Below are positions 1 to 64,000 of a stretch of DNA of 64,000 nucleotides, one piece after another. The stretch lies in NCBI GenBank assembly GCA_934378195.1, contig CAKRPO010000003.1:1-64000 (forward strand), written 5' to 3'. A model generated the notes under the pieces. The model worked only from the letters and a program-made list of their open reading frames with translations. It was not told the origin of the DNA and searched no databases. Each line of letters starts with the position of its first letter. Position 1 is the stretch's first letter. Position numbers and translations under genes: made by a program. This stretch comes from an uncultured Blautia sp. Its GTDB lineage: Bacteria; Bacillota; Clostridia; Lachnospirales; Lachnospiraceae.

Positions 1-69
1 GCCGGAACCCTGCTTCCATTACCACAGCAGAATTACGATGCTTATCAGATTTATCTGAAGGCGGAATAG
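1..69 (+). CDS. 3' end of an unidentified gene (partial)
   Basis: An open frame runs from the window edge to a TAG at 67-69, giving 22 residues that end in QIYLKAE. The frame is followed at once by a convincing intrinsic terminator, which supports it as a true gene end. Too little is visible to name the protein; I cannot assign a family. Confidence 0.5.
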   Translation, partial: AGTLLPLPQQNYDAYQIYLKAE

Positions 70-93
70 AATAAAGAGAAATTACAGAGAAAG

Positions 94-127
94 CTCCTAT
101 GGTGTCGAAAGACATTGTAGGAGTTTT
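94..127 (+). terminator. Intrinsic terminator of the upstream partial gene
   Basis: A 13-bp stem (94-106 with 111-123, three G.U pairs) closes on a GAAA tetraloop and is followed by TTTT. It lies 25 bases after the stop of the partial gene. Its 3' arm contains AGGAG, which by position also looks like a ribosome site for the short frame starting at 131. Confidence 0.75.
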
Positions 128-130
128 GTA

Positions 131-322
131 ATGTACCGATTCAGAACTGTTAAAGTACACGATCCGGATGAGGAAAAGACGCTGGAAGATACTGCAAACA
201 CAGCACTGAAACAGATTGCAGAAAAGAATTATGATAAAGAAATCCTTGAAATGGGAATTCCGGAGGAAAACATTTATCATTATGGTTTTGCATTTGAAGG
301 AAAAAAGGTGCTGATTTTATAA
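131..322 (+). pseudogene. C-terminal remnant of a PD-(D/E)XK nuclease-like (DUF1703) protein
   Basis: The 63 residues resemble the extreme C-terminus of the large AAA-ATPase/PD-(D/E)XK proteins that are abundant in Lachnospiraceae: an 'ALKQIAEKNYDKEI' helix followed by 'GFAFEGKKVLI'. Full-length members are about 500 residues; the ATPase and nuclease-core parts are missing, because the upstream sequence is a terminator and another gene's end. An AGGAG seven bases before the ATG could allow translation, but it belongs to the terminator stem. I read this as a decayed 3' fragment. The alternative is a small expressed peptide. Confidence 0.6.
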
Positions 323-351
323 AGAGAATATTCACACCTCCGTTTGCAGAC

Positions 352-380
352 TTGAATTTACATTCGTTTGATATTATAAT
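352..380 (+). promoter_or_regulatory. Sigma-A-type promoter for pgi
   Basis: TTGAAT at 352-357 and TATAAT at 375-380 are separated by 17 bases. The predicted start is about 57 bases upstream of the pgi ATG, with a GAGGAGGAA ribosome site in between. Confidence 0.65.
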
Positions 381-443
381 CAAAGAGATTGAAACGAATC
401 CTGAAACAGAGGGAACATTTATTCTAAGAGGAGGAATCTTATT

Positions 444-2024
444 ATGATTACCTGGAACAACCTGGACACTCTTGAAGCATTCAAAGAGCTTTCCAATGTA
501 AAGAAAGTAAACCTTGTAGAAGCTATGACCGGAGAAAACGGTGCAGAACGTGTAAAGAATTACAGCGTGCCGATGGCCGCAGGTCTTGCATATAACTATG
601 CTGCAAAGCAGGTGGATGATGAAGTGCTGGAAGCTCTTAAGAAACTGGCAAAAGAAGCACAGCTTACCGAGAAATATGCAGCACTCTATAACGGAGAAGT
701 GATCAACACAGGTGAAAAACGTCTTGTTCTTCATCAGCTTACCCGTGGACAGCTTGGTGATACTGTTACAGCTGACGGCGTGGACAAACGTGCTTTCTAT
801 GTAGAACAGCAGCAGAAGATTGCTGATTTTGCAAACAAAGTACATGCAGGTGAGATCACAAACGCAGCAGGAGAAAAATTCACAACTGTTGTTCAGATCG
901 GTATCGGCGGAAGTGACCTTGGTCCTCGTGCAATGTATCTTGCACTTGAAAACTGGGCAAAGAAAAATGACAAATTCAAAATGGAAGCAAAATTCATCAG
1001 CAACGTAGATCCGGACGATGCAGCAGCAGTTCTGAATTCTATTGATGTTGCACATTCCATTTTCGTACTGGTATCCAAATCAGGTACAACCCTTGAAACT
1101 CTGACAAACGAATCCTTCGTAAAAGATGCTCTGAAGAACGCAGGTCTGGATGCTTCCAAACATATGATCGCAGTTACAAGTGAGACATCTCCTCTTGCAA
1201 AGAGTGATGATTATCTTGCAGCATTCTTTATGGATGACTATATCGGTGGACGTTATTCTTCCACATCCGCAGTTGGCGGCGCTGTATTATCTCTGGCATT
1301 CGGACCGGAAGTATTTGCAGAATTCCTCGAGGGTGCAGCAGAAGAAGACAAGCTTGCAAAGAACGAAGATGTTATGCAGAACCCGGCTATGCTGGATGCA
1401 CTGATCGGTGTATACGAAAGAAATATTCTTGGATATCCAAGTACAGCTGTTCTTCCATATTCACAGGCACTGAGCCGTTTCCCGGCACACTTACAGCAGC
1501 TTGATATGGAATCTAACGGAAAATCTGTAAACCGTTTCGGTGAGCCGGTAAACTATGTGACAGGACCGGTTATCTTCGGAGAGCCAGGAACAAATGGACA
1601 GCATTCCTTCTATCAGCTCCTGCATCAGGGAACAGACATCGTACCGCTTCAGTTTATCGGATTTAAGAACAACCAGATGGGTACAGATGTAGTGATCCAG
1701 GACAGCACAAGCCAGCAGAAACTCTGTGCAAACGTAGCAGCTCAGATCGTTGCATTTGCGTGTGGTAAAGCTGATGACAACCGCAATAAGAACTTCGAAG
1801 GTGGACGCCCGTCCAGCATTATCATTGGTGAGCAGGTAAATCCGGCAAGCCTTGGTGCACTCCTTGCACACTTCGAAAACAAAGTTATGTTCCAGGGATT
1901 CCTGTGGAATGTAAACAGTTTTGACCAGGAAGGCGTTCAGCTTGGCAAAGTCCTTGCAAAACGTGTTCTTGCACACGAGACAGACGGAGCACTGAAAGTA
2001 TTCAGCGACCTTCTGAATATCTGA
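444..2024 (+). CDS. pgi: Glucose-6-phosphate isomerase
   Basis: Interconverts glucose-6-phosphate and fructose-6-phosphate in the cytosol, at the branch of glycolysis, gluconeogenesis and glycogen synthesis. The 526-residue product has a sugar-phosphate-binding SIS fold: 'GIGGSDLGP' near residue 152, the family signature 'GGRYSSTSAVG' near 266-276, and the 'NGQHSFYQLLHQG' segment near 389-401 that carries the catalytic histidine. Length is normal for the family. The ATG is preceded by GAGGAGGAA. It is monocistronic, with its own promoter and a strong terminator after it. The window also encodes glgP and glgB, which supply or use the same hexose-phosphate pool. Confidence 0.97.
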   Translation: MITWNNLDTLEAFKELSNVKKVNLVEAMTGENGAERVKNYSVPMAAGLAYNYAAKQVDDEVLEALKKLAKEAQLTEKYAALYNGEVINTGEKRLVLHQLTRGQLGDTVTADGVDKRAFYVEQQQKIADFANKVHAGEITNAAGEKFTTVVQIGIGGSDLGPRAMYLALENWAKKNDKFKMEAKFISNVDPDDAAAVLNSIDVAHSIFVLVSKSGTTLETLTNESFVKDALKNAGLDASKHMIAVTSETSPLAKSDDYLAAFFMDDYIGGRYSSTSAVGGAVLSLAFGPEVFAEFLEGAAEEDKLAKNEDVMQNPAMLDALIGVYERNILGYPSTAVLPYSQALSRFPAHLQQLDMESNGKSVNRFGEPVNYVTGPVIFGEPGTNGQHSFYQLLHQGTDIVPLQFIGFKNNQMGTDVVIQDSTSQQKLCANVAAQIVAFACGKADDNRNKNFEGGRPSSIIIGEQVNPASLGALLAHFENKVMFQGFLWNVNSFDQEGVQLGKVLAKRVLAHETDGALKVFSDLLNI

Positions 2025-2055
2025 TCTTGAAATTAGATTGATTATGAAATGATAT

Positions 2056-2097
2056 AAGCCCTTCACTTACAGATGAGATTCTGCAAGTGAGGGGCTT
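2056..2097. terminator. Bidirectional terminator between pgi and the BceAB-like operon
   Basis: A near-perfect 17-bp inverted repeat (AAGCCCTTCACTTACAG with CTGCAAGTGAGGGGCTT) lies between the convergent pgi and ABC permease genes. AT-rich flanks on both sides fit termination in either direction. Confidence 0.75.
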
Positions 2098-2110
2098 GCT
2101 TTATATGTTG

Positions 2111-4144
2111 TTATCTCCGTTCTACGATATGATAATACGATTTTGCGGTCATAAGATAGATCAGGCCATATACCAGTGCAAAGATCAGTACCGTACCGGC
2201 AGTACAGCCGATAAAAAGTTTTGTATTTGTCATGCCAAATAGCAGAAGCATCCTGCGGATCAGTGGAAACGCCATGGAAATATGAAGCATTGCCATGAGA
2301 AGCGGAAGGAAAAATACCATCAGGATCTGACGACGGATCGAACTCTTTACTTCGCGGTGGCTCAGTCCTACTTTCTGCATAATCTCAAAACGGTTCTGGT
2401 CTTCGTATCCTTCCGAGATCTGTTTGTAGTAGATGATCATGGCAGTTCCAAGAAGGAAAAGTGAACCAAGAAAGATTCCAATGAATAAAAGTGATCCATT
2501 ATCTGCATAGTAGGAATCATATTCCTGTGCACGGATTCCAGAAGTGATCCAGAAGTTATCCGACAGCTGTCCATTATCTTTCAGAACTTTTATTGCCTCC
2601 AGAACTGGTGTGCCGTAAGTAATCTTTGTTTCATCGGATCCTGTAATATCCAGACCAAGATGAACGGTCAGATCCTGTCCGGCAGGGGCTGATGAGGTAT
2701 CTTTATACATTTCTGTTCGCATCTCATCGAATTTCTCAAAATCAGAATCCGTGACAACAAATACTGCATTTCCATAGACGATATCACGACCGCAGGTCAG
2801 AGGAGAATCTTCCAGCCATTTTTTTACAGTAAAGACCGAATCATTGACTGTGAGAGAATCGGATTTTTTGGCCATTTTTGAAGCCCATGCAAGAATCTCT
2901 CCATCCTGTAATGCCGGATTTGTACCGGTAAGTTTCTTATATTCGGATTGACGAAGAAGAGAAAGAGTCAGTACAGAACCAGACTCCGTTAAAGTACCTG
3001 GCTCAGCAATCTGAATTTGCCCGTGATCTATACGACTGATGATTGTGAGATAAATTTCTTCGGCTTTTTTGTCTACCGGAATCTTGTTGTCAGAAATTGC
3101 TTTTTCAAATGTTTCTATTGCAGTCTGGCATTCTTCTTCACTGACACTGGTAATGGAAATATCGACATCATATGGATAACGGTTTACCATAATGTCATTT
3201 ATACCGAAATAAATGGATACTGTCATAGAAATCATAAGCAGGACGCCGGTACTTAAGATACAGATGCTTGCCAGACCAATGGCATTCTGTTTCATTCTAT
3301 AAAGCATACCGGAAATACTGATAAAGTTTCCGGTTCTGTAGTAAAAGCTCTTTCTGCGGCGAAGAAACTTCAAAATCACAATACTTCCTGCAGTAAAAAG
3401 CAGATAAGTTCCTGCCATAACAAGGATTACGGCAAGAAGAAAAATGGAGATCGCACTGATTGGAGATTCCGTTGTAATGGCAAGGTAATAACCGATACCA
3501 AGACAGATAAAACCAACCAGTGCCATAAGCCATTTTGCTTTCGGCTCCTTTTCTCCCGTGTTGTTTCCATGAAGCAGTTCTACCGGACGGCTTAAGTGAA
3601 TCCTTCTGAGATTCAGAAGAAGAATTAACAGGAAAATTGCACCGAACATCAGAAGACAAGTAATAATTCCCTTTGTGGAAATATAAAATCCAAGTACTGC
3701 CGGAATGTGAAGCAGTCTTAGAAGGAGTAAAAGTGACAGCTTACTGGCAAGGATTCCGATTGCGATTCCACCAGCGAGGGAAAGGATTGTTGTAAAAATC
3801 GTTTCCAGTAACAGTACAATACCGATATGATTTCTTTCCAGTCCAAGAATATTGTAAAGACCGATTTCTTTTTGCCTTCTTTTCATCAGGAAGCTGTTAC
3901 TGTAGATCAGGAAGATCACGCAAAAGATCACAACGACAACTTCACCGGTGGATATGATCATTCGCACCTCTGCGGCATGGAGGACCGCCTGCTCCAGTGT
4001 CGGACAGTCACGTAAAAATTCCATCATGTAGATCATGGCAATACAGAAGATACAGGTGATCATATACGGAATGTAAGTGCTTTTATTATTACGGATGTTC
4101 TGAACAGCCAGTTTGGAAAAAATTCCTTTACGCATGATACTCAC
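2111..4144 (-). CDS. BceB/FtsX-family ABC transporter permease
   Basis: Membrane subunit of a peptide-detoxifying or sensing ABC transporter. The 677 residues show an N-terminal transmembrane segment (about 17-40), a first group of helices to about residue 310, a large extracytoplasmic domain (about 320-540) and further helices to the C-terminus. This is the BceB/VraG layout, distinct from short MacB/FtsX proteins. The start codon lies inside the 3' end of the ATPase gene (17-bp overlap), so the two are translationally coupled. A sensor kinase and response regulator lie just upstream. In this family the permease is known to signal bacitracin or lantibiotic presence to the adjacent kinase; the actual ligand here is unknown. 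Confidence 0.88.
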   Translation of the reverse strand: MSIMRKGIFSKLAVQNIRNNKSTYIPYMITCIFCIAMIYMMEFLRDCPTLEQAVLHAAEVRMIISTGEVVVVIFCVIFLIYSNSFLMKRRQKEIGLYNILGLERNHIGIVLLLETIFTTILSLAGGIAIGILASKLSLLLLLRLLHIPAVLGFYISTKGIITCLLMFGAIFLLILLLNLRRIHLSRPVELLHGNNTGEKEPKAKWLMALVGFICLGIGYYLAITTESPISAISIFLLAVILVMAGTYLLFTAGSIVILKFLRRRKSFYYRTGNFISISGMLYRMKQNAIGLASICILSTGVLLMISMTVSIYFGINDIMVNRYPYDVDISITSVSEEECQTAIETFEKAISDNKIPVDKKAEEIYLTIISRIDHGQIQIAEPGTLTESGSVLTLSLLRQSEYKKLTGTNPALQDGEILAWASKMAKKSDSLTVNDSVFTVKKWLEDSPLTCGRDIVYGNAVFVVTDSDFEKFDEMRTEMYKDTSSAPAGQDLTVHLGLDITGSDETKITYGTPVLEAIKVLKDNGQLSDNFWITSGIRAQEYDSYYADNGSLLFIGIFLGSLFLLGTAMIIYYKQISEGYEDQNRFEIMQKVGLSHREVKSSIRRQILMVFFLPLLMAMLHISMAFPLIRRMLLLFGMTNTKLFIGCTAGTVLIFALVYGLIYLMTAKSYYHIVERR

Positions 4145-4895
4145 CGCCTGTCGTCAGTATGGTAAGTGTATCGGCGATCATCTGGTACATTTCCTGGCGT
4201 GATTTACTGCCTTTGTAAATTTGGTGAAAAACTTCTCCGTCTTTGATAAAAAGGACTCTGGATGCATGGCTGGCAGCTTGGGCACTGTGTGTAACCATCA
4301 GGATTGTCTGGCCTTCATCATTGATTTCGCCAAACATGGAAAGCAGTGCAGATGCTGCCTTGGAGTCGAGTGCTCCCGTCGGTTCGTCGGCAAGAATCAG
4401 TTTCGGGTCTGTGATCAGTGCTCTGGCAACTGCCGCACGCTGCTTCTGACCGCCGGAAACCTCATAAGGATATTTATCCAGAAGTTCGGTGATGCGAAGT
4501 GCCTGTGCAATCGGGCGGATCTTCTGTTCCATTTCCCGGTAATCTTCACCGGCAAGTACGAGTGGAAGATAAATATTATCTCTTAAGGAAAAGGTATCCA
4601 GCAGATTAAAGTCCTGAAAAACAAAGCCAAGATTCTTTCTTCGAAAAGCTGAGATTTCTTTTTCTGTAAGGTGTACGATGTTTTTTCCTTCGAGGAGAAC
4701 TTCTCCAGAGGTCGGACGATCCAGAGATGCCAGAATGTTGAGTAATGTGGTTTTTCCCGAACCGGATTCTCCCATGATCGCGACAAATTCCCCTTCTTCT
4801 ACAGAAAAAGTGACATTGGAGAGTGCCTGCACTTTGTTTCCTCCGAAACGGGTGCTGTATATTTTTTTGATATTAGTTACTTCTAGTAAAGCCAT
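4128..4895 (-). CDS. BceA-like ABC transporter ATP-binding protein
   Basis: ATPase of the peptide-resistance exporter. The 255 residues contain Walker A 'GESGSGKTT' (42-50), Q-loop 'FQDFN' near 93-97, signature 'SGGQKQR' (147-153), Walker B 'LILADEPTGALD' (166-177) and H-loop 'VTHS' near 201. It is a MacB/LolD-type ATPase of normal length. The gene starts after a short intergenic with its own candidate promoter and operator and overlaps the permease gene downstream. Separate promoters for kinase/regulator and transporter are common in Bce-like modules. Confidence 0.92.
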   Translation of the reverse strand: MALLEVTNIKKIYSTRFGGNKVQALSNVTFSVEEGEFVAIMGESGSGKTTLLNILASLDRPTSGEVLLEGKNIVHLTEKEISAFRRKNLGFVFQDFNLLDTFSLRDNIYLPLVLAGEDYREMEQKIRPIAQALRITELLDKYPYEVSGGQKQRAAVARALITDPKLILADEPTGALDSKAASALLSMFGEINDEGQTILMVTHSAQAASHASRVLFIKDGEVFHQIYKGSKSRQEMYQMIADTLTILTTGGEYHA

Positions 4896-4929
4896 AACCG
4901 GTGCTCCTTTCTTTTTTATTGATAAGGTA

Positions 4930-4965
4930 AGTATAGAAATCTTTCCCGGCTTCTGCCATCGAAGC
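4930..4965 (-). promoter_or_regulatory. Candidate promoter and operator of the BceAB-like operon
   Basis: On the minus strand a TATACT -10 (plus positions 4930-4935) precedes the ATPase gene by about 35 bases. No good -35 is present at 17 bases. Instead the inverted repeat GCTTC-N7-GAAGC (4949-4965) sits in the -35 region. A poor -35 plus a palindrome fits activator dependence on the adjacent response regulator; that link is inference. Confidence 0.45.
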
Positions 4966-4980
4966 AGGTTACAATATACG

Positions 4981-5004
4981 AAAAAACCTTACATTTCTGT
5001 AAGG
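4981..5004 (-). terminator. Terminator after the sensor kinase gene
   Basis: Read on the minus strand, CCTTACA-GAAA-TGTAAGG is followed by six T residues. It lies 40 bases after the kinase stop and separates the regulator/kinase transcript from the transporter operon. Confidence 0.8.
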
Positions 5005-5043
5005 TCGTTTCGAAGAGCACCATAAGCTGCTCGGATATTTCGT

Positions 5044-6084
5044 TTAATACATTGTCTGGTCATTCTGGGAAAATTCCAGAAATACTTTTGTTCCTTTGCC
5101 TTCTTCGGAGGTTACATAGATGCGATGCCCGAGACGGTTCATGATCTTCTTGCTGAGATATAGGCCGATTCCGGTTGCACGGTTGTTTTCACGCCCGTTG
5201 ACTCCGGTGTAGCCTTTTTCGAAGATACGTGGAAGATCTTCCTTGCGGATACCGATTCCGGTATCTTCGATTATAAGTGTAACGGGAGATGGGCTTATCA
5301 TGTTTGAAACATCCTCTGTATTTTGTGAGTTACCGGGGACATCTTTCAAAGAAATACGAATCCCGCCGGTACGGGTGTATTTGAGTGCGTTTGACAAAAT
5401 CTGTCCAATTACAAAACCAAGCCATTTTTCATCGGTCAGGACATTCTCTGAAATTCCTTCATAAGTCAGAGACAGTTTTTTTGAAATAAAGATTCCGGCA
5501 TATTTATGTATCTGTTCACGGATGATCGAATCAAGGGCACAGCGTGAAAGTTTCAGATCCGAGGACATATCTTCTGTGCGCAGATAACCCAGAACCATTT
5601 CTACATACTGTTCAATCTTAAAAAGTTCAGTGAGAGCTTCTTTATTCACTGTCGGATTTTCCTGAAGGAGCAAACGCAGAGCAAAAATTGGTGTCTTGAT
5701 CTGGTGAGCCCACATCGTGTAATAATCAGTCATTTCTTCCAGTGTCTTCTGGTTAGCAGTTTCAGCATCTATTCGCATGCGGTTCAGGCTGTGCATGATT
5801 TCCTGCTGAAGAGCGTCGGCTTCGTTGGAAGGAGCATCCATACGGGACAGATTAATATCCGGTGCTGCAGAGATAATCTGAAGATTACGAATGTTCTTCT
5901 GGTAGTTATGAAAGCCGAAAGCATACGCACCAAGCCCGGTCAGAATCCAGAGGACCGCAATGTACAGAATGGGTTCCAGTGGAAGCTGATACAGAAGGAA
6001 GATGATTCCTGTAAGTATCGTCGGAAAAAGCATCAGTAAGATTTGTAGTTTTATTTTGTTCAGATAATCCAGAAATAATTTCAT
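5044..6084 (-). CDS. Intramembrane-sensing histidine kinase (BceS-like)
   Basis: The 346-residue kinase has two closely spaced transmembrane helices (about 14-32 and 37-57) with almost no external loop, the hallmark of intramembrane-sensing kinases that read the state of a partner ABC permease. The phosphoacceptor is H127 in 'WAHQIKTPIFAL'. The N-box is in 'GQILSNALKYT' and the ATP lid in 'EDTGIGIRKEDL', followed by 'GYTGVNGRENNRATGIGLYL'. It lies 37 bases downstream of its response regulator gene and next to the BceAB-like transporter, so the four genes form a complete detection and resistance module. Confidence 0.9.
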   Translation of the reverse strand: MKLFLDYLNKIKLQILLMLFPTILTGIIFLLYQLPLEPILYIAVLWILTGLGAYAFGFHNYQKNIRNLQIISAAPDINLSRMDAPSNEADALQQEIMHSLNRMRIDAETANQKTLEEMTDYYTMWAHQIKTPIFALRLLLQENPTVNKEALTELFKIEQYVEMVLGYLRTEDMSSDLKLSRCALDSIIREQIHKYAGIFISKKLSLTYEGISENVLTDEKWLGFVIGQILSNALKYTRTGGIRISLKDVPGNSQNTEDVSNMISPSPVTLIIEDTGIGIRKEDLPRIFEKGYTGVNGRENNRATGIGLYLSKKIMNRLGHRIYVTSEEGKGTKVFLEFSQNDQTMY

Positions 6085-6121
6085 AAAACAGTCCTTTGTA
6101 TGAGGGATTTCAGATCACATA

Positions 6122-6790
6122 TCATACCATGTAGCCAAGTCCTTTTTTGGTAATGATAAAGTCTTTCAGACCTTCACCTTCCAGTTTTTTGCGCAGGCGG
6201 GTAATATTCACGGTCAGTGTATTGTCATCCACAAAGCTATCGCTTTCCCAGAGTTTTGTCATGATCGCATCTCTGGAGACAGCTTTTCCGGCATGTTCCA
6301 GAAGTATCTCCAGAATGCGGAGTTCGTTTTTCGTAAGGTCAATATCATGGCCGTTCCAGGTCAGGGTACAGCGGGAAGGATTCAGGACAGCACCCTTATG
6401 TTCAAGGACGTTTCCGGGAGTTCCGAAAGAATAGGTTCGGCGCAGGATTGCCTGAATCTTGGCTGTCAGCACATCCAGATCAAATGGTTTTGCAATAAAA
6501 TCGTCTGCACCACGGCTCATTGCCATGACCATATTCATATTGTCAGATGCAGAAGAAATAAAGATGATCGGTACCTGGGAAATCCTGCGAATCTCCTCAC
6601 ACCAGTGAAAACCGTTATAAAAAGGCAGTTTCAGATCCAGCAGGACAAGCTGCGGATCTCTATGAGCAAATTCCTGTATGATGTTGGAAAAATCCTCTGC
6701 GCAGGAAACATCATATCCCCAGGAACAGAGATTCTTTTTCAGAAGGTTTGCGATGATCTCATCATCTTCTACAATAAAAATACGGTACAT
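6122..6790 (-). CDS. OmpR-family response regulator (BceR-like)
   Basis: 222 residues: an N-terminal receiver domain with acidic pair 'EDDE' (8-11), phosphorylation site D52 in 'LLDLKLP' and conserved Lys in 'AKPFDLD', then a C-terminal winged helix ending 'ITKKGLGYMV'. It heads the regulator-kinase operon; a ribosome site (AGAAAGGAC) precedes the ATG. It most likely activates the adjacent transporter operon at the palindrome near 4949-4965. Confidence 0.92.
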   Translation of the reverse strand: MYRIFIVEDDEIIANLLKKNLCSWGYDVSCAEDFSNIIQEFAHRDPQLVLLDLKLPFYNGFHWCEEIRRISQVPIIFISSASDNMNMVMAMSRGADDFIAKPFDLDVLTAKIQAILRRTYSFGTPGNVLEHKGAVLNPSRCTLTWNGHDIDLTKNELRILEILLEHAGKAVSRDAIMTKLWESDSFVDDNTLTVNITRLRKKLEGEGLKDFIITKKGLGYMV

Positions 6791-6826
6791 GGGCAGTCCT
6801 TTCTGGTAAAATTGTATTTTATGCTA

Positions 6827-6854
6827 ATCATAACATGTCTTTGAAAGATTGCAA
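6827..6854 (-). promoter_or_regulatory. Candidate promoter of the regulator-kinase operon
   Basis: On the minus strand, TTGCAA (plus 6849-6854) and TATGAT (plus 6827-6832) are spaced by 16 bases, about 37 bases before the regulator's start codon. The divergent DUF2284 gene starts at 6945. Confidence 0.5.
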
Positions 6855-6944
6855 CAAAATTCACTTTGTGGCATTATAATAGAAGGAAATTATTTGATGT
6901 GTATAATAGAAGACTATGAATAACAACAGAAGGGAGATTTTAAT

Positions 6945-7421
6945 ATGGATCTGGTGAAAGAGGCAATTTTCCTGGGATTTTCGGGAGCTGCCGTTATGGA
7001 TACAAAAGAGCTTGTTTTTGTGCCGGAATATCGGATGTTTTGTGAAGAAAATTTATGTGGCTGTTATAATGTAAATCCGGCCTGTCCACCGGAGAGTGGC
7101 ACAGCAGAAGAGATGAAGCAGCGTGCACTGCAGTATGAGAAGACTCTGGTGCTGCAGACCATGCAGGAAGATATGCATGATTCTGCGCAGTACAAAAAAG
7201 ACAAGCTTCTGCAGAACAAAATGACAGAAGAACTTGCTGAGAAAATGAAAGCAGAGGGCAAAACAGATATCCTGATCATGAGTGCGGGACCGTACAAACA
7301 TAATTCCTGTATGTCTGCATACTGCGTGGATGCACAGAAGATGGCAGATGCAGCAGGCATGCTTTGCTGGACAGATGATGGAATGGTACGGTATTTTTCA
7401 CAGATCCTGTTTCATGAATAA
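6945..7421 (+). CDS. DUF2284-like predicted metal-binding protein
   Basis: 158 residues resembling the DUF2284 family of small cysteine-rich, predicted metal-binding proteins. Cysteines fall at 33, 38, 40 and 47 ('CEENLCGCYNVNPACPP') and again in the C-terminal third ('SCMSAYC', 'LCWTDDG'), enough to hold an iron-sulfur cluster or a metal site. No signal peptide or membrane helix is visible. Start chosen at the ATG preceded by AAGGGAG. No enzymatic role is established for the family. It is divergent from the response regulator and followed by a hairpin and a separate promoter, so it is probably monocistronic. Confidence 0.75.
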   Translation: MDLVKEAIFLGFSGAAVMDTKELVFVPEYRMFCEENLCGCYNVNPACPPESGTAEEMKQRALQYEKTLVLQTMQEDMHDSAQYKKDKLLQNKMTEELAEKMKAEGKTDILIMSAGPYKHNSCMSAYCVDAQKMADAAGMLCWTDDGMVRYFSQILFHE

Positions 7422-7439
7422 AAGAATTTCCGAAAAGAT

Positions 7440-7464
7440 TTCACAGGTAATATTTTACTGTGAA
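7440..7464. other. Hairpin after the DUF2284 gene
   Basis: TTCACAGGTAA and TTACTGTGAA can pair around a short loop directly after the stop codon. There is no clear T-tract, so this may be a weak terminator or an mRNA end stabiliser. Confidence 0.45.
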
Positions 7465-7469
7465 TCAAA

Positions 7470-7498
7470 TTGTATTACGAATGCAGATGTGGTAAAAT
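7470..7498 (+). promoter_or_regulatory. Promoter of the rhamnose mutarotase gene
   Basis: TTGTAT (7470-7475) and TAAAAT (7493-7498) with 17-base spacing. It overlaps the upstream in-frame extension of the mutarotase, which supports the later start codon at 7575. Confidence 0.55.
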
Positions 7499-7516
7499 CA
7501 GTATCAGAATATTCGA

Positions 7517-7549
7517 CTTGAAAAATCCAGGTGGAAAGCCTGGTGCAAG
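7517..7549 (+). other. Structured 5' leader of the mutarotase mRNA
   Basis: A CTTG/CAAG outer pair encloses a CCAGG-N7-CCTGG inner stem, about 25 bases before the start codon and just ahead of the AGGAGG. It matches no riboswitch class I recognise. It could be an mRNA stabiliser or a translational control element. Confidence 0.35.
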
Positions 7550-7574
7550 CACATATGACAGGAGGCTTCTTATT

Positions 7575-8222
7575 ATGGAAAGACATGCATTTGCAATGAA
7601 AGTAAAAGCTGGCAGGATGAATGATTACCGCAAAAAACTTGGTGAGATCTGGCCGGAACTGACAGCATTTCTGGATCGCAATAAAGTAAAGAACTTCAGT
7701 ATCTGGAATGCAGAAGATATGATTTTTGGATATTATGAAAACGAAGATGGCGCGAAGTTAAGCACTGAGGAAGCTGCAGCAAAAGATGCGATTATTGCAA
7801 AGATTGATGATACGTTTGACTGGATTTCTACACCGGGTGAAGATATGCGACTGATGTACCATAATTTTGGCGTTGTAAGAGAAAATAAAGAACTGATCCG
7901 TCACAGAATGTTTATGACAAAACTGAAAGCAGGATGCGAAGAGGAATATAAGAGACGTCATGACGGACTGATCGCACAGAGAGGTGATACCGTAGATCCG
8001 GGTCCGGACAGCAACTTCAGTATCTGGTGTGCCGGCGGTTATATTTTCGGCTATGATGAGATTGATACTACGATGGAAGTAGAAGAAACTGTTGAATCCA
8101 GAGAGCAGACCGTTGAATGGGAAATGCGTCAGCTTGGAATCATGGACTGGATCACCAATGATGTTGACTGGATGACTGGTGATGTTCACGCAGATGTCAA
8201 ACGTCTGGCATGGCATAACTAA
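7575..8222 (+). CDS. Tandem-domain L-rhamnose mutarotase (RhaM/RhaU family)
   Basis: Members of this family interconvert alpha and beta anomers of L-rhamnose. This 215-residue product is about twice the usual ~105-residue length and contains two homologous units: residues 1-100 ('RHAFAMKVKAGRMNDYRKK...NFSIWNAEDMIFGYYE') and about 108-210 ('RHRMFMTKLKAGCEEEYKRR...NFSIWCAGGYIFGYDE'). The start is placed at 7575 because GACAGGAGG lies just upstream, whereas a longer in-frame start would overlap the promoter. Known mutarotases are dimers, so the fusion may be a covalent dimer. No rhamnose catabolic genes are nearby, so the substrate could be another deoxysugar. Confidence 0.8.
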   Translation: MERHAFAMKVKAGRMNDYRKKLGEIWPELTAFLDRNKVKNFSIWNAEDMIFGYYENEDGAKLSTEEAAAKDAIIAKIDDTFDWISTPGEDMRLMYHNFGVVRENKELIRHRMFMTKLKAGCEEEYKRRHDGLIAQRGDTVDPGPDSNFSIWCAGGYIFGYDEIDTTMEVEETVESREQTVEWEMRQLGIMDWITNDVDWMTGDVHADVKRLAWHN

Positions 8223-8230
8223 GATTACAT

Positions 8231-8299
8231 AAAAAGAACCCTGCAGATTCAGACAGAGAAACTTTTAAAATCTCTGTAAGAATCCGCAGGGTTCTTTTT
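8231..8299. terminator. Bidirectional terminator between mutarotase and tetR genes
   Basis: AAAAAGAACCCTGC...GATTC pairs with GAATCCGCAGGGTTCTTTTT, leaving T-tracts in both orientations. It lies between two convergent genes. Confidence 0.85.
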
Positions 8300-8305
8300 C
8301 TAAAA

Positions 8306-8890
8306 TTACTTCTGCATATTCAGGTATCCCTGAGTGGTATCTTCGATCAGGCGGTATATCAGTCTTGCGACCTGTTCGGGAGATTCATTTGTTGGGCAGG
8401 AGAGCCAGGTGCGAATCAGTCCCACACAGCCGTTCAGGATAAATGCATAAGGATACTTGATATTCGGATCATTCTTTGGAAATCTGTCCGGAAGCTGCTT
8501 CAAAAAAGTTTCTGCCAGAAGATTTTCAATCTGTTCCACAAAGGCCATATCACCGTGTGGTCCCAGAAGAGCCAGACAGAGATCCCTGTCATTGTCCATG
8601 ATTGAGAAGAACTGGACAATAAATTGCAGTACTGTGTCCGGATTGTCCGAGTTGATCGGATATTTTTTCATAACTTCTGTAATGTTCTGCATTGCATCTT
8701 CTTCAATCTTCTGCAGCATCTGATAGATGTCTGTATAATGTAAATAGAAGGTAGAACGGTTGATATCGACCTCATCTACCAGTTCTTTTACGGAAATTTC
8801 TTTGATACTTTTCTGTTGCATGAGCCGGGCAAGTCCTTCCCGGAGCTGTGCTTTCGTTTTGCGGACGCGGCGGTCCATTTTTTCTGCCAT
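8306..8890 (-). CDS. TetR/AcrR-family transcriptional regulator
   Basis: 194 residues. The N-terminal helix-turn-helix spans about 10-55 ('TKAQLREGLARLMQQKSIKEISVKELVDEVDINRSTFYLHY', shown in part), followed by a ligand-binding helical domain ending near 'LIRTWLSCPTNESPEQVARLIYRLI'. The start is placed at 8890, where GGGGGA lies about eight bases upstream; an ATG 66 bases further upstream has no ribosome site. It is divergent from the YhgE/Pip gene. An inverted repeat overlapping that gene's -10 box is the likely operator, so this protein probably represses the Pip gene and perhaps itself. The inducer is unknown. Confidence 0.88.
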   Translation of the reverse strand: MAEKMDRRVRKTKAQLREGLARLMQQKSIKEISVKELVDEVDINRSTFYLHYTDIYQMLQKIEEDAMQNITEVMKKYPINSDNPDTVLQFIVQFFSIMDNDRDLCLALLGPHGDMAFVEQIENLLAETFLKQLPDRFPKNDPNIKYPYAFILNGCVGLIRTWLSCPTNESPEQVARLIYRLIEDTTQGYLNMQK

Positions 8891-8949
8891 GTAAAAATCC
8901 CCCAATCTTTTTGCCAAAAACAAACAGGTTTTATGTAAAATGTCAATTT

Positions 8950-8978
8950 TTGACATCTAATAGACAAATATTTATGAT
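8950..8978 (+). promoter_or_regulatory. Promoter P1 of the YhgE/Pip gene
   Basis: Consensus TTGACA (8950-8955), 17-base spacer, TATGAT (8973-8978). The -35 is half of the palindrome TGTCAA-TTT-TTGACA (8941-8955). Confidence 0.7.
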
Positions 8979-8987
8979 GTGTCTATT
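8959..8987. promoter_or_regulatory. Putative TetR operator
   Basis: AATAGACA (8959-8966) and TGTCTATT (8980-8987) form a perfect 8-bp inverted repeat that brackets the P1 -10 box. A further GTGTCTA half-site occurs at 9031-9037 inside promoter P2. Location between the divergent tetR and pip genes supports assignment to this regulator. Confidence 0.65.
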
Positions 8988-9015
8988 AATACACAAAAAG
9001 AAAAGTGTTTGTCGG

Positions 9016-9044
9016 TTGTAACTATTTCCTGTGTCTAGTATAAT
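9016..9044 (+). promoter_or_regulatory. Promoter P2 of the YhgE/Pip gene
   Basis: TTGTAA (9016-9021), 17-base spacer, consensus TATAAT (9039-9044). The spacer contains GTGTCTA, a copy of the operator half-site, so both promoters may be under the same repressor. Confidence 0.65.
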
Positions 9045-9120
9045 ACGGTTTGCAAAGAAAAGCAACATAATGTTGATTAATAGAGCTAAAGACTTTTACT
9101 AGAAAGAAAGGGGCACAATT

Positions 9121-12100
9121 ATGATCAAAAATGAGTGGAAAAGCTTATGGAATAATAAGATCCTGATCATTGTCGTGATGGCAATCATTGTTATTCCGGT
9201 GATCTATGCGGGACTGTTCCTGAAATCCATGTGGGATCCATATGGAAATCTCGATAAACTCCCGGTAGCAGTAGTCAACAATGACAAATCAGTAGAATAT
9301 AATGGAAAGACGTTGAGTATCGGTTCGGATATGGTAGATGAACTGAAAGATAACGATTCACTGGATTTCCATTTTGTAGACAGTGAAGAGGCAGAACAGG
9401 GACTGAAAAACGGAACCTACTATATGGTAATCACGATTCCGGAAGATTTTTCTTCTGATGCATCGACACTGATGGATGATAATCCGAAGAAAATGGAACT
9501 GAAATACGAGACAAACCCGGGAACGAACTACATCGCATCCAAGATGAGCGAAACTGCTTTATCAAAGATTCGTGAGGCAGTTGCTTCCAAAGTAACAGAA
9601 ACCTATACACAGACAGTTTTTGACCAGATTGGTACCGTAGGAGACGGTATGCAGGAAGCTGCAGACGGATCTGCAGAGATCAAAGATGGTCTGACAAGTG
9701 CTTCTGATGGAAACAAAACAATCACAACCAATTTGAAAAAACTTGCAGACAGCACGCTGACTTTCAAAAGTGGTGCAGAGACACTGACAGAAGGACTGAA
9801 AGAGTACACCGACGGTGTATCCCAGGTAGACAGTGGAGCTGCACAGCTTGATGAAGGTGTAGGTACACTTACGGATAAAGTACCGACACTGACAAGTGGA
9901 GTCAATACGTTAAATGATGGTGTGAAGAGCTATACAGACGGAGTGGCTGCACTGAATGCCAACTCTGCACAGATTACCTCTGGTGTCAATAGTCTGGTAT
10001 CCGGAGCACAGAGCCTGGAGACAGGTCTGGATACTTTAAAAAGTGGAACTACACAGTATGTCAGCGGAGCAAATACACTGGCAGATGGTGTGACAAAGTA
10101 TGTGGCAGGATCAGAACAGCTTGCAGCAGGAGCACAGCAGTTATCTGCACTGGAAAATCTGGGTCAGGTTTCTTCTGGTATTTCCCAGTTGAATGCATCT
10201 GTTTCTGATGGAAACAACTCTCTGACAAGCGGAACACAGCAGCTGGAAAACGGACTTGGACAGCTTGCGACACAGTTGGGAACATTGGCAGAAAGTACAA
10301 CTGCAGACAGCATCAAACAGCTTGCAGCCGGGCTGAATACAGCGAAGACCGGAATGGAGAATGCAGGCAGCGGAATGACAAGTGCTGCTGATGGAATGAA
10401 TCAGGCAGCTGCAGGAATGACAAGTGCGGCTGATACGATCAGTACAGTCAGTGTCGGAATCTCTCAGGCTGCATCCAGCCTGCAGAGTGCAACACAGCCG
10501 GTAGCGAATGCGGCAAACAGTATGACGGGAATCGTCCAGCAGTGTGCACAGGATGCAAATAATCAGATCGGTGCAGCAAATGCACAGGTGCAGGCAGCCA
10601 ATGACCAGACGGCAGCAGCCAATGCAACGATCGCAAATGCATCTGCAGCATTGAGTGCATTACAGGGACAGGCAGACGAGAATGGAATGATCTCTGCAGA
10701 AAGCCTGAGTGCAGTGATCGGTTCTCTTACACAGGCAGATGCAGGCGTAAGTGGCGTAGACGGAATCAGTGCAGATACTTATACAGGACAGGCGCAGGCA
10801 GTTGTCAGTGCAGTTTCCGAACAGCTGTCATCTGCACAGGCATCTCTGAATAATACTGCTACACAGCTGAATCAGGCAGCAGCCGGACTGAGCAGTGGCG
10901 CAGATACATTAAAAACAAAATCTTCTGATATGAGCAATGGTGCTTCTCAGATGAGTGCCGGTGCAAAACAGATGGCAGCAGGAGTTGCTTCTATTCCGGA
11001 AGTACCATCTGACCCGATCAATACAGTGACTACAGCAGTAAACCAGCTTTATGCCGGTGCGAAGAAAGTCAATGCAGGAGCAGCAAGTGTTTCTTCGGCA
11101 TTAGATACTCTGGAAGCAGGAACTAAAGATTTCCCGAAGGCAGCAGCCGGTGTCAAAGCGTTAAATGATGGCTTTGAAACTCTGACAGCAAATGACAAGA
11201 CGCTGACAGCAGGGGCTGCAAGTCTGAAAGCAGCAGGAAGCAGTGTGACATCCGGTATCAGTCAGCTGAATGCAGGTGGCAAGACCCTTGCATCCGGCGT
11301 AACAACTCTTGGAAACGGACTGAAGACATATACAGATGGCGTTGCTACCCTTGCCGGTAATAACAAAGCACTGACAAGTGGAACACAGCAGCTTGCGGAT
11401 GGAGCAAAGACACTTGCAGATGGAGCAGAACAGCTTGCTTCCGGTACTCAGACACTTCATGCCGGAACACAGAAGCTGGTTTCCAATAACAGTAAACTGA
11501 ACAGTGGGGCTGATCAGCTTGCAGACGGAGCCGGACAGATCCAGGACGGTTCATCGAAGCTTTATGACGGATCCAAAGAACTTGGAGATGGAATTACAAA
11601 ACTGGAAGATGGTTCCAGTACACTTGCAACGAGTCTGAATGACGGTGCAAAAGAAGTAAAAGAAACAAAAGCATCTGATGATACAGTCAGCATGTTTGCA
11701 ACACCGATCACAGACGAAGAAACAAAGATCACAACTGTAGAAAACAATGGTCATGCGATGGCACCATATATGATGTCTGTAGGTCTCTGGGTTGGATGCC
11801 TGGCATTCTGCCTGATGTATCCTCTGACTGAATACAAAGGAAAACTGAAATCCGGATTTGCATGGTGGGCAAGTAAAGCTTCTGTACTGTATCCGGTAGC
11901 AATCCTTCAGGGTGTGCTTCTGATCCTTCTGCTTCATGTATTTGACGGATTTACTCCGGTGGAAATGTCGAAGACAATTCTGTTTGCAGCATTGACAGGC
12001 GCATGTTTTACATCCATTATGTACTTCTTCAATATTACATTTGGCAAAGTAGGAAGCTTCCTGATGCTGATCTTCATGGTTGTTCAGCTTGCAGGATCTG

Positions 12101-12357
12101 CAGGAACTTATCCGGTGGAAATTTCACCGTCCTTTGTAGCGAAGATTCATTATTATCTGCCGTTTACCTATACAGTAAACGCATTCCGCAGCACGATCTG
12201 CGGAGGAGAAAGTATTCGACAGGCAGTCATCGTTCTGATCGGGCTGACGATCATTTTCACCATCTTAACGATTCTTCAGTTCAGTCATATGGCAAGAAGA
12301 AAGAAACAGGGTAAACTGGTTCTTCTTGACTGGCTGGAAGAGAAGGGCGTTGCATAA
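9121..12357 (+). CDS. YhgE/Pip-family membrane protein with long repeat stalk
   Basis: 1078 residues of the YhgE/phage-infection-protein family, related to ABC-2 permeases and ESX/type VII-associated membrane proteins. One transmembrane helix lies near residues 14-36. An extracytoplasmic region then runs to about 875, mostly an 11-14-residue repeat with L..G spacing ('LADGAKTLADGAEQLASGT' style), Ala/Gly/Ser/Thr-rich and predicted helical. The C-terminal membrane domain (about 880-1065) has five or six helices. In Lactococcus, Pip is a phage receptor component; elsewhere the role is unclear. Divergence from a TetR gene is typical for the family. The stalk is repetitive at DNA level, so copy-number variation is plausible. 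Confidence 0.88.
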   Translation: MIKNEWKSLWNNKILIIVVMAIIVIPVIYAGLFLKSMWDPYGNLDKLPVAVVNNDKSVEYNGKTLSIGSDMVDELKDNDSLDFHFVDSEEAEQGLKNGTYYMVITIPEDFSSDASTLMDDNPKKMELKYETNPGTNYIASKMSETALSKIREAVASKVTETYTQTVFDQIGTVGDGMQEAADGSAEIKDGLTSASDGNKTITTNLKKLADSTLTFKSGAETLTEGLKEYTDGVSQVDSGAAQLDEGVGTLTDKVPTLTSGVNTLNDGVKSYTDGVAALNANSAQITSGVNSLVSGAQSLETGLDTLKSGTTQYVSGANTLADGVTKYVAGSEQLAAGAQQLSALENLGQVSSGISQLNASVSDGNNSLTSGTQQLENGLGQLATQLGTLAESTTADSIKQLAAGLNTAKTGMENAGSGMTSAADGMNQAAAGMTSAADTISTVSVGISQAASSLQSATQPVANAANSMTGIVQQCAQDANNQIGAANAQVQAANDQTAAANATIANASAALSALQGQADENGMISAESLSAVIGSLTQADAGVSGVDGISADTYTGQAQAVVSAVSEQLSSAQASLNNTATQLNQAAAGLSSGADTLKTKSSDMSNGASQMSAGAKQMAAGVASIPEVPSDPINTVTTAVNQLYAGAKKVNAGAASVSSALDTLEAGTKDFPKAAAGVKALNDGFETLTANDKTLTAGAASLKAAGSSVTSGISQLNAGGKTLASGVTTLGNGLKTYTDGVATLAGNNKALTSGTQQLADGAKTLADGAEQLASGTQTLHAGTQKLVSNNSKLNSGADQLADGAGQIQDGSSKLYDGSKELGDGITKLEDGSSTLATSLNDGAKEVKETKASDDTVSMFATPITDEETKITTVENNGHAMAPYMMSVGLWVGCLAFCLMYPLTEYKGKLKSGFAWWASKASVLYPVAILQGVLLILLLHVFDGFTPVEMSKTILFAALTGACFTSIMYFFNITFGKVGSFLMLIFMVVQLAGSAGTYPVEISPSFVAKIHYYLPFTYTVNAFRSTICGGESIRQAVIVLIGLTIIFTILTILQFSHMARRKKQGKLVLLDWLEEKGVA

Positions 12358-12401
12358 AGCAGGACCTACATGTATAATAAAAGAGTGTTCTGATCATATA
12401 G

Positions 12402-12438
12402 AGGGTCGCTTCTGTAAAAGCAGAGGCGGCCCTTTTTT
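12402..12438 (+). terminator. Terminator after the YhgE/Pip gene
   Basis: AGGGTCGCTTCTG pairs with CAGAGGCGGCCCT (G.U tolerated) and is followed by six T residues. Confidence 0.9.
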
Positions 12439-12590
12439 CCAGAATTAACACTTTCATCACATTTTTCCCACAAAGTAAACACAAATCATTCTTATACTCT
12501 TAAGCATAAAAGGAAAACAGAAACAGAGATAGCTATTCACGGGATATGTTTTAGAAAGTGAACAGTAATGATCCTAAGGAGGGGATTTTG

Positions 12591-14102
12591 ATGAGCGATA
12601 AAAATAACAATGTAATGATGAATAATGATATGAATAACAATATGAACAACGACAACGATCCAAAAGAAAAAATGAGAAAAAAAGTAAAGAAAGCAGCAGG
12701 TATTGCTCTTTGTGCAGTGCTCGCCGGAGGGCTTGCAGCTGGTTCTTTTGAGGGAATCAATACACTGACCGGATGGAACAGCAGTACAGTAGAAGCAGCA
12801 TCCAATAAAGAAAATACAACACTTCTTCAGACAAAATCAAAGAAAAAGAGTTCCGATAAGAAATCAGATGACAAAGAAGAAAGCAAAGATGATTCTGAGT
12901 CAAAGACAAAGGGAAGCCTGGACGTCTCTGATATCGCAGCAGAAGGAATGAAATCCGTTGTATCCATCACAACAAAATCTGTTCAGGATGTACAGAACTA
13001 TCTTGGATATTATGGATTCGGCGGAAGTCAGGGATATACTACTCAGCAGGAAGTTGAGGGAAGCGGTTCCGGTATTATTGTTGGCAAGAATGATGACAAT
13101 CTGCTGATCGCTACCAACTATCATGTAGTAAGTGGAGCAGATACTGTATCTGTTACCTGCATCGATGGCGAGACTTATGCGGCAACAGTAAACGGATATG
13201 ATGAAGACAAAGACCTTGCAGTGGTTTCGGTACCTCTTTCTGATATTTCTGATGATACGATGGATCAGATCGCAGTAGCTACGATCGGAAGCTCTGACGA
13301 TTTGAAAGTCGGTGAGCAGGTTGTTGCCATTGGTAACGCTCTTGGATACGGACAGTCTGTAACAACCGGTATCGTCAGTGCAAAGAACCGCAAAATGAAT
13401 GATGAGGGTATCGAGCAGGATGAAGATTCTGATGCAACAAATCTGATTCAGACAGATGCAGCAATCAATCCTGGTAACAGTGGTGGCGCTCTTCTGAACA
13501 TGGATGGAGAGGTTGTCGGTATCAACTCCGCAAAACTTGCCTCCACAGAAGTTGAAGGTATGGGTTATGCAATCGCAATCTCAGATGTAACAGATACTCT
13601 GGAGCAGCTTATGAATGAGACTCCTAGAGATAAAGTAGATAATCATGGTGTACTTGGTATTACAGGTATGACAGTAAGCGATGAAGCTTCCCAGTATTAT
13701 GGAGTTCCGGAAGGTGTCCTTGTTTCAGAAGTAACCGAGGGCGGAGCAGCAGATGATGCCGGAATCAAAGCAAAATCTATCATCACAGAATTTGATGGTA
13801 AGAGAGTACGCAGCATTGATGAACTGGTAAGCCGTCTTGAGTATTATGAACCAGGCGAAGAAGTAGATGTAACTCTGGAAGTAGCAAATGGTGATTCCTA
13901 TAAAGAAAAAACTGTTACTGTAACACTTGGTGAGAATACAAATGATGATTCCAAAGATTCTAAAGATGCTTCCAAGGATGATGATCAGGCAGAAGATTCA
14001 CAGGATCAGGAAGACCAGAGTACAGACAGTCTTTTTCAGGATTTTGAAAATCAGCAGGCTGACGGAACAGCATATGACCAGTTTTTTGGATTCTTTAATT
14101 AA
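12591..14102 (+). CDS. HtrA/DegP-like membrane-anchored serine protease (S1C) with PDZ domain
   Basis: 503 residues: Asn-rich cytoplasmic tail (1-30), a single transmembrane helix (about 35-55), an acidic linker, a trypsin-like domain and one PDZ domain (about 340-440), then a Ser/Asp/Gln-rich tail. Catalytic triad: H178 ('TNYHVV'), D208 ('DKDLAVV'), S297 ('GNSGGAL'). The active site faces outside, as expected for degrading or refolding misfolded exported proteins. Start placed at 12591, preceded by AAGGAGGGG; a start 33 bases upstream lacks a site. It is monocistronic with its own terminator. It forms a functional set with the exported PPIases at 41.5 and 54.8 kb. Confidence 0.93.
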   Translation: MSDKNNNVMMNNDMNNNMNNDNDPKEKMRKKVKKAAGIALCAVLAGGLAAGSFEGINTLTGWNSSTVEAASNKENTTLLQTKSKKKSSDKKSDDKEESKDDSESKTKGSLDVSDIAAEGMKSVVSITTKSVQDVQNYLGYYGFGGSQGYTTQQEVEGSGSGIIVGKNDDNLLIATNYHVVSGADTVSVTCIDGETYAATVNGYDEDKDLAVVSVPLSDISDDTMDQIAVATIGSSDDLKVGEQVVAIGNALGYGQSVTTGIVSAKNRKMNDEGIEQDEDSDATNLIQTDAAINPGNSGGALLNMDGEVVGINSAKLASTEVEGMGYAIAISDVTDTLEQLMNETPRDKVDNHGVLGITGMTVSDEASQYYGVPEGVLVSEVTEGGAADDAGIKAKSIITEFDGKRVRSIDELVSRLEYYEPGEEVDVTLEVANGDSYKEKTVTVTLGENTNDDSKDSKDASKDDDQAEDSQDQEDQSTDSLFQDFENQQADGTAYDQFFGFFN

Positions 14103-14160
14103 CTGTTATTAAAATAGTTTTCTTGCGGGACTTGTTTCCGTAAAAATATAAATATTATAA

Positions 14161-14207
14161 GCAGAAAAGGCCGGTACAGAGATTTGTATCGGTCTTTTTC
14201 TGCTTTT
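14161..14207 (+). terminator. Terminator after the HtrA-like gene
   Basis: AGCAGAAAAGGCCGGTAC pairs with GTATCGGTCTTTTTCTGCT and ends in a short T-tract. Confidence 0.85.
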
Positions 14208-14292
14208 GTTGAAAGAAAAGGTACTGTCTGTTATACTAAACAACAGAGTAAAACAAAAGTAATTGTTTAAATTATAAAGAAGGAAATACTGT

Positions 14293-15252
14293 ATGAATTA
14301 TATTGTTTTTGACCTGGAGTGGAATCAGAGCCCCGGTGGAAAAAAATATTCCAACAGTCGTCTGCCTTTTGAGATCATCGAGATCGGTGCCGTGAAGATG
14401 AATGAGCAGAGAGAAGTTGTGGATGTTTTTCAGAGACTTGTGAAGCCACAGGTATATAACTGGATTCATGACAGCATACACGAAGTGATCCATGTGGATT
14501 ATAAAGATCTGGCAGATGGTGATTTTTTTGAACAGGCAGTTCGTGAGTTCCTTGAATGGTGTGGAGAAAAATATGTTTTCTGTACCTGGGGAAATCAGGA
14601 TGTAATGGAACTGCAGCGGAATATGAAATATTATGGAATGCTTTCTCTGCTTCCGGGTCCGGTGACGTATTATGATGTGCAGAAAATTTATGGTATCTGC
14701 CATGAGGAAGCCGGGGGACGCAGAAGTCTGGAGTTTGCCATTGACCAGATGGGAATTCCGAAGTCACAGGATTTTCACCGTGCATTGACAGATGCCCGTT
14801 ATACCGGCGAGATTTTCAGGACGCTTGATCCTGTTTCTGTTCAGGTCAATTCATCGATTGATGTTTATCAGAATCCGAAGAGCAGGAAGGAAGAAATTTT
14901 TCTCTCCTATCCGACATATGACCAGTATGTATCGCGCGAGTTTGCTGACAAAGAAAAGGTAATGAAAGACCGTGAGGTGGCGAGTACCCGATGTCCGGTA
15001 TGTCACATGCCGGCGAAGCGTAAGATCCGCTGGTTTATGAATAATTCCAGAGCATATGAGAGTGTATCGTTTTGCCAGAAGCATGGATATATCAAGGGAA
15101 AAGTTCGAATCCGGCATACTGATGAAGATGCGTATTATGCAATCAAGACATTAAAAAGAATCGAAGAAAAAAATGCGGAAGAAATCCGGCAAAAAAGGGA
15201 TTCCCTCCGCAAGAAGAGACAGGCGAAACGACAGTCAGAGAAGCTGGTCTGA
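14293..15252 (+). CDS. DEDDh 3'-5' exonuclease (KapD/PolC-epsilon type) with zinc-ribbon-like tail
   Basis: 319 residues. The exonuclease domain fills about 1-180 with Exo I D7/E9 ('VFDLEWNQ') and Exo III 'HRALTDARYT', giving the catalytic His and last Asp. The extra C-terminal part has a CxxC pair ('CPVCHMPAKRK') and a later Cys/His segment ('SFCQKHGY') consistent with a treble-clef or ribbon, then a Lys/Arg/Glu-rich helix. Substrate (RNA or DNA) is not known. Its last 18 bases overlap the convergent D,D-carboxypeptidase gene, with no terminator between them. Confidence 0.85.
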   Translation: MNYIVFDLEWNQSPGGKKYSNSRLPFEIIEIGAVKMNEQREVVDVFQRLVKPQVYNWIHDSIHEVIHVDYKDLADGDFFEQAVREFLEWCGEKYVFCTWGNQDVMELQRNMKYYGMLSLLPGPVTYYDVQKIYGICHEEAGGRRSLEFAIDQMGIPKSQDFHRALTDARYTGEIFRTLDPVSVQVNSSIDVYQNPKSRKEEIFLSYPTYDQYVSREFADKEKVMKDREVASTRCPVCHMPAKRKIRWFMNNSRAYESVSFCQKHGYIKGKVRIRHTDEDAYYAIKTLKRIEEKNAEEIRQKRDSLRKKRQAKRQSEKLV

Positions 15253-16479
15253 CAGAAGCCGTGTCTGATAATATCTGGCAGTTCCAACCGGATGATCGTT
15301 GTAAGTATAAGTGACGGTCATAAGGGGAAGACCTGCCGGATTTTTTGTTATGGAGTATGTTTTCTTTAAAGAACTGAGCTTGACTCCTGCCGGAAGGGAT
15401 ACACCAGCGGTACGTCTGGCTTCGAAGAGTGTATCTTCCTTATAATCTTTCAGGATATATTTCTCGGCGGGGAGACATTTGCGTGTAATCTTACGGGGCA
15501 GATCTGTTGCAGCCGTTCTGGTAAAGTTGTTGAATCCATAATCCAGGAGGGCAGCGGTGTCTGCGTAGGCCCCATTTACGGACTGCAGAACAACGGTAAC
15601 CAGATATGTGTTGTTCTTTCGGGCGTAAGTGACAAGTGTATTGCCGGCTGCCTCTGTATAACCGGTCTTGCCACCCAGAACTCCGTCATATGCATAAGCC
15701 TGACTTTTCATCATTTTGTGATGGTTCAGAAGATAACGGGTCTCTGCGAATTTGTTGGTAGGTGGAATCTCGTAATAAAGAGCCGAGGCAAATTTACGGA
15801 ATGTCGGGTTGAACCAGGCTGCCCGGGCAATCTTGGCCATGTCAGAAGCAGTCGTATAATGAAGTTCATCCGGAAGACCGTTCGGGTTATTAAAATGTGT
15901 ATTGGTACATCCGAGCTGTCGTGCTTTGAGGTTCATCTGCTCGACAAATTTCTTGGTGGAGCCGGAAGTCAGTTCGGCAATTGCCAGGGTCATTTCATTG
16001 GCAGACTGGAGCATGACAGCCATCAGTGCCTGCTCGATCGTGAATTCTTCACCAGTGTCAGCGTAAATACTGGAACTGTTGGAATCAGAGATTCCGTAAG
16101 CAGCAGATTCGGACATGGTAAATTTTTCACTTGGATTCAGGTTTTCGGATCCGAGGAGTGTGGTCATGATCTTGGTAATGCTTGCAGGATATTGTGCTTT
16201 ATCTGCATTTTTAGAATAAAGGACTGCTCCGGTAAGCATATCTACCACGATAGCAGATTCACCTTCAATCTGAGGACCCTGTGCCCAGCCTTTGATGGAA
16301 TCTGTGTCTGCGGGCTGCGTATAGTAGGCGGTATGCGGATCAGGTGTCGGTGTGGCCGTTACCAGAGGCGCACCATATTCGTCTGTGGCGAATACCGGAA
16401 CTGCCTGGGTAATGAGTACAGCAGAACAGAGGACACCGGTCAGAACACGCCGTAAAAAGTGTTTCTTTCGTATATTCAT
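15235..16479 (-). CDS. D-alanyl-D-alanine carboxypeptidase (PBP5/DacF type, S11)
   Basis: Trims the terminal D-Ala from peptidoglycan pentapeptides on the outer face of the membrane. The 414-residue form has a signal peptide (1-31, cleaved near 'VFATD'), a Pro/Thr linker, and the three penicillin-binding motifs: S100-I-T-K103, S159-A-N161 and K271-T-G. A C-terminal PBP5-like beta domain follows (about 320-405). Start chosen at 16479 (AGAAAGG upstream) rather than 75 bases further out. Sporulating relatives use dacF/dacB paralogues in spore cortex; this one has an ordinary vegetative-looking promoter with an inverted repeat over it. Confidence 0.92.
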   Translation of the reverse strand: MNIRKKHFLRRVLTGVLCSAVLITQAVPVFATDEYGAPLVTATPTPDPHTAYYTQPADTDSIKGWAQGPQIEGESAIVVDMLTGAVLYSKNADKAQYPASITKIMTTLLGSENLNPSEKFTMSESAAYGISDSNSSSIYADTGEEFTIEQALMAVMLQSANEMTLAIAELTSGSTKKFVEQMNLKARQLGCTNTHFNNPNGLPDELHYTTASDMAKIARAAWFNPTFRKFASALYYEIPPTNKFAETRYLLNHHKMMKSQAYAYDGVLGGKTGYTEAAGNTLVTYARKNNTYLVTVVLQSVNGAYADTAALLDYGFNNFTRTAATDLPRKITRKCLPAEKYILKDYKEDTLFEARRTAGVSLPAGVKLSSLKKTYSITKNPAGLPLMTVTYTYNDHPVGTARYYQTRLLSDQLL

Positions 16480-16519
16480 GTAAATACCTTTCTGAATAAG
16501 ATTTGTTAGCGTGAATGGA

Positions 16520-16532
16520 GTGAACAGTAATG
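16520..16532. repeat. GTGAACRGA-family intergenic motif, two units
   Basis: GTGAACAGTAATG is preceded directly by a diverged unit GTGAATGGA (16511-16519). It is one of five related sites in the window (others near 12558, 35998, 41434 and 43979). Confidence 0.45.
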
Positions 16533-16541
16533 TTGTTTTCC

Positions 16542-16591
16542 TACAGTATATCATTCTTTACAATTATACTGTAATCATTTTTCTCATACAA
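16542..16591 (-). promoter_or_regulatory. Promoter and overlapping inverted repeat of the D,D-carboxypeptidase gene
   Basis: On the minus strand TTGTAT (plus 16586-16591), 17 bases, TATAAT (plus 16563-16568). A perfect 9-bp inverted repeat, TACAGTATA (16542-16550) and TATACTGTA (16565-16573), spans the -10 box and the start region, a classic repressor position. Confidence 0.6.
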
Positions 16592-16645
16592 GGGTTAAAA
16601 CGACGCAAAATCCCCATAAAACCTTGTAATTCTGGCAAAAAGACC

Positions 16646-16675
16646 TTGACATATGGAAAAATATAACCTTATAAT
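16646..16675 (+). promoter_or_regulatory. Promoter of the ileS T-box transcript
   Basis: Consensus TTGACA (16646-16651) and TATAAT (16670-16675) with an 18-base spacer; the T-box leader begins just after it. Confidence 0.85.
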
Positions 16676-16681
16676 AAAACA

Positions 16682-16961
16682 GCACAAATAGATATAACTA
16701 AAAACTTTGATGGAGACAGTAAATCGGAATAAAATCTGCAGAGAGCCGGGAAAAGGTGGAAGCCTGGTGAGAGTCGTTTCGATGGAAGATCACTCCGGAG
16801 TTTCTTTCCTGAAATATGAAGCATATCAGTAAGGGAAGACGGTGTTTCCGCCGTTAAAGGGAACATGTATCGGCGTTTTATTACTACCGGCCCGTACAAT
16901 GTAACAGGTGGTGCGAATGTGAAAATTGCTTTCGTCCTTTTACAGGACGGAAGTTTTTTTT
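16682..16961 (+). ncRNA. T-box riboswitch (isoleucine) upstream of ileS
   Basis: A tRNA-sensing leader that allows transcription of ileS when uncharged tRNA-Ile accumulates. Visible elements: the GAGAG-type stem I segment (16739-16745), the specifier region ending 'GAAG-ATC-ACTCC', with codon ATC (Ile) at 16789-16791, the T-box sequence near 16902-16915 with the TGGT bulge that pairs with the tRNA acceptor end, and a terminator stem (16929-16937 with 16945-16953) followed by eight T residues. The T-box bulge match to the consensus is imperfect at its 3' side. The order, spacing and downstream gene make the assignment firm; the boundaries are approximate. Confidence 0.9.
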
Positions 16962-17006
16962 ATGTAACAGGATAATATCCTGTTACATAAAACGCTCCGC
17001 GAGCGA
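16960..17006 (+). repeat. Post-terminator palindromic repeat, copy 1
   Basis: Starts inside the T-tract of the T-box terminator. TATGTAACAGGATA and TATCCTGTTACATA form a 14-bp near-perfect palindrome, followed by AAACGCTCCGCGAG, which itself makes a CGCTC-CGC-GAGCG mini-hairpin. Copies at 32652 and 45666 share the outer stem and the CGCTCCGCGAG tail but have a longer, internally paired centre. Confidence 0.8.
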
Positions 17007-17043
17007 TTATTATTCCCTAGAGAATTTAAAGGAGGAATCTGTT

Positions 17044-20000
17044 GTGTATCAGAAAGTAGATACGAACCTGAATTTCGTAGATCGTGAAAAACAGGTAGAA
17101 AAATTCTGGAAAGAAAATCATATTTTTGAAAAAAGTATGGAAGATCGTAAAGACGATCCTACTTATATGTTTTATGATGGACCGCCGACTGCAAACGGCA
17201 AACCGCATATCGGTCACGTACTGACACGTGTTATCAAAGATATGATTCCGAGATACCGTACTATGAAAGGGTATATGGTGCCTCGTAAAGCTGGATGGGA
17301 TACCCACGGACTTCCGGTAGAACTGGAAGTAGAGAAGAAACTTGGTCTGGATGGCAAAGAACAGATTGAAGAATACGGTATGGAGCCATTCATCCAGCAG
17401 TGTAAAGAAAGTGTCTGGAAATACAAAGGAATGTGGGAAGACTTTTCCTCAACTGTTGGTTTCTGGGCTGATATGGAGAATCCATATGTTACCTATCATG
17501 ATGATTATATTGAGTCTGAATGGTGGGCACTGAAAGAAATCTGGAACAAGAAGCTTCTGTATAAGGGATTCAAGATCGTTCCTTACTGCCCTCGTTGTGG
17601 AACTCCGCTTTCCGCACAGGAAGTATCTCAGGGATACAAGACTGTTAAAGAGCGTTCTGCAATCGTTCGTTTCAAAGTTGTCGGAGAAGATGCATACTTC
17701 CTGGCATGGACCACAACACCGTGGACACTGCCATCCAACGTTGCACTCTGCGTAAACCCGACAGAGACTTACTGCAAAGTAAAAGCAGCAGACGGCTATA
17801 CTTACTATATGGCAGAAGCGCTGCTTGACAAAGTTCTTGGCAAACTTGGTTCTGAAGAGACACCGGCATACGAAGTTCTTGAGAAATATGTTGGTAAAGA
17901 TCTGGAATACAAAGAATATGAGCCGCTCTTCGCGTGTGCAGGAGAGGCAGCTGCCAAACAGAAAAAGAAAGCACATTTTGTTACAGCAGATAACTATGTA
18001 ACTATGAGTGATGGTACCGGTATCGTTCATATTGCACCGGCATTTGGTGAAGACGACAGTCGTGTAGGCCGTGATTATGACCTTCCGTTCGTACAGTTTG
18101 TAGACGGCAAAGGTGATATGACAGCAGAAACTCCATATGCAGGCGTTTTCGTTAAGAAAGCTGATCCGCTTGTACTGCAGGATCTGGACAAAGAAGGCAA
18201 ACTTTTTGATGCTCCGAAATTTGAGCATGATTATCCGCACTGCTGGAGATGCGATACACCACTGATCTACTATGCACGTGAGTCCTGGTTCATTAAGATG
18301 ACAGCAGTTAAGGATGATCTGATCCGCAACAACAATACTATCAACTGGATTCCGGAGAGTATCGGTAAAGGCCGTTTTGGTGACTGGCTGGAAAACGTTC
18401 AGGACTGGGGCATTTCCAGAAACCGTTACTGGGGAACACCACTCAATATCTGGCAGTGTGAGTGCGGCCATATGCATTCCATTGGAAGCCGTCAGGAGCT
18501 GTTTGAGATGAGCGGTGACGAAAAAGCGAAGACAGTAGAGCTTCATCGTCCATACATCGATGAGATCACATTGAAATGCCCGGAATGTGGCGGAACCATG
18601 CACCGTGTACCAGAGGTTATTGACTGTTGGTTTGACTCAGGAGCAATGCCTTTTGCACAGCATCATTATCCATTTGAAAATAAAGAACTTTTCGAAAAAC
18701 AGTTCCCGGCAGACTTTATCTCTGAAGCTGTTGACCAGACAAGAGGATGGTTCTATTCTCTGCTTGCTGAGTCCACGATCCTGTTCAACCAGGCTCCATA
18801 TAAGAACGTTATCGTTCTTGGACATGTGCAGGATGAGAATGGACAGAAGATGAGTAAGTCCAAAGGAAATGCAGTCGATCCGTTTGATGCACTTGAGAAA
18901 TATGGTGCAGATGCGATCCGTTGGTATTTCTACATCAACAGTGCTCCGTGGCTGCCGAACCGTTTCCATGGCAAAGCTGTTCAGGAAGGACAGCGTAAAT
19001 TCATGGGTACGCTGTGGAATACTTACGCATTCTTTGTTCTTTATGCAAATATTGACAATTTCGACCCGACAAAATATACTTTAGATTATGACAATCTTCC
19101 GGTTATGGATAAGTGGCTGTTAAGCAAGCTGAATTCTGTAGTGAAGACTGTCGATGACTGCCTTGCAAACTATAAGATTCCGGAAAGTGCAAGAGCTCTT
19201 CAGGAATTTGTAGATGAGATGAGTAACTGGTATGTAAGAAGAAGCCGTGAGCGTTTCTGGGCTAAAGGTATGGAGCAGGATAAGATTAATGCTTACATGA
19301 CTCTGTACACTGCTCTGGTAACAATTTCCAAAGCAGCAGCTCCGATGATTCCGTTCATGACAGAAGAAATCTATCAGAACCTTGTAAGAAGCGTTGACAA
19401 AGACGCAATCGAGAGTATTCATCTCTGTGACTTCCCGAAAGTCGAAGAAGCATGGATCAACAAAGAGCTGGAAGACGATATGGAAGAACTTCTCAAGATC
19501 GTTGTTCTTGGACGTGCAGCAAGAAATACTGCAAATATCAAGAACCGTCAGCCAATCGGCACGATGTATGTCAAAGCCGAAAAGGAAATGGGACAGTTTT
19601 ATACAGATATCATTGCAGATGAGCTGAATGTAAAAGAAGTAAAATTTGCAAATGACGTAGAATCCTTCATTTCCTACAGCTTCAAGCCACAGCTTCGTAC
19701 AGTAGGACCGAAATACGGTAAACTTCTGAACGGTATCCGTACAGCACTCGCTGAGATCAACGGAACAGAGGCAATGAATGAGCTGAGATCCACAGGTCTT
19801 CTGACACTGGATATCAATGGAAACAAGGTAGAACTTTCTGAGGAAGACTTATTGATCGAGACCGCGCAGACAGAAGGTTATGTAACAGAAGCAGACGGTG
19901 ATATTTCTGTAGTTCTTGATACAAATCTGACACCAGAGCTGATCGAAGAAGGATTCGTCCGCGAGATTGTCAGCAAAGTACAGACAATGAGAAAAGAAGC

Positions 20001-20196
20001 TGGATTTGAAGTTATGGACAAGATCCATATTTATGCAAAGGACAATGACAAGATTCTGGAACTCATGAAGAACCACAAAGAAGAAATCATGTCTGAAGTA
20101 CTGGCAGAGGATATGACTCTGGGCACAACCGATGGCTATGTAAAAGAATGGAATATTAACAAAGAGCCAGTTGTTCTTGGTGTTGCAAAAATGTAA
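17044..20196 (+). CDS. ileS: Isoleucyl-tRNA synthetase (IleRS2-like)
   Basis: Charges tRNA-Ile in the cytosol. The 1050-residue class I synthetase has HIGH at 55-58 ('PHIGHV'), the CP1 editing domain with 'AWTTTPWTLPSN' near 220, and KMSKS at 602-606. It lacks the C-terminal CxxC zinc finger of classical bacterial IleRS1 and is about 110 residues longer, matching the eukaryote-like IleRS2 class. Internal CxxC pairs ('CPRCG', 'CWRC', 'CECG', 'CPECGG') lie in the catalytic/CP region. Start is GTG at 17044 with AGGAGG eight bases upstream. Expression is controlled by the T-box leader. IleRS2 enzymes are often poorly inhibited by mupirocin; that is family knowledge, untested here. Confidence 0.97.
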   Translation: MYQKVDTNLNFVDREKQVEKFWKENHIFEKSMEDRKDDPTYMFYDGPPTANGKPHIGHVLTRVIKDMIPRYRTMKGYMVPRKAGWDTHGLPVELEVEKKLGLDGKEQIEEYGMEPFIQQCKESVWKYKGMWEDFSSTVGFWADMENPYVTYHDDYIESEWWALKEIWNKKLLYKGFKIVPYCPRCGTPLSAQEVSQGYKTVKERSAIVRFKVVGEDAYFLAWTTTPWTLPSNVALCVNPTETYCKVKAADGYTYYMAEALLDKVLGKLGSEETPAYEVLEKYVGKDLEYKEYEPLFACAGEAAAKQKKKAHFVTADNYVTMSDGTGIVHIAPAFGEDDSRVGRDYDLPFVQFVDGKGDMTAETPYAGVFVKKADPLVLQDLDKEGKLFDAPKFEHDYPHCWRCDTPLIYYARESWFIKMTAVKDDLIRNNNTINWIPESIGKGRFGDWLENVQDWGISRNRYWGTPLNIWQCECGHMHSIGSRQELFEMSGDEKAKTVELHRPYIDEITLKCPECGGTMHRVPEVIDCWFDSGAMPFAQHHYPFENKELFEKQFPADFISEAVDQTRGWFYSLLAESTILFNQAPYKNVIVLGHVQDENGQKMSKSKGNAVDPFDALEKYGADAIRWYFYINSAPWLPNRFHGKAVQEGQRKFMGTLWNTYAFFVLYANIDNFDPTKYTLDYDNLPVMDKWLLSKLNSVVKTVDDCLANYKIPESARALQEFVDEMSNWYVRRSRERFWAKGMEQDKINAYMTLYTALVTISKAAAPMIPFMTEEIYQNLVRSVDKDAIESIHLCDFPKVEEAWINKELEDDMEELLKIVVLGRAARNTANIKNRQPIGTMYVKAEKEMGQFYTDIIADELNVKEVKFANDVESFISYSFKPQLRTVGPKYGKLLNGIRTALAEINGTEAMNELRSTGLLTLDINGNKVELSEEDLLIETAQTEGYVTEADGDISVVLDTNLTPELIEEGFVREIVSKVQTMRKEAGFEVMDKIHIYAKDNDKILELMKNHKEEIMSEVLAEDMTLGTTDGYVKEWNINKEPVVLGVAKM

Positions 20197-20202
20197 GAAG
20201 CT

Positions 20203-20227
20203 CATGCCCGGTAATTTACCGGGCATG
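20203..20227. other. Strong hairpin after ileS
   Basis: CATGCCCGGTAA pairs with TTACCGGGCATG with almost no loop, seven bases after the ileS stop. No T-tract follows, so it may stabilise the mRNA end rather than terminate. A second hairpin, GCACAGC-CATT-GCTGTGC (20256-20273), lies just ahead of the glgP ribosome site. Confidence 0.6.
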
Positions 20228-20291
20228 ATTTGCAAAAATTGGGGTAATTAAAGATGCACAGCCATTGCTGTGCGATTAAGGAGGAAACGCG

Positions 20292-22748
20292 ATGATCGAC
20301 AAGCAGTTCAAAAAAGAAGCTTTCAAAGAGAGCGTAAAGGAAAACGTTAAATTCCTTTATCGTAAAAAACTCGAAGAAGCTACACAGGAACAGATTTTTC
20401 AGGCGGTATGCTACACTGTAAAGGACGTTATCATTGATAACTGGCTGGAAACACAGAATGCATACAAAGAGCAGGATCCGAAGATTGTATACTATATGTC
20501 CATGGAATTCCTGATGGGTCGTGCACTTGGAAACAACCTGATCAACCTGACTGCATATAAGGAAGTCAAAGAAGCACTGGATGAACTGGGACTTGACCTT
20601 AATGTAATTGAGGATCAGGAACCGGATCCGGCACTTGGTAATGGTGGTCTGGGACGTCTTGCAGCATGTTTCCTGGATTCTCTTGCGACTCTGAATTACA
20701 GCGCATATGGATGTGGTATCCGTTATCGCTATGGTATGTTCAAACAGCAGATTAAGGACGGATATCAGGTAGAAGTGCCGGATAACTGGCTCAAAGACGG
20801 ATATCCATTCGAACTTCGCCGCCCGGAATATGCAAAAGAAGTTCATTTTGGCGGATATGTTGATGTGGAATATGATCCGGCAACAGGATCCAACAAATTC
20901 GTACACAAGGGATATCAGGCAGTAAAAGCTGTTCCGTTTGATATGCCGATCGTAGGATATAATAACAAGATCGTAAATACCTTAAGAATCTGGGATGCAG
21001 AGCCAATCGTAGACTTTGAGCTTGATTCCTTTGATAAAGGTGATTATAAGAAAGCAGTTGAACAGGAAAACCTTGCCCGCAATATCGTAGAAGTTCTTTA
21101 TCCGAACGACAACCATATGGCAGGTAAAGAGCTGCGTCTGAAACAGCAGTACTTCTTTGTATCAGCAAGTCTCCAGGCTGCTATTGCCAAATATAAGAAG
21201 AACCACAAAGATATCATGAAACTGCACGAAAAAGTTACTTTCCAGATGAATGATACTCATCCGACTGTAGCAGTAGCAGAACTTATGCGTATCCTTATGG
21301 ATGAAGAGGGACTTGGCTGGGATGATGCATGGTCTGTAACAACCAAATGTGTTGCTTATACCAATCATACCATCATGGCAGAAGCACTTGAGAAATGGCC
21401 GGTTGAGCTGTTCTCCAGACTTCTTCCACGTGTATATCAGATCATCGAAGAGATCAACCGTCGTTTCATTCTTGACATTCAGGCAAAATATCCTGGAAAC
21501 TATGACAAGATCAAGAAGATGGCAATTCTCTATGATGGACAGGTAAAAATGGCTCACCTTGCAATCGTTGCAGGTTACTCTGTAAATGGTGTTGCAAAAC
21601 TTCATACAGAAATCCTTAAGAAACAGGAACTGAAAGATTTCTACGAAATGATGCCGGAGAAATTCAACAACAAGACAAACGGTATCACTCAGAGACGTTT
21701 CCTGCTTCACGGAAATCAGCTTCTTGCAGACTGGGTAACAGATCATATCGGACCGGAATGGATCACGGATCTGTCTCAGATCAGCAAACTGAAAGTTTAT
21801 GTTGATGATGAAAAAGCACAGCAGGAATTCATGAATATCAAATACCAGAACAAAGTTCGTCTGGCTAAATACATCCTTGAGCACAATGGAGTAGAAGTAA
21901 ATCCACGTTCTATCTTCGACGTTCAGGTTAAGAGACTTCATGAGTACAAACGCCAGCTTCTGAACATCCTGCATGTAATCTATCTGTATGACCAGATCAA
22001 GAAACATCCGGAAATGGATTTCTATCCAAGAACATTTATCTTTGGTGCAAAAGCATCTGCAGGCTATGCACGCGCTAAAAAGATTATCAAACTGATCAAC
22101 TCTGTTGCAGATGTTGTAAACAATGATGCTTCTATTGAAGGCAAACTGAAAGTTGTATTCATTGAGAACTATCGTGTATCCAATGCTGAGATGATCTTTG
22201 CAGCAGCTGATGTTTCTGAGCAGATCTCTACTGCAAGTAAAGAGGCTTCCGGTACAGGTAACATGAAGTTTATGCTGAATGGTGCACCGACGCTGGGAAC
22301 TATGGATGGTGCGAACGTTGAGATTGTTGATGAAGTTGGTAAAGAAAATGCATTTATCTTTGGTATGAGTGCTGATGAAGTTATCAACTATGAAAACAAT
22401 GGTGGATATGATCCGAGAGTCATCTACAACACAGATGATGAAATCCGTCAGGTACTGACAGAGCTTGTTAATGGAACATTCTCTTCTGATACAGAACTGT
22501 TCCGTGACCTGTACAATTCTCTTCTGAATCAGAACGGTGGAGAGAGAGCTGACCAGTACTTCATCCTTGCTGATTTCCGTTCTTATGCAGCAGCACAGAA
22601 GAAAGTGGAAGAAGCATACAGAGATGAAAAAGGCTGGGCTCGTATGGCTATGCTGAATACAGCTTGTGCAGGTAAGTTTACATCTGACAGAACGATTCAG
22701 GAATATGTGGATGATATCTGGCATCTTGACAAGGTTTTTATTAAGTAA
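20292..22748 (+). CDS. glgP: Glycogen/starch phosphorylase
   Basis: Releases glucose-1-phosphate from the non-reducing ends of glycogen or alpha-glucans, using pyridoxal phosphate. The 818 residues are typical of GT35. The cofactor lysine is K659 in 'GTGNMKFMLNGA', and the conserved 'DTHP' and 'NGITQRR' segments are near residues 320 and 455. ATG preceded by TAAGGAGG. It lies 95 bases after ileS with hairpins between and no obvious separate sigma-A promoter, so it may partly be read from upstream. glgB lies elsewhere in the window at 45.9 kb. Confidence 0.96.
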   Translation: MIDKQFKKEAFKESVKENVKFLYRKKLEEATQEQIFQAVCYTVKDVIIDNWLETQNAYKEQDPKIVYYMSMEFLMGRALGNNLINLTAYKEVKEALDELGLDLNVIEDQEPDPALGNGGLGRLAACFLDSLATLNYSAYGCGIRYRYGMFKQQIKDGYQVEVPDNWLKDGYPFELRRPEYAKEVHFGGYVDVEYDPATGSNKFVHKGYQAVKAVPFDMPIVGYNNKIVNTLRIWDAEPIVDFELDSFDKGDYKKAVEQENLARNIVEVLYPNDNHMAGKELRLKQQYFFVSASLQAAIAKYKKNHKDIMKLHEKVTFQMNDTHPTVAVAELMRILMDEEGLGWDDAWSVTTKCVAYTNHTIMAEALEKWPVELFSRLLPRVYQIIEEINRRFILDIQAKYPGNYDKIKKMAILYDGQVKMAHLAIVAGYSVNGVAKLHTEILKKQELKDFYEMMPEKFNNKTNGITQRRFLLHGNQLLADWVTDHIGPEWITDLSQISKLKVYVDDEKAQQEFMNIKYQNKVRLAKYILEHNGVEVNPRSIFDVQVKRLHEYKRQLLNILHVIYLYDQIKKHPEMDFYPRTFIFGAKASAGYARAKKIIKLINSVADVVNNDASIEGKLKVVFIENYRVSNAEMIFAAADVSEQISTASKEASGTGNMKFMLNGAPTLGTMDGANVEIVDEVGKENAFIFGMSADEVINYENNGGYDPRVIYNTDDEIRQVLTELVNGTFSSDTELFRDLYNSLLNQNGGERADQYFILADFRSYAAAQKKVEEAYRDEKGWARMAMLNTACAGKFTSDRTIQEYVDDIWHLDKVFIK

Positions 22749-22806
22749 AAAGTTGTATGAAAAAGTAATTTCTTTTTCTAAAAATATCTTTTTAAGATTT
22801 ATGCAA

Positions 22807-22847
22807 AGGGGACGTAGCCCGTCCCCTCTGCACACCCCTGGGCTTTT
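22807..22847 (+). terminator. Probable glgP terminator
   Basis: AGGGGACG-N5-CGTCCCCT (22807-22827) is a strong hairpin. An alternative AGCCC...GGGCT pairing ends directly in TTTTT (22843-22847). Either structure could end the glgP transcript. Confidence 0.55.
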
Positions 22848-22897
22848 TCATAGAATTGGTGAATTCGTGGTTGATAGAAGGGGGAAGGCTGTCCTGT

Positions 22898-23124
22898 GTG
22901 GGGCAGGAATAATGATAAGAATTAAGAGGGAATCAGATATGATATGTCTGATTTCCTTTTTTGTATGTGAATACAGAGATTGAAAATTTAATATAAGTGA
23001 AGAATGTTTTGTGGGGTAGGAATAATGGTAAGAATTAAGAGGGAATCAGATATGGCATGTCTGGTTCTCTTTTTTGATATGTGAATACAGAGATTGAAAA
23101 TTTAATATAAGTGAAGAATGTTTT
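22898..23124 (+). repeat. Tandem duplication of a 113/114-bp unit carrying a terminator
   Basis: Unit 1 (22898-23010) and unit 2 (23011-23124) are nearly identical, with a few substitutions and one inserted base. Each contains a GGGAATCAGATAT/ATGTCTG-TTCC hairpin followed by six T residues (near 22927-22962 and 23040-23075). A third partial copy (GTGGGATTAGG) continues after unit 2 towards spmA. No open reading frame is supported in the 440 bases between glgP and spmA. Confidence 0.85.
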
Positions 23125-23189
23125 GTGGGATTAGGTGCAGGTGTGCAGGCATAGAATAGAGTGATGGCAGCGGGCTAAGGGGTAAGGGT

Positions 23190-23771
23190 ATGGCGTATCT
23201 CTGGGGTGGGATGATCGTAATTGGGATTGTGTATGGGATATTGACCGGGAATATGGATGGGGTTTCGAAAGCATTGGTTTCGTGTGCGGGGGAAGGAGTG
23301 AATCTCTGTATTTCGATGGCAGGGATTACTGCGATGTGGATGGGAATCCTGAAGATTGCGGAGAACTCGGGGCTTGTAGCAGGGCTTGCGGCTCGGATGA
23401 AGTGGATGATACGCTTTCTGTTTCCGAGTCTGGATGTGAATTCGAAAGCAGCGCAGTATATCTGTCTGAATTTTCTTTCAAATATGCTGGGATTATCGTG
23501 GGCGAGTACAAGTTCCGGGTTGTGTGCGATGGAGGAGCTTTCGGCCCGGTCTCCAGGCACGACAGCCAGTGATGAGATGTGTACGTTCCTTATCATTAAT
23601 GTCTCTTCGCTGCAGTTGATTCCGGTCAATATGATCGCTTATCGAGCGAAATATGGTAGTGTAGACCCGACTGCGATCGTCGGTCCGGCAATCCTTGCCA
23701 CCGCCGTAAGTACAGCAGTGGCAGTGATCTTCTGTAAGGTTATGCAGAGAATAAAATTACAACACACATGA
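23190..23771 (+). CDS. spmA: Spore maturation protein A
   Basis: 193-residue multi-pass membrane protein with a nucleoside-recognition (gate) domain fold. It matches SpmA in length and in segments such as 'AGEGVNLCISMAG' and 'NFLSNMLGLSWASTSSGLCAMEEL'. In Bacillus, SpmA and SpmB are needed for dehydration of the spore core. The ATG at 23190 is preceded by AAGGGG. Its usual operon partner spmB is 3.7 kb downstream, separated by a toxin-like gene, an HD hydrolase, an AraC regulator and galK. Expression through two tandem terminators upstream seems unlikely, so a local promoter (possibly sporulation-specific) is expected, but I did not identify one. Confidence 0.9.
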   Translation: MAYLWGGMIVIGIVYGILTGNMDGVSKALVSCAGEGVNLCISMAGITAMWMGILKIAENSGLVAGLAARMKWMIRFLFPSLDVNSKAAQYICLNFLSNMLGLSWASTSSGLCAMEELSARSPGTTASDEMCTFLIINVSSLQLIPVNMIAYRAKYGSVDPTAIVGPAILATAVSTAVAVIFCKVMQRIKLQHT

Positions 23772-23786
23772 CAGGATTCGACAAAA
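23769..23786 (+). repeat. 18-bp direct repeat, left copy
   Basis: TGACAGGATTCGACAAAA, overlapping the last codons of spmA, recurs exactly at 24114-24131. The two copies bracket the toxin-like gene, its terminator and the antisense promoter. Confidence 0.75.
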
Positions 23787-23823
23787 ATAAAGTACGATAT
23801 GTGCTATCCTAAAAATGTTACCG

Positions 23824-23843
23824 CTTCCCACAGGTGCGGGAAG
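23824..23843 (+). promoter_or_regulatory. Hairpin masking the toxin ribosome site
   Basis: CTTCCC-N8-GGGAAG pairs directly before and into the AAGGAGGG ribosome site of the 28-residue gene. Sequestration of the toxin ribosome site by 5' structure is typical of type I toxin mRNAs. Confidence 0.5.
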
Positions 23844-23853
23844 GAGGGAAAAT

Positions 23854-23940
23854 ATGGACAGCATTGTTAGTTTTATAATCGCCGTTATGGCTGGTGTAGT
23901 GTGTCATTGCATCAACAAATGGTTGGATGGCGATAAATAG
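23854..23940 (+). CDS. Small holin-like hydrophobic peptide, candidate type I toxin
   Basis: 28 residues: MDSIVSFIIAVMAGVVC... followed by a charged end (KWLDGDK). One transmembrane helix (about 4-20) and a short polar C-terminus match the 'putative holin-like toxin' peptides annotated in Lachnospiraceae and the general form of type I toxins. A strong AAGGAGGG lies ten bases ahead of the ATG. The message ends at a bidirectional terminator, and a consensus promoter points at it from the other strand. The locus is flanked by 18-bp direct repeats. Toxicity is inferred from form and context only. Confidence 0.75.
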   Translation: MDSIVSFIIAVMAGVVCHCINKWLDGDK

Positions 23941-23986
23941 TTGGTGACCAGCCTGTGGTATAAGCCGCCACATTAAAATGGAATAG

Positions 23987-24018
23987 AAAAACCCTCGGAT
24001 CGCCCTCCGAGGGTTTTT
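23987..24018. terminator. Shared bidirectional terminator of toxin and antisense RNA
   Basis: AAAAACCCTCGGA and TCCGAGGGTTTTT form a near-perfect stem with A and T tracts on either side, so it can end transcripts from both directions. Confidence 0.88.
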
Positions 24019-24057
24019 CGTTTCCTTTAGGTACTTGGATAGCATCATTAAGTTTCT
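23987..24057 (-). ncRNA. Predicted short antisense RNA (candidate antitoxin)
   Basis: Transcription from the minus-strand promoter at 24064-24092 would start near 24057 and stop at the shared terminator, giving about 70 nt. Its overlap with the toxin mRNA is the terminator region, the convergent arrangement seen in Fst/par-type loci. The end points are predicted, not observed. Confidence 0.5.
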
Positions 24058-24063
24058 GATGAC

Positions 24064-24092
24064 ATTATAACATATGCACATATTGCTTACAA
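24064..24092 (-). promoter_or_regulatory. Promoter of the antisense RNA
   Basis: On the minus strand TTGTAA (plus 24087-24092), exactly 17 bases, TATAAT (plus 24064-24069). No open reading frame follows on that strand before the terminator, which is why an RNA product is proposed. Confidence 0.65.
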
Positions 24093-24113
24093 TATACAAA
24101 AACAAGAATCGTT

Positions 24114-24131
24114 TGACAGGATTCGACAAAA
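24114..24131 (+). repeat. 18-bp direct repeat, right copy
   Basis: Exact second copy of TGACAGGATTCGACAAAA (first at 23769-23786); 345 bases separate the starts of the two copies. Confidence 0.75.
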
Positions 24132-24152
24132 TATGACAAAGTTTGTACCGAT

Positions 24153-24932
24153 TTAGTTATAACTGCATCCCGGTGCATTATGAATAAACTCTGCGAGGTG
24201 CGTGCGGATCATTTCCATTTTCGCCCGGGTATCGGGATTGCTGTATGGAATACGGTCAATGATCTGATTCAGGTAATCGTTTTCTTCGATGATATCGAAG
24301 CTGGCACGGAAATAAATATCACAGAAATATGCGACATAAGATACCCAGTAATCCATTCGAGTGACGCGGTCAGGGGAATAGATGCACTGATTTTTGAGCA
24401 CGGTATCATACACAACAGGAGTGATTTCCTGTGTACCGATTTCTTCTCCTGATACACCCATGAATATCAGGAGGTCATCGTGCAGTTTTACACGGCAGTT
24501 ATCGAGCTTGTCGGCGTCACGGATCAGACGTGCATGAAGGAGGGTACGGGAATCTGTGATTCCCTCAAGTTTAAAATCACTGTGCCTTGCAATGGCTGTA
24601 CGAATGATATCATCCCAGATATCTTCCGGTACAAAATGACGGATCATTTCTTCTTCAAACAGAACTTTGACCCCATAAGCAGCATGATCCATTGTTGTCG
24701 GTTCAAAGCTGTCGAAGCGTTTGAGCTGTTCAAATCGCCCGATATCGTGGAGCAGAGCAATGATACGTGCAAGTTCTGTATCTTCTTCTGAAAGATGCAT
24801 ACGGCGGCAGATTTCTTCCATATCATGTACAACACCGTAGGTATGAATGATCTTCAGACGAACCTTATCATTACTGCGGTCGTATCCATTCAGATATTTC
24901 TCAAACTGTTCCTTTGCATTATTATAATTCAT
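24153..24932 (-). CDS. HD-domain phosphohydrolase
   Basis: 259 residues with an HD metal-dependent phosphohydrolase core: H30 region, H62-D63 in 'LLHDIGRFEQ', then 'DHAAYGVKVL' and the last Asp in 'IRDADKLDNCR'. This is the small cytosolic YpgQ/YfbR-like HD type with no receiver or GYP motif. The substrate is probably a nucleotide or phosphoester but cannot be told from sequence. AAAGGAGA lies ahead of the ATG, and the gene overlaps the 3' end of the AraC regulator gene by 11 bases, so the pair is an operon. Confidence 0.8.
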   Translation of the reverse strand: MNYNNAKEQFEKYLNGYDRSNDKVRLKIIHTYGVVHDMEEICRRMHLSEEDTELARIIALLHDIGRFEQLKRFDSFEPTTMDHAAYGVKVLFEEEMIRHFVPEDIWDDIIRTAIARHSDFKLEGITDSRTLLHARLIRDADKLDNCRVKLHDDLLIFMGVSGEEIGTQEITPVVYDTVLKNQCIYSPDRVTRMDYWVSYVAYFCDIYFRASFDIIEENDYLNQIIDRIPYSNPDTRAKMEMIRTHLAEFIHNAPGCSYN

Positions 24933-25824
24933 GCTCAGTCATCTCCTTTAAATTTTTTCGATATTCCCTTGGACTACATCCCTTGATCTTGCTGAATACT
25001 TTGGAATAATAATTGGAATCAGAGAATCCGGTCTTTTCGGCTATACTGCTGATTGACTCTCGTGTGTTCAGATATTCCAGGCTTCGTTCGATCCTGTATT
25101 CCTGTAGAAAAGAAAAAAGTGTAGTATTCATATGTCTCTTAAACAGACGCGTGCACTCACTTTCACAGAGATGAATGTACTCGGAAACATCTGCCAGTGT
25201 GACCTGGTTCATATAATTCTGCTCTATGTAGGAAAGAATCTTACGGATCCGTTCGTATTCTGTAAAGTCAGATGCAGCAGATACAGGATGATGAGGAATG
25301 TGTTCCGCAAGCAGCCGCCACATGATCTGCATCTGTATGGAAATATCCAGTTCATAGAAGTCAGGCTTCTTTTTGTCGAGAGAGATGACTTCCAGCATAT
25401 GATCCCGAAAAGTCGTATGCCAGTCTTCACTATAATCAATATGGATGGCACATACAGCGAGATTCTGGATGATCGGATCGACATATTTGGTACAGATAGT
25501 ACTTTGAAAGAATCCATAGATCAACTTCGGATCAAATGTGATTGGTATATAGGAACAATCCTCTTCGTTCTCCATTTCTCCGGTATGCAGAGCATTGGAA
25601 TTGCAGAAGATGATGTCGCCTTCTTTCAGATGAAAGGAGAGATTGTTTACCCGATAATGCATGGATCCTTTTTTTACATATGTGATCTCAATCTCCGGAT
25701 GGCAGTGCCACATAAAGGAATTGGAATCATATTCTGACAGGCACTGATAACTGACCAGAAATGGAAAATGATCACTTCCATGTTTTTTTAGTTCTTTCTG
25801 AAACTGGTTTGTGATGATCTGCAT
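24922..25824 (-). CDS. AraC-family regulator with N-terminal cupin domain
   Basis: 300 residues. An N-terminal sugar-sensing cupin (about 15-130, 'WHCHPEIEITYVKKGSMHY' and 'GDIIFCNSNALHTGE') is followed by a C-terminal double helix-turn-helix (about 190-290, including 'YLNTRESISSIAEKTGFSDSN' cut here to 20). It is divergent from the galactokinase gene, so it probably controls galactose or related sugar use. The galK promoter has TATAAT but no -35, as expected for an activator target. An inverted repeat GTTCAG-N10-CTGAAC lies between the two genes. Confidence 0.85.
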   Translation of the reverse strand: MQIITNQFQKELKKHGSDHFPFLVSYQCLSEYDSNSFMWHCHPEIEITYVKKGSMHYRVNNLSFHLKEGDIIFCNSNALHTGEMENEEDCSYIPITFDPKLIYGFFQSTICTKYVDPIIQNLAVCAIHIDYSEDWHTTFRDHMLEVISLDKKKPDFYELDISIQMQIMWRLLAEHIPHHPVSAASDFTEYERIRKILSYIEQNYMNQVTLADVSEYIHLCESECTRLFKRHMNTTLFSFLQEYRIERSLEYLNTRESISSIAEKTGFSDSNYYSKVFSKIKGCSPREYRKNLKEMTEHEL

Positions 25825-25876
25825 ATTGAAACTCCCTTCTGATTGCAGAAATCGCAGGCGTGATAAAATGTACTGT

Positions 25877-25898
25877 GTTCAGAAAATACAGACTGAAC
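25877..25898. promoter_or_regulatory. Inverted repeat between araC-type gene and galK
   Basis: GTTCAG (25877-25882) and CTGAAC (25893-25898), centred about 64 bases upstream of the regulator start codon. It is a candidate autoregulatory or shared operator. The galK side has a lone TATAAT at 26006-26011 with no -35 match. Nothing else is evident in this 280-base gap. Confidence 0.4.
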
Positions 25899-26104
25899 GC
25901 AGGAAATTACGGTTATCATAGTTTTATTATAGATAAAATTATAAAAGGACGCAAGATTTTACCTGTATTTCGCATATTAATCAAGGTATTTTATATAAAA
26001 GACGGTATAATAAGATTATCAGATATGCAAAGGGCATGATGAAAGAGCGTAACAGACAGAATTGTAGGATATAACAAATCGAATCGTAAAAGGAGAACAG
26101 GATC

Positions 26105-27340
26105 ATGAATTTACCAGAAACAGCGAAACTTCAGGAAATCTATGGGGAAACAGAAAAGAGCACTGCACGTTTCAGCAAACTTGCAGATGATTTTGCAAAA
26201 AAATACCATCACGATCAGGCTGAATATTTTACATCAGCAGGAAGAACAGAGATCATCGGAAACCATACAGACCACAATGGTGGTAAAGTAATCGCAGGAA
26301 GTATCAACCTGGATACGATCGGAGCTGCTTATCCGAATGGTACACAGACCATTCGTATTACCAGCGAAGGATACAGAGATGAGATCGTAGTAGATCTTAC
26401 AAAACTCAGCAAAGCGAATTACAAAAAAGGTACACCGGCACTTGTTGCAGGTATGATGGAAGGTGCAGAGAAAAATGGTTTCAAGACAGCTGGTTTTGAT
26501 GCATATGTAAGCACAAATGTCATTGCTGCAGCAGGCGTAAGTTCTTCTGCTTCTTTTGAAATGCTGATCTGTACGATCATTGATTATTTCTTCAATGAAA
26601 GTACAATGACATACAATGATTATGCAAAAGTTGGACAGTATGCGGAGAATGTTTACTGGGATAAAGCATCCGGAATGATGGATCAGATGGCATGTGCAGT
26701 CGGCGGTCCGGTTCTCTTTGATTTTGCTGACAGCAATAACCTCAAATACAGCAAACTGGATTTTTCTTTCGGAAAATTCGGATACAAACTTGTTATCGTC
26801 AATACAGGAAAAGGTCATGCGGACCTGAGTCAGGAATACTCTGAAATTCCTGGTGAAATGAAAGATGTTGCCAAAGTACTTGGTGTGAACCTTCTTCATG
26901 AGACAAATGTAGATGCATTGCTTGAGCATTGCAATGAGATCGAGGATGACAGAGCTGTTCTCCGTGCACTTCATTTCTTTGGGGAAACTTCCCGTGTAGA
27001 GGAAGCAGCAGATGCAATCCATCACGATGATTATGACAAATTCCTTGAACTGATCGATGAGTCCGGCAAATCTTCATGGGAACTTCTTCAGAACTGCTAC
27101 ACGATGAAAGATTTCCACGAACAGAAGATCACAAGAACTCTTGCACTGACACAGCTCTTCCTTAAGAAGATCGGTGCAGGTGTATGCCGTGTTCACGGTG
27201 GTGGATTTGCAGGCGTTATCGCAACAATCATTCCGGAAAAAGAGCAGGATAACTATGTAGAATATATTTCTAAATTTGTTGGAAAAGAAAATGTATATCC
27301 AATGGATATCCGTGCAGTCGGAGCTGCACACATCGGATAA
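26105..27340 (+). CDS. galK: Galactokinase (GHMP kinase)
   Basis: Phosphorylates galactose at C1 in the Leloir pathway. 411 residues with the GHMP signature 'GVSSSASFE' near 139-147 and the C-terminal 'GAGVCRVHGGGFAG'. The substrate-site motif is 'GRTEIIGNHTDHNGG' (46-60), a variant of the classical GExTDYN form in which E is N and Y is H. This variant is common among clostridial GalK proteins, so I keep the name, but galactose specificity is not proven. galT and galE are not in the window. RBS AAAGGAGAA. Confidence 0.88.
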   Translation: MNLPETAKLQEIYGETEKSTARFSKLADDFAKKYHHDQAEYFTSAGRTEIIGNHTDHNGGKVIAGSINLDTIGAAYPNGTQTIRITSEGYRDEIVVDLTKLSKANYKKGTPALVAGMMEGAEKNGFKTAGFDAYVSTNVIAAAGVSSSASFEMLICTIIDYFFNESTMTYNDYAKVGQYAENVYWDKASGMMDQMACAVGGPVLFDFADSNNLKYSKLDFSFGKFGYKLVIVNTGKGHADLSQEYSEIPGEMKDVAKVLGVNLLHETNVDALLEHCNEIEDDRAVLRALHFFGETSRVEEAADAIHHDDYDKFLELIDESGKSSWELLQNCYTMKDFHEQKITRTLALTQLFLKKIGAGVCRVHGGGFAGVIATIIPEKEQDNYVEYISKFVGKENVYPMDIRAVGAAHIG

Positions 27341-27463
27341 TAGAAAAACGACAGAAGTTGTTTATCTTTTTCGGGATATAATCATACAAAGAAACAGATT
27401 TCATACATAAATCAGATATAGCAAAACATAAGGTATCATAAATACAGAGAACAGGAGAATCAC

Positions 27464-27991
27464 TTGAAGATTATTTCCTATATTTCTGTGTTTATGATAC
27501 CTTTTTTGATCTTATATGTAGTTGGATACGGGCTGCTTTCCAGAAGAGATATCTATAACGATTTTCTTGAGGGGACACAGGAAGGACTTAAGATCGTATG
27601 GAGACTGGTTCCAACGTTGATCGGACTTATGACAGCCGTAGGTGTCCTGCGTGCATCTGGTTTCCTCGATCTTCTGGGAGAACTGCTGGCGAAAGCATCC
27701 GGACTCCTGGGAATAGAACCAGAACTTTTTCCACTGGGTCTGATTCGTCTTTTTTCTTCCAGTGCAGCAAATGGACTGCTGTTGGATATTTTTAAACAGT
27801 ATGGCACAGATTCTCCGACAGGTCTGATGGCTGCGCTGATGCTAAGTGCAACAGAGAGCGTGTTTTACTGTATGAGCGTGTATTTTGGAGGGTATGGAAT
27901 ACAAAAGCCCCGCTATACATTAGCGGGGGCTTTGCTTGCGTCATTTGCCGGAATGGCAGCATCTGTGTGCATTGTAAGATTTCTGTTATGA
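27464..27991 (+). CDS. spmB: Spore maturation protein B
   Basis: 175-residue multi-pass membrane protein with SpmB features ('GLKIVWRLVPTLIGLMTAVG', 'SSSAANGLLLDIFKQYGTDSP', 'LSATESVFYCMSVYFGGYGI'). It acts with SpmA in spore core dehydration. It starts at TTG (27464) with CAGGAGAA upstream and follows galK by 123 bases. It ends three bases from the convergent plsC stop. A GC-rich hairpin at 27903-27933 lies within its last 30 codons; it is encoded by ordinary family residues and may serve as the plsC terminator on the other strand. Confidence 0.9.
   Translation: MKIISYISVFMIPFLILYVVGYGLLSRRDIYNDFLEGTQEGLKIVWRLVPTLIGLMTAVGVLRASGFLDLLGELLAKASGLLGIEPELFPLGLIRLFSSSAANGLLLDIFKQYGTDSPTGLMAALMLSATESVFYCMSVYFGGYGIQKPRYTLAGALLASFAGMAASVCIVRFLL
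27903..27933 (-). terminator. Terminator-like hairpin for plsC inside the spmB 3' end
   Basis: AAAGCCCCGCTA and TAGCGGGGGCTTT (one bulged G) form a stable stem. On the minus strand it is followed by TTTTGT about 60 bases after the plsC stop, as expected of a terminator, yet the bases are spmB codons. Confidence 0.5.
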
Positions 27992-27993
27992 AA

Positions 27994-28734
27994 CTATACC
28001 AGTGATTTGTTCTTCTCAAGCATTTCATGAATAACATTCTGTGTGTATGCGCCGAGGTGCTTCTGATCTTCTTTGGAGAGATCTTTTACATAGATCGGTT
28101 TGCCATATTCCAGAACAACATGTGTGGATTTGATCTTTGGCATATGTGCCTCAAAGATTTCCTGTGTGTTATTCATTGCCATCGGGATGATCGCACATCC
28201 GGATTTGGTGGCAATCTTGAAGCTTCCTTCATGGAACGGAAGAAGGTCCAGCTCGTCTGCATTTGTGTTTCGTGTACCTTCCGGGAAGATACAGATGGAG
28301 ATGCCGGATTTGACCTTCTCAATTGCTGTGAGGATGGTCTTCAGTCCCTGTTTGATATCTTTGCGGTCAAGGAACAGACAGTGCAGATAACGCATCCAGT
28401 TGGAAAGGAGTGGATAACGTTCCATTTCTTTCTTTGCAATGTAACCGGTACGAATCGGGCAGCGGCTGTAGGAAAGCACGATGTCAAAATAACTTCTGTG
28501 GTTGCCGATATAAAGGACCGGCGTGTCTTTCGGGACATTTTCTTCACCGATGATCGTGACCTTTGTTCCGGCTTCCCACAGGATGAATTTGAACACACCC
28601 TGGATGATACGAAGAGAACTGATCTCTTTGGTTCGCGGTGAAAATTTTCCGATGATCCATTCCACCAGAAGAATCGGAATGGATAAGATCAGAAATCCAA
28701 TGACCGTAATGGCAACGATGATTAAACGAATCAT
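27994..28734 (-). CDS. plsC: 1-acyl-sn-glycerol-3-phosphate acyltransferase (PlsC family)
   Basis: Second acylation step of phosphatidic acid synthesis at the inner membrane. 246 residues: an N-terminal transmembrane helix (about 4-28), the HX4D catalytic motif 'NHRSYFD' (H79, D84), and 'FPEGTRN' near 150 for glycerol-phosphate binding. Length is normal. It is convergent with spmB with a 2-base gap. Confidence 0.93.
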   Translation of the reverse strand: MIRLIIVAITVIGFLILSIPILLVEWIIGKFSPRTKEISSLRIIQGVFKFILWEAGTKVTIIGEENVPKDTPVLYIGNHRSYFDIVLSYSRCPIRTGYIAKKEMERYPLLSNWMRYLHCLFLDRKDIKQGLKTILTAIEKVKSGISICIFPEGTRNTNADELDLLPFHEGSFKIATKSGCAIIPMAMNNTQEIFEAHMPKIKSTHVVLEYGKPIYVKDLSKEDQKHLGAYTQNVIHEMLEKNKSLV

Positions 28735-28888
28735 AATGAATTCCTCTTTCTTTTAAATTAAAGATATCCCGTGAAGTGGGACTCTGGTACAAGTATAAGT
28801 GATTTTTGAAATACATGCAATAAATCTTTTGCTGTCTGCATAGAATAGATACTGAAGAAATGGAATGCCGGGAAATGAGAAGAAATTT

Positions 28889-29293
28889 ATGAAAAAAATA
28901 ATTTCTCTGCTGTGTCTGGCAGTGCTTTTTCTTACATTGGGCGGGTGTCGGATGATACGGATCGAAGAAGGTGACAAAACTCCTCTTACGTATACGGTAT
29001 TGGATGATTCGCAGATTCCAGAGGAATTGAAAGAGCTGATAGAAGAAAAGAAAGAATCGGAGTTTCAGATCGCATATCAGAGATGGAACGAGCTGTTTCT
29101 GGCAAAAGGGTACGGAAGACAGATGAGCGGCGGATACAGCATTCAGGCAGAGAGTCTTCAGGCTTCTTCGAATGCCATTTTTTTTGAGACAAAACTGATC
29201 GGTCCGACTGAAAAAGTTCAGGGCGGGGAACCATCATATCCGTATATTGTGATTGAGACAGAATACCGGGATTGCCCGGTGCAGTTTCAGTAA
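28889..29293 (+). CDS. PrcB-like lipoprotein
   Basis: 134 residues beginning with a lipoprotein signal peptide whose lipobox Cys is C20 ('FLTLGGC'). The C-terminal half ('GYGRQMSGGYSIQAESL', 'PSYPYIVIETEYRDCPV') resembles the PrcB C-terminal domain family, first described beside the Treponema dentilisin protease. Start set at 28889; an ATG 24 bases upstream would put charged residues before the signal. The downstream SPOCS-LysM gene starts 18 bases after its stop, so they are probably co-transcribed. Function unknown. Confidence 0.7.
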   Translation: MKKIISLLCLAVLFLTLGGCRMIRIEEGDKTPLTYTVLDDSQIPEELKELIEEKKESEFQIAYQRWNELFLAKGYGRQMSGGYSIQAESLQASSNAIFFETKLIGPTEKVQGGEPSYPYIVIETEYRDCPVQFQ

Positions 29294-29310
29294 GATGGGA
29301 GGACAGCATC

Positions 29311-30867
29311 GTGGAATTAAAAAAAGAAGATATTCAGATATTACGTACAAAAAGCAGGGCTTCCAGCCAGGTAACGTTTGATGTGGATTATAATGTGCCG
29401 GATGTGAAACCGGATATTGGGCGCATGATTCAGAATAAAGGGGAAATGACAGTAGAAGAAGTGCGGCTGAATGACGGTCATGCATTTCTGAAAGGAAAAC
29501 TCAAGGTCGATCTTCTTTATGTTGGAGAAGAAGATGGCAGAGTATACAGTCTTTCTGCAAATCTTCCTATGGAAGAAACTCTGAATCTGGACGGAATCGT
29601 AAATGGAGATAAAATGTGTCTGAAATGGGAGATTGAGGATCTGAGTATTCATATCATCCATTCCAGAAAAATGAATATTAAGGCAGTTGTTACTTTTCTT
29701 GCGTCTGTGGATGAACTGGCAGGAATACGTCTTCCGGTGGCTTTGGATGATGAGACTGTATCTGTGCAGAAAAAGCCAATGCGTCTTTTGAGTCTGGCAA
29801 TACATAAAAAAGACACACTGCGTCTGAAAGAAGAAATCACACTGGTATCAAATAAACCTAATATTGCAGAACTTCTCTGGTATACGATCGAAGTCCGCGG
29901 GCTGGATCTACGGCCGGAGGAAAATCTGGTAAAAGCAAAGGGGGAACTTTTTGTATTTGCTCTTTATACAGGAGATGATGAAGGTGGAACACTTCAATGG
30001 GTGGAACACTCCATACCATTTAACGGAGAAGTGGAATGCAGTGGATGTACTGCGGAAATGATTCCGAATCTGGAAGCTGGTGTGATCAATCAGACACTGG
30101 AAGTGAAGCCGGATGCAGATGGGGAGGAGCGGCAGCTGCAGGCGGATGTTGTACTGGAACTGGATATGAAACTGTATCAGGAAGAAGAGTATGATGTGAT
30201 CATGGATGTGTATACACCGTTTCGTCAGTGTATGCCAAAGGGACACCGGGAAATGCTGGAAAGCCTTCTGGTCCGTAACTTTTCCAGATGCAGACTTTCA
30301 GACCGGATAGAGGTCAAAGAAACGCAGGGCAAGATTCTACAGATCTGTCACAGCCAGGGTAGAGTCAAGGTGGATAAAACAAAGATCGTCAAGGATGGCG
30401 TTCAGGTAGAGGGAATTGTACGGCTCAAGGTTCTGTATATTGTTGGAAATGACGAGATGCCTTTTTATTCTATGGAGGCGATGCTGCCGTTCAGCCATGT
30501 GGTGGAAGCGAGAGATATTACAGAGAGCAGTGTATATTTCCTGCATACAGATCTGGAACAGCTGTCAACGACTATGGTGGACAGCAATGAGATTGAAATC
30601 CGTGCGACTATAGGTCTGAATGTTCTGGTAATCCAGTGCAGTGAGGAGCTGGTTCTGGATAAAGTTGAGGAACTTCCACTTGATCAGGAGAAAATCCGGA
30701 ATATGCCGGGGATTACAGTGTATATTATGAAGCCGGGTGATACTCTGTGGAATATCGCAAAAAAATTCTATACGACAGTCGATGAGATCAGGCAGATGAA
30801 TGGTCTGGAAGAAGAGGAACTGGCTGTCGGAACACCACTTGTTCTGGTGAAAAAAGTCGAAGAATGA
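29311..30867 (+). CDS. SPOCS (DUF3794)-LysM protein, spore-envelope associated
   Basis: 518 residues from GTG at 29311 (GGGAGGA upstream; a longer frame would overlap the lipoprotein gene). Two or three SPOCS/DUF3794 units (about residues 30-140, 170-280 and 320-430; 'DVDYNVPDVKPDIGRM' is the first hallmark) are followed by a C-terminal LysM peptidoglycan-binding domain (about 468-515, 'YIMKPGDTLWNIAKKFYTT'). SPOCS proteins are known from clostridial spore coats. No signal peptide is present, as expected for a protein made in the mother cell. Likely sporulation-regulated, but I did not find a sigma-E or sigma-K promoter. Confidence 0.85.
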   Translation: MELKKEDIQILRTKSRASSQVTFDVDYNVPDVKPDIGRMIQNKGEMTVEEVRLNDGHAFLKGKLKVDLLYVGEEDGRVYSLSANLPMEETLNLDGIVNGDKMCLKWEIEDLSIHIIHSRKMNIKAVVTFLASVDELAGIRLPVALDDETVSVQKKPMRLLSLAIHKKDTLRLKEEITLVSNKPNIAELLWYTIEVRGLDLRPEENLVKAKGELFVFALYTGDDEGGTLQWVEHSIPFNGEVECSGCTAEMIPNLEAGVINQTLEVKPDADGEERQLQADVVLELDMKLYQEEEYDVIMDVYTPFRQCMPKGHREMLESLLVRNFSRCRLSDRIEVKETQGKILQICHSQGRVKVDKTKIVKDGVQVEGIVRLKVLYIVGNDEMPFYSMEAMLPFSHVVEARDITESSVYFLHTDLEQLSTTMVDSNEIEIRATIGLNVLVIQCSEELVLDKVEELPLDQEKIRNMPGITVYIMKPGDTLWNIAKKFYTTVDEIRQMNGLEEEELAVGTPLVLVKKVEE

Positions 30868-30869
30868 TA

Positions 30870-30898
30870 TTGAATTTCATTTAAAAATCAGCTAAAAT
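30870..30898 (+). promoter_or_regulatory. Candidate promoter of ispE
   Basis: TTGAAT (30870-30875), 17 bases, TAAAAT (30893-30898), about 90 bases before the ispE start and directly after the SPOCS gene stop. Confidence 0.45.
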
Positions 30899-30987
30899 AG
30901 ACACAGATCATGTTTGTATACAAAGTACAAAGGAATGAAAAATACACAGAATTGTGAGTATAAATACAAAGGATGGAAGGTGAATCT

Positions 30988-31848
30988 ATGCGTTTACGTG
31001 CAATGGCCAAGATCAATCTGGGACTGGATGTCCTTCGCAAAAGAGAGGATGGATACCATGAAGTCCGAATGATCATGCAGACGATCCAGATGTATGATCT
31101 TCTGGATATCCGCAAGAAAACAGAACCGGGGATCGCGCTGTCTACCAATCTTCCATATGTTCCGTCAGATGAAAGAAATCTGGTGTATAAGGCAGCAAAG
31201 CTCCTCATGGATGAATTTGAGATCAAAGAAGGTCTCTCCATGAAGCTGACCAAGTTTATTCCGGTGGCAGCAGGCATGGCAGGTGGCAGCTCCGATGCGG
31301 CAGCGGCTTTTGTTGGTGTGAATCGTCTGTTTCGTCTGGGGTTAAGTGAAGAAGAGCTGATGAAACGTGCCGTACAGATTGGAGCAGATGTTCCATATTG
31401 TGTGATGAGAGGAACTGCACTTGCAGAAGGAATCGGCGAGAAGCTGATACGGCTTCCAGGTTTGCCGAAGTGTTATGTGCTGGTTGGTAAGCCGGCGATC
31501 AATGTTTCTACGAAACTGGCTTATGAGAATCTGCATCTGGACCAGATTCAGTCACATCCGGACATTGATGGGATGATTCAGGATATTGAAGATCAGGATC
31601 TTCTCAGTCTGACATCAAAGATGCAGAATGTCTTTGAACCGGGAATCATCGGACAGTATCCGGTAATCCAGGAAATCAAGGATGTTATGGAGGCAAATGG
31701 AGCGCTCAAGGCAATGATGAGTGGAAGTGGTCCGACTGTCTTTGGAATCTTTGATGACAGAAGCAAGCTTCGAAAAGCTACGGAAGCACTTCGTGACAGT
31801 CATCTTGCCAAGACTGTATTTGCCACACAGATATACAATAAAAAATAA
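30988..31848 (+). CDS. ispE: 4-diphosphocytidyl-2-C-methyl-D-erythritol kinase
   Basis: Fourth step of the MEP isoprenoid pathway, using ATP in the cytosol. 286 residues, GHMP kinase with 'AKINLGLDV' at the N-terminus (catalytic Lys) and the ATP loop 'PVAAGMAGGSSDAAA' near 92-106; C-terminal 'MSGSGPTVFGIF'. Start placed at 30988 with GGAAGGTG upstream; an ATG five codons earlier has no room for a ribosome site. A GntR regulator follows after 18 bases, probably in the same transcript. Confidence 0.95.
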   Translation: MRLRAMAKINLGLDVLRKREDGYHEVRMIMQTIQMYDLLDIRKKTEPGIALSTNLPYVPSDERNLVYKAAKLLMDEFEIKEGLSMKLTKFIPVAAGMAGGSSDAAAAFVGVNRLFRLGLSEEELMKRAVQIGADVPYCVMRGTALAEGIGEKLIRLPGLPKCYVLVGKPAINVSTKLAYENLHLDQIQSHPDIDGMIQDIEDQDLLSLTSKMQNVFEPGIIGQYPVIQEIKDVMEANGALKAMMSGSGPTVFGIFDDRSKLRKATEALRDSHLAKTVFATQIYNKK

Positions 31849-31866
31849 CAGAAGGGGGAAGTACTT

Positions 31867-32562
31867 ATGATGAATGATTTTTCTGTAGACATGAATGAAT
31901 ATCTGCCATTACGTGATGTCGTTTTTAATACACTTCGTAAAGCAATTTTAAAAGGCGAGCTGAAACCTGGTGAGCGACTTATGGAAATCGCACTTGCAGA
32001 GCGTCTTGGTGTCAGCAGGACTCCGGTCAGGGAAGCCATGCGTAAGCTGGAACTGGAAGGCCTGGTCGTGATGATTCCCCGCAGAGGCGCACAGGTTGCC
32101 AATATTACGGAGAAAGATCTGAATGACGTACTCGAAGTCCGTATGGCGCTGGAAAATCTTTCTATTGAGAATGCCTGTGCACGTATGACGGATGAGCAGC
32201 TGGATGAGCTGTGGAAAGCGGCCAAGAATTTTGAAGCGACAATGGCAGAGGGGAATCTTGTTAAGCTTGCCGAGGCAGACGTCGCATTTCATGAAGTGAT
32301 CTACAAGTCTTCTGATAACAGACGACTGAATCAGGTCCTGAATAATCTTCGTGAGCAGATTTACCGTTATCGTGTAGAGTATCTGAAGGATGAGGAGACC
32401 AGAAATCTTCTTGTCAAAGAACATGAGGAGATTTATGAGGCAATCCGTAACCGCGATGTGAAGCAGGCACAGGAGATTTCCTATCAGCATATTGAGAATC
32501 AGCGTGAGGCGATCATTCGTTCTATTCGTGAGGAGACACAGAGTCGTCAGATTCGCAAATGA
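31867..32562 (+). CDS. GntR/FadR-family (FCD) transcriptional regulator
   Basis: 231 residues: an N-terminal winged helix (about 12-75, 'GERLMEIALAERLGVSRTPV') and an FCD ligand-binding domain with His/Asp metal-site residues ('DVAFHEVIY', 'EHEEIYEAI', 'HIENQ'). AGAAGGGGG precedes the ATG. It follows ispE closely and is followed by a terminator. FCD regulators usually sense small carboxylates; the target is unknown. Confidence 0.88.
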   Translation: MMNDFSVDMNEYLPLRDVVFNTLRKAILKGELKPGERLMEIALAERLGVSRTPVREAMRKLELEGLVVMIPRRGAQVANITEKDLNDVLEVRMALENLSIENACARMTDEQLDELWKAAKNFEATMAEGNLVKLAEADVAFHEVIYKSSDNRRLNQVLNNLREQIYRYRVEYLKDEETRNLLVKEHEEIYEAIRNRDVKQAQEISYQHIENQREAIIRSIREETQSRQIRK

Positions 32563-32619
32563 TGGAATATCAGATGTGAGGCCGGTACACACATAAAATT
32601 CTATAATCTGGTTATTCTA

Positions 32620-32654
32620 AAAGAGATGCATAAAGTACATGTGTCTCTTTTTTT
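32620..32654 (+). terminator. Terminator of the ispE-gntR operon
   Basis: AGAGATGCAT...ATGTGTCTCT stem followed by seven T residues. The T-tract runs into repeat copy 2. Confidence 0.7.
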
Positions 32655-32711
32655 ATGTAATAGGAAATTACTGCGTAATGTTCCTATTACATAAAAACGC
32701 TCCGCGAGGAT
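32652..32711 (+). repeat. Post-terminator palindromic repeat, copy 2
   Basis: Outer arms TATGTAATAGGAA (32654-32666) and TTCCTATTACATA (32681-32693) enclose ATTAC-TGC-GTAAT, giving one long hairpin, then AAAACGCTCCGCGAGGATG. Compared with copies 1 and 3, differences in the arms occur in pairs that keep the stem. It lies between the terminator and the gerA operon. Confidence 0.85.
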
Positions 32712-32738
32712 GTTACAGGAATATTTCAGGAGGAGATA

Positions 32739-34268
32739 ATGAAGGAAACAGTAGAAAAACCAGTAAAAGAAGCTGTGCAGGCAGAAATATCATCCAATCT
32801 GCGTGTCAATGAAAAATATATCCGTAAGCGGTGTGAGAAATGTGCGGATATTCTGATTCGTCCGATGCGTTTAGGCGATGAATGCAAAGTGGACTGCCTG
32901 ATGGTCTATATCGAAGTTGCTGTGTCAAACATGATGCTGGATGATTCGGCAATCGGGAAAATGATTAATCATTTCTGGGAAGTGCCGCCGGAGAAGATAC
33001 AGGAATTTCTGAAAAACAACAGTCTTGGCATTGCAGATGTGCAGAAGTTGAAATCCATGGAAGAAGTATTTGACGCTGTCCTTTCTGGAAATGCTGTATT
33101 CTTTATAGATGGTTATGATAGAGCCATGAAAATTTCCAGCAAGGGGTATCCGAATATTGGAGTTTCACAGGCAGAATCAGAAAAAGTCCTCCGTGGATCC
33201 AGAGAAGGTTTTTCGGATTCGGTAAAAACAAATTCGGCACTTGTACGTAAGAGACTTCGGGATACAAGGATGAAAGTAGAAGAATACCAGAGTGGAGTAC
33301 GTTCGAATACGGTGATTCAGATATTATATATGGACGATCTGGTACATGAGGAATTTCTGGAGCAGGTAAAGAATCGGCTGGAAGAATACAAAATAGACGG
33401 GATACTTGACTGCGGGATGCTGGAGCAGCTGACGGAGGAACCGTGGTATTCTCCTTTTCCGCAGTATCAGGTAACAGAAAGACCAGACCGGGCTGCACTG
33501 GAGATATTGAATGGAAAAGTCATCCTTCTTTGTGACAACTCTCCATCGGCACTGATTCTGCCGGGAGCTTTCAGTGGGTTTATGGAAAGCAGTGAAGACT
33601 GGTATCATCATTTTGAGATGGCAACCTTTCTTCGGATACTACGCTATCTGGCACTTCTGACAGCAACTCTGCTTCCGGGGTTATATCTCGCCGTGATTCG
33701 ATTTCATACGCAGATCCTGCCGACAAATCTGTTGCTGTCTTTTGCAGATGCAAGGGAAGGAGTGCCCTTTTCAAGTGTAGCAGAGCTGATCTTGCTGGAA
33801 CTGGCTTTTGAACTGATAAGGGAAGCCGGTGTCCGTGTGCCGGGAGCTCTTGGAAATGCGATTGGGATTGTTGGAGGTCTGATCATTGGAGATGCAGCAG
33901 TCAGCGCTAATCTGGTGAGTCCGATCGTCGTTATGATCGTGGCATTGACAGCATTAGGTTCAATGGTCATTCCAGATGAGGAATTCGCGTCTGCTTTTCG
34001 TTTGCTGAAATATGGCTTTCTGCTATTGGGAGGTTATCTTGGGATTTATGGAATCGTACTTGGGATTTATCTTACGATCGCACATCTGTCCGGTCTTCTG
34101 AGTTTTGGAGTACCATATCTGAATCCATTTGCAGGAAGACGACAGCCGATTGGGCAGGTGGGCAATGGAATCCTGCGGATCCCGTTCAAAACAAGAAGAT
34201 ATCGACCAATCTATGCGAGGCAGGAGCAGAGCGTACGTCTGAGAAAAAGAAAGGAGTCTGAATTATGA
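32739..34268 (+). CDS. Spore germination receptor subunit A (GerAA/GerKA family)
   Basis: A subunit of a nutrient germinant receptor in the spore inner membrane. 509 residues: a soluble N-terminal domain (about 1-285) followed by five or six transmembrane helices. Family landmarks include 'LPGLYLAVIRFHTQILPTNLLLS' (first part) and 'GNAIGIVGGLIIGDAAVSANLVSP'. GGAGGAGATA precedes the ATG. The stop overlaps the next start as ATGA, so the B-C fusion is translationally coupled. This supports a spore-forming species. Confidence 0.93.
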   Translation: MKETVEKPVKEAVQAEISSNLRVNEKYIRKRCEKCADILIRPMRLGDECKVDCLMVYIEVAVSNMMLDDSAIGKMINHFWEVPPEKIQEFLKNNSLGIADVQKLKSMEEVFDAVLSGNAVFFIDGYDRAMKISSKGYPNIGVSQAESEKVLRGSREGFSDSVKTNSALVRKRLRDTRMKVEEYQSGVRSNTVIQILYMDDLVHEEFLEQVKNRLEEYKIDGILDCGMLEQLTEEPWYSPFPQYQVTERPDRAALEILNGKVILLCDNSPSALILPGAFSGFMESSEDWYHHFEMATFLRILRYLALLTATLLPGLYLAVIRFHTQILPTNLLLSFADAREGVPFSSVAELILLELAFELIREAGVRVPGALGNAIGIVGGLIIGDAAVSANLVSPIVVMIVALTALGSMVIPDEEFASAFRLLKYGFLLLGGYLGIYGIVLGIYLTIAHLSGLLSFGVPYLNPFAGRRQPIGQVGNGILRIPFKTRRYRPIYARQEQSVRLRKRKESEL

Positions 34269-35950
34269 AATATGCGGAAAATAATCGTATCTCACACAGA
34301 CAGCTGTATCGTCAGATCATTCTTTCTGTACTTGCTCCGTTTCTGCTCTGTATTCCTGAAAGAGAGGGGCTTTTGGGTTTATCCGGTGTGACCGGGATTG
34401 CCATCGCAATTTTGTTTTTGCTTTTGTATGTGTTTCTTCTGATGCGTACTTCTTATTGTTATGCGGATCCCGTGAAGATCCTGGGCAAATTGAAGGGTGG
34501 AATACTTGGCATATTTTTTCTGTTGTATCTGATCATGACAGCAGTGTATATTCTCGGACTTATTGAGCAAATTGTTCCGGTATGGGCGGTTTCCGGGATT
34601 TCCGGAAGCTGGTTGACTCTGTGGGCAGTTGTAGTCTGTGCGTATGGGGTGGACAGAGGCATGCAGAGAAGGGGAAGAATGGCAGATGTTTCCGGAGGGA
34701 TTTTTTTGTTTCTTGTGCTTCTTATGCTGCTTTTGTGTATCGGACAGGGGAAATCAGAGTATCTGAAAGAAATGCTGCAGACGAATCAGCTGTCTGTGAA
34801 TCTGGTATTTGAAGGTGCGTATGGCTTTTTGAATGCTTTTGCAGGAATCAGTCTTCTTCCGTTTGTATTACAGGATGTAGAAAAGAGAGGAAGTGCAGGG
34901 AAAACCGTGGCAGCAGCGGTGGTGACAGTTGGAGGAATTCTGGTGTTTGTGCTGGTGCTTCTTCCGGCAGTACTTGGCTGGAGGAGAATACAAAATGAAG
35001 TCTATCCAATACTTCCGTTGATGGCAGGGGTGGACCTGCCCGGAAATGTACTGGCCCGGTTTGATGTGCTCTGGTTAGGCTTTCTCTTATATGGACTTTT
35101 TTTCTCCTTGGGGAGCTGCTTTCATTATGGAATAAAAATTCTGGATACAATCCATCTGAGAAGTAGGAAATATTGGATTCCGGTAGTTGTATATATAATT
35201 TCTTTTGTTCAGGTAAATGGCAAAACATTAGCAGATCTGTATAAAATGTATCTGGGATATGTTTTTGTTCCAGGACTGATATTCATCCAGCTCTGTCTGC
35301 TCTTGCGGGGACAGCAGAAACGGAAAAAAAAGGCTGCTTCTGTGATGAGCATTTTGTTTGTATTAATGTTTGTGTGTACTGGCTGTGCCGGAATAGAACC
35401 AGAGAAAAGAATGTATCCGCTGGCAATGGGAATAGATATAGTCGATGGCGAATATGTGATCACATATGGTATGCCGGATCTTCCTAAAGCGACGGGACAG
35501 GGAAAAGAGGAAGAAGGAGGCAATTCTGCATTGACTATCCGGGGCAGAAATTTCAGAGAAATTCAGGATTATTATGAAAGATCGCAGGAAAAATATCTGG
35601 ATATCGGACATCTGCAGATACTGGTACTTGGCAGAAACCTGATAGAATCCGGTCAGTGGCAGGCATTTCTGGAATATCTGAAAAAAGAACCTCTTGCCGG
35701 AGAAAATATATATGTATTTCGGAGTGACGATCCAGAACGACTATTGAGCTGGAATAAAGAGGGGACATCGATTGGTGAGTATATTACAGGGATTATAGAA
35801 AGCCGTGCAGAAGAAGAGAAGAAAAATGGTGTGACACTGCGGCAGGTGTACTATCAGTGGTATCAGGATGACACATTAAAAACTCTTCCGCAGATTATTT
35901 TTACGGAAAATGATGAAGGTGGGAGCGGAGAGATTCAGGTATTGCTGTAA
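34265..35950 (+). CDS. GerAB-GerAC fusion, germination receptor B/C subunit
   Basis: 561 residues in one frame. Residues 1 to about 345 are a GerAB-type amino acid/polyamine-like transporter with ten membrane helices ('MKYAENNRISHRQLYRQII' start). Residues about 361-561 are a GerAC-like lipoprotein region, with a hydrophobic stretch and lipobox-like 'FVCTGC' (C374), then 'MYPLAMGIDIVDGEYVITY' and 'YLDIGHLQILVLGRNL'. In Bacillus these are separate proteins. The C part is about 200 residues against the usual 350-400, so the last GerAC domain is missing. An internal ATG at 35345 could start a free GerAC, but its ribosome site is poor. No frameshift is needed to explain the fusion. Confidence 0.85.
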   Translation: MKYAENNRISHRQLYRQIILSVLAPFLLCIPEREGLLGLSGVTGIAIAILFLLLYVFLLMRTSYCYADPVKILGKLKGGILGIFFLLYLIMTAVYILGLIEQIVPVWAVSGISGSWLTLWAVVVCAYGVDRGMQRRGRMADVSGGIFLFLVLLMLLLCIGQGKSEYLKEMLQTNQLSVNLVFEGAYGFLNAFAGISLLPFVLQDVEKRGSAGKTVAAAVVTVGGILVFVLVLLPAVLGWRRIQNEVYPILPLMAGVDLPGNVLARFDVLWLGFLLYGLFFSLGSCFHYGIKILDTIHLRSRKYWIPVVVYIISFVQVNGKTLADLYKMYLGYVFVPGLIFIQLCLLLRGQQKRKKKAASVMSILFVLMFVCTGCAGIEPEKRMYPLAMGIDIVDGEYVITYGMPDLPKATGQGKEEEGGNSALTIRGRNFREIQDYYERSQEKYLDIGHLQILVLGRNLIESGQWQAFLEYLKKEPLAGENIYVFRSDDPERLLSWNKEGTSIGEYITGIIESRAEEEKKNGVTLRQVYYQWYQDDTLKTLPQIIFTENDEGGSGEIQVLL

Positions 35951-35997
35951 GAAGACGAATAACATGGAAATTTAAGGGAATACTCCTGAATGAACAA

Positions 35998-36046
35998 GTT
36001 GCTGTGAACGGAGTGAACAGAGTGAACAGTAACAATAATGTTACTG
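35998..36046 (+). repeat. GTGAACRGA-family palindromic repeat, three units
   Basis: GTTGCT, then GTGAACGGA, GTGAACAGA, GTGAACAGT, then AAC, so the outer GTTGCTGT and ACAGTAAC can pair; an overlapping hairpin CAGTAACA-ATAA-TGTTACTG follows (36027-36046). It lies just after the B-C fusion gene. Single- and double-unit relatives occur elsewhere in the window. Confidence 0.6.
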
Positions 36047-36077
36047 AGAGAATCAGGATATGCAGGAGGTTTCCGGA

Positions 36078-36362
36078 ATGAAACAGAGATACAGAATCAA
36101 AAATAAAGCAGGAAATAAAATACAGGGCAGAAGACAGAACAGACTGCTGTTTTCGCTGGCAGTGGGAATGCTCAGTGCAAGCCTGTTGTGCGGCGGTGCA
36201 TGGGGCAGTCCACAGAAAAATGTGATGGCGTGGTGGGGAAGTATTTATCCGGAGTTTTGTTTTTCGGAGACAGGCCGATACAATACAGACGGCGAAAAAA
36301 TTCTGCCGGAACAGAAACCAAAGATATCCTTCTGGCTTGCGAAAGCCTTTGAGAGGTGGTAA
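36078..36362 (+). CDS. Small hypothetical protein with one membrane segment
   Basis: 94 residues: a strongly basic N-terminus (KQRYRIKNKAGNK...), one hydrophobic helix near 25-45 ending 'SLLCGGAWGS', and a short Trp/Pro-containing outside part. I do not recognise a family. AGGAGG lies eight bases before the chosen ATG. Its position after the gerA genes suggests, but does not show, a spore-related role. Confidence 0.55.
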   Translation: MKQRYRIKNKAGNKIQGRRQNRLLFSLAVGMLSASLLCGGAWGSPQKNVMAWWGSIYPEFCFSETGRYNTDGEKILPEQKPKISFWLAKAFERW

Positions 36363-36374
36363 GATATTGATACG

Positions 36375-36408
36375 TCTGGAAAGGTTAAAGGATGAAGACC
36401 TTTCCGGA
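36375..36408 (+). other. Hairpin in the murI leader
   Basis: TCTGGAAAGGT and ACCTTTCCGGA form an 11-bp stem (one G.U) about 30 bases before the murI ATG. No T-tract follows; probably an mRNA leader structure. Confidence 0.4.
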
Positions 36409-36436
36409 TACATAAAACAGAACTGGAGAATTATAT

Positions 36437-37258
36437 ATGAAAATAGATAGAAATGCACCGATTGGTGTATTTGATTCCGGAGTCGGTGGTCTTACGGTAG
36501 CACGTGAAATCATGCGTAACCTTCCCTCGGAAAAGATTGTTTATTTTGGTGATACGGCCAGAGTTCCATATGGCAGTAAATCAAAGGAAACGGTCATTCG
36601 TTATTCCAGACAGATCGTTCATTTTCTGAAGGAGCAGCAGGTGAAGGCAATCGTGATCGCCTGCAATACAGCGAGTGCATTTGCGTTGGATGCTGTCCAG
36701 CATGAACAGGATATTCCGGTGCTTGGTGTGATTGAGGCCGGTGCAAGAGTGGCGGCAGAAGAAACAGTCAACAAAAGAGTCGGAGTGATCGGTACAGTCG
36801 GTACAGTCGGAAGCGGTATCCATGAAGCTTATCTGAAAAGACTGGATCCGGAGATCACTGTGATCGGCAAGGCATGTCCATTGTTTGTACCGCTTGTCGA
36901 AGAGGGATGGCTGCATGATCCGGTGACAGTCGAAGTGGCATCCAGATATCTGCAGGAGATGAAAGATAAGGAAGTTGATACGCTGATTCTTGGATGTACG
37001 CATTATCCACTGATCCGTTCTACGATCCGGGAAGTCATGGGTAAGAAGGTCAGACTGGTAAATCCGGCATATGAGACAGCACTGGAGCTTAAGAAACTCC
37101 TTCAGCAGACAGATATGCTCAGTACCGGACAGCAGGAGGAAGAATTTCCTTATCGTTTTTATGTCAGTGACCTGGCAGATGAGTTTAAGGAATTTGCCAA
37201 TTCCATTCTTCCGTATGATGTGGAAATGACCAAGAAGATTGATATTGAGAAGTATTAA
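36437..37258 (+). CDS. murI: Glutamate racemase
   Basis: Makes D-glutamate for peptidoglycan from L-glutamate by a two-cysteine, cofactor-free mechanism. 273 residues with 'GVFDSGVGGLT' at the N-terminus, 'DTARVPYGSKS', and the catalytic pair C76 ('ACNTAS') and C187 ('LGCTHYP'). Length is normal. The DUF1934 gene starts eight bases after the stop, so they are co-transcribed. Confidence 0.96.
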   Translation: MKIDRNAPIGVFDSGVGGLTVAREIMRNLPSEKIVYFGDTARVPYGSKSKETVIRYSRQIVHFLKEQQVKAIVIACNTASAFALDAVQHEQDIPVLGVIEAGARVAAEETVNKRVGVIGTVGTVGSGIHEAYLKRLDPEITVIGKACPLFVPLVEEGWLHDPVTVEVASRYLQEMKDKEVDTLILGCTHYPLIRSTIREVMGKKVRLVNPAYETALELKKLLQQTDMLSTGQQEEEFPYRFYVSDLADEFKEFANSILPYDVEMTKKIDIEKY

Positions 37259-37266
37259 GGAAACAG

Positions 37267-37722
37267 GTGAAATACATGAAAAAAGATGTTTTGATACATG
37301 TGTGCGGACTGCAGCTGATGGAGCCGGACGAAGACCAGGAACCAATCGAGATTGTTGTCCCGGGGCAGTATTATTTTCGAAACGGAAATCATTATCTTCG
37401 TTATGAGGAGATGATGGATGATACGAAGGTGCCGACTGTCAATTATATTAAGATGTCTGCACAGGGCGTAGAGGTCCGTAAGCAGGGACAGGTAAATGTA
37501 CATATGGTCTTTGAACAGGGCAAGAAAAATATGACTCTTTATTCTACACCATTTGGAACACTTCAGATGGGGATTGCGGCGACCGGAGTAGAACTTAAAG
37601 AAGAAGAAGACAATATCCACCTGAAAGTGGATTATGCGCTGGATATGAATGAAGAACATGTGGCTGACTGTTACCTTACCGTGCAGGCACAGTCCAGAGA
37701 TTCAGAAGGCTTTACATTATAA
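37267..37722 (+). CDS. DUF1934 (YwiB-like) protein
   Basis: 151 residues of a calycin-like beta-barrel family (DUF1934/YwiB). Alternating hydrophobic strands are evident: 'GQYYFRNGNHYLRYEEMM', 'YIKMSAQGVEVRKQG', 'LYSTPFGTLQMGI'. No signal peptide. It starts at GTG 37267 (AAGGAAA upstream) or ATG 37276. It follows murI closely, and the operon ends at a strong terminator. Function unknown. Confidence 0.8.
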   Translation: MKYMKKDVLIHVCGLQLMEPDEDQEPIEIVVPGQYYFRNGNHYLRYEEMMDDTKVPTVNYIKMSAQGVEVRKQGQVNVHMVFEQGKKNMTLYSTPFGTLQMGIAATGVELKEEEDNIHLKVDYALDMNEEHVADCYLTVQAQSRDSEGFTL

Positions 37723-37735
37723 AAATAAGAAAAAT

Positions 37736-37781
37736 AAAAATGCCCGGGAGGTTGAAACCATATCAACCCTCCGGGCATTTT
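37736..37781. terminator. Bidirectional terminator after DUF1934 gene
   Basis: AAAATGCCCGGGAGGTTGA and TCAACCCTCCGGGCATTTT form a 19-bp stem between convergent genes. Confidence 0.92.
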
Positions 37782-37814
37782 GCATGTCTTCATATTCACT
37801 GCAGCTGCATGTCT

Positions 37815-38258
37815 TTATTTACCGCGCAATCTGCTGAAAAAGCCTTTTTTCTTAGGAGTCGGTGTTTCCAGGGAACCACGGATGCCCTTGACGCCAACGA
37901 TATATAAACCGCTGACTTCAGCTTTGACTTCTTTTTTGACCGGAATCAGATCAAATACTTTCTCATCTGCGATCAGAACGGAGATCTTTGGTCCGACTTT
38001 TGCTTTAACGATTGGCAGTTTGGAACGGCGCATCAGCTTCGGTGCCTGATCGATCACCATCTGAGGAAGACCGGATTCTTTTAACGGAAGTCGCTTCTTA
38101 TCAATAATCAGCATAGAAACGGTTTGTTTAGCAGCTTCAATCTGGGCCTGCTGTTCTTCTTGTTTCTTCTGAGCCTTTTTTCCAAAGAAATAAAGAGCAA
38201 TCAGAGCACCGATCAGAACGACCAGAATTACAAGAAGGACGATGGTAAGTGTACTCAT
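37815..38258 (-). CDS. Small single-pass membrane protein, function unknown
   Basis: 147 residues from the ATG at 38258 (GAGGAGGG upstream). An N-terminal transmembrane helix (about 4-26) is followed by a Gln/Glu/Lys coiled-coil stretch (about 30-50) and a mixed, basic cytosolic domain ('VKAKVGPKISVLIADEKVFDLIPV') ending in 'KKKGFFSRLRGK'. I recognise it as a conserved Lachnospiraceae hypothetical but not a named domain. Confidence 0.65.
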   Translation of the reverse strand: MSTLTIVLLVILVVLIGALIALYFFGKKAQKKQEEQQAQIEAAKQTVSMLIIDKKRLPLKESGLPQMVIDQAPKLMRRSKLPIVKAKVGPKISVLIADEKVFDLIPVKKEVKAEVSGLYIVGVKGIRGSLETPTPKKKGFFSRLRGK

Positions 38259-38492
38259 AGATACCCTCCTCAATATGTAATTTACAAACTTATGTCATGC
38301 GAGATATATTCTAACATCATTTATTACAAAAGGCAAACAAATTCAGTAAATTTCCATGAAGAACAGGAAAAGCGGTAGCAAAGTTTTTGCAAAACAGGTA
38401 TAATGATTCTGTAAATACGCAAAATTTATAATAAGATAAAGTTGTTTACAGGTACACTAAGAATTACAGAATAAAACCACTGGGGAGTTAAT

Positions 38493-40028
38493 ATGGAAAG
38501 GAAAACGGGCAGAGCAGGAAACGCAGACCAGAATAGAAAATATTCAGATGAACTGAAAGAAATGGACCGTCTGGCAGAAGCGCAGGACAGAGAATTTCAG
38601 GAAAGACGTCGTATGAGACGTATGCGCAGGAAGAAACAGGAGCGACGGAGAAAACTGATTGTGCTGGGAAGTACCGCGATCATTACGGTGGTAGTTGCAG
38701 TAAGTGCAGTCAGCGGAATTGTCGGATTTATTACCAGAGACAATACGAAGACGCAGACTTCAGCAGAAAAGAAGGGAAATACTGCTTCAGCAGATGCTTC
38801 TGAGAAAGGTGGAGCAGCTGAAGCTGCGAAAGTTGAGTCACCCAAAAAGATTCTGGCAGATGCCGGGCTTCTGGCTGCACAGTATGATTATGACGAGGCT
38901 GTTAACCTGCTGAAGAAACAGGATGGCTATCAGGATAATGCGGATATGCAGAATGCAGTTAAGAAATACGAGGAAGAAAAGGCTTCCTGTAAATCCTGGC
39001 CGTTGGAAGAAGTGACACATGTTTTTTATCATACACTGATCAAAGATACATCCAAGGCATTTGATGGTGATTATAAAGAAGCAGATTATAATCAGGTTAT
39101 GACTACAATCGATGAGTTCAATAAGATTACCGAGACGATGTATGAGAAGGGTTATGTCATGGTCAGCATCTATGATATGGCAAAGGCAGATGAGAATGGC
39201 AATATGACGGAAGGAGAAATCCTTCTTCCTCCGGGTAAGATTCCATTTGTACTTTCACAGGATGATGTCTGCTATTATCATTATATGGACGGCGATGGAT
39301 ATGCCACAAAGCTGGTTGTTGATGACAAGGGAAAAGTCCGCAACGAATATGTTGAGGATGATGGAAGTATATCAGTCGGTGATTATGATATGGTACCGCT
39401 GATCGATCGTTTTGTAGAAAAACATCCTGATTTTTCATACAGAGGTGCCAAGGGAATCGTGGCACTTACCGGTTACAATGGTATTCTGGGGTATCGTACA
39501 GACCAGAGTTATGAGACCCGCCCGGATGACCTCGATGAAAATAAAGTAGAGTGGCTGAATGCACATCCGGATTTCAGTCTGGAGAAAGAAAGAGAAGGCG
39601 CGAAGAAGGTCGCTCAGGCCATGAAAGATGAAGGATGGCTTTTTGCAAGTCATACCTGGGGACATCAGAATATAGGACAGATATCACTGGAGACACTTCA
39701 GACTGATACCCAGAAGTTTAAAGATAATGTTGATCCTCTTATCGGAGGCACGGATATCATTATCTTTGCATTTGGTACAGACCTGTGTGGCACAGAGGAC
39801 TATCATGGTGACAAATTCGAATATCTGAAAAGTGTAGGATACAATTATTATTGTAGTGTAGATTCCAGTAAATATTATGTACAGATCAGAGACCGGTATC
39901 TCCGTCAGGGGAGAAGAAATTTAGACGGATACCGTATGTATTATAATCCGGATCTTCTGGAAGATCTGTTTGATGCAAAGAGCGTATTTGATCCGGCCAG
40001 ACCGACACCGGTGCCGCCGATGTCATAA
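38493..40028 (+). CDS. Polysaccharide deacetylase-like protein, membrane anchored (paralogue 1)
   Basis: 511 residues: a very basic cytosolic N-terminus (1-53), one transmembrane helix (about 54-80), an Ala/Lys linker, a short helical repeat-like region ('AAQYDYDEAVNLLKKQDGY') and a NodB-fold catalytic domain outside. Metal-site candidates are D257/D258 ('LSQDDV') and H387/H391 ('SHTWGH'). Such enzymes remove N-acetyl groups from wall or capsular sugars. The next gene is a close paralogue with a signal peptide in place of this anchor. The linked repeat region and deacetylase suggest a common ancestor by tandem duplication. Confidence 0.8.
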   Translation: MERKTGRAGNADQNRKYSDELKEMDRLAEAQDREFQERRRMRRMRRKKQERRRKLIVLGSTAIITVVVAVSAVSGIVGFITRDNTKTQTSAEKKGNTASADASEKGGAAEAAKVESPKKILADAGLLAAQYDYDEAVNLLKKQDGYQDNADMQNAVKKYEEEKASCKSWPLEEVTHVFYHTLIKDTSKAFDGDYKEADYNQVMTTIDEFNKITETMYEKGYVMVSIYDMAKADENGNMTEGEILLPPGKIPFVLSQDDVCYYHYMDGDGYATKLVVDDKGKVRNEYVEDDGSISVGDYDMVPLIDRFVEKHPDFSYRGAKGIVALTGYNGILGYRTDQSYETRPDDLDENKVEWLNAHPDFSLEKEREGAKKVAQAMKDEGWLFASHTWGHQNIGQISLETLQTDTQKFKDNVDPLIGGTDIIIFAFGTDLCGTEDYHGDKFEYLKSVGYNYYCSVDSSKYYVQIRDRYLRQGRRNLDGYRMYYNPDLLEDLFDAKSVFDPARPTPVPPMS

Positions 40029-40065
40029 GGGGTACGCAGGCTGGAAAAGTAAAAGGGGACAGAGC

Positions 40066-41406
40066 ATGAGAAAAAGAGCATTGATACTGACAGCAGTACT
40101 GACAGCAGCTGCTTTGACAGGGGGAAGCAGTTATCTGCCGTTTGCTGACAGTGCAAATACAAAAATGATACAGACTGTTTATGCAGCCGGTTCAGACAAG
40201 AAGACAGATTCGAAGGATGATTCTTCGGTGCTGGATCAGGCAACGATCATGTATCAGCAGTACAATTATGATGAAGCAATCAAACTGCTGAAGAAGCAGG
40301 ATGATTTTACTAAGAATAAAGATTATATGGATCTTGCAGCGAAGTGTCAGATTGCGAAGAAATCACTGGTAGAGTATCCTCTGGAGAAAATCACACATGT
40401 ATTTTTCCATACACTGATCGAGGATACATCCAGAGCTTTTGACGGAGATTCCAAGTCCGGCAATTATAATCAGGTCATGACAACGGTCAGTGAGTTCAAT
40501 AAGATCATTCAGATCATGTATGATAAAGGATACGTACTGGTAAGTCCGCATGACATGGCGACGGTGAATAAGGACGGTACGATGAGCCGCGGCAGGATCA
40601 TGGTGCCGGAAGGCAAGATTCCATTCGTTCTTTCGCAGGATGATGTCAGCTATTACCATTATATGGATGGCGACGGATGCGCATCCAGGCTGGTACTTGA
40701 TGAAAACGGAGATGTAAAGAACGAATATATTGATGCTGATGGAAATGTCCTGGTAGGCGATTATGATCTTGTTCCATTATTGGATTCTTTTATCAAAGAG
40801 CATCCGGATTTTTCCTATCATGGACGCAAGGGCATTCTTGCAATGACCGGATACAATGGTGTACTGGGATACAGAACAGATATAGCTTATAAAACAAAAG
40901 AAAATCTGCAGGATGACCAGAAGAAATTCCTCGAAGACAATCCGGATTTTGATTATGACCAGGATGTAAAGGAGGCGACGAAAGTTGCCGATGCCATGAA
41001 GGCTGAAGGATGGGAATTTGCAAGCCATACATGGGGACATATGAATGCTACGGAGCGTTCGGCAGAGGATCTCAAGACGGACGATAAGAAGTGGAAAGCG
41101 AATGTTGCACCGATCCTTGGGGATACCGATATGATCATCTTTGCGTTTGGTGCGGATATTGGAGATTGGGAAGGATATTCTTCCGATAATCCGAAATTTG
41201 AGTACTACAAGAGTGCCGGATATGATTACTTCTGTAATGTAGATTCCAGCCAGTATTTCGTGCAGATCACGGATCAGTATTTCCGTCAGGGAAGAAGAAA
41301 TCTCGATGGTTACAGAATGTATTATAACCCGGATATGCTGAGTGATCTCTTTGATGTATCTGAGGTATGGGATTCATCCAGACCGACACCGGTACCTGAA
41401 ATGTAA
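40066..41406 (+). CDS. Polysaccharide deacetylase-like protein, secreted (paralogue 2)
   Basis: 446 residues from ATG 40066 (AAAGGGGA upstream; the frame is open further upstream but that part overlaps paralogue 1 and is not protein-like). A signal peptide (1-35) replaces the membrane anchor. The rest matches paralogue 1 along its length: 'MYQQYNYDEAIKLLKKQDDF', 'LSQDDVSYYHYMDGDG', 'GRKGILAMTGYNGVLGYRTD', 'FASHTWGHMN' and 'FRQGRRNLDGYRMYYNPDML'. Gene pair arranged head to tail with a 37-base gap. Confidence 0.82.
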   Translation: MRKRALILTAVLTAAALTGGSSYLPFADSANTKMIQTVYAAGSDKKTDSKDDSSVLDQATIMYQQYNYDEAIKLLKKQDDFTKNKDYMDLAAKCQIAKKSLVEYPLEKITHVFFHTLIEDTSRAFDGDSKSGNYNQVMTTVSEFNKIIQIMYDKGYVLVSPHDMATVNKDGTMSRGRIMVPEGKIPFVLSQDDVSYYHYMDGDGCASRLVLDENGDVKNEYIDADGNVLVGDYDLVPLLDSFIKEHPDFSYHGRKGILAMTGYNGVLGYRTDIAYKTKENLQDDQKKFLEDNPDFDYDQDVKEATKVADAMKAEGWEFASHTWGHMNATERSAEDLKTDDKKWKANVAPILGDTDMIIFAFGADIGDWEGYSSDNPKFEYYKSAGYDYFCNVDSSQYFVQITDQYFRQGRRNLDGYRMYYNPDMLSDLFDVSEVWDSSRPTPVPEM

Positions 41407-41468
41407 CAGGAGATGTATTTTGACCAAGTCACTGTGAACAGTCGTGTAGTTTTGAAAGGAGTTTTATT

Positions 41469-42776
41469 ATGAAGAAAAAAGTAGTTGCTGCAATGCTGGT
41501 TATGTGTATGGCTTTATCCTTTGCGGCATGCGGAGGATCCGACACAAAAGACACCAATACAAAAACAGAAGCAAAACAGGATGCTGAAGATAAGACAGAG
41601 AGCGGCGCAGATGCCGATACAGACACCGATACAGACACCACGAAGACATCTGTTTCTGTGAGCAGACTTGTATCTGTTTCCGATGTCTCAAAATATGTTA
41701 CGATCGGAGAATATAAAGGACTGACTCTGGACAGAGCTTCTTACACGATCACAGATGACGATGTGCAGGCAGAGATTGATTACAGTCTGGGGGAAAGTGG
41801 CTCAGAAGTAAAGGACGGAACGGTCGAAGAAGGCGATACAGTAACAATCAATTTCACCGGAACGATCGACGGAAAAGAATTTGACGGTGGCTCAGCAGAA
41901 GACTATGATCTTGTGATCGGTGAAGGCGGTATGATCGAGGGATTTGAAGATGGTATCGTTGGAATGAAAAAAGGTGAGACGAAAGAGCTGGATCTGACAT
42001 TCCCGGATGATTATTATGATGAAAATGTTGCAGGCAAAGCTGTAGTATTCAAAGTAACACTGCAGAAGTTTACCAGACCGGCAGAACTGAATGATGAATG
42101 GGTGGCTTCCAATACAGATTATAAGACTGTAGATGAATATCGTGCGGCAATTAAGAAAGAGCTGGAAGATAATGAAACGCAGTCGGCCGACTATGATCTG
42201 TACAGTAATGCATGGAGTGAGGTTCTTGCAAATTCTGAAGTAAAAGAATATCCGAAGGAAGATGTAGAAAAGGCAGTTGAAGCTTATAAGAAAATGAATG
42301 AGGATTATGTCAAGGAAGCCGGAATCGAGATGTCAGAGTTCCTTGAATCACAGGGAATGTCAGAAGATGACTATGAAGATGACTGTCAGCAGTATGCGGA
42401 AGCGAAAGTAGAGCAGAATCTGATCGTACAGGGAATCATGGATGCAGAAGGTCTGAGTATGGATGATGATGAGATACAGACGCTGAAGGATGAACTGACT
42501 TCTGAGTATGGATATGAGACATTTGATGAGCTTGTTGCAGATTATGGCGAACAGGAAGTAAATGAGTCTCTGGCATTGCTGCGTGTAGAACATTTTATCG
42601 TAGATAATGCTACCGTAAATGAAACAACCGGCGAAGATGGTGAAGTGGCAAATGAAGACGCGGTTGTCGATGGGGAAGATACAAATCCGGAAACTTTATC
42701 AGATGAAACAGACAGTGAGGCAGTAGAAGAAAGTGAGGACACCGCATCCGAAGAAGATGTGGCAAATGAAGGATGA
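41469..42776 (+). CDS. Trigger-factor-like lipoprotein with FKBP domain
   Basis: 435 residues. A lipoprotein signal peptide with C21 ('SFAACGG') is followed by an acidic linker, an FKBP-type peptidyl-prolyl isomerase domain (about 105-195, 'GDTVTINFTGTIDGKEFDGG', 'FEDGIVGMKKGE'), a trigger-factor C-terminal helical domain (about 200-385) and an acidic tail. Normal trigger factor is cytosolic, has a ribosome-binding N-domain and no signal. Here that domain is absent and the chaperone is exported, so it should act on secreted proteins outside the membrane. It is followed by nagA with an ATGA overlap. Confidence 0.85.
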   Translation: MKKKVVAAMLVMCMALSFAACGGSDTKDTNTKTEAKQDAEDKTESGADADTDTDTDTTKTSVSVSRLVSVSDVSKYVTIGEYKGLTLDRASYTITDDDVQAEIDYSLGESGSEVKDGTVEEGDTVTINFTGTIDGKEFDGGSAEDYDLVIGEGGMIEGFEDGIVGMKKGETKELDLTFPDDYYDENVAGKAVVFKVTLQKFTRPAELNDEWVASNTDYKTVDEYRAAIKKELEDNETQSADYDLYSNAWSEVLANSEVKEYPKEDVEKAVEAYKKMNEDYVKEAGIEMSEFLESQGMSEDDYEDDCQQYAEAKVEQNLIVQGIMDAEGLSMDDDEIQTLKDELTSEYGYETFDELVADYGEQEVNESLALLRVEHFIVDNATVNETTGEDGEVANEDAVVDGEDTNPETLSDETDSEAVEESEDTASEEDVANEG

Positions 42777-43888
42777 TCATAAAAGGCGGTAAGGTATTTC
42801 AGGAGGACGGAAGTTTTCATATAGAGAATCTGTATATCAGAGACCACAAGCTGACAGCTCCTTTTGAAGAAACTGCGGAAGAGAAAGTTATAGATGCAGA
42901 GGGTCTGCTGGTGATACCGGGGCTGATCGATATCCACAGTCATGGTGCTTATGGTGAAGATTTTTCGGATGGAGATCCGAAAGGTCTGAAAAAAATCCTG
43001 GAATATGAGAAACGAAATGGAATCACTTCTTATTGTCCGACATCCATGACACTTCCAAAAGAACGACTCAAGAAGATCTTTAATGGCATTGAAGAAGCAG
43101 AAAAATCTGGAGACGGAGCAAGAGTTGCCGGAATCAATATGGAAGGACCGTTTCTTGATCCGGTCAAAAAAGGTGCACATGTTGAAGCATGGATTGCAGC
43201 GCCTGACGCAGAATTTGTAAGAGAATTGAATCGGGAATCCGGCGGCAGGATCAGGCTTGTCACACTGGCACCAAATGTCAGCGGTGCGATGGAATTTATC
43301 CGGGAGATGCAGGGTGAGGTGCAGATCTCACTGGGACATACGGCAGCAGATTACAGATGTGCAGCAGAAGCAATGTCACTGGGTGCACATCATGTAACAC
43401 ATCTGTACAATGCCATGCAGCCATTTGCCCACAGAGAACCAGGCCTGATCGGTGCGGCAGCTGATGATCCGGAGTGTATGGTGGAGCTGATCTGTGATGG
43501 ATATCATATCCATCCGTCTGTGATCCGGACAACATTCAAGATGTTTGGACCGGAGAGAGTGATACTGATCAGTGATTCCATGCGTGCGACCGGCATGGCA
43601 AATGGTACATATGAACTTGGCGGCCAGGAAGTAACGGTCAAAGACCGTAAGGCAGTTCTGAAAGATGGTACACTGGCAGGTTCTGCAACGGATCTGTTTG
43701 GTTGTATGCGTAAAGCAATGGAGTTTGGAGTACCTGTGGAGCAGGCAATCTGGGCTGCGACCAGAAATCCTGCCAGAAGTATTGGAATTTATGACCGGAC
43801 GGGATCTGTCCATGTTGGAAAAGAAGCGGATCTTCTTCTTGTAACACCAGATTTTGAATTGAAACAGGTTATATCAGATGTGAGCTGA
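42773..43888 (+). CDS. nagA: N-acetylglucosamine-6-phosphate deacetylase
   Basis: Removes acetate from GlcNAc-6-phosphate in amino-sugar catabolism and wall recycling. 371 residues, amidohydrolase fold: 'DIHSHGAYGED' (H55, H57), metal Glu in 'NMEGPFLDP', 'SLGHTAADY', 'HHVTHLYNAMQP' and the catalytic Asp in 'LISDSMRATG'. Its start overlaps the stop of the preceding lipoprotein gene (ATGA), so it is translationally coupled to a functionally unrelated gene. No nagB is in the window. Confidence 0.94.
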   Translation: MIIKGGKVFQEDGSFHIENLYIRDHKLTAPFEETAEEKVIDAEGLLVIPGLIDIHSHGAYGEDFSDGDPKGLKKILEYEKRNGITSYCPTSMTLPKERLKKIFNGIEEAEKSGDGARVAGINMEGPFLDPVKKGAHVEAWIAAPDAEFVRELNRESGGRIRLVTLAPNVSGAMEFIREMQGEVQISLGHTAADYRCAAEAMSLGAHHVTHLYNAMQPFAHREPGLIGAAADDPECMVELICDGYHIHPSVIRTTFKMFGPERVILISDSMRATGMANGTYELGGQEVTVKDRKAVLKDGTLAGSATDLFGCMRKAMEFGVPVEQAIWAATRNPARSIGIYDRTGSVHVGKEADLLLVTPDFELKQVISDVS

Positions 43889-43903
43889 CTCTCACCTCTG
43901 CAG

Positions 43904-43996
43904 CAAGAATGCCGAGGCATTCTTGAAAACAGCCTTGCTGATGAATTTGAGCGGATCACTGAGAACAGTGATCCGCATGTTGCTGTGAACAGTAAC
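43904..43996 (+). other. Cluster of three hairpins after nagA
   Basis: CAAGAATGCC-GA-GGCATTCTTG (43904-43925); GCGGATCACTG-AGAA-CAGTGATCCGC (43951-43976); and GTTGCTGT-GA-ACAGTAAC (43979-43996), a single-unit member of the GTGAACRGA family. CAGCAAG (43901-43907) can also pair with CTTGCTG (43934-43940), an alternative to the first hairpin. No T-tract follows any of them. Confidence 0.6.
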
Positions 43997-44035
43997 GTAA
44001 CGATATGTATTTGTGATCTGGTTCAGGAATAATGA

Positions 44036-44064
44036 TTGTATTTCAGAATTAAATGCGTTATGAT
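44036..44064 (+). promoter_or_regulatory. Promoter of the third deacetylase gene
   Basis: TTGTAT (44036-44041), 17 bases, TATGAT (44059-44064), 48 bases before the start codon. Confidence 0.6.
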
Positions 44065-44111
44065 AATAAATAGACAAAAATAAGTTGAAGAAAATACAGC
44101 AGGTGGAGTAA

Positions 44112-45605
44112 ATGGATAAGAGGGTATTGCGCGAACGAATGCGCAAAAAACAACAGCAGATAAGACGCCGCCAGATGATGAAAAAAGGTGCGTATATTGT
44201 CGCTATAATCCTCGTATTTGTATTTGTGATACGAGGAATCATCCTTCCGGTTATTAACAGAGTCGGAGGAAAAAATGTCGAGAAACCGGCACAGGTACAG
44301 GCAGAGACAGATACAAATACAGATATATCCGGTGATACCGGCACGGAGACGCAGAGTGAGAAAAATACAAATGCGGCAATACGTAAGCCGCTGAAGGGCA
44401 AGAGTGATCTTACAAAGGCATCACAGCTTACTGCAGGATGGCACGAGGATGAGAGTGGTAAATGGTATCAGAATGCGGATGGTACATATTATGCAGGCGG
44501 TTTGCAGGACATTGACGGATCTACCTATTATTTCAGTGATAATGGTTATGCGCAGACCGGCTGGGTAAGTGTTGGATTTGATGATTATTATTTCAATGAT
44601 GATGGTACATATGATCCAAGTCAGCACAAGACCAGAATTGCCTTTACATTTGATGATGGTCCGGGAGAATATACAGATGAACTTCTGGATTGCCTGGAAG
44701 AGAACAATGCACATGCAACATTCTTTATGCTGGGACAGAATGTAGCGAGCTGGCAGTCAGAAGTACAGAGGATGGTAGATATCGGATGTGAGATCGGAAG
44801 TCATTCCTGGGATCATCCGAATCTGTATGAACTGGATATGGACAGTGTCGCAAAACAGTTTAATGATACAGATGCTGCACTGGAAGCTGCGTGTGGACAG
44901 AAGGCAAGCGTGGCACGAGCACCGTATGGAAACTGGAGTGATGATATTATCTCTACAGTCAATAAACCGTTTTTTACATGGTCTCTGGATTCTATGGACT
45001 GGAGTTATCTGGATGTCAATAAGGATTATGATGCGGTTATGAATGGAGACCTTACAGATGGATCGATCATTCTGATGCATGATATTCATGAACCTTCTGT
45101 TCAGGCTGCGATCAAAATGATCCCTGAACTTGTACAGAAGGGATACAAGCTGATGACAGTCAGCGAACTGGCAGCAGCAAAAGGTGTTGATCTGCAGATG
45201 GCAAACTACTCCGATTTCTGGGACAGTTCACTTCAGAAAGGAATCGTTGCAGGATATAATGGCAATTCCTCTGATGGAAGCAGTGACAGTACAGATGGCT
45301 CAGATTCTTCCACATCGGATGAAAGTTCTGATGACGGATCGGATGTAAGTGATACAGGATCTTCTGATGGCAGCGATATCAGCGATGGAAGTGACAGCAG
45401 TTCCGACAGCTCTTCCGGAGATGGAAGTTCCGGAGATGACAGTTCCGATGACTCGTCCGGAGATGACAGTTCATCCGATGACAGCTCAGACGACAGCTAC
45501 GGCTCTGACGGATCAGATGATGGTTCCTATGACGACAGTTCTGGAGATGGAAGTGATTATGCGGATGAAGATTCCGGAGATGGAAGCTATGATACCGGAT
45601 ATTAA
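44112..45605 (+). CDS. Polysaccharide deacetylase with wall-binding repeats and Ser/Asp tail
   Basis: 497 residues: basic N-terminus, transmembrane helix (about 25-45), choline-binding-like aromatic repeats (about 110-165, 'GKWYQNADGTYYAGG', 'GSTYYFSDNGYAQTGW'), a NodB deacetylase domain (about 175-375) with 'FTFDDGPGEYTDELL' (catalytic Asp pair) and 'GSHSWDHPN' (metal His pair), and a C-terminal tail of about 100 residues made mostly of Ser, Asp and Gly. The enzyme is probably a peptidoglycan GlcNAc deacetylase giving lysozyme resistance. The tail is a low-complexity SD repeat like those of surface stalks but has no LPXTG sorting signal. Confidence 0.9.
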   Translation: MDKRVLRERMRKKQQQIRRRQMMKKGAYIVAIILVFVFVIRGIILPVINRVGGKNVEKPAQVQAETDTNTDISGDTGTETQSEKNTNAAIRKPLKGKSDLTKASQLTAGWHEDESGKWYQNADGTYYAGGLQDIDGSTYYFSDNGYAQTGWVSVGFDDYYFNDDGTYDPSQHKTRIAFTFDDGPGEYTDELLDCLEENNAHATFFMLGQNVASWQSEVQRMVDIGCEIGSHSWDHPNLYELDMDSVAKQFNDTDAALEAACGQKASVARAPYGNWSDDIISTVNKPFFTWSLDSMDWSYLDVNKDYDAVMNGDLTDGSIILMHDIHEPSVQAAIKMIPELVQKGYKLMTVSELAAAKGVDLQMANYSDFWDSSLQKGIVAGYNGNSSDGSSDSTDGSDSSTSDESSDDGSDVSDTGSSDGSDISDGSDSSSDSSSGDGSSGDDSSDDSSGDDSSSDDSSDDSYGSDGSDDGSYDDSSGDGSDYADEDSGDGSYDTGY

Positions 45606-45621
45606 GTACATATGATTTTAA

Positions 45622-45668
45622 CAAAAGAGGACAGGTTTGACAAAATGGTCAGCCAGGTCCTCTTTTTT
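45622..45668 (+). terminator. Terminator of the third deacetylase gene
   Basis: AAAAGAGGAC and GTCCTCTTTT form the base of a hairpin followed by T residues; the T-tract continues into repeat copy 3. Confidence 0.85.
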
Positions 45669-45727
45669 ATGCAATAGGAAATTACTCCGTAATGTTCCTA
45701 TTGCATAAAAACGCTCCGCGAGGATGC
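45666..45727 (+). repeat. Post-terminator palindromic repeat, copy 3
   Basis: TATGCAATAGGAA (45668-45680), ATTAC-TCC-GTAAT, then TTCCTATTGCATA (45695-45707) and AAAACGCTCCGCGAGGATGCG. The arm change GTAA to GCAA relative to copy 2 is matched by TTAC to TTGC in the other arm. Downstream is the glgB promoter. Confidence 0.85.
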
Positions 45728-45778
45728 GACCAGAATCACAAATGATTTTGATGTTGTACATAGTATCGCTTATTTTAA

Positions 45779-45807
45779 TTGACGAGGGCAATGCGGATTG
45801 GTATAAT
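45779..45807 (+). promoter_or_regulatory. Promoter of glgB
   Basis: TTGACG (45779-45784), 17 bases, consensus TATAAT (45802-45807), about 110 bases before the start codon. The remainder of the 314-base gap holds the terminator and repeat copy 3. Confidence 0.75.
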
Positions 45808-45919
45808 GTGTCTATAAAAACTAAAGATATCAGCATGATTCATGTGCATAATGCTGATGAAAGGGCATCATATAGCGAAAATGCCGAAAACAAATAACTG
45901 TTAAGGGAGGTAGATTTGA

Positions 45920-47806
45920 ATGGGAGAGAAGTTGCAGTTTACAGAGCTGGATCAGTATCTGTTCGGACAGGGAACCCATTATGATATCTATAAGAAGTTA
46001 GGAGCTCACCCAACGATACAGAAGCGCAGAAAGGGTGTATATTTTGCAGTATGGGCGCCAAATGCAAGATCTGTTTCTGTTATTGGAGATTTTAACGACT
46101 GGGATACACAGGCAAATCCTATGCAGAAGGTCGGACCGATTGGAGTGTATGAGACATTTATACCAGGTGCAAAGGTTGGAGATCTGTATAAATTCTATAT
46201 TATTGGCTATCATGGGGAAGAATTGTATAAGGCGGATCCATATGGCAACGAAGCAGAGTTGAGACCGGGAACAGCGTCCAGAATTGCAGATGTTTCGGAT
46301 TATAAATGGAAGGATACGACCTGGATGAAGAAACGTCCGGAGTTTGACGAGAACAGAGATCCGATGGCAATTTATGAGGTTCACCCTGGTTCATGGAAAA
46401 AGCATGAGGCAAAGAACGAGGATGATCCGGGGTTCTATAATTACCGTGAATTTGCACATGAACTGGCTGCCTATGTGAAAAAAATGGGGTATACGCATGT
46501 AGAACTTATGGGTATTGCAGAGCACCCTTTTGACGGCTCCTGGGGTTATCAGGTAACCGGATATTATGCACCGACTTCCCGTTATGGTTCTGTTCAGGAT
46601 TTCAAATATATGATCGATTATCTGCATCGCAATAAGATTGGTGTTATTCTGGACTGGGTACCGGCACATTTTCCGAAAGATGCACAAGGTTTGGCTAATT
46701 TTGATGGTACGGCTGTATACGAACATGAAGACCCAAGACAGGGAGAACATCCGGACTGGGGAACCAAGATTTATAATTATGGTCGCCCGGAGGTTAAGAA
46801 TTTTCTGATCGCCAATGCACTCTACTGGATAGAGGAATGTCACGTTGACGGACTTCGCGTGGATGCGGTTGCTTCTATGCTGTATCTGGATTACGGTAAG
46901 AAGGATGGCGAATGGGTTGCCAATAAATACGGTGACAATAAGAACCTGGAAGCAATCGAATTTTTTAAACATCTGAATACAGTAGTGCTTGGAAGAAACC
47001 ATGGTACAGTTATGATTGCAGAGGAATCTACTGCATGGCCACAGGTTACCGGTAAGGCAGAAGACGGTGGACTCGGATTCTCCCTGAAATGGAACATGGG
47101 CTGGATGAATGATTTCCTTGAATACATGAAACTGGATCCATATTTCCGTAAAGATAATCACAATAAGATGACGTTTTCCATGACCTATGCATACAGTGAG
47201 AAATATGTACTTGTTATTTCTCATGATGAAGTAGTACATCTGAAATGCTCGATGGTCAATAAGATGCCGGGATATCCGGAAGAAAAGATCCGCAATCTGA
47301 AAGCTGCGTATGCATTCATGCTGTTTCATCCGGGCAAGAAGCTTCTGTTCATGGGACAGGAATTTGGACAGCTTCGTGAGTGGAGTGAGGAAAGAGAACT
47401 TGACTGGTATCTTTTGAATGAAGAGCCACATCAGGATCTGCAGGGATTTGTGAAGACACTGTTACATATGTATACCAAGTATCCGGCACTGTATGCAGGA
47501 GATAATGATCCGAACGGATTCGAATGGATCAATGCGGATGATGCTTACAGAAGTATTTTCAGTCTGGTAAGAAAGTCTCCGACAAAGAGAAATAATCTTC
47601 TGTTCGTTGTAAACTTTACACCGGTTGATCGCCCGGATTATCGCGTTGGTGTTCCGAAGAAGAAACAGTATAAACTGATCATGGATGAGCATGGTCTTCT
47701 GGAGAAACCGAAGGTGTTTAAGGCAGAAGCACAGGAATGTGATCACAGAGAGTTCTCATTTGATTATCCACTGCCGGGATATGGGGTTGCAGTATTTACT
47801 TATTGA
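45920..47806 (+). CDS. glgB: 1,4-alpha-glucan branching enzyme
   Basis: Introduces alpha-1,6 branches in glycogen. 628 residues: a CBM48 domain (about 15-125, 'GVYFAVWAPNARSVSVIGDF' start), a GH13 barrel with nucleophile Asp in 'GLRVDAVASML' near 314 and acid Glu in 'MIAEESTAWP' near 368, plus 'ISHDEVVH', and a C-terminal beta domain. It lacks the additional N-terminal domain of the longest GlgB forms. GGGAGG precedes the ATG. With glgP it shows glycogen metabolism, though glgC, glgD and glgA are not in this window. Confidence 0.95.
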   Translation: MGEKLQFTELDQYLFGQGTHYDIYKKLGAHPTIQKRRKGVYFAVWAPNARSVSVIGDFNDWDTQANPMQKVGPIGVYETFIPGAKVGDLYKFYIIGYHGEELYKADPYGNEAELRPGTASRIADVSDYKWKDTTWMKKRPEFDENRDPMAIYEVHPGSWKKHEAKNEDDPGFYNYREFAHELAAYVKKMGYTHVELMGIAEHPFDGSWGYQVTGYYAPTSRYGSVQDFKYMIDYLHRNKIGVILDWVPAHFPKDAQGLANFDGTAVYEHEDPRQGEHPDWGTKIYNYGRPEVKNFLIANALYWIEECHVDGLRVDAVASMLYLDYGKKDGEWVANKYGDNKNLEAIEFFKHLNTVVLGRNHGTVMIAEESTAWPQVTGKAEDGGLGFSLKWNMGWMNDFLEYMKLDPYFRKDNHNKMTFSMTYAYSEKYVLVISHDEVVHLKCSMVNKMPGYPEEKIRNLKAAYAFMLFHPGKKLLFMGQEFGQLREWSEERELDWYLLNEEPHQDLQGFVKTLLHMYTKYPALYAGDNDPNGFEWINADDAYRSIFSLVRKSPTKRNNLLFVVNFTPVDRPDYRVGVPKKKQYKLIMDEHGLLEKPKVFKAEAQECDHREFSFDYPLPGYGVAVFTY

Positions 47807-47872
47807 TAATTTGTTGTGAATAATGACCAAATTTCGGCACTGATAATTATATAAGTTTAACAAATAAAATCG

Positions 47873-47901
47873 TTGCAATTTAACAAAATATAGGTTATAC
47901 T
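47873..47901 (+). promoter_or_regulatory. Promoter of the 77-residue gene
   Basis: TTGCAA (47873-47878), 17 bases, TATACT (47896-47901), about 95 bases before the start codon. Confidence 0.6.
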
Positions 47902-47996
47902 GAACGCGACTGAGGAAGAATGCTTAATCTTCTCAGGATTTTCATGAAATGCAGTAATTTGAACATAAAAACAAAGATTTTGAAAGGAGAATTACA

Positions 47997-48230
47997 ATGA
48001 AAGTATCTAATATTAAAGACATCGAGAAATTTTTTGAAGTAGTAGACAGCTGCCAGGGTAAAGTTGAACTGGTAACAGGCGAAGGTGACAGACTGAACCT
48101 CAAATCCAAACTGTCCCAGTATGTATCTCTTGCAAATATCTTCTCCGGCGGAGAAATCCCGGAACTTGAGATCGTAGCATATGAGAAAGAAGACATTGAT
48201 AAACTTCTCAGCTTCATGATCAACGGTTGA
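47997..48230 (+). CDS. Conserved 77-residue hypothetical protein
   Basis: Small cytosolic protein: 'MKVSNIKDIEKFFEVVDSC' start, mixed alpha/beta, no signal or membrane segment. Similar proteins recur in Lachnospiraceae, sometimes under the name polya polymerase, which nothing in this short sequence supports. AAAGGAGAA precedes the ATG, it has its own promoter, and a hairpin follows it, so it is expressed as a single gene. Function unknown. Confidence 0.75.
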   Translation: MKVSNIKDIEKFFEVVDSCQGKVELVTGEGDRLNLKSKLSQYVSLANIFSGGEIPELEIVAYEKEDIDKLLSFMING

Positions 48231-48249
48231 TTTTAACGAGTATATAAGT

Positions 48250-48278
48250 ATGGGGGCATGACTGGTTCTTGCCCCCAT
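48250..48278 (+). terminator. Hairpin after the 77-residue gene
   Basis: ATGGGGGCA and TGCCCCCAT form a GC-rich stem with an 11-base loop. No T-tract follows, so termination is not certain. A second stem, ACCAGG...CCTGGT, follows at about 48302-48328. Confidence 0.55.
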
Positions 48279-48417
48279 TACCCACATATAAAGGGATTTT
48301 AACCAGGGGGTATTTGTGCCTCCTGGTCAAATTGCGTTATCTCAGTAGAGAAGACTTCCACTTCTTTCAGGTGGTGAGTAATAACAAATGTTCGACTTGA
48401 AAAGTTAGTGCAATAAA

Positions 48418-48432
48418 ACAAATAGTATTTGT
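48418..48432. promoter_or_regulatory. Palindrome upstream of the COG0523 GTPase gene
   Basis: ACAAATA-G-TATTTGT is a perfect 7-1-7 inverted repeat 41 bases before the start codon. Because the gene looks metal-related, a metal-sensing repressor site is possible, but the sequence is not the Bacillus Zur consensus. Confidence 0.35.
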
Positions 48433-48473
48433 AACATGTCTTGCCTTCAGGCAGAAAGAGAGGAAATGCAATT

Positions 48474-49718
48474 ATGGAAAGAACAAAAATTGACATTATC
48501 TCCGGCTTTCTTGGAGCCGGTAAAACAACACTGATCAAGAAACTTCTGAAAGACGCTTTTCAGGGGGAGCAGGTTGTTTTGATTGAGAATGAATTTGGTG
48601 AGATCGGTATCGATGGTGGATTTCTCAAAGAAGCAGGTATTGAGATCCGTGAAATGAATTCCGGTTGTATCTGCTGCTCGCTGGTTGGTGATTTTGGTGC
48701 ATCTCTGAAAGAAGTCATCAGCAAATATCATCCGGACAGAATCCTGATCGAGCCATCCGGTGTCGGTAAATTATCTGATGTCATCAAAGCAGTACAGGGT
48801 GTGGAAGAAGAAACAGGACTGGTCCTGAACAGCTATACAACGGTAGTCGATGCAAAGAAATGCAAAATGTATATGAGAAACTTTGGTGAATTCTTTAATA
48901 ACCAGGTTGAATATGCCGGCGCGATCATCATGAGCCGTACAGACATTGTTGATGAAGCAAAAGCACAGGCATCTCTGGAACTTCTTCGTGAGATCAACTC
49001 CAAAGCTGCAATCATTACAACACCGATCGAGAAACTGGAAGGAAAGAAATTGCTTGAAGTTATGGAACATCCGGTATCTCTGGCAGATGAACTTCTGGCA
49101 GAAGAGGAAGTTTGCCCGGAATGTGGACATGTGCATGAACATGGAGAACATCACCATCATGATCACGATCATGAAGAACATGAGCATCATCATCACGACC
49201 ATGATGAAGAATGTGGATGTGGACACGACCACGAAGAGCATGAACACCATCATCACGATCATGACCATGAATGTGGATGCGGACACGACCACGAAGAGCA
49301 TGAGCATCATCATCACGATCATGACCATGAATGTGGATGCGGACATGACCACGATCATGAAGACCACGAACACCATCATCACGATCATGACCATGAATGC
49401 GGCTGTGGACATGATCATCATGACCATCACCATCATCATGCAGATGAAGTGTTCACAAGCTGGGGACGTGAGACAATTAAGAAATATACAAGAGAAAACC
49501 TTGAGAAGATGCTGGAAGCACTTTCTGCATCTGATGAATATGGAATCATCCTTCGTGCAAAAGGAATGCTCCCTGCAGAAGATGGAACATGGATCTATTT
49601 TGACATGGTTCCGGAAGAAACAGAGATTCGTGAGGGTGCACCGGAATATACCGGTCGTCTCTGCGTAATCGGATCCAAACTGAAAGAGGACAAACTGGCT
49701 GAGCTTTTTGGCCTGTAA
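48474..49718 (+). CDS. COG0523 (CobW/ZigA-type) GTPase with extreme His/Cys-rich metal-binding region
   Basis: 414 residues from ATG 48474. G3E GTPase: Walker A 'GFLGAGKTTLIKKLL' (9-23), 'NEFGEIGIDGG', the metal-binding CxCC motif in 'SGCICCSLVGDF', and 'PSGVGKLSD'. Between the GTPase core and the C-terminal CobW domain (about 325-410) is a block (about 220-325) of 20-residue repeats, mainly His, Asp and Glu with an embedded CGCG. The family includes zinc and other metal chaperones. The block could hold many metal ions, consistent with storage or buffering. The next gene also encodes a GTPase related to this pathway. Confidence 0.9.
   Translation: MERTKIDIISGFLGAGKTTLIKKLLKDAFQGEQVVLIENEFGEIGIDGGFLKEAGIEIREMNSGCICCSLVGDFGASLKEVISKYHPDRILIEPSGVGKLSDVIKAVQGVEEETGLVLNSYTTVVDAKKCKMYMRNFGEFFNNQVEYAGAIIMSRTDIVDEAKAQASLELLREINSKAAIITTPIEKLEGKKLLEVMEHPVSLADELLAEEEVCPECGHVHEHGEHHHHDHDHEEHEHHHHDHDEECGCGHDHEEHEHHHHDHDHECGCGHDHEEHEHHHHDHDHECGCGHDHDHEDHEHHHHDHDHECGCGHDHHDHHHHHADEVFTSWGRETIKKYTRENLEKMLEALSASDEYGIILRAKGMLPAEDGTWIYFDMVPEETEIREGAPEYTGRLCVIGSKLKEDKLAELFGL
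49170..49440 (+). repeat. In-frame 60-bp tandem repeat coding for His/Cys-rich units
   Basis: Three 60-bp units (49170, 49230, 49290), one 66-bp unit (49350) and a partial unit encode HEEHEHHHHDHDHECGCGHD-type repeats. Units 2 and 3 are almost identical at DNA level, so copy number can change by slippage or recombination without breaking the frame. Confidence 0.85.
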
Positions 49719-49739
49719 TCATAGAGGAGAACACAGATA

Positions 49740-50693
49740 ATGGATGAGATCAAAGTACCGATTTATTTAATGACCGGTTTTCTGGAAAGTGGTAAGACTT
49801 CTTTCCTGAGTTTTACCATACAGCAGGATTATTTCCATACAGATGGCAAGACTCTGCTGATCCTTTGCGAAGAGGGTGAGGAAGAATATGATCCGGCAAT
49901 CCTTAAAGCAAACAATACCGTTGTTGAAGTTGTAGAGAATGAAGAAGACTTTACAACAGAGCGACTGGTTGCCATGGATATCCTTCATCAGCCGGAACGT
50001 GTCATCATTGAATACAATGGCATGTGGCTGGTAAGCAATTTCGAAAAGATGCAGCTTCCAAAGGGCTGGGGCGTAGAACAGCAGATTACCTGTGTAGATG
50101 GAAGTACTTTCCAGATGTATATGGCAAACATGAAATCCATTTTTATGGACATGATAAAAAATACAGATATGGTCATCTTTAACCGTTGCAAGAAAGAAGA
50201 TCCGCTTCCGACTTATCGTCGTGGAATTAAAGTGGCGAATCAGAGAGCGGAAGTTATTTTTGAAGATGAAGAAGGTGAGCTTGGAGATATTTTCCAGGAC
50301 GAAATGCCATTTGATATGGATGCACCTGTCATCGAGATCCTTCCGGAAGACTATGGTATCTGGTTCGTAGATGCAATGGATCACCCGGAAAATTATGATG
50401 GAAAAACTGTCAAATTCAAGGCAAGAGTCATGAAACCACGTGGAATGGGAAGCAAATTCTTTGTTCCGGGACGTACGGCAATGACCTGCTGTGCAGATGA
50501 TACGACTTTTCTGGGATACGTATGCAAGAGTGCTTTTGCACCGAAACTTACTCCGGGACAGTGGGTAGAAGTCACTGCAAAAGTTGGTGTTGAAAGACGT
50601 AATGAATACCAGGGTGAAGAGGGAATCGTACTTGATGCAGAGTATGTAGAACCATGTGAAGCTCTGGAAGATGAAATGGTTTACTTTAATTAA
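49740..50693 (+). CDS. G3E-type GTPase fused to a YcgQ/DUF1980-like C-terminal domain
   Basis: 317 residues. The N-terminal half has a GTPase-like start with P-loop 'GFLESGKTSF' (12-21) but no CxCC motif, unlike its neighbour. The C-terminal part (about 200-310, 'DAMDHPENYDGKTVKFKARV', 'MTCCADDTTFLGYVCKS', 'GQWVEVTAKV') resembles the DUF1980 domain of YcgQ. In Bacillus subtilis ycgQ and ycgR belong to the zinc (Zur) regulon. It lies 21 bases after the His-rich GTPase gene, so the two form an operon that I infer to serve zinc allocation. The partner permease YcgR is not in the window. Confidence 0.72.
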   Translation: MDEIKVPIYLMTGFLESGKTSFLSFTIQQDYFHTDGKTLLILCEEGEEEYDPAILKANNTVVEVVENEEDFTTERLVAMDILHQPERVIIEYNGMWLVSNFEKMQLPKGWGVEQQITCVDGSTFQMYMANMKSIFMDMIKNTDMVIFNRCKKEDPLPTYRRGIKVANQRAEVIFEDEEGELGDIFQDEMPFDMDAPVIEILPEDYGIWFVDAMDHPENYDGKTVKFKARVMKPRGMGSKFFVPGRTAMTCCADDTTFLGYVCKSAFAPKLTPGQWVEVTAKVGVERRNEYQGEEGIVLDAEYVEPCEALEDEMVYFN

Positions 50694-50711
50694 TACAGCG
50701 AGGAAATTTTG

Positions 50712-51290
50712 ATGTATCTGATCGTAGGTTTGGGAAATCCCGGAAGGCAGTATGAAGCCACACGCCATAACATGGGATTTGATGTAATAGATAAGCTTGT
50801 AGAAGAATATAATGTTCCGCAGGCAGGCGTGAAATTCAATGCCATGTACGGAAAAGGAAGAATCGGAGGACAGCCGGTCATTCTGATGAAGCCGCTTTCC
50901 TATATGAATCTCAGCGGAGGTCCTGTCCGGGATATGGCAAACTACTTCAAAATCGATCCGGAGACAGAGATGATCGTTATTTATGATGATATTGATCTGG
51001 AACCGGGACAGCTTCGTATCCGCAAGAAAGGCAGTGCCGGTGGACATAACGGAATCAAGCATATCATCCAGCAGCTAGGAACACAGACATTTGTTCGTAT
51101 TAAAGTTGGAGTCGGTGCCAAGCCAAAGGGATGGGATCTTGCCGATCATGTGCTTGGAAGATTTGGAAGTGACGAGCGTAAGCTGGTAGAGGAAGCGCAG
51201 GACAGAGCCTGCAAAGCTGTAGAGATGATCCTGGCTGACAGCGTAGATGCAGCTATGAACGAATTCAACAAGAAAACGGGGAATGTATGA
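50712..51290 (+). CDS. pth: Peptidyl-tRNA hydrolase
   Basis: Recycles peptidyl-tRNA released during translation. 192 residues with 'LIVGLGNPGRQYEATRHNMGF' at the N-terminus (shown to 20; catalytic His in RHNMG), 'KPLSYMNLSG', and 'GGHNGIKHI'. Normal length. Start set at ATG 50712 after AGGAAA. The mfd start overlaps its stop (ATGA), the same pth-mfd order as in many Firmicutes. Confidence 0.95.
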   Translation: MYLIVGLGNPGRQYEATRHNMGFDVIDKLVEEYNVPQAGVKFNAMYGKGRIGGQPVILMKPLSYMNLSGGPVRDMANYFKIDPETEMIVIYDDIDLEPGQLRIRKKGSAGGHNGIKHIIQQLGTQTFVRIKVGVGAKPKGWDLADHVLGRFGSDERKLVEEAQDRACKAVEMILADSVDAAMNEFNKKTGNV

Positions 51291-54200
51291 AGACATTTTT
51301 GCAGCCTCTGCAAAACCTTGCAGAGATGGAAGAGATACAGAAACGGGCAAAAAAGAATCATGGAATTCTGGAGATCAGTGGTTGTATAGAGTCCCAGAAA
51401 GCTCATCTTATGTATGGGCTTTCCGGGCTTTTTCCATGTCATCTGATAATTGCGGCAGATGAGAAATCTGCCAAGGAATTATACGAAGATTATCGTTTTT
51501 ACGATAAAAAGGTATATTACTATCCGGCAAAGGACTTTCTGTTCTTTCAGGCAGATATTCACGGAAATCTTCTGATCCGCCAGCGTATGCAGGTAATCCG
51601 TGCACTCCTGGAACGGGAAGATGAGATCACAGTTGTCACCAGCATTGATGGCTGTATGGATTATCTTACACCATTGGAAAAAATAGAAAAGCAGCTGATT
51701 CATTTTCGTAATGACAGTAGCCTGGATATGGATAAACTGACAGCGGCTCTTGTGCATATGGGATATGAACGTGTCGGACAGGTGGAGATGCCGGGACAGT
51801 TTTCCATTCGGGGAGGTATTATTGATATTTACTCTCTGACAGAAGAAAATCCATGGCGTATCGAACTCTGGGGAGATGAGATCGATTCAATCCGGAGCTT
51901 TGATGCACAGAGTCAGCGTTCGCTGGAAAACCTGGATGATATTACAATCTATCCGGCAGCAGAACAGCCGATGGAGAAAAATGGAGTTTCTTTCCTGGAT
52001 TATTTTGAAGATCAGGAGTCAATTCTCTTTCTGGACGAGCTGAATCATCTGGAAGAAAATGCAAAATCGGTTGCCGAAGAATTTCAGCAGAGCTGTCGAA
52101 ACCGTGAAGAAAAAGGCGAGGCAAATCTTTCAAGTAAGTGGATGTGTACATGGGAAGAACTCTGCCATAAACTGAACAATAGAAATTGTGCAGCCATGTC
52201 TCTGCTGGATCCAAGAAAGTCTGGCTGGAAGATTACAGATCAGTTTAATATTACTGTAAAATCCATGAATTCTTATCAGAGCAGTTTTGAACTTCTGGTA
52301 AAAGACCTGAAACAGTATAAGAAGGATGGTTATCAGATCGTACTGCTGTCGGGCTCCAGAACACGAGCAGAGCGTCTGGCAAAGGACTTGCAGGAAGAAG
52401 GCCTGAGTGCTTTTTATGGACAGGATTCAGACCGTATCCTGCAGCCTGGAGAGATCATGGTGGCATATGGTCATGCACGCAAAGGTTTCGAATATCCGCT
52501 GGTCAAATTTGCGGTTATCACAGAGACAGATATTTTTGGAAAAGAACAGAAGAAACGCAAAAAGAAAAAAGAATACAATGGTAAGAGAATTCAGGATTTT
52601 GCCGAGCTGTCTATAGGCGATTATGTAGTCCATGAGAAGCATGGCCTTGGTATTTATAAAGGTATTGAGAAAGTTGCTGTAGATAAGGTCGTAAAGGATT
52701 ACATCAAGATTGAATATCGAAATGGCAGTAATCTGTATATTCTGGCAACGCAGCTGGATGCATTGCAGAAATATTCCGGTGCCGAAACTGCAAAACCGCC
52801 GAAACTGAATCGACTGGGTGGTCAGGAATGGAAGAAGACTAAGTCAAAAGTCCGCGGTGCAGTGCGGAATATTGCCCGGGAGCTGGTAGAACTTTATGCG
52901 GTCCGTCAGGAAAAAGAAGGGTATGTCTGTGGCCCGGATACCGTCTGGCAGCGAGAATTTGAGGAAATGTTTCCGTATGAGGAAACAGAAGATCAGCTTG
53001 CAGCGATTGAAGATACTAAGAAAGATATGGAGAGTACCAAGATCATGGATCGTCTTGTGTGCGGGGATGTTGGATATGGCAAGACAGAGGTGGCACTCAG
53101 AGCTGCTTTTAAGGCCGTGCAGGAAAGCCGTCAGGTTGTGTACCTTGTGCCAACGACGATTCTGGCACAGCAGGTTTATAATACTTTTATTCAGCGAATG
53201 AAAGAATTTCCGGTAAGGGTAGATCTGCTCTGCCGGTTCCGTACAGCTGCTCAGCAAAAAAAGACGATCGAAGATCTCAAAAAAGGCCAGGTAGACATCG
53301 TGGTCGGTACGCACAGAGTACTTTCCAAAGATGTCGAATATAAGAACCTGGGCTTGCTCATCATTGATGAAGAACAGCGTTTTGGTGTTGTTCACAAAGA
53401 AAAGATCAAACAGCTGAAAAAAGATATTGATGTACTGACACTGACAGCGACGCCAATTCCCCGAACACTTCATATGAGTATGATCGGCATCCGCGATATG
53501 AGTGTCCTTGAGGAACCTCCGATGGATCGTGTGCCGATTCAGACTTACGTTATGGAGTATGACGAAGAAACAGTGAGAGAAGCAATCAACCGTGAGCTTC
53601 GACGGGGTGGTCAGGTTTATTATGTCTATAATCGTGTCAATGATATTGCAGATGTGGCGGCAAGAATCGCGAAACTTCTGCCGGATGCAAGGGTGGATTT
53701 TGCGCATGGCCAGATGAGCGAGCGTGAGCTGGAAGCAGTTATGTATGCGTTTATCAATGGAGATATTGATGTACTGGTTTCTACGACGATCATTGAGACC
53801 GGACTTGATATTTCCAATGTTAATACGATGATCATTCATGACTCAGACCGGTATGGACTATCTCAGTTGTATCAGCTTCGTGGAAGGATCGGACGTTCAA
53901 ACCGTACTGCATATGCGTTTCTGATGTATCGTCGCAACACGATGCTCAAAGAGACTGCTGAGAAACGCCTTTCTGCAATCCGGGAATATACAGATCTGGG
54001 AAGTGGATTCAAGATCGCAATGCGTGATCTGGAGCTTCGTGGGGCAGGAAATCTGCTCGGAGCGGAGCAGCATGGTCATATGAATGCAGTAGGATATGAT
54101 CTTTACTGTAAGATGCTCAGTGAAGCAGTCAAGGAAGCAAAAGGAATCCATACGATGGAGGACTTTGAGACAACGATTGATCTCAATATGGATGCATTTA

Positions 54201-54613
54201 TCCCGGATTCTTATATCAGTAATGAATATCAGAAACTGGATATTTACAAACGTATTGCAGGAATCGAGACACAGCAGGATTATGATGACATGTTGGAGGA
54301 ACTTCTGGATCGATTCGGAGAAATGCCGAAAGCAGTACTTAATCTCCTGGCAATCGCCAGAATGAAGGCACTGGCACATCGTTGCTATGTTGTGGAAATC
54401 AAACAGCTTGGAAAGGATCTGAAGATCACACTGTATGAAAATGCAAAGCTGAATCCGGCGGGAATTCCTGTACTGCTGCAGAAGTACAGGAGAGGACTGC
54501 AGTTTAAGAATGAGCAGGAGCCGAAATTCATTTTTACACCGGAAGGTGCTGGAAATCTTCTGACAGCCTTGACGGATTTCCTGACAGAGCTGGAAACACT
54601 GGTGGAAGAGTGA
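51287..54613 (+). CDS. mfd: Transcription-repair coupling factor
   Basis: Removes RNA polymerase stalled at lesions and recruits UvrA. 1108 residues in standard order: UvrB-like N-terminal region (1-350), RNA-polymerase-interacting CarD-like domain ('[18 protein letters not shown]' near 443-460), RecG-like translocase with 'GDVGYGKTE' (near 594) and 'IIDEEQRFG' (near 692), and a C-terminal TRCF domain. The [12 protein letters not shown] linker before the CarD-like domain is typical. Translationally coupled to pth. Confidence 0.97.
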
Positions 54614-54648
54614 GCTTGAAAAAGAGAATTTTATAGAGGAAATTGTGG

Positions 54649-54699
54649 AGGAGAATCTGTGAAATATCCGTGAAAAGCGGCTATTTTTATGATTCTCCT
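54649..54699 (+). terminator. Hairpin after mfd
   Basis: AGGAGAATC (54649-54657) and GATTCTCCT (54691-54699) form a 9-bp stem around a loop with an inner CCG/CGG pair. It has no T-tract, so it may be only an mRNA end structure. Confidence 0.4.
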
Positions 54700-54727
54700 T
54701 GCTCTTAAAGGGAAAAAAGTTTATACT
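54699..54727 (+). promoter_or_regulatory. Candidate promoter of the PrsA-FKBP gene
   Basis: TTGCTC (54699-54704), 17 bases, TATACT (54722-54727), about 72 bases before the start codon. Confidence 0.5.
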
Positions 54728-54798
54728 CTTATTTATATGCTGGTACAACGAATATTTAATCTTAATTGTACCTGAATTGTGAAGCAATGGAGGAAGAG

Positions 54799-56310
54799 AT
54801 GAAAACAATGACAAAGAGAACAGCGGTTGCAGCTCTTGCCGGCGTAATGACAGTAGGAATGCTTACTGGCTGTGGAGAAAAGAAATTAGATGGAACCAAA
54901 ACAGTAGCGACTGTAGACGGGACAGAGATTCCGCTTGGAGTTGTAAGTCTTTCTGTCAGAGAAGGTCAGGCACAGACAGAGGCTATGTACAAGAGCTTCA
55001 TGGGTGGACAGGATTATTCTATCTGGAGTATGGATGCAGAGGATGGCAAGACATATGGAGAACAGGCTGTAGAGCAGTCTCTGAAAGATGTAGAGCTGAT
55101 GTACATCATGAAAGAAAAGGCTGCTGATTATGATGTAGAGATCACTGAGGATGATGAGAAAGCAATCGCAGAAGCTGCTTCTGCATTTATGAAAGCCAAC
55201 AGTGATGAGACAATCCAGGAACTTGCAGTTACAGAGGATCAGGTCAAGACCTTTCTGGAATTGCAGACATATAAGGAAAGAATACATGATCCGATCATTG
55301 CAGATGTAGATAAGGATGTTTCTGATGAGGAAGCACAGCAGTCTTCTTTTGATTATGTAAGTATCAGTACTGCAGATCTCAGTGATGATGAGATCAAGCA
55401 GAAAAAGGAAGATGCACAGAAGATTCTGGACGAGCTGAAAGATGCCGGTTCTGATGGAGACCTGAATGAGATTGCCAAGTCTGTAGATGATTCTTATTCT
55501 TCAGTGAGTGGTACTTTTGATACAAATGAAGATGCAGCAAAGGAAGAGGATTCTGACGAAGAATCTGACAGCAGTGCTTCTTCCAGCGCTTATCCGGATG
55601 AAGTTATGAAAGTGCTCAGAACTCTGAAAGACGGTGAGATCGGACCAGACGTTATAGAGACAGATACTTCTTACTATGTAGTAAAACTTGATAAAGTAAA
55701 TGATGAAGAAGCTACAGAGACCAAAAAAGAGTCTATCATTTCTACAAGAGAGAGTAATCTTTATACAGAGACAACTGAGAAATGGCTGGATGATGCAGAC
55801 ATCAAAGTTGAGAAGAAAGTTCTCAAGACTCTGAAAGTCACAGATAATCATAAGTTCTCAATTGCAACAGCTACACCGGAGCCGACAGAAGAGGAAACCG
55901 CAGAAGTAACTGAGACTCCGGAAGCAACAGACGAGACAGCAGATGCTGAAGCAACTACGACTCCAGAGGTAACAGAGGCTGCTGATGCAACAACTACACC
56001 GGAAGTTACAGAAGCACCTTCTTACAGCACAGATTCTTCTCTTGAAGTAAAAGATGGAGATACTGTAAACATTGATTACGTAGGTAAGATTGATGGAACT
56101 GCTTTTGATGGTGGAAGCACAGAGGGAAATGGTACTGACCTTGTGATTGGTTCTGGTACTTATATCGATAACTTTGAAGAGCAGCTGATCGGTGCACATC
56201 CAGGAGATAAAGTGGAAGTAACAGTTACATTCCCGGATGATTACGGCGCAGAAGAACTGGCTGGTAAAGAAGCAGTATTTGATGTTACTGTAAATGGAAT
56301 TTACGAATAA
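54799..56310 (+). CDS. PrsA/SurA-like foldase lipoprotein fused to an FKBP domain
   Basis: 503 residues. The lipoprotein signal has C25 ('MLTGCGEK'). The N-terminal helical region and a parvulin-like central part (about 40-330) resemble PrsA/SurA ('[20 protein letters not shown]', 'YYVVKLDKV'). A Thr/Glu/Pro-rich linker (about 355-410, repeated 'TTTPEVTEA') leads to a C-terminal FKBP domain (about 412-503, '[20 protein letters not shown]', '[16 protein letters not shown]'). Two different isomerase folds in one anchored protein is uncommon. It should assist folding of exported proteins. GGAGG precedes ATG 54799. Confidence 0.82.
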
Positions 56311-56316
56311 ACAGCA

Positions 56317-56346
56317 AGAACCCCGCAGCATATGCTGCGGGGTTCT
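56317..56346. terminator. Perfect 30-bp palindromic terminator
   Basis: AGAACCCCGCAGCAT and its exact complement form 15-bp arms with no loop bases outside the stem, between two convergent genes; a weak T-tract follows. It should act in both directions. Confidence 0.8.
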
Positions 56347-56358
56347 GTTATGTCAAAT

Positions 56359-57522
56359 TTAAAAAGCTTCTTCTGTATCAGCTTCAGTACTTTCGCTGTT
56401 TCCGCTGGAAACGTGAATACCGTTGATTTCAACATCGCCTTCCATCGGAATCACGATACATTTGCGTCCATCAATCATCTGAGTTTCAATCAGAGCAGCA
56501 CGATCCGGATCGATGTGGATTACAACGTCCGGCGTCTTGATCTCTGTACGACGGGTGTTTGTAATATTCGTTGCCATAAGAGAGGCATTCTCGCCTGCAA
56601 TTGCCTCATAAGTCTGATCGAAAGTTTCGAGCTTGTCATCTTCGACACCACATTCTTCGAAGAGACGTTTTACTTCCGGCTTGGTCAGTACGGCAGGATC
56701 AGGCGAATCCTTTTGAGATTCTACCCATTCGTTCAGCTTCTCGTGAATGTTCATGACGGTATCATAAGCACAGTCTTCACCGAGGGTTTCTTCGACAAGG
56801 GCGTTGAAGGAATCACGCTGTCCACCTGCAGAAAGTGGAGTAGTACAGCCAAACATTTCATCTACAAAGGTACTGCGAAGTTGTTCGGCATTCTTGGTGT
56901 AATAGAGCAGACCATGAATATCCGTACTGCGGTCATTAAAGACCGGGAAAAGAAATCCCAGATCCGGCATCTCCACGATCCAGTCGCGGATACGGTCTTC
57001 GATATTGTTGGTTTCTGCGTTGTAACACAGGCCGGCCTTGGAAAGATTGACCGGGCAGATACTGCAGAGAATATGGTCGTAGATTTCATCTGATGCATCG
57101 AACATCTCCTGATTGTCGGAAGATCTTCCCGGAATATCGTAAACAGCATGGATCAGGATAATATAATAATTCTCACCGTAATCATAGTTTTCGATGATCT
57201 TATCATAAAATTCTTCGAGAATAGCATTGTCCTGGAGTTTGCTGCCCCGGAGTTTCATAAGAAATTCCTGTGTGCCGCCTTCCTTTTCCTGTTCAAGCGG
57301 AAATTCCATATTGATCAGATTTTTGCCGATCGTGCCGGATAAAGTTTTCTTAAATATTTCAAAGTATTTGAACATTTCTTCCTCAGACAGAGAAAGAAAT
57401 GCTTCTTTCAGTTCGGTCTTTTTATTCTTTTCTCCGTCAACATAACAACCACAGATTCGCGTGATCGCGCAATTGTTTGGAGAAAACTGTTTCTTGATTT
57501 CTGATATTTCTTTTTTGTTCAT
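56359..57522 (-). CDS. DUF4317 protein
   Basis: 387 residues of the DUF4317 family, found mostly in clostridia and of unknown function. The N-terminus 'MNKKEISEIKKQFSPNNCAI' and 'ICGCYVDGEKNK' are recognisable. Cys residues occur in 'RICGCYVD' and 'ILCSICPVNLSKAGLCYN', possibly for metal binding. No signal or membrane segment. AGGAG precedes the ATG; it follows the DUF6483 gene by 16 bases, making a two-gene operon. Confidence 0.82.
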   Translation of the reverse strand: MNKKEISEIKKQFSPNNCAITRICGCYVDGEKNKKTELKEAFLSLSEEEMFKYFEIFKKTLSGTIGKNLINMEFPLEQEKEGGTQEFLMKLRGSKLQDNAILEEFYDKIIENYDYGENYYIILIHAVYDIPGRSSDNQEMFDASDEIYDHILCSICPVNLSKAGLCYNAETNNIEDRIRDWIVEMPDLGFLFPVFNDRSTDIHGLLYYTKNAEQLRSTFVDEMFGCTTPLSAGGQRDSFNALVEETLGEDCAYDTVMNIHEKLNEWVESQKDSPDPAVLTKPEVKRLFEECGVEDDKLETFDQTYEAIAGENASLMATNITNTRRTEIKTPDVVIHIDPDRAALIETQMIDGRKCIVIPMEGDVEINGIHVSSGNSESTEADTEEAF

Positions 57523-57538
57523 TAGGTATGACTCCTGT

Positions 57539-57925
57539 TTACAGAATTTCTGTACGGAATGCTTCTGCGATTCCGCTCAGGTTGTAACGCTCTGCAAGAT
57601 CCTGGATTCCCATCATGATCTCCTCACGGCTGAAATCACTGGCTTCCAGAAATTCATCTTCTTTTCCATTGAGATGGTAATAAAAAAGAAGTCCGATCTC
57701 CAGATTCTGACGATCCCCATCGCAGGTCATCTCGTATAACTGATTTTCTGCTTCATCAATTTTGCCGTTGTCAGCCAGTTCTGTGAGATCAGTAAGTGTC
57801 TGTCTGGCATTTGTATCTTCAATAACCTCCGGGGTCAGCTCGGCTGCACTTACCTGGAATAACATTTTCATGACTGCACGTACCATTTCACGGATCTGAC
57901 GCAGTATATAATCATCCTGAAGCAT
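57539..57925 (-). CDS. DUF6483-like small protein
   Basis: 128 residues, all-helical in appearance ('MLQDDYILRQIREMVRAVMK' start). Start placed at 57925, where AAGGGAG lies seven bases upstream; a frame extended 48 bases further has no site. It is co-transcribed with the DUF4317 gene. I assign the family on the N-terminal motif only; function unknown. Confidence 0.65.
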   Translation of the reverse strand: MLQDDYILRQIREMVRAVMKMLFQVSAAELTPEVIEDTNARQTLTDLTELADNGKIDEAENQLYEMTCDGDRQNLEIGLLFYYHLNGKEDEFLEASDFSREEIMMGIQDLAERYNLSGIAEAFRTEIL

Positions 57926-58090
57926 TTGCATTCTCCCTTCTACTGAATTCATGGTTCTAAACAAAATCTGCATGAATAGAGTACCACAAAAACAGAGTTT
58001 CTTCCAGACAAAAAATACAGTGTATTTTGATCAAACACCGGTAAGTGGAAAATGTCTGCACTTTTTTGACCATTGCTGAGAATATTAAAC

Positions 58091-58119
58091 TTTACGCGGT
58101 ATCCGCGGAATGTTATAAT
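58091..58119 (+). promoter_or_regulatory. Promoter of the GGDEF-REC-HD-GYP gene with internal palindrome
   Basis: TTTACG (58091-58096), 17 bases, TATAAT (58114-58119). CGCGG-TAT-CCGCG (58095-58107) lies across the -35 and spacer, an apt place for a repressor. Confidence 0.55.
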
Positions 58120-58194
58120 AAATAGTATTAAGTTACGTGATATATCGTTTTAGAACGGACAACATTGGCTGCTGTCCAGGAGGAATATGAATTA

Positions 58195-60330
58195 ATGAAT
58201 AAAGATACTGCAATGACAAAGCAGGAATCCGAAGAAATGATACAGCAACTGAAAAAAGTATTTGAAGTGGTTCGTTTATTGGATGTGGAGACACTGGAAA
58301 CGGGAAACCTCAAGAATAAAACAGATGCAGAGGGATTTCCATGTAAATGCTATAATTTCTGGAAGAAAAATACAGGCTGTAAGAACTGTAGTTCCAGGGA
58401 AGCATTAAACAAAAAGTCGGAGATACTTAAACTGGAATATCTCGATTCCAAGATTTATCAGGTAATCTCCAAATATGTAGAAATAGATGGTACGCCGTAT
58501 GTAATGGAAATGATCAATGCCATGAAGTCTGATGCAATCATGGATGATGATGGCCGTGCAGAACTGATCAAGCAGCTTTCCGGTTATAACAGAGAATTAT
58601 ATACTGATGCGCTTACAGGAATCTATAACAGACGTTATTATGAAGAGCGGATTAAGAATTCAGACATGGAAGCTGGTATTGCTATGATCGACCTGGATGA
58701 TTTCAAGATCTACAATGACACATTTGGCCATGATGCCGGAGACATTGCATTGACAACAGTCGTTGGAATCATCAAAAGCAATATCCGCCGTACCGACATG
58801 CTGATCCGTATGGGCGGAGATGAGTTTTTGCTTGTCATGCCGGATATCATGGAACAGATTTTTATCGATAAGCTTAAACAAATACAGGAAAAGATTCATG
58901 CTACAAAGGTACCGGGATATTCACAGCTTCGGTTGTCGGTAAGTATCGGCGGCGTATTATCCGGGCCGGGTCATACTGTAGAGAATACAATACATAAGGC
59001 TGACCAGTTTATGTATCAGGCCAAGACATGTAAGAATATGGTTGTGACAGAACACGATGAGGAAGCCGCAGATACGACAGAATCAGGGGAGACATCTAAA
59101 ACTTACAAGTACAGGATACTGATCGTAGATGATTCAGAGATGAACCGTGCGATCCTGTCAGAAATCCTGAGTGAGGAATATGATATTGTTGAGGCCGACA
59201 GCGGTGAATCCTGTATTGATAAACTGAGACAGTATGAACGAGGAATTTCGCTTGTTCTTCTTGATATTGTTATGCCGGGAATGGACGGATTCGGAGTACT
59301 TAATTACATGAACCGTCATCATTATCTGGAAGATATACCAGTTATCATGATTTCCAGTGAAGACTCTACCGAAATTGTCAGACGTGCATACGAAATGGGT
59401 GTTTCAGATTATATCAATCGACCGTTTGATGCGGGAGTCGTACATCGAAGAGTTTATAATACGATTAAGCTTTATGCAAAACAGAGACGTCTGATCACTT
59501 TGATCACGAATCAGGTATATGAGAAAGAGAAGAACAACCGTATGATGGTTGGGATTCTGAGTCAGATCGTAGAGTTCCGTAACGGTGAGAGCGGCAGCCA
59601 TACACTGAATATCAATGTGCTTACCGGAATGTTTTTGGAAAGTCTCGTACAGCATACAGACAAGTACAATATTACATGGTCTGAACGACTGTTGATCTCA
59701 ACAGCATCTGCACTGCATGATATCGGCAAGATTGGTATTGATGATAAGATTTTGAACAAGCCAGGCAGACTGACAGATGAAGAATTCAAGATCATGCAGG
59801 ATCATACGATCATCGGTGCTTCCATTATCGAAAATATGGAAGGTTATCAGGATGAAGAATTGATGAAAGTGGCATATCAGATCTGCAGGTGGCATCACGA
59901 GAGATATGATGGCAAAGGCTATCCGGATGGTCTCAAGGGAGATGAAATCCCGATTTCCGCACAGGTGGTTTCTCTTGCCGATGTATATGATGCACTGGTA
60001 AGTGAACGTGTATATAAGAAGGCATATACCCATGAGAAGGCAATCGAGATGATCCTGAATGGAGAATGCGGTTCCTTTAATCCGATACTTTTGGAATGCC
60101 TGCTGGACATTCAGGACAGGATCAAGCGTAAGGTGAAGGGCAGTACACCGGAGGGAAATCCGCTCTATATGAAGAAAGAAAAAGCCGTAGAACTCAAGGA
60201 GTTTGAATACGCAAAAGAGGATTTGATGGATTCTGTTTCTAAAAGTATGGAAAAAGAATACACAGCTCTTGGAAATGATGAAAGCATTGATTTTTCCAGG
60301 GGGGGGCAACCCCAAAATTCTGATGAATGA
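58195..60330 (+). CDS. GGDEF-REC-HD-GYP signalling protein with Cys-rich N-terminal region
   Basis: 711 residues from ATG 58195 (AGGAGG 11 bases upstream). Order: an N-terminal sensor-like region with a four-Cys cluster ('FPCKCYNF', 'GCKNC', about residues 42-62); a GGDEF diguanylate cyclase with G207-G-D-E-F and an RxxD inhibitory site five residues before it; a receiver domain with D357 ('LLDIVMPG'); and an HD-GYP phosphodiesterase with H508-D509 ('HDIGKIG') and 'GYPDG'. One protein could thus make and degrade c-di-GMP under phosphorylation and redox or metal control. An HPt protein gene follows after 36 bases. The last codons include a run of eight G (60299-60306). Confidence 0.9.
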   Translation: MNKDTAMTKQESEEMIQQLKKVFEVVRLLDVETLETGNLKNKTDAEGFPCKCYNFWKKNTGCKNCSSREALNKKSEILKLEYLDSKIYQVISKYVEIDGTPYVMEMINAMKSDAIMDDDGRAELIKQLSGYNRELYTDALTGIYNRRYYEERIKNSDMEAGIAMIDLDDFKIYNDTFGHDAGDIALTTVVGIIKSNIRRTDMLIRMGGDEFLLVMPDIMEQIFIDKLKQIQEKIHATKVPGYSQLRLSVSIGGVLSGPGHTVENTIHKADQFMYQAKTCKNMVVTEHDEEAADTTESGETSKTYKYRILIVDDSEMNRAILSEILSEEYDIVEADSGESCIDKLRQYERGISLVLLDIVMPGMDGFGVLNYMNRHHYLEDIPVIMISSEDSTEIVRRAYEMGVSDYINRPFDAGVVHRRVYNTIKLYAKQRRLITLITNQVYEKEKNNRMMVGILSQIVEFRNGESGSHTLNINVLTGMFLESLVQHTDKYNITWSERLLISTASALHDIGKIGIDDKILNKPGRLTDEEFKIMQDHTIIGASIIENMEGYQDEELMKVAYQICRWHHERYDGKGYPDGLKGDEIPISAQVVSLADVYDALVSERVYKKAYTHEKAIEMILNGECGSFNPILLECLLDIQDRIKRKVKGSTPEGNPLYMKKEKAVELKEFEYAKEDLMDSVSKSMEKEYTALGNDESIDFSRGGQPQNSDE
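60299..60306 (+). repeat. Run of eight G near the end of the GGDEF-REC-HD-GYP gene
   Basis: The homopolymer precedes the last eight codons of the gene; slippage would alter only the extreme C-terminus. GGGG can also pair with the nearby CCCC (60310-60313). Confidence 0.7.
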
Positions 60331-60366
60331 TATACGGAAGAAGTATCTGGAATAGGAGACAAAAAT

Positions 60367-60717
60367 ATGACGATCAGAGAATGTTATGATGAATTAGGTT
60401 CCGATTTTGATAAAGTACTGAGCAGACTGGTTAGTGAGGCTCTGGTAAAGAAATTTGCACTCAAATTTCTGGATGACCCAAGTTTTGGTCAGTTGAAGAC
60501 AGCCCTGACAGATAAGGATGCAGAGACTGCTTTTCGTATGGCACATACTCTGAAAGGAATCTGCCTGAATCTGGGATTTGACAATCTGTTTGCGCCAAGT
60601 CAGGAACTGACAGAGAAGCTTCGTGGAGCAACCAGCGTGGATGGCACAGATGAACTGTTTGCAGCAGTCGAAAAAGAATACGACAGAACCTGTGAAGTAC
60701 TTCGCAAAGTTGCTTAA
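60367..60717 (+). CDS. HPt-domain phosphotransfer protein
   Basis: 116 residues forming one HPt helix bundle. The phosphoacceptor is H60 in 'FRMAHTLKGICLNLG'. It is a stand-alone phosphotransfer protein encoded 36 bases after the gene for a receiver-containing c-di-GMP enzyme, so it likely passes phosphate to or from that receiver (D357). No hybrid kinase is in the window, so the source of the phosphate is unknown. The start is preceded by AATAGGAGA. Confidence 0.9.
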   Translation: MTIRECYDELGSDFDKVLSRLVSEALVKKFALKFLDDPSFGQLKTALTDKDAETAFRMAHTLKGICLNLGFDNLFAPSQELTEKLRGATSVDGTDELFAAVEKEYDRTCEVLRKVA

Positions 60718-60790
60718 CAGACTTAAAATCCAATATCGGATTTGAAAATTGAATAACTGTGCGTCGCATTCTCGTTACTCCAGTGGAAAG

Positions 60791-61879
60791 TTACTGCATC
60801 TGCTTCATGGCCTCATGCAGAAGAGCAAGGCTCTCAGGAGATGAATCCACATAAGGGGAATCAATCAGATAGTCTTCCAGAGTTTTCAGATTTTTTTCTG
60901 TACATGGAACACCGAGTTCTTCGAGGGTAAGCGGCATATCCATTCCACGCATGAATTCTTTGAGCTGTTCTTTCTGTTCGCTGAGTTTGTTGTAATATAA
61001 TTGCGTGAACAGAGCGACGGCTACGATTTCACCGTGTAGTGCATCTTTGGCTTCCTGTGTAAAGAAGGTACGGACACCGTCATACATCATGTGTCCAAGT
61101 GCAGACTGGCTGAAACTTTTGGTGATATTGGCGATTACACCGGTAACTGCGATATTGATGAAGGTGACATCTTCCAGTGCTTTGGTTACTTTGTGGCGGC
61201 GGTTGTCTTCAACAGCAGCAGGACCGTATTTTTCGAGAACATCATAAGTATATTCTGCCATTTTATATGCGGTAAAAAGATCGAATTTGTTGTCATCAAG
61301 TGTCATGACAGGTTTGCCATTCTGAATCTCGATTTTTTTGGCCATGGCATCGAGGATTCCGGCAGCCGTGTAGCGGATCGGACATTTGGCGATGACATCC
61401 ATATCAACCAGAACGGCATCAATTTCATGTTCGAATCTCCAACAGGTTTTCTTGGCACCTTCTGGAGTGTACATGACACTCATGGTTGTAAAGGCTGCGC
61501 AGGTAGCGATGGATGTAGGAATATTGACGGTTCCCAGTCCGGCTGTCTCTGCGACAGCTTTGGAGAAATCCATGATCTTGCCGCCACCGATACCGACAAC
61601 TTCATCGCAGCCGGCTGCAAGACAACGGTCTGCGTATTCTTTTGCGGCTTCAAAACTGCATACACCTGTGTATATATCTACAATATAATCGACACCAGCT
61701 GCGTCCAGACCCGGAAGCAGCTTTTCTTTTACAGCATCAAAAGCTCTTGGGCCTGCAACAAGAAATGCTTTTTTGCTGAATCTTTCAATCTCTTTTCCGC
61801 ATTCTTCCAGAAGTCCTTTTTCCTGGCGGTAACGTCCTGCTCCGAATTTAATAGCACTGTCCAATACGATCTTTTCCAT
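60791..61879 (-). CDS. gldA: Glycerol dehydrogenase-like iron/zinc-containing alcohol dehydrogenase
   Basis: 362 residues, NAD-dependent. 'GIGGGKIMDFSKAVAE' near 97-112 is the nucleotide-binding part and 'IPTSIATCAAFTTMSVMYT' follows. Metal ligands are the Asp in 'GILDAMAKK', the His in 'ALGHMMYDG' and the His in 'LHGEIVAVAL'. It would oxidise glycerol to dihydroxyacetone, or reduce a related ketone. It stands alone with GAAAGGA ahead of the ATG. Related family members use other diols, so the name is by similarity. Confidence 0.82.
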   Translation of the reverse strand: MEKIVLDSAIKFGAGRYRQEKGLLEECGKEIERFSKKAFLVAGPRAFDAVKEKLLPGLDAAGVDYIVDIYTGVCSFEAAKEYADRCLAAGCDEVVGIGGGKIMDFSKAVAETAGLGTVNIPTSIATCAAFTTMSVMYTPEGAKKTCWRFEHEIDAVLVDMDVIAKCPIRYTAAGILDAMAKKIEIQNGKPVMTLDDNKFDLFTAYKMAEYTYDVLEKYGPAAVEDNRRHKVTKALEDVTFINIAVTGVIANITKSFSQSALGHMMYDGVRTFFTQEAKDALHGEIVAVALFTQLYYNKLSEQKEQLKEFMRGMDMPLTLEELGVPCTEKNLKTLEDYLIDSPYVDSSPESLALLHEAMKQMQ

Positions 61880-62001
61880 GATGAGTTATCCTTTCTCTAT
61901 GTAAAAAATATAATGTTTTTTTGGATGACAACATCATAGCAAAGGCAAAATCCCGCCGCAATAAGACCTGCATTTTTAGAATCAATTATACCCTGAATAA
62001 C

Positions 62002-62024
62002 AAAAAAACAGACAAATTTGTCTG
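62002..62024 (-). terminator. Terminator of the azlC-azlD-gntR operon
   Basis: CAGACAAATTTGTCTG is a perfect 16-bp palindrome; on the minus strand it is followed by seven T residues, 27 bases after the gntR stop. Confidence 0.85.
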
Positions 62025-62050
62025 CCTTTTTGAAGGGATTTAACGGTGAA

Positions 62051-62740
62051 TTATTTATCTTGCAAAATTCTCTTCCTGATGCTCAGAAGATGATATTCCA
62101 TTGCATTTCTTGCATCAATTCCTCTGTGTTCTGAAATAGCAAGTGCAATCTCTCGATGTTCCGGGACGGTTTCTTTGGGGTGGCGTGTGCTGGAGACGCT
62201 GTCGTATAATGCCTGCATCTGATGAATATATGGAATCAGATTGTGAATGGCTGTATTGCCACTGCAGTTCGCTACTGCCTGGTGGAATTCCATGTCTTTT
62301 TTTATGTAGTTTTTGCCAGATTTTATGATGCCATCAAGTTCATCACATAATATAAAAAGAAGTTCATGATCTCTGCGGGTAGCATTTTGGGCAGCCAGGG
62401 CTGCCGCATTTGGTTCGATCATGATTCGAAGTTCCAGCAGATCTCTTGCAAGTTTCTCTTTATCATAGATCAGCGAGAAGCCAAGCGGATCATCAGAGAC
62501 ACCAAGTTTATGAGAAACAAAAGTCCCGGCACCTCTCTGAATATCCAGGATATCTCTGTCTGCCAGAAGCCTTTCAGCCAGACGGATGGTAGAGCGGCTG
62601 ACTTCGAAACGCTGAGCCATCTGGATCTCATTTGGAAGTTTGGCACCGGCTTTGTAGTTTTCCATATGGAGCATGGCGACGATCGCGTCAGCGGTACGCT
62701 CCGGGAGAGATTTTTGATTTACGGTATTTATTTCTTTCAT
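62051..62740 (-). CDS. GntR/FadR-family regulator
   Basis: 229 residues: winged helix near 12-75 ('GAKLPNEIQMAQRFEVSRST') and an FCD domain ('MEFHQAVANCSGN', 'EHREIALAISEHRG'). It lies 28 bases after azlD with AGGAAG ahead of the ATG. It is thus the last gene of an operon with a branched-chain amino acid exporter and may regulate it. Confidence 0.88.
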   Translation of the reverse strand: MKEINTVNQKSLPERTADAIVAMLHMENYKAGAKLPNEIQMAQRFEVSRSTIRLAERLLADRDILDIQRGAGTFVSHKLGVSDDPLGFSLIYDKEKLARDLLELRIMIEPNAAALAAQNATRRDHELLFILCDELDGIIKSGKNYIKKDMEFHQAVANCSGNTAIHNLIPYIHQMQALYDSVSSTRHPKETVPEHREIALAISEHRGIDARNAMEYHLLSIRKRILQDK

Positions 62741-62768
62741 ATTGAACTTCCTTTCAGTTGAAGTTCCC

Positions 62769-63101
62769 TTAGCGAAAAACAGTCTGTACCAGTATCATAT
62801 ACAATACGGTTCCACCACCGATACTCAGCAGGGTATTTTTTTTCCATTTATGAATCAGCACGATAAAGATAATTGCAATTGCCTCCGGAAGCCCATGTGT
62901 ATTGCTTGCCGGGGTGTCTTTCAGGCAGTAAATAACGAGAAGTCCGATCGCTGCATACGGAAGTACCGTTCCAAGGTATTTGACAAATTCCGGTGGATTT
63001 TTCCCTTCGGGAAAAATAATAAAAGGGATAAAACGTGTTGCCATCGTTCCAAGGACGACTGCCGCAATGGTGATAATTGCCTGTGTTGTTGTCATTGTCA
63101 T
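62769..63101 (-). CDS. azlD: Branched-chain amino acid exporter small subunit AzlD
   Basis: 110 residues with three or four hydrophobic helices ('[20 protein letters not shown]', '[17 protein letters not shown]'). It pairs with AzlC in the membrane to export branched-chain amino acids or analogues. Its start overlaps the azlC stop by four bases (ATGA type). Confidence 0.9.
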
Positions 63102-63796
63102 TTTACAGCTACCTCCGGTTTCTTACTGAATTTACGTTCAGCAGTGAAGCACACAATGATGAAGATCATGGCCGGAACGATGAAATTGCTGTTTCCGAAA
63201 ATTATGAGACAGATGGCGGAACAAATTAATCCTACCAGCGCCGGGCGATGATCTTTGACTTCTTCCCACTGATTCAGGAACATAACGACAAAAAGTGCAG
63301 TCATGACAAATTCAATTCCAGTTGTGTCAAAATGAATCACGTATCCAAGAAGTGCGCCTGCGGTGGCTGCAAAAACCCAGTAAATCTGATTCAGCAGATT
63401 TACAAAGAACATGAACCATCCCCGGTCCACATCCTCCGGCGGTGTTACCGTACAGTTGACAGTAAAAGATTCATCACACATTCCAAAAATAAGATAGAAC
63501 TTCTTCCACCCAGTATTCTTATATTTATCCAGCATGGAAAGTCCGTAAAATAAATGTCTGGCATTGACCATCAGTGCCAGAAAGAAAGCTGCGACCGGAC
63601 TGAATGTCGACAGCAGGAGATTTGCCGTTACAAATTCCATAGAGCCTGCAAAGATAAACATACTCATAAAGAATGGATACCATACGGAAAATCCCTTGCT
63701 CTGCATCATAAATCCATAGGACATTCCCAGAAAAAGGAAACCTATACCGATAGGAATCGTGTATGGAAACGCGGCTTTAAATGCTTTTTTCTTCAT
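63098..63796 (-). CDS. azlC: Branched-chain amino acid exporter large subunit AzlC
   Basis: 232 residues, about five helices. Landmarks: '[15 protein letters not shown]', '[14 protein letters not shown]', '[16 protein letters not shown]' and '[10 protein letters not shown]'. Operon azlC-azlD-gntR on the minus strand. AAGGAG lies ahead of the ATG, inside a short frame that may be a leader peptide. Confidence 0.92.
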
Positions 63797-63799
63797 TGG

Positions 63800-63928
63800 T
63801 TAAAAAACTCCTTGACTTTTAGAATAGGTTTCTATGCCATATTCCTCGAGAGCCTTCATGATTTTCTCCATTCTGGCTCTTTCGACCTGTTCCATAGCAA
63901 TTATACCAGCATTCAGTAATTCCTGCAT
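63800..63928 (-). CDS. Possible 42-residue small protein or leader ahead of azlC
   Basis: A frame from ATG (63928) to TAA ends three bases before the azlC ATG and contains its ribosome site. The product MQELLNAGIIAMEQVERA... is Glu/Lys/Met-rich and likely helical. No good ribosome site is seen for the frame itself. It could be a leader or a chance frame; it contains no run of branched-chain codons. I see nothing in the last 70 bases of the window. Confidence 0.35.
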   Translation of the reverse strand: MQELLNAGIIAMEQVERARMEKIMKALEEYGIETYSKSQGVF

Positions 63929-64000
63929 TATCAATTACATAAAAATTACCTCAAAAATTTATTTGGAATTGATATGTGTAAGTTTTTATGTAAATGTAAA

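Follow-up and report, generated by a model that had tools for sequence, protein, structure and literature searches.

Group IIC introns take hairpins, for example those of terminators, as insertion sites and pair over a short stretch with the target, as described in the part of PMC3898094 that was available. Members of the IS200/IS605 family, among them IS608, have subterminal hairpins and choose their target by base-pairing (accessible portions of PMC5934647 and PMC6006769). The REP and REPIN sequences associated with TnpA-REP (RAYT) are short, palindromic and non-autonomous, and occur in many copies between genes (PMC3116915, in the extract consulted). Bacterial MITEs, as well as the BOX, RUP and SPRITE elements of pneumococcus, are small, structured and non-coding and insert into one another; SPRITE was named after its terminator-like sequence (both according to the available text of PMC10969869). 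In addition, PMC8040213 (in the part accessible to us) describes 250 palindromic RNA candidates from the human microbiome, 230 of which are terminator-like. Short mobile repeats as such are already known in many bacteria.

The Lachnospiraceae element described here shares with each of these mobile families the properties just named, and group IIC introns, with their hairpin or terminator target and short base-pairing, are its closest parallel in way of working. It differs from group II introns in giving no match to the Rfam group II models at the loci examined, in having its own terminator-like 3′ end, and in encoding no reverse transcriptase, for which its 130-180 nt leave no room. Unlike REP/RAYT it is an asymmetric unit (a palindrome P1, a linker, and two further stems P2 and P3) with a terminator as target, and a Y1 transposase is lacking in three of the ten hosts searched. 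Unlike IS200/IS605 it carries no transposase gene, and a Y1 partner was not found in the genomes searched. MITEs, BOX, RUP and SPRITE, the last three likened to it by description only, differ in that the element has the terminator itself as insertion site; a target duplication was not evident in two filled/empty pairs, where T-runs blur the left edge. The two ends of full copies, compared by eye for terminal inverted repeats, are not inverted repeats of each other; the P1 palindrome lies at one end. For each of MITEs, REP/IS200 elements and group II introns, a defining feature was looked for and found to be lacking. The preliminary description held that it matches nothing known. In an Rfam search no family reached its gathering score on the element in the window and nine further loci, and six more loci searched at E<=5 gave only low-scoring matches, none of them credible. 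No description was found in the open-licence literature searched; it is possible that an unnamed match is present among the candidates of PMC8040213.

The window, which is the whole stretch of 64,000 nucleotides analysed, contains three copies. Re-reading of the sequence found them and their shared arms where the preliminary description placed them (16960-17006, 32652-32711 and 45666-45727), and together with a hairpin test it confirmed that each begins inside the T-tract of an intrinsic terminator, belonging to a T-box, a gntR gene and a deacetylase gene, respectively. The exact sequence AACGCTCCGCGAG is found at 16991, 32696 and 45710, always on the + strand. When up to two mismatches are allowed there are five sites in the window against 0.54 expected, a number that none of 100 shuffles reached. 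Copies 2 and 3 are 91% identical across 74 nt.

All features given in the following for the three copies lie on the + strand. Copy 1 follows the T-box leader of ileS at 16698..16942 (Rfam RF00230, E 2.5e-20; 90.1 bits, slightly below the gathering score of 93). Its target is the host terminator hairpin with T-run at 16929..16961, identified from the sequence and the hairpin test, and relatives without the element also have both. The P1 palindrome (16958..16992), whose outer pairs are formed with the host T-run, is followed by the conserved linker CGCTCCGCGAG at 16993..17003, where the copy is truncated; P2 and P3 are missing. For the ileS gene downstream 300 residues were tested, and they contain a class I tRNA synthetase domain. 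Copy 2 is located between a GntR/FCD regulator gene (31867-32562) and gerA. It uses the terminator behind the regulator gene at 32619..32654, found in a terminator scan and bare of the element in the relatives G427 and G001, and consists of P1 (32650..32697, outer pairs again with the host T-run) and the linker CGCTCCGCGAGGATG (32698..32712), where it is truncated. Copy 3 lies between a polysaccharide deacetylase gene (44112-45605) and glgB. Its target is the terminator at 45627..45668, as judged from the sequence, the hairpin test and relatives; P1, with outer pairs to the host T-run, spans 45664..45711, and the linker CGCTCCGCGAGGATG and the start of P2 (CGACCAGA) span 45712..45734, where homology to a full Blautia copy stops. 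The upstream features (the T-box by Rfam, the GntR/FCD regulator and the polysaccharide deacetylase) and the downstream genes (ileS, gerA and glgB) had been named correctly beforehand. It had also been proposed that the copies point the same way as the next gene. This is true in the window and does not hold in general, since among 62 intergenic copies 44 share the direction of the next ORF and 18 run against it, a count that rests on a simple ORF caller. The window copies end after GCGAG, GGATG and GATGCGACCAGA; because all three are truncated, the element exceeds the length that they suggest.

A full copy of about 130-180 nt reads, from the host T-tract on, P1, the linker CGCTCCGCGAGGATG, P2, GCGC, P3 and a T-rich end. 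P1 is a palindrome that pairs with the host T-tract through its A-rich right arm. P2 is a bulged stem made up of 7-9 bp, a bulge of 10-12 nt on one side, which often contains GGAA or GAAGAT, and a hairpin of 4-6 bp, while P3 is a terminator-like hairpin that is longer and branched in Blautia and Clostridium aminophilum. For the groups of G001, G004/G005 and G009/G010 the 3′ end is TTTGTTC, and elsewhere it is TTTCTT, TTTTTT or another sequence. Scanning genome contigs with a pattern gave at least 118 stretches, among which reading separated true copies from apparent chance matches in unrelated organisms; among the matches listed, the P1 palindrome is present in 48 distinct ones and absent from 69, and in some of these 69 the left arm has been lost. 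Some copies are in tandem, the next one beginning directly behind the P3 of another. Inside the P2 bulge of G009 and G010 another palindromic repeat of the ACTAAGC...GCTAAGT type was observed (L130 at 120-445, L142, and L153 at 8600-8960).

The preliminary description noted that differences between the arms of the window copies are matched on both sides, and this extends to other copies, where P1 and P2 pairs show more such changes than shuffled sequences do. For 27 sequences of P1 plus linker, both-side changes are found at 9 of the 17 P1 pairs, and 96.5% of the P1 cells pair, the share being 85.4% in shuffles and 43-60% with a slid arm; 14 further pair types were counted, a number reached in 6 of 500 shuffles. 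A scripted search detected the P2 fold in 48 of the 101 distinct copies that carry the linker; among segments shuffled by single letters it did so in 4 of 505. Across 23 distinct P2 stems 80 cells are changed on both sides (shuffle mean 22, maximum 33), and 159 of 161 cells pair, in part by construction, as the choice of stems was guided by their pairing. Extra pair types in P2 number 24, which is within the range of its shuffles (maximum 27). Of the 48 copies with P2, 39 have a perfect hairpin of 6 bp or more with T's behind it, an uncontrolled count in which a few are clearly other hairpins than P3. The linker is nearly invariant across the 101 copies. These were collected with a pattern that fixed its first eight letters and constrained three later ones, and therefore only the remaining letters count as evidence of conservation. 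Because MAFFT alignments misplaced the 3′ half, only P1 and the linker were modelled (the covariance model R1), and P2 was counted by script.

Such features could be taken as those of a host-serving structured RNA or attenuator, selected behind terminators and immobile. The pairing of P1 and P2 is retained with many paired changes, the linker is nearly invariant (its first eight letters and a few later ones being the search key), and copies are found within the ileS T-box leader of several Blautia. Kept pairing through paired changes does not, however, alone prove a host function, and close relatives lack the element at the same terminators, the genes next to the three window copies are unrelated, tandem copies exist, and 53 of the 101 linker-bearing copies have no detectable P2. 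A host RNA of this kind is thus highly improbable, and we take the palindromes of the window to be, probably, truncated copies of a non-coding, non-autonomous mobile family of the Lachnospiraceae that has intrinsic terminators as its target.

The link to terminators, which the preliminary description had drawn from three copies, was confirmed when distances were tabulated. For 72 of 85 unique copies the T-run lies no more than 3 nt from the end of a hairpin with -6 kcal/mol or better, compared to 142 of 600 control T6-runs (p 6e-28); the 85 were tested out of 86 unique sense copies and are not fully independent, because some are orthologous between G009 and G010. When z<-2 is added to the 3-nt rule, 62 of the 85 copies and 55 of the 600 controls pass. 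Random positions pass the hairpin rule in 101 of 400 cases, 19 of 400 having z<-2. A set of palindrome-bearing copies independent of both R1 and the T-run gave, among the matches listed, a T-run of at least 4 in 34 of 48, a hairpin directly before in 36 of 48 and z<-2 in 32 of 48, the contrary cases being 14 with a T-run under 4 and 12 with no hairpin by the test. In loci of at least 3 kb, which a simple ORF caller finds to be 87% coding, 62 of 79 copies are intergenic and 17 overlap an ORF. The terminator hairpin and T-tract make up the type of target that group IIC introns use, a likeness of target alone.

Occupied terminators also seem to differ from free ones. Their T-runs are 6-8 long in 53 of 69 cases, while 164 of 212 free ones have 4-5 (free ones were required to have at least 4, and R1 favours long runs), and the letter after the T-run is C in 6 of 69 occupied against 15 of 48 free T6+ terminators (p 0.003; R1 may disfavour C there). 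Because R1 includes the T-tract and the A or G that follows, both the T-run lengths and the scarcity of C are partly selected for. For 100 copies, the base opposite the first non-A letter of the arm is A in 75, G in 21, C in 2 and T in 2, T being disfavoured by the definition of this base. In 87 of these copies this base and the arm are complementary.

The agreement between the outer arm and the T-tract in most copies was the reason why a right arm templated by the host was initially favoured as the rule. A related proposal is that P1 has been perfected by template switching during replication (quasipalindrome correction), a process described in the available part of PMC8794818; the paired changes of P1 would then be uninformative on RNA function, and the proposal is compatible with a mobile element. 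Within six genomes the outer dinucleotides of the arms co-vary as it predicts, matching in 45 of 55 cases (shuffle mean 32.7, maximum 41; none of 2000 shuffles as high). On the other hand, P2 varies by whole different stems, a mismatch is retained at the base discussed above in 13 of 100 copies, and at the ileS site of L262 the host has A after the T-run where the arm has C, the empty relative L270 also having A. The comparison of L262 with L270 suggests that the base after the T-run is the host's and that the arm arrived with the element, mismatched. In consequence of L262/L270 and the 13 mismatches the host-templated arm was abandoned as the rule, and target choice by pairing is preferred. 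Template switching remains a fair way short of probable as the source of the P1 agreement; the arm and target data fit target choice by tolerant pairing, to which it could contribute. We infer that targeting has a base-pairing basis.

The covariance-model search that had been suggested for related Lachnospiraceae showed that the element is widespread, the paired changes in P1 having been counted in the 27 sequences above. From the family to which G001 (Blautia sp. Marseille-P3087, hence Lachnospiraceae) belongs, 397 genomes were drawn, and R1 gave matches at E<=1e-6 in 178 of them, with 13 candidates scored per genome; six of the 14 trial genomes are included among the 397. All 14 trial genomes, picked as carriers of the element, were matched. 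At E<=1e-3 no match was found in 40 genomes outside Clostridia, with up to 137 candidates scored; this set is made up of genomes in which the pattern had matched by chance, and it includes three Bacilli and no Clostridia. The R1 totals (41 for G001 and 149 for G005) are not copy counts, as the opposite strand of the palindrome also matches and at most 150 candidates were scored per genome. Copy number was therefore taken from the listed distinct places, and at E<=2.2e-15 there are at least 56 in G005, at least 31 in G004 and at least 22 in G009. Hosts of true copies include Blautia, Eubacterium ramulus, Clostridium aminophilum, Anaerostipes, Clostridium fessum and MAGs of Lachnospiraceae and Clostridia. 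Among the new loci from the family search P1 adjoins an exact CGCTCCGC in 16 of 24, and the arms vary among species yet pair in each. Partial matches to a Blautia copy were also found in one plasmid and two unannotated phage records.

If the element is mobile, terminators with and without it should be found at the same place in relatives, and the comparison of orthologous intergenic regions revealed that the sites are not all filled and that terminators are kept while the element is absent. The closest relatives, G427 and G001, show this at each of the three sites of the window, G001 possibly retaining a remnant at ileS. At the copy 2 site both have the same terminator, with the T-run passing straight into a leader of their own, and at the copy 3 site G427 has kept the terminator, the shared promoter region beginning 14 nt after the T-run. 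The exact linker core was found in none of 16 loci for the glgB site, many of which have a different upstream gene, and in none of 15 for the gntR site.

The ileS site of copy 1 was matched in 57 of 64 genomes of the Blautia genus, and 30 loci were compared. The terminator is bare in 11 (L256, L257, L259, L260, L261, L264, L266, L270, L271, L272 and L275), and the linker is present in two, L262 with a full copy and L267 with an internally deleted one. Three loci of the Blautia genus (L250, L252 and L253) have a P1-like palindrome with a long centre and no linker, perhaps a further variant. Thirteen loci were left unclassed, among them that of G427 (L247), where a short AT-rich stretch may represent an empty or a decayed site; the site in G001 (L248) looks like a decayed remnant. 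Other Blautia thus have insertions of their own at the ileS terminator, as in L262 (filled) compared to L270 (bare). Between G009 and G010, both C. aminophilum, two filled/empty pairs were read by eye, several other sites being too diverged. No target-site duplication is evident in these two pairs, where T-runs blur the left edge. Some of the empty sites (that of G427 at ileS and the C4 site in G010) could be deletions rather than sites never filled. An orthologous copy in L104 and L122 differs by the loss of P2-P3 in a way that fits deletion between short matches, so truncation can follow insertion.

Of the two early proposals, the first was a small mobile palindrome with T-tracts as its target, and it is supported by the empty and filled terminators, by the many copies, and by the link to terminators, including that in the T-run-free set. 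The second, a functional RNA, retains a small probability in view of the paired changes that preserve pairing in P1 and P2. Like MITEs the element is non-coding, below about 500 bp, present in many copies and, judging from the filled and empty sites, mobile. It may move as a folded single strand of DNA or RNA, acted on in trans by an enzyme. The target would be chosen by the terminator hairpin and by pairing of the YAAAAA arm of the element with the TTTTTR tract of the host, and joining to the T-tract would create the outer part of P1. The terminator at the end of the element would permit insertion without loss of termination, and copies may shrink through later deletions, which one orthologous pair fits. 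More tentatively, the element might represent a new mobile class addressed by terminators, where the hairpin is the site, the A-rich arm pairs with the T-tract, and copies nest from terminator to terminator because the element's own terminator can become the next target; the enzyme would then lie outside four families that were searched for. We hold this to be a reasonable possibility that falls short of an even chance.

These families are Y1_Tnp, RVT_1, DEDD_Tnp_IS110 and TnpB, and none of them was found in every element-bearing genome searched. The survey excludes no family for certain, as several genomes are drafts and an enzyme may be lost after the element has spread. DEDD_Tnp_IS110, the recombinase that an IS110 bridge-RNA element would need in its hosts, was above the cut-off in only 6 of 12 element-bearing genomes, G402 giving no match, and TnpB (Cas12f1-like_TNB) was likewise found in only 6 of 12. 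Weak DEDD_Tnp_IS110 matches were also observed in ORFs of 1404-1447 amino acids in 8 of 12 genomes, a length which we take to be that of Cas9. Separated heads and tails were sought in the loci of three genome groups, where no longer, autonomous copy was found. The split copies of L130 and L153 in C. aminophilum were considered as such and rejected, the insert being the other repeat in P2 mentioned above.

An element of the IS200/IS605 type moved by a Y1 (HUH) transposase, as REP and REPIN are, would explain the hairpins near the ends, the lack of a visible target duplication and the strand-specific insertion. PATE elements provide another likeness. Pairing-based choice of the target is also found in IS608 (PMC5934647, accessible part). 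Against this, Y1_Tnp (PF01797) is absent from G001, G005 and G013, three of the ten element-bearing genomes searched, and the linker, even in a relaxed version, is found in only one of 28 Y1 loci, so that we regard movement by Y1 as very unlikely.

The element could also be a SINE-like parasite of the reverse transcriptase of a group IIC intron, with which it would share the kind of target, the orientation and an A-rich stretch that reads the T-tract. Such introns use a DNA hairpin, for instance that of a terminator, and a short IBS (PMC3898094, available part), and in G010 a group II intron with its reverse transcriptase lies within the P1 of an element (L290, about 735-2650; G010:C2), directly after TTTTTATG; element and group II intron can therefore use the same kind of site. 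A similar intron is located behind another terminator in L280. However, RVT_1 is absent from five of 12 element-bearing genomes (G003, G005, G006, G248 and G402, several of them drafts or MAGs), and in the loci searched none of the Rfam group II models matched the element. RVT_1 is present in five of eight genomes without R1 matches. Dependence on a group IIC intron is accordingly judged unlikely, and a mobile family directed to terminators, presumably moved by an enzyme in trans, is the reading that we retain.

By settling mostly behind terminators, folding, and bringing its own terminator-like end, the element would represent a new route to spread that leaves genes intact. Within a family of abundant gut bacteria it is common, making 3′ ends and a T-box leader differ from one species to another, and it could by mistake pass for a regulatory RNA. 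It also provides a clear test case for target choice by base-pairing and invites a search for the enzyme that moves it.

Three further observations were made in the window. The Rfam family SpF66_sRNA matches 23817-24031 on the + strand with 43.2 bits (gathering score 42), the host being far from Streptococcus. At 22897-23129 there is a tandem duplication of about 113 nt which contains a hairpin followed by T's. At 48441-49718, on the + strand, a CobW-family protein is encoded that has a long insert of His/Asp-rich repeats, for which metal binding is possible.
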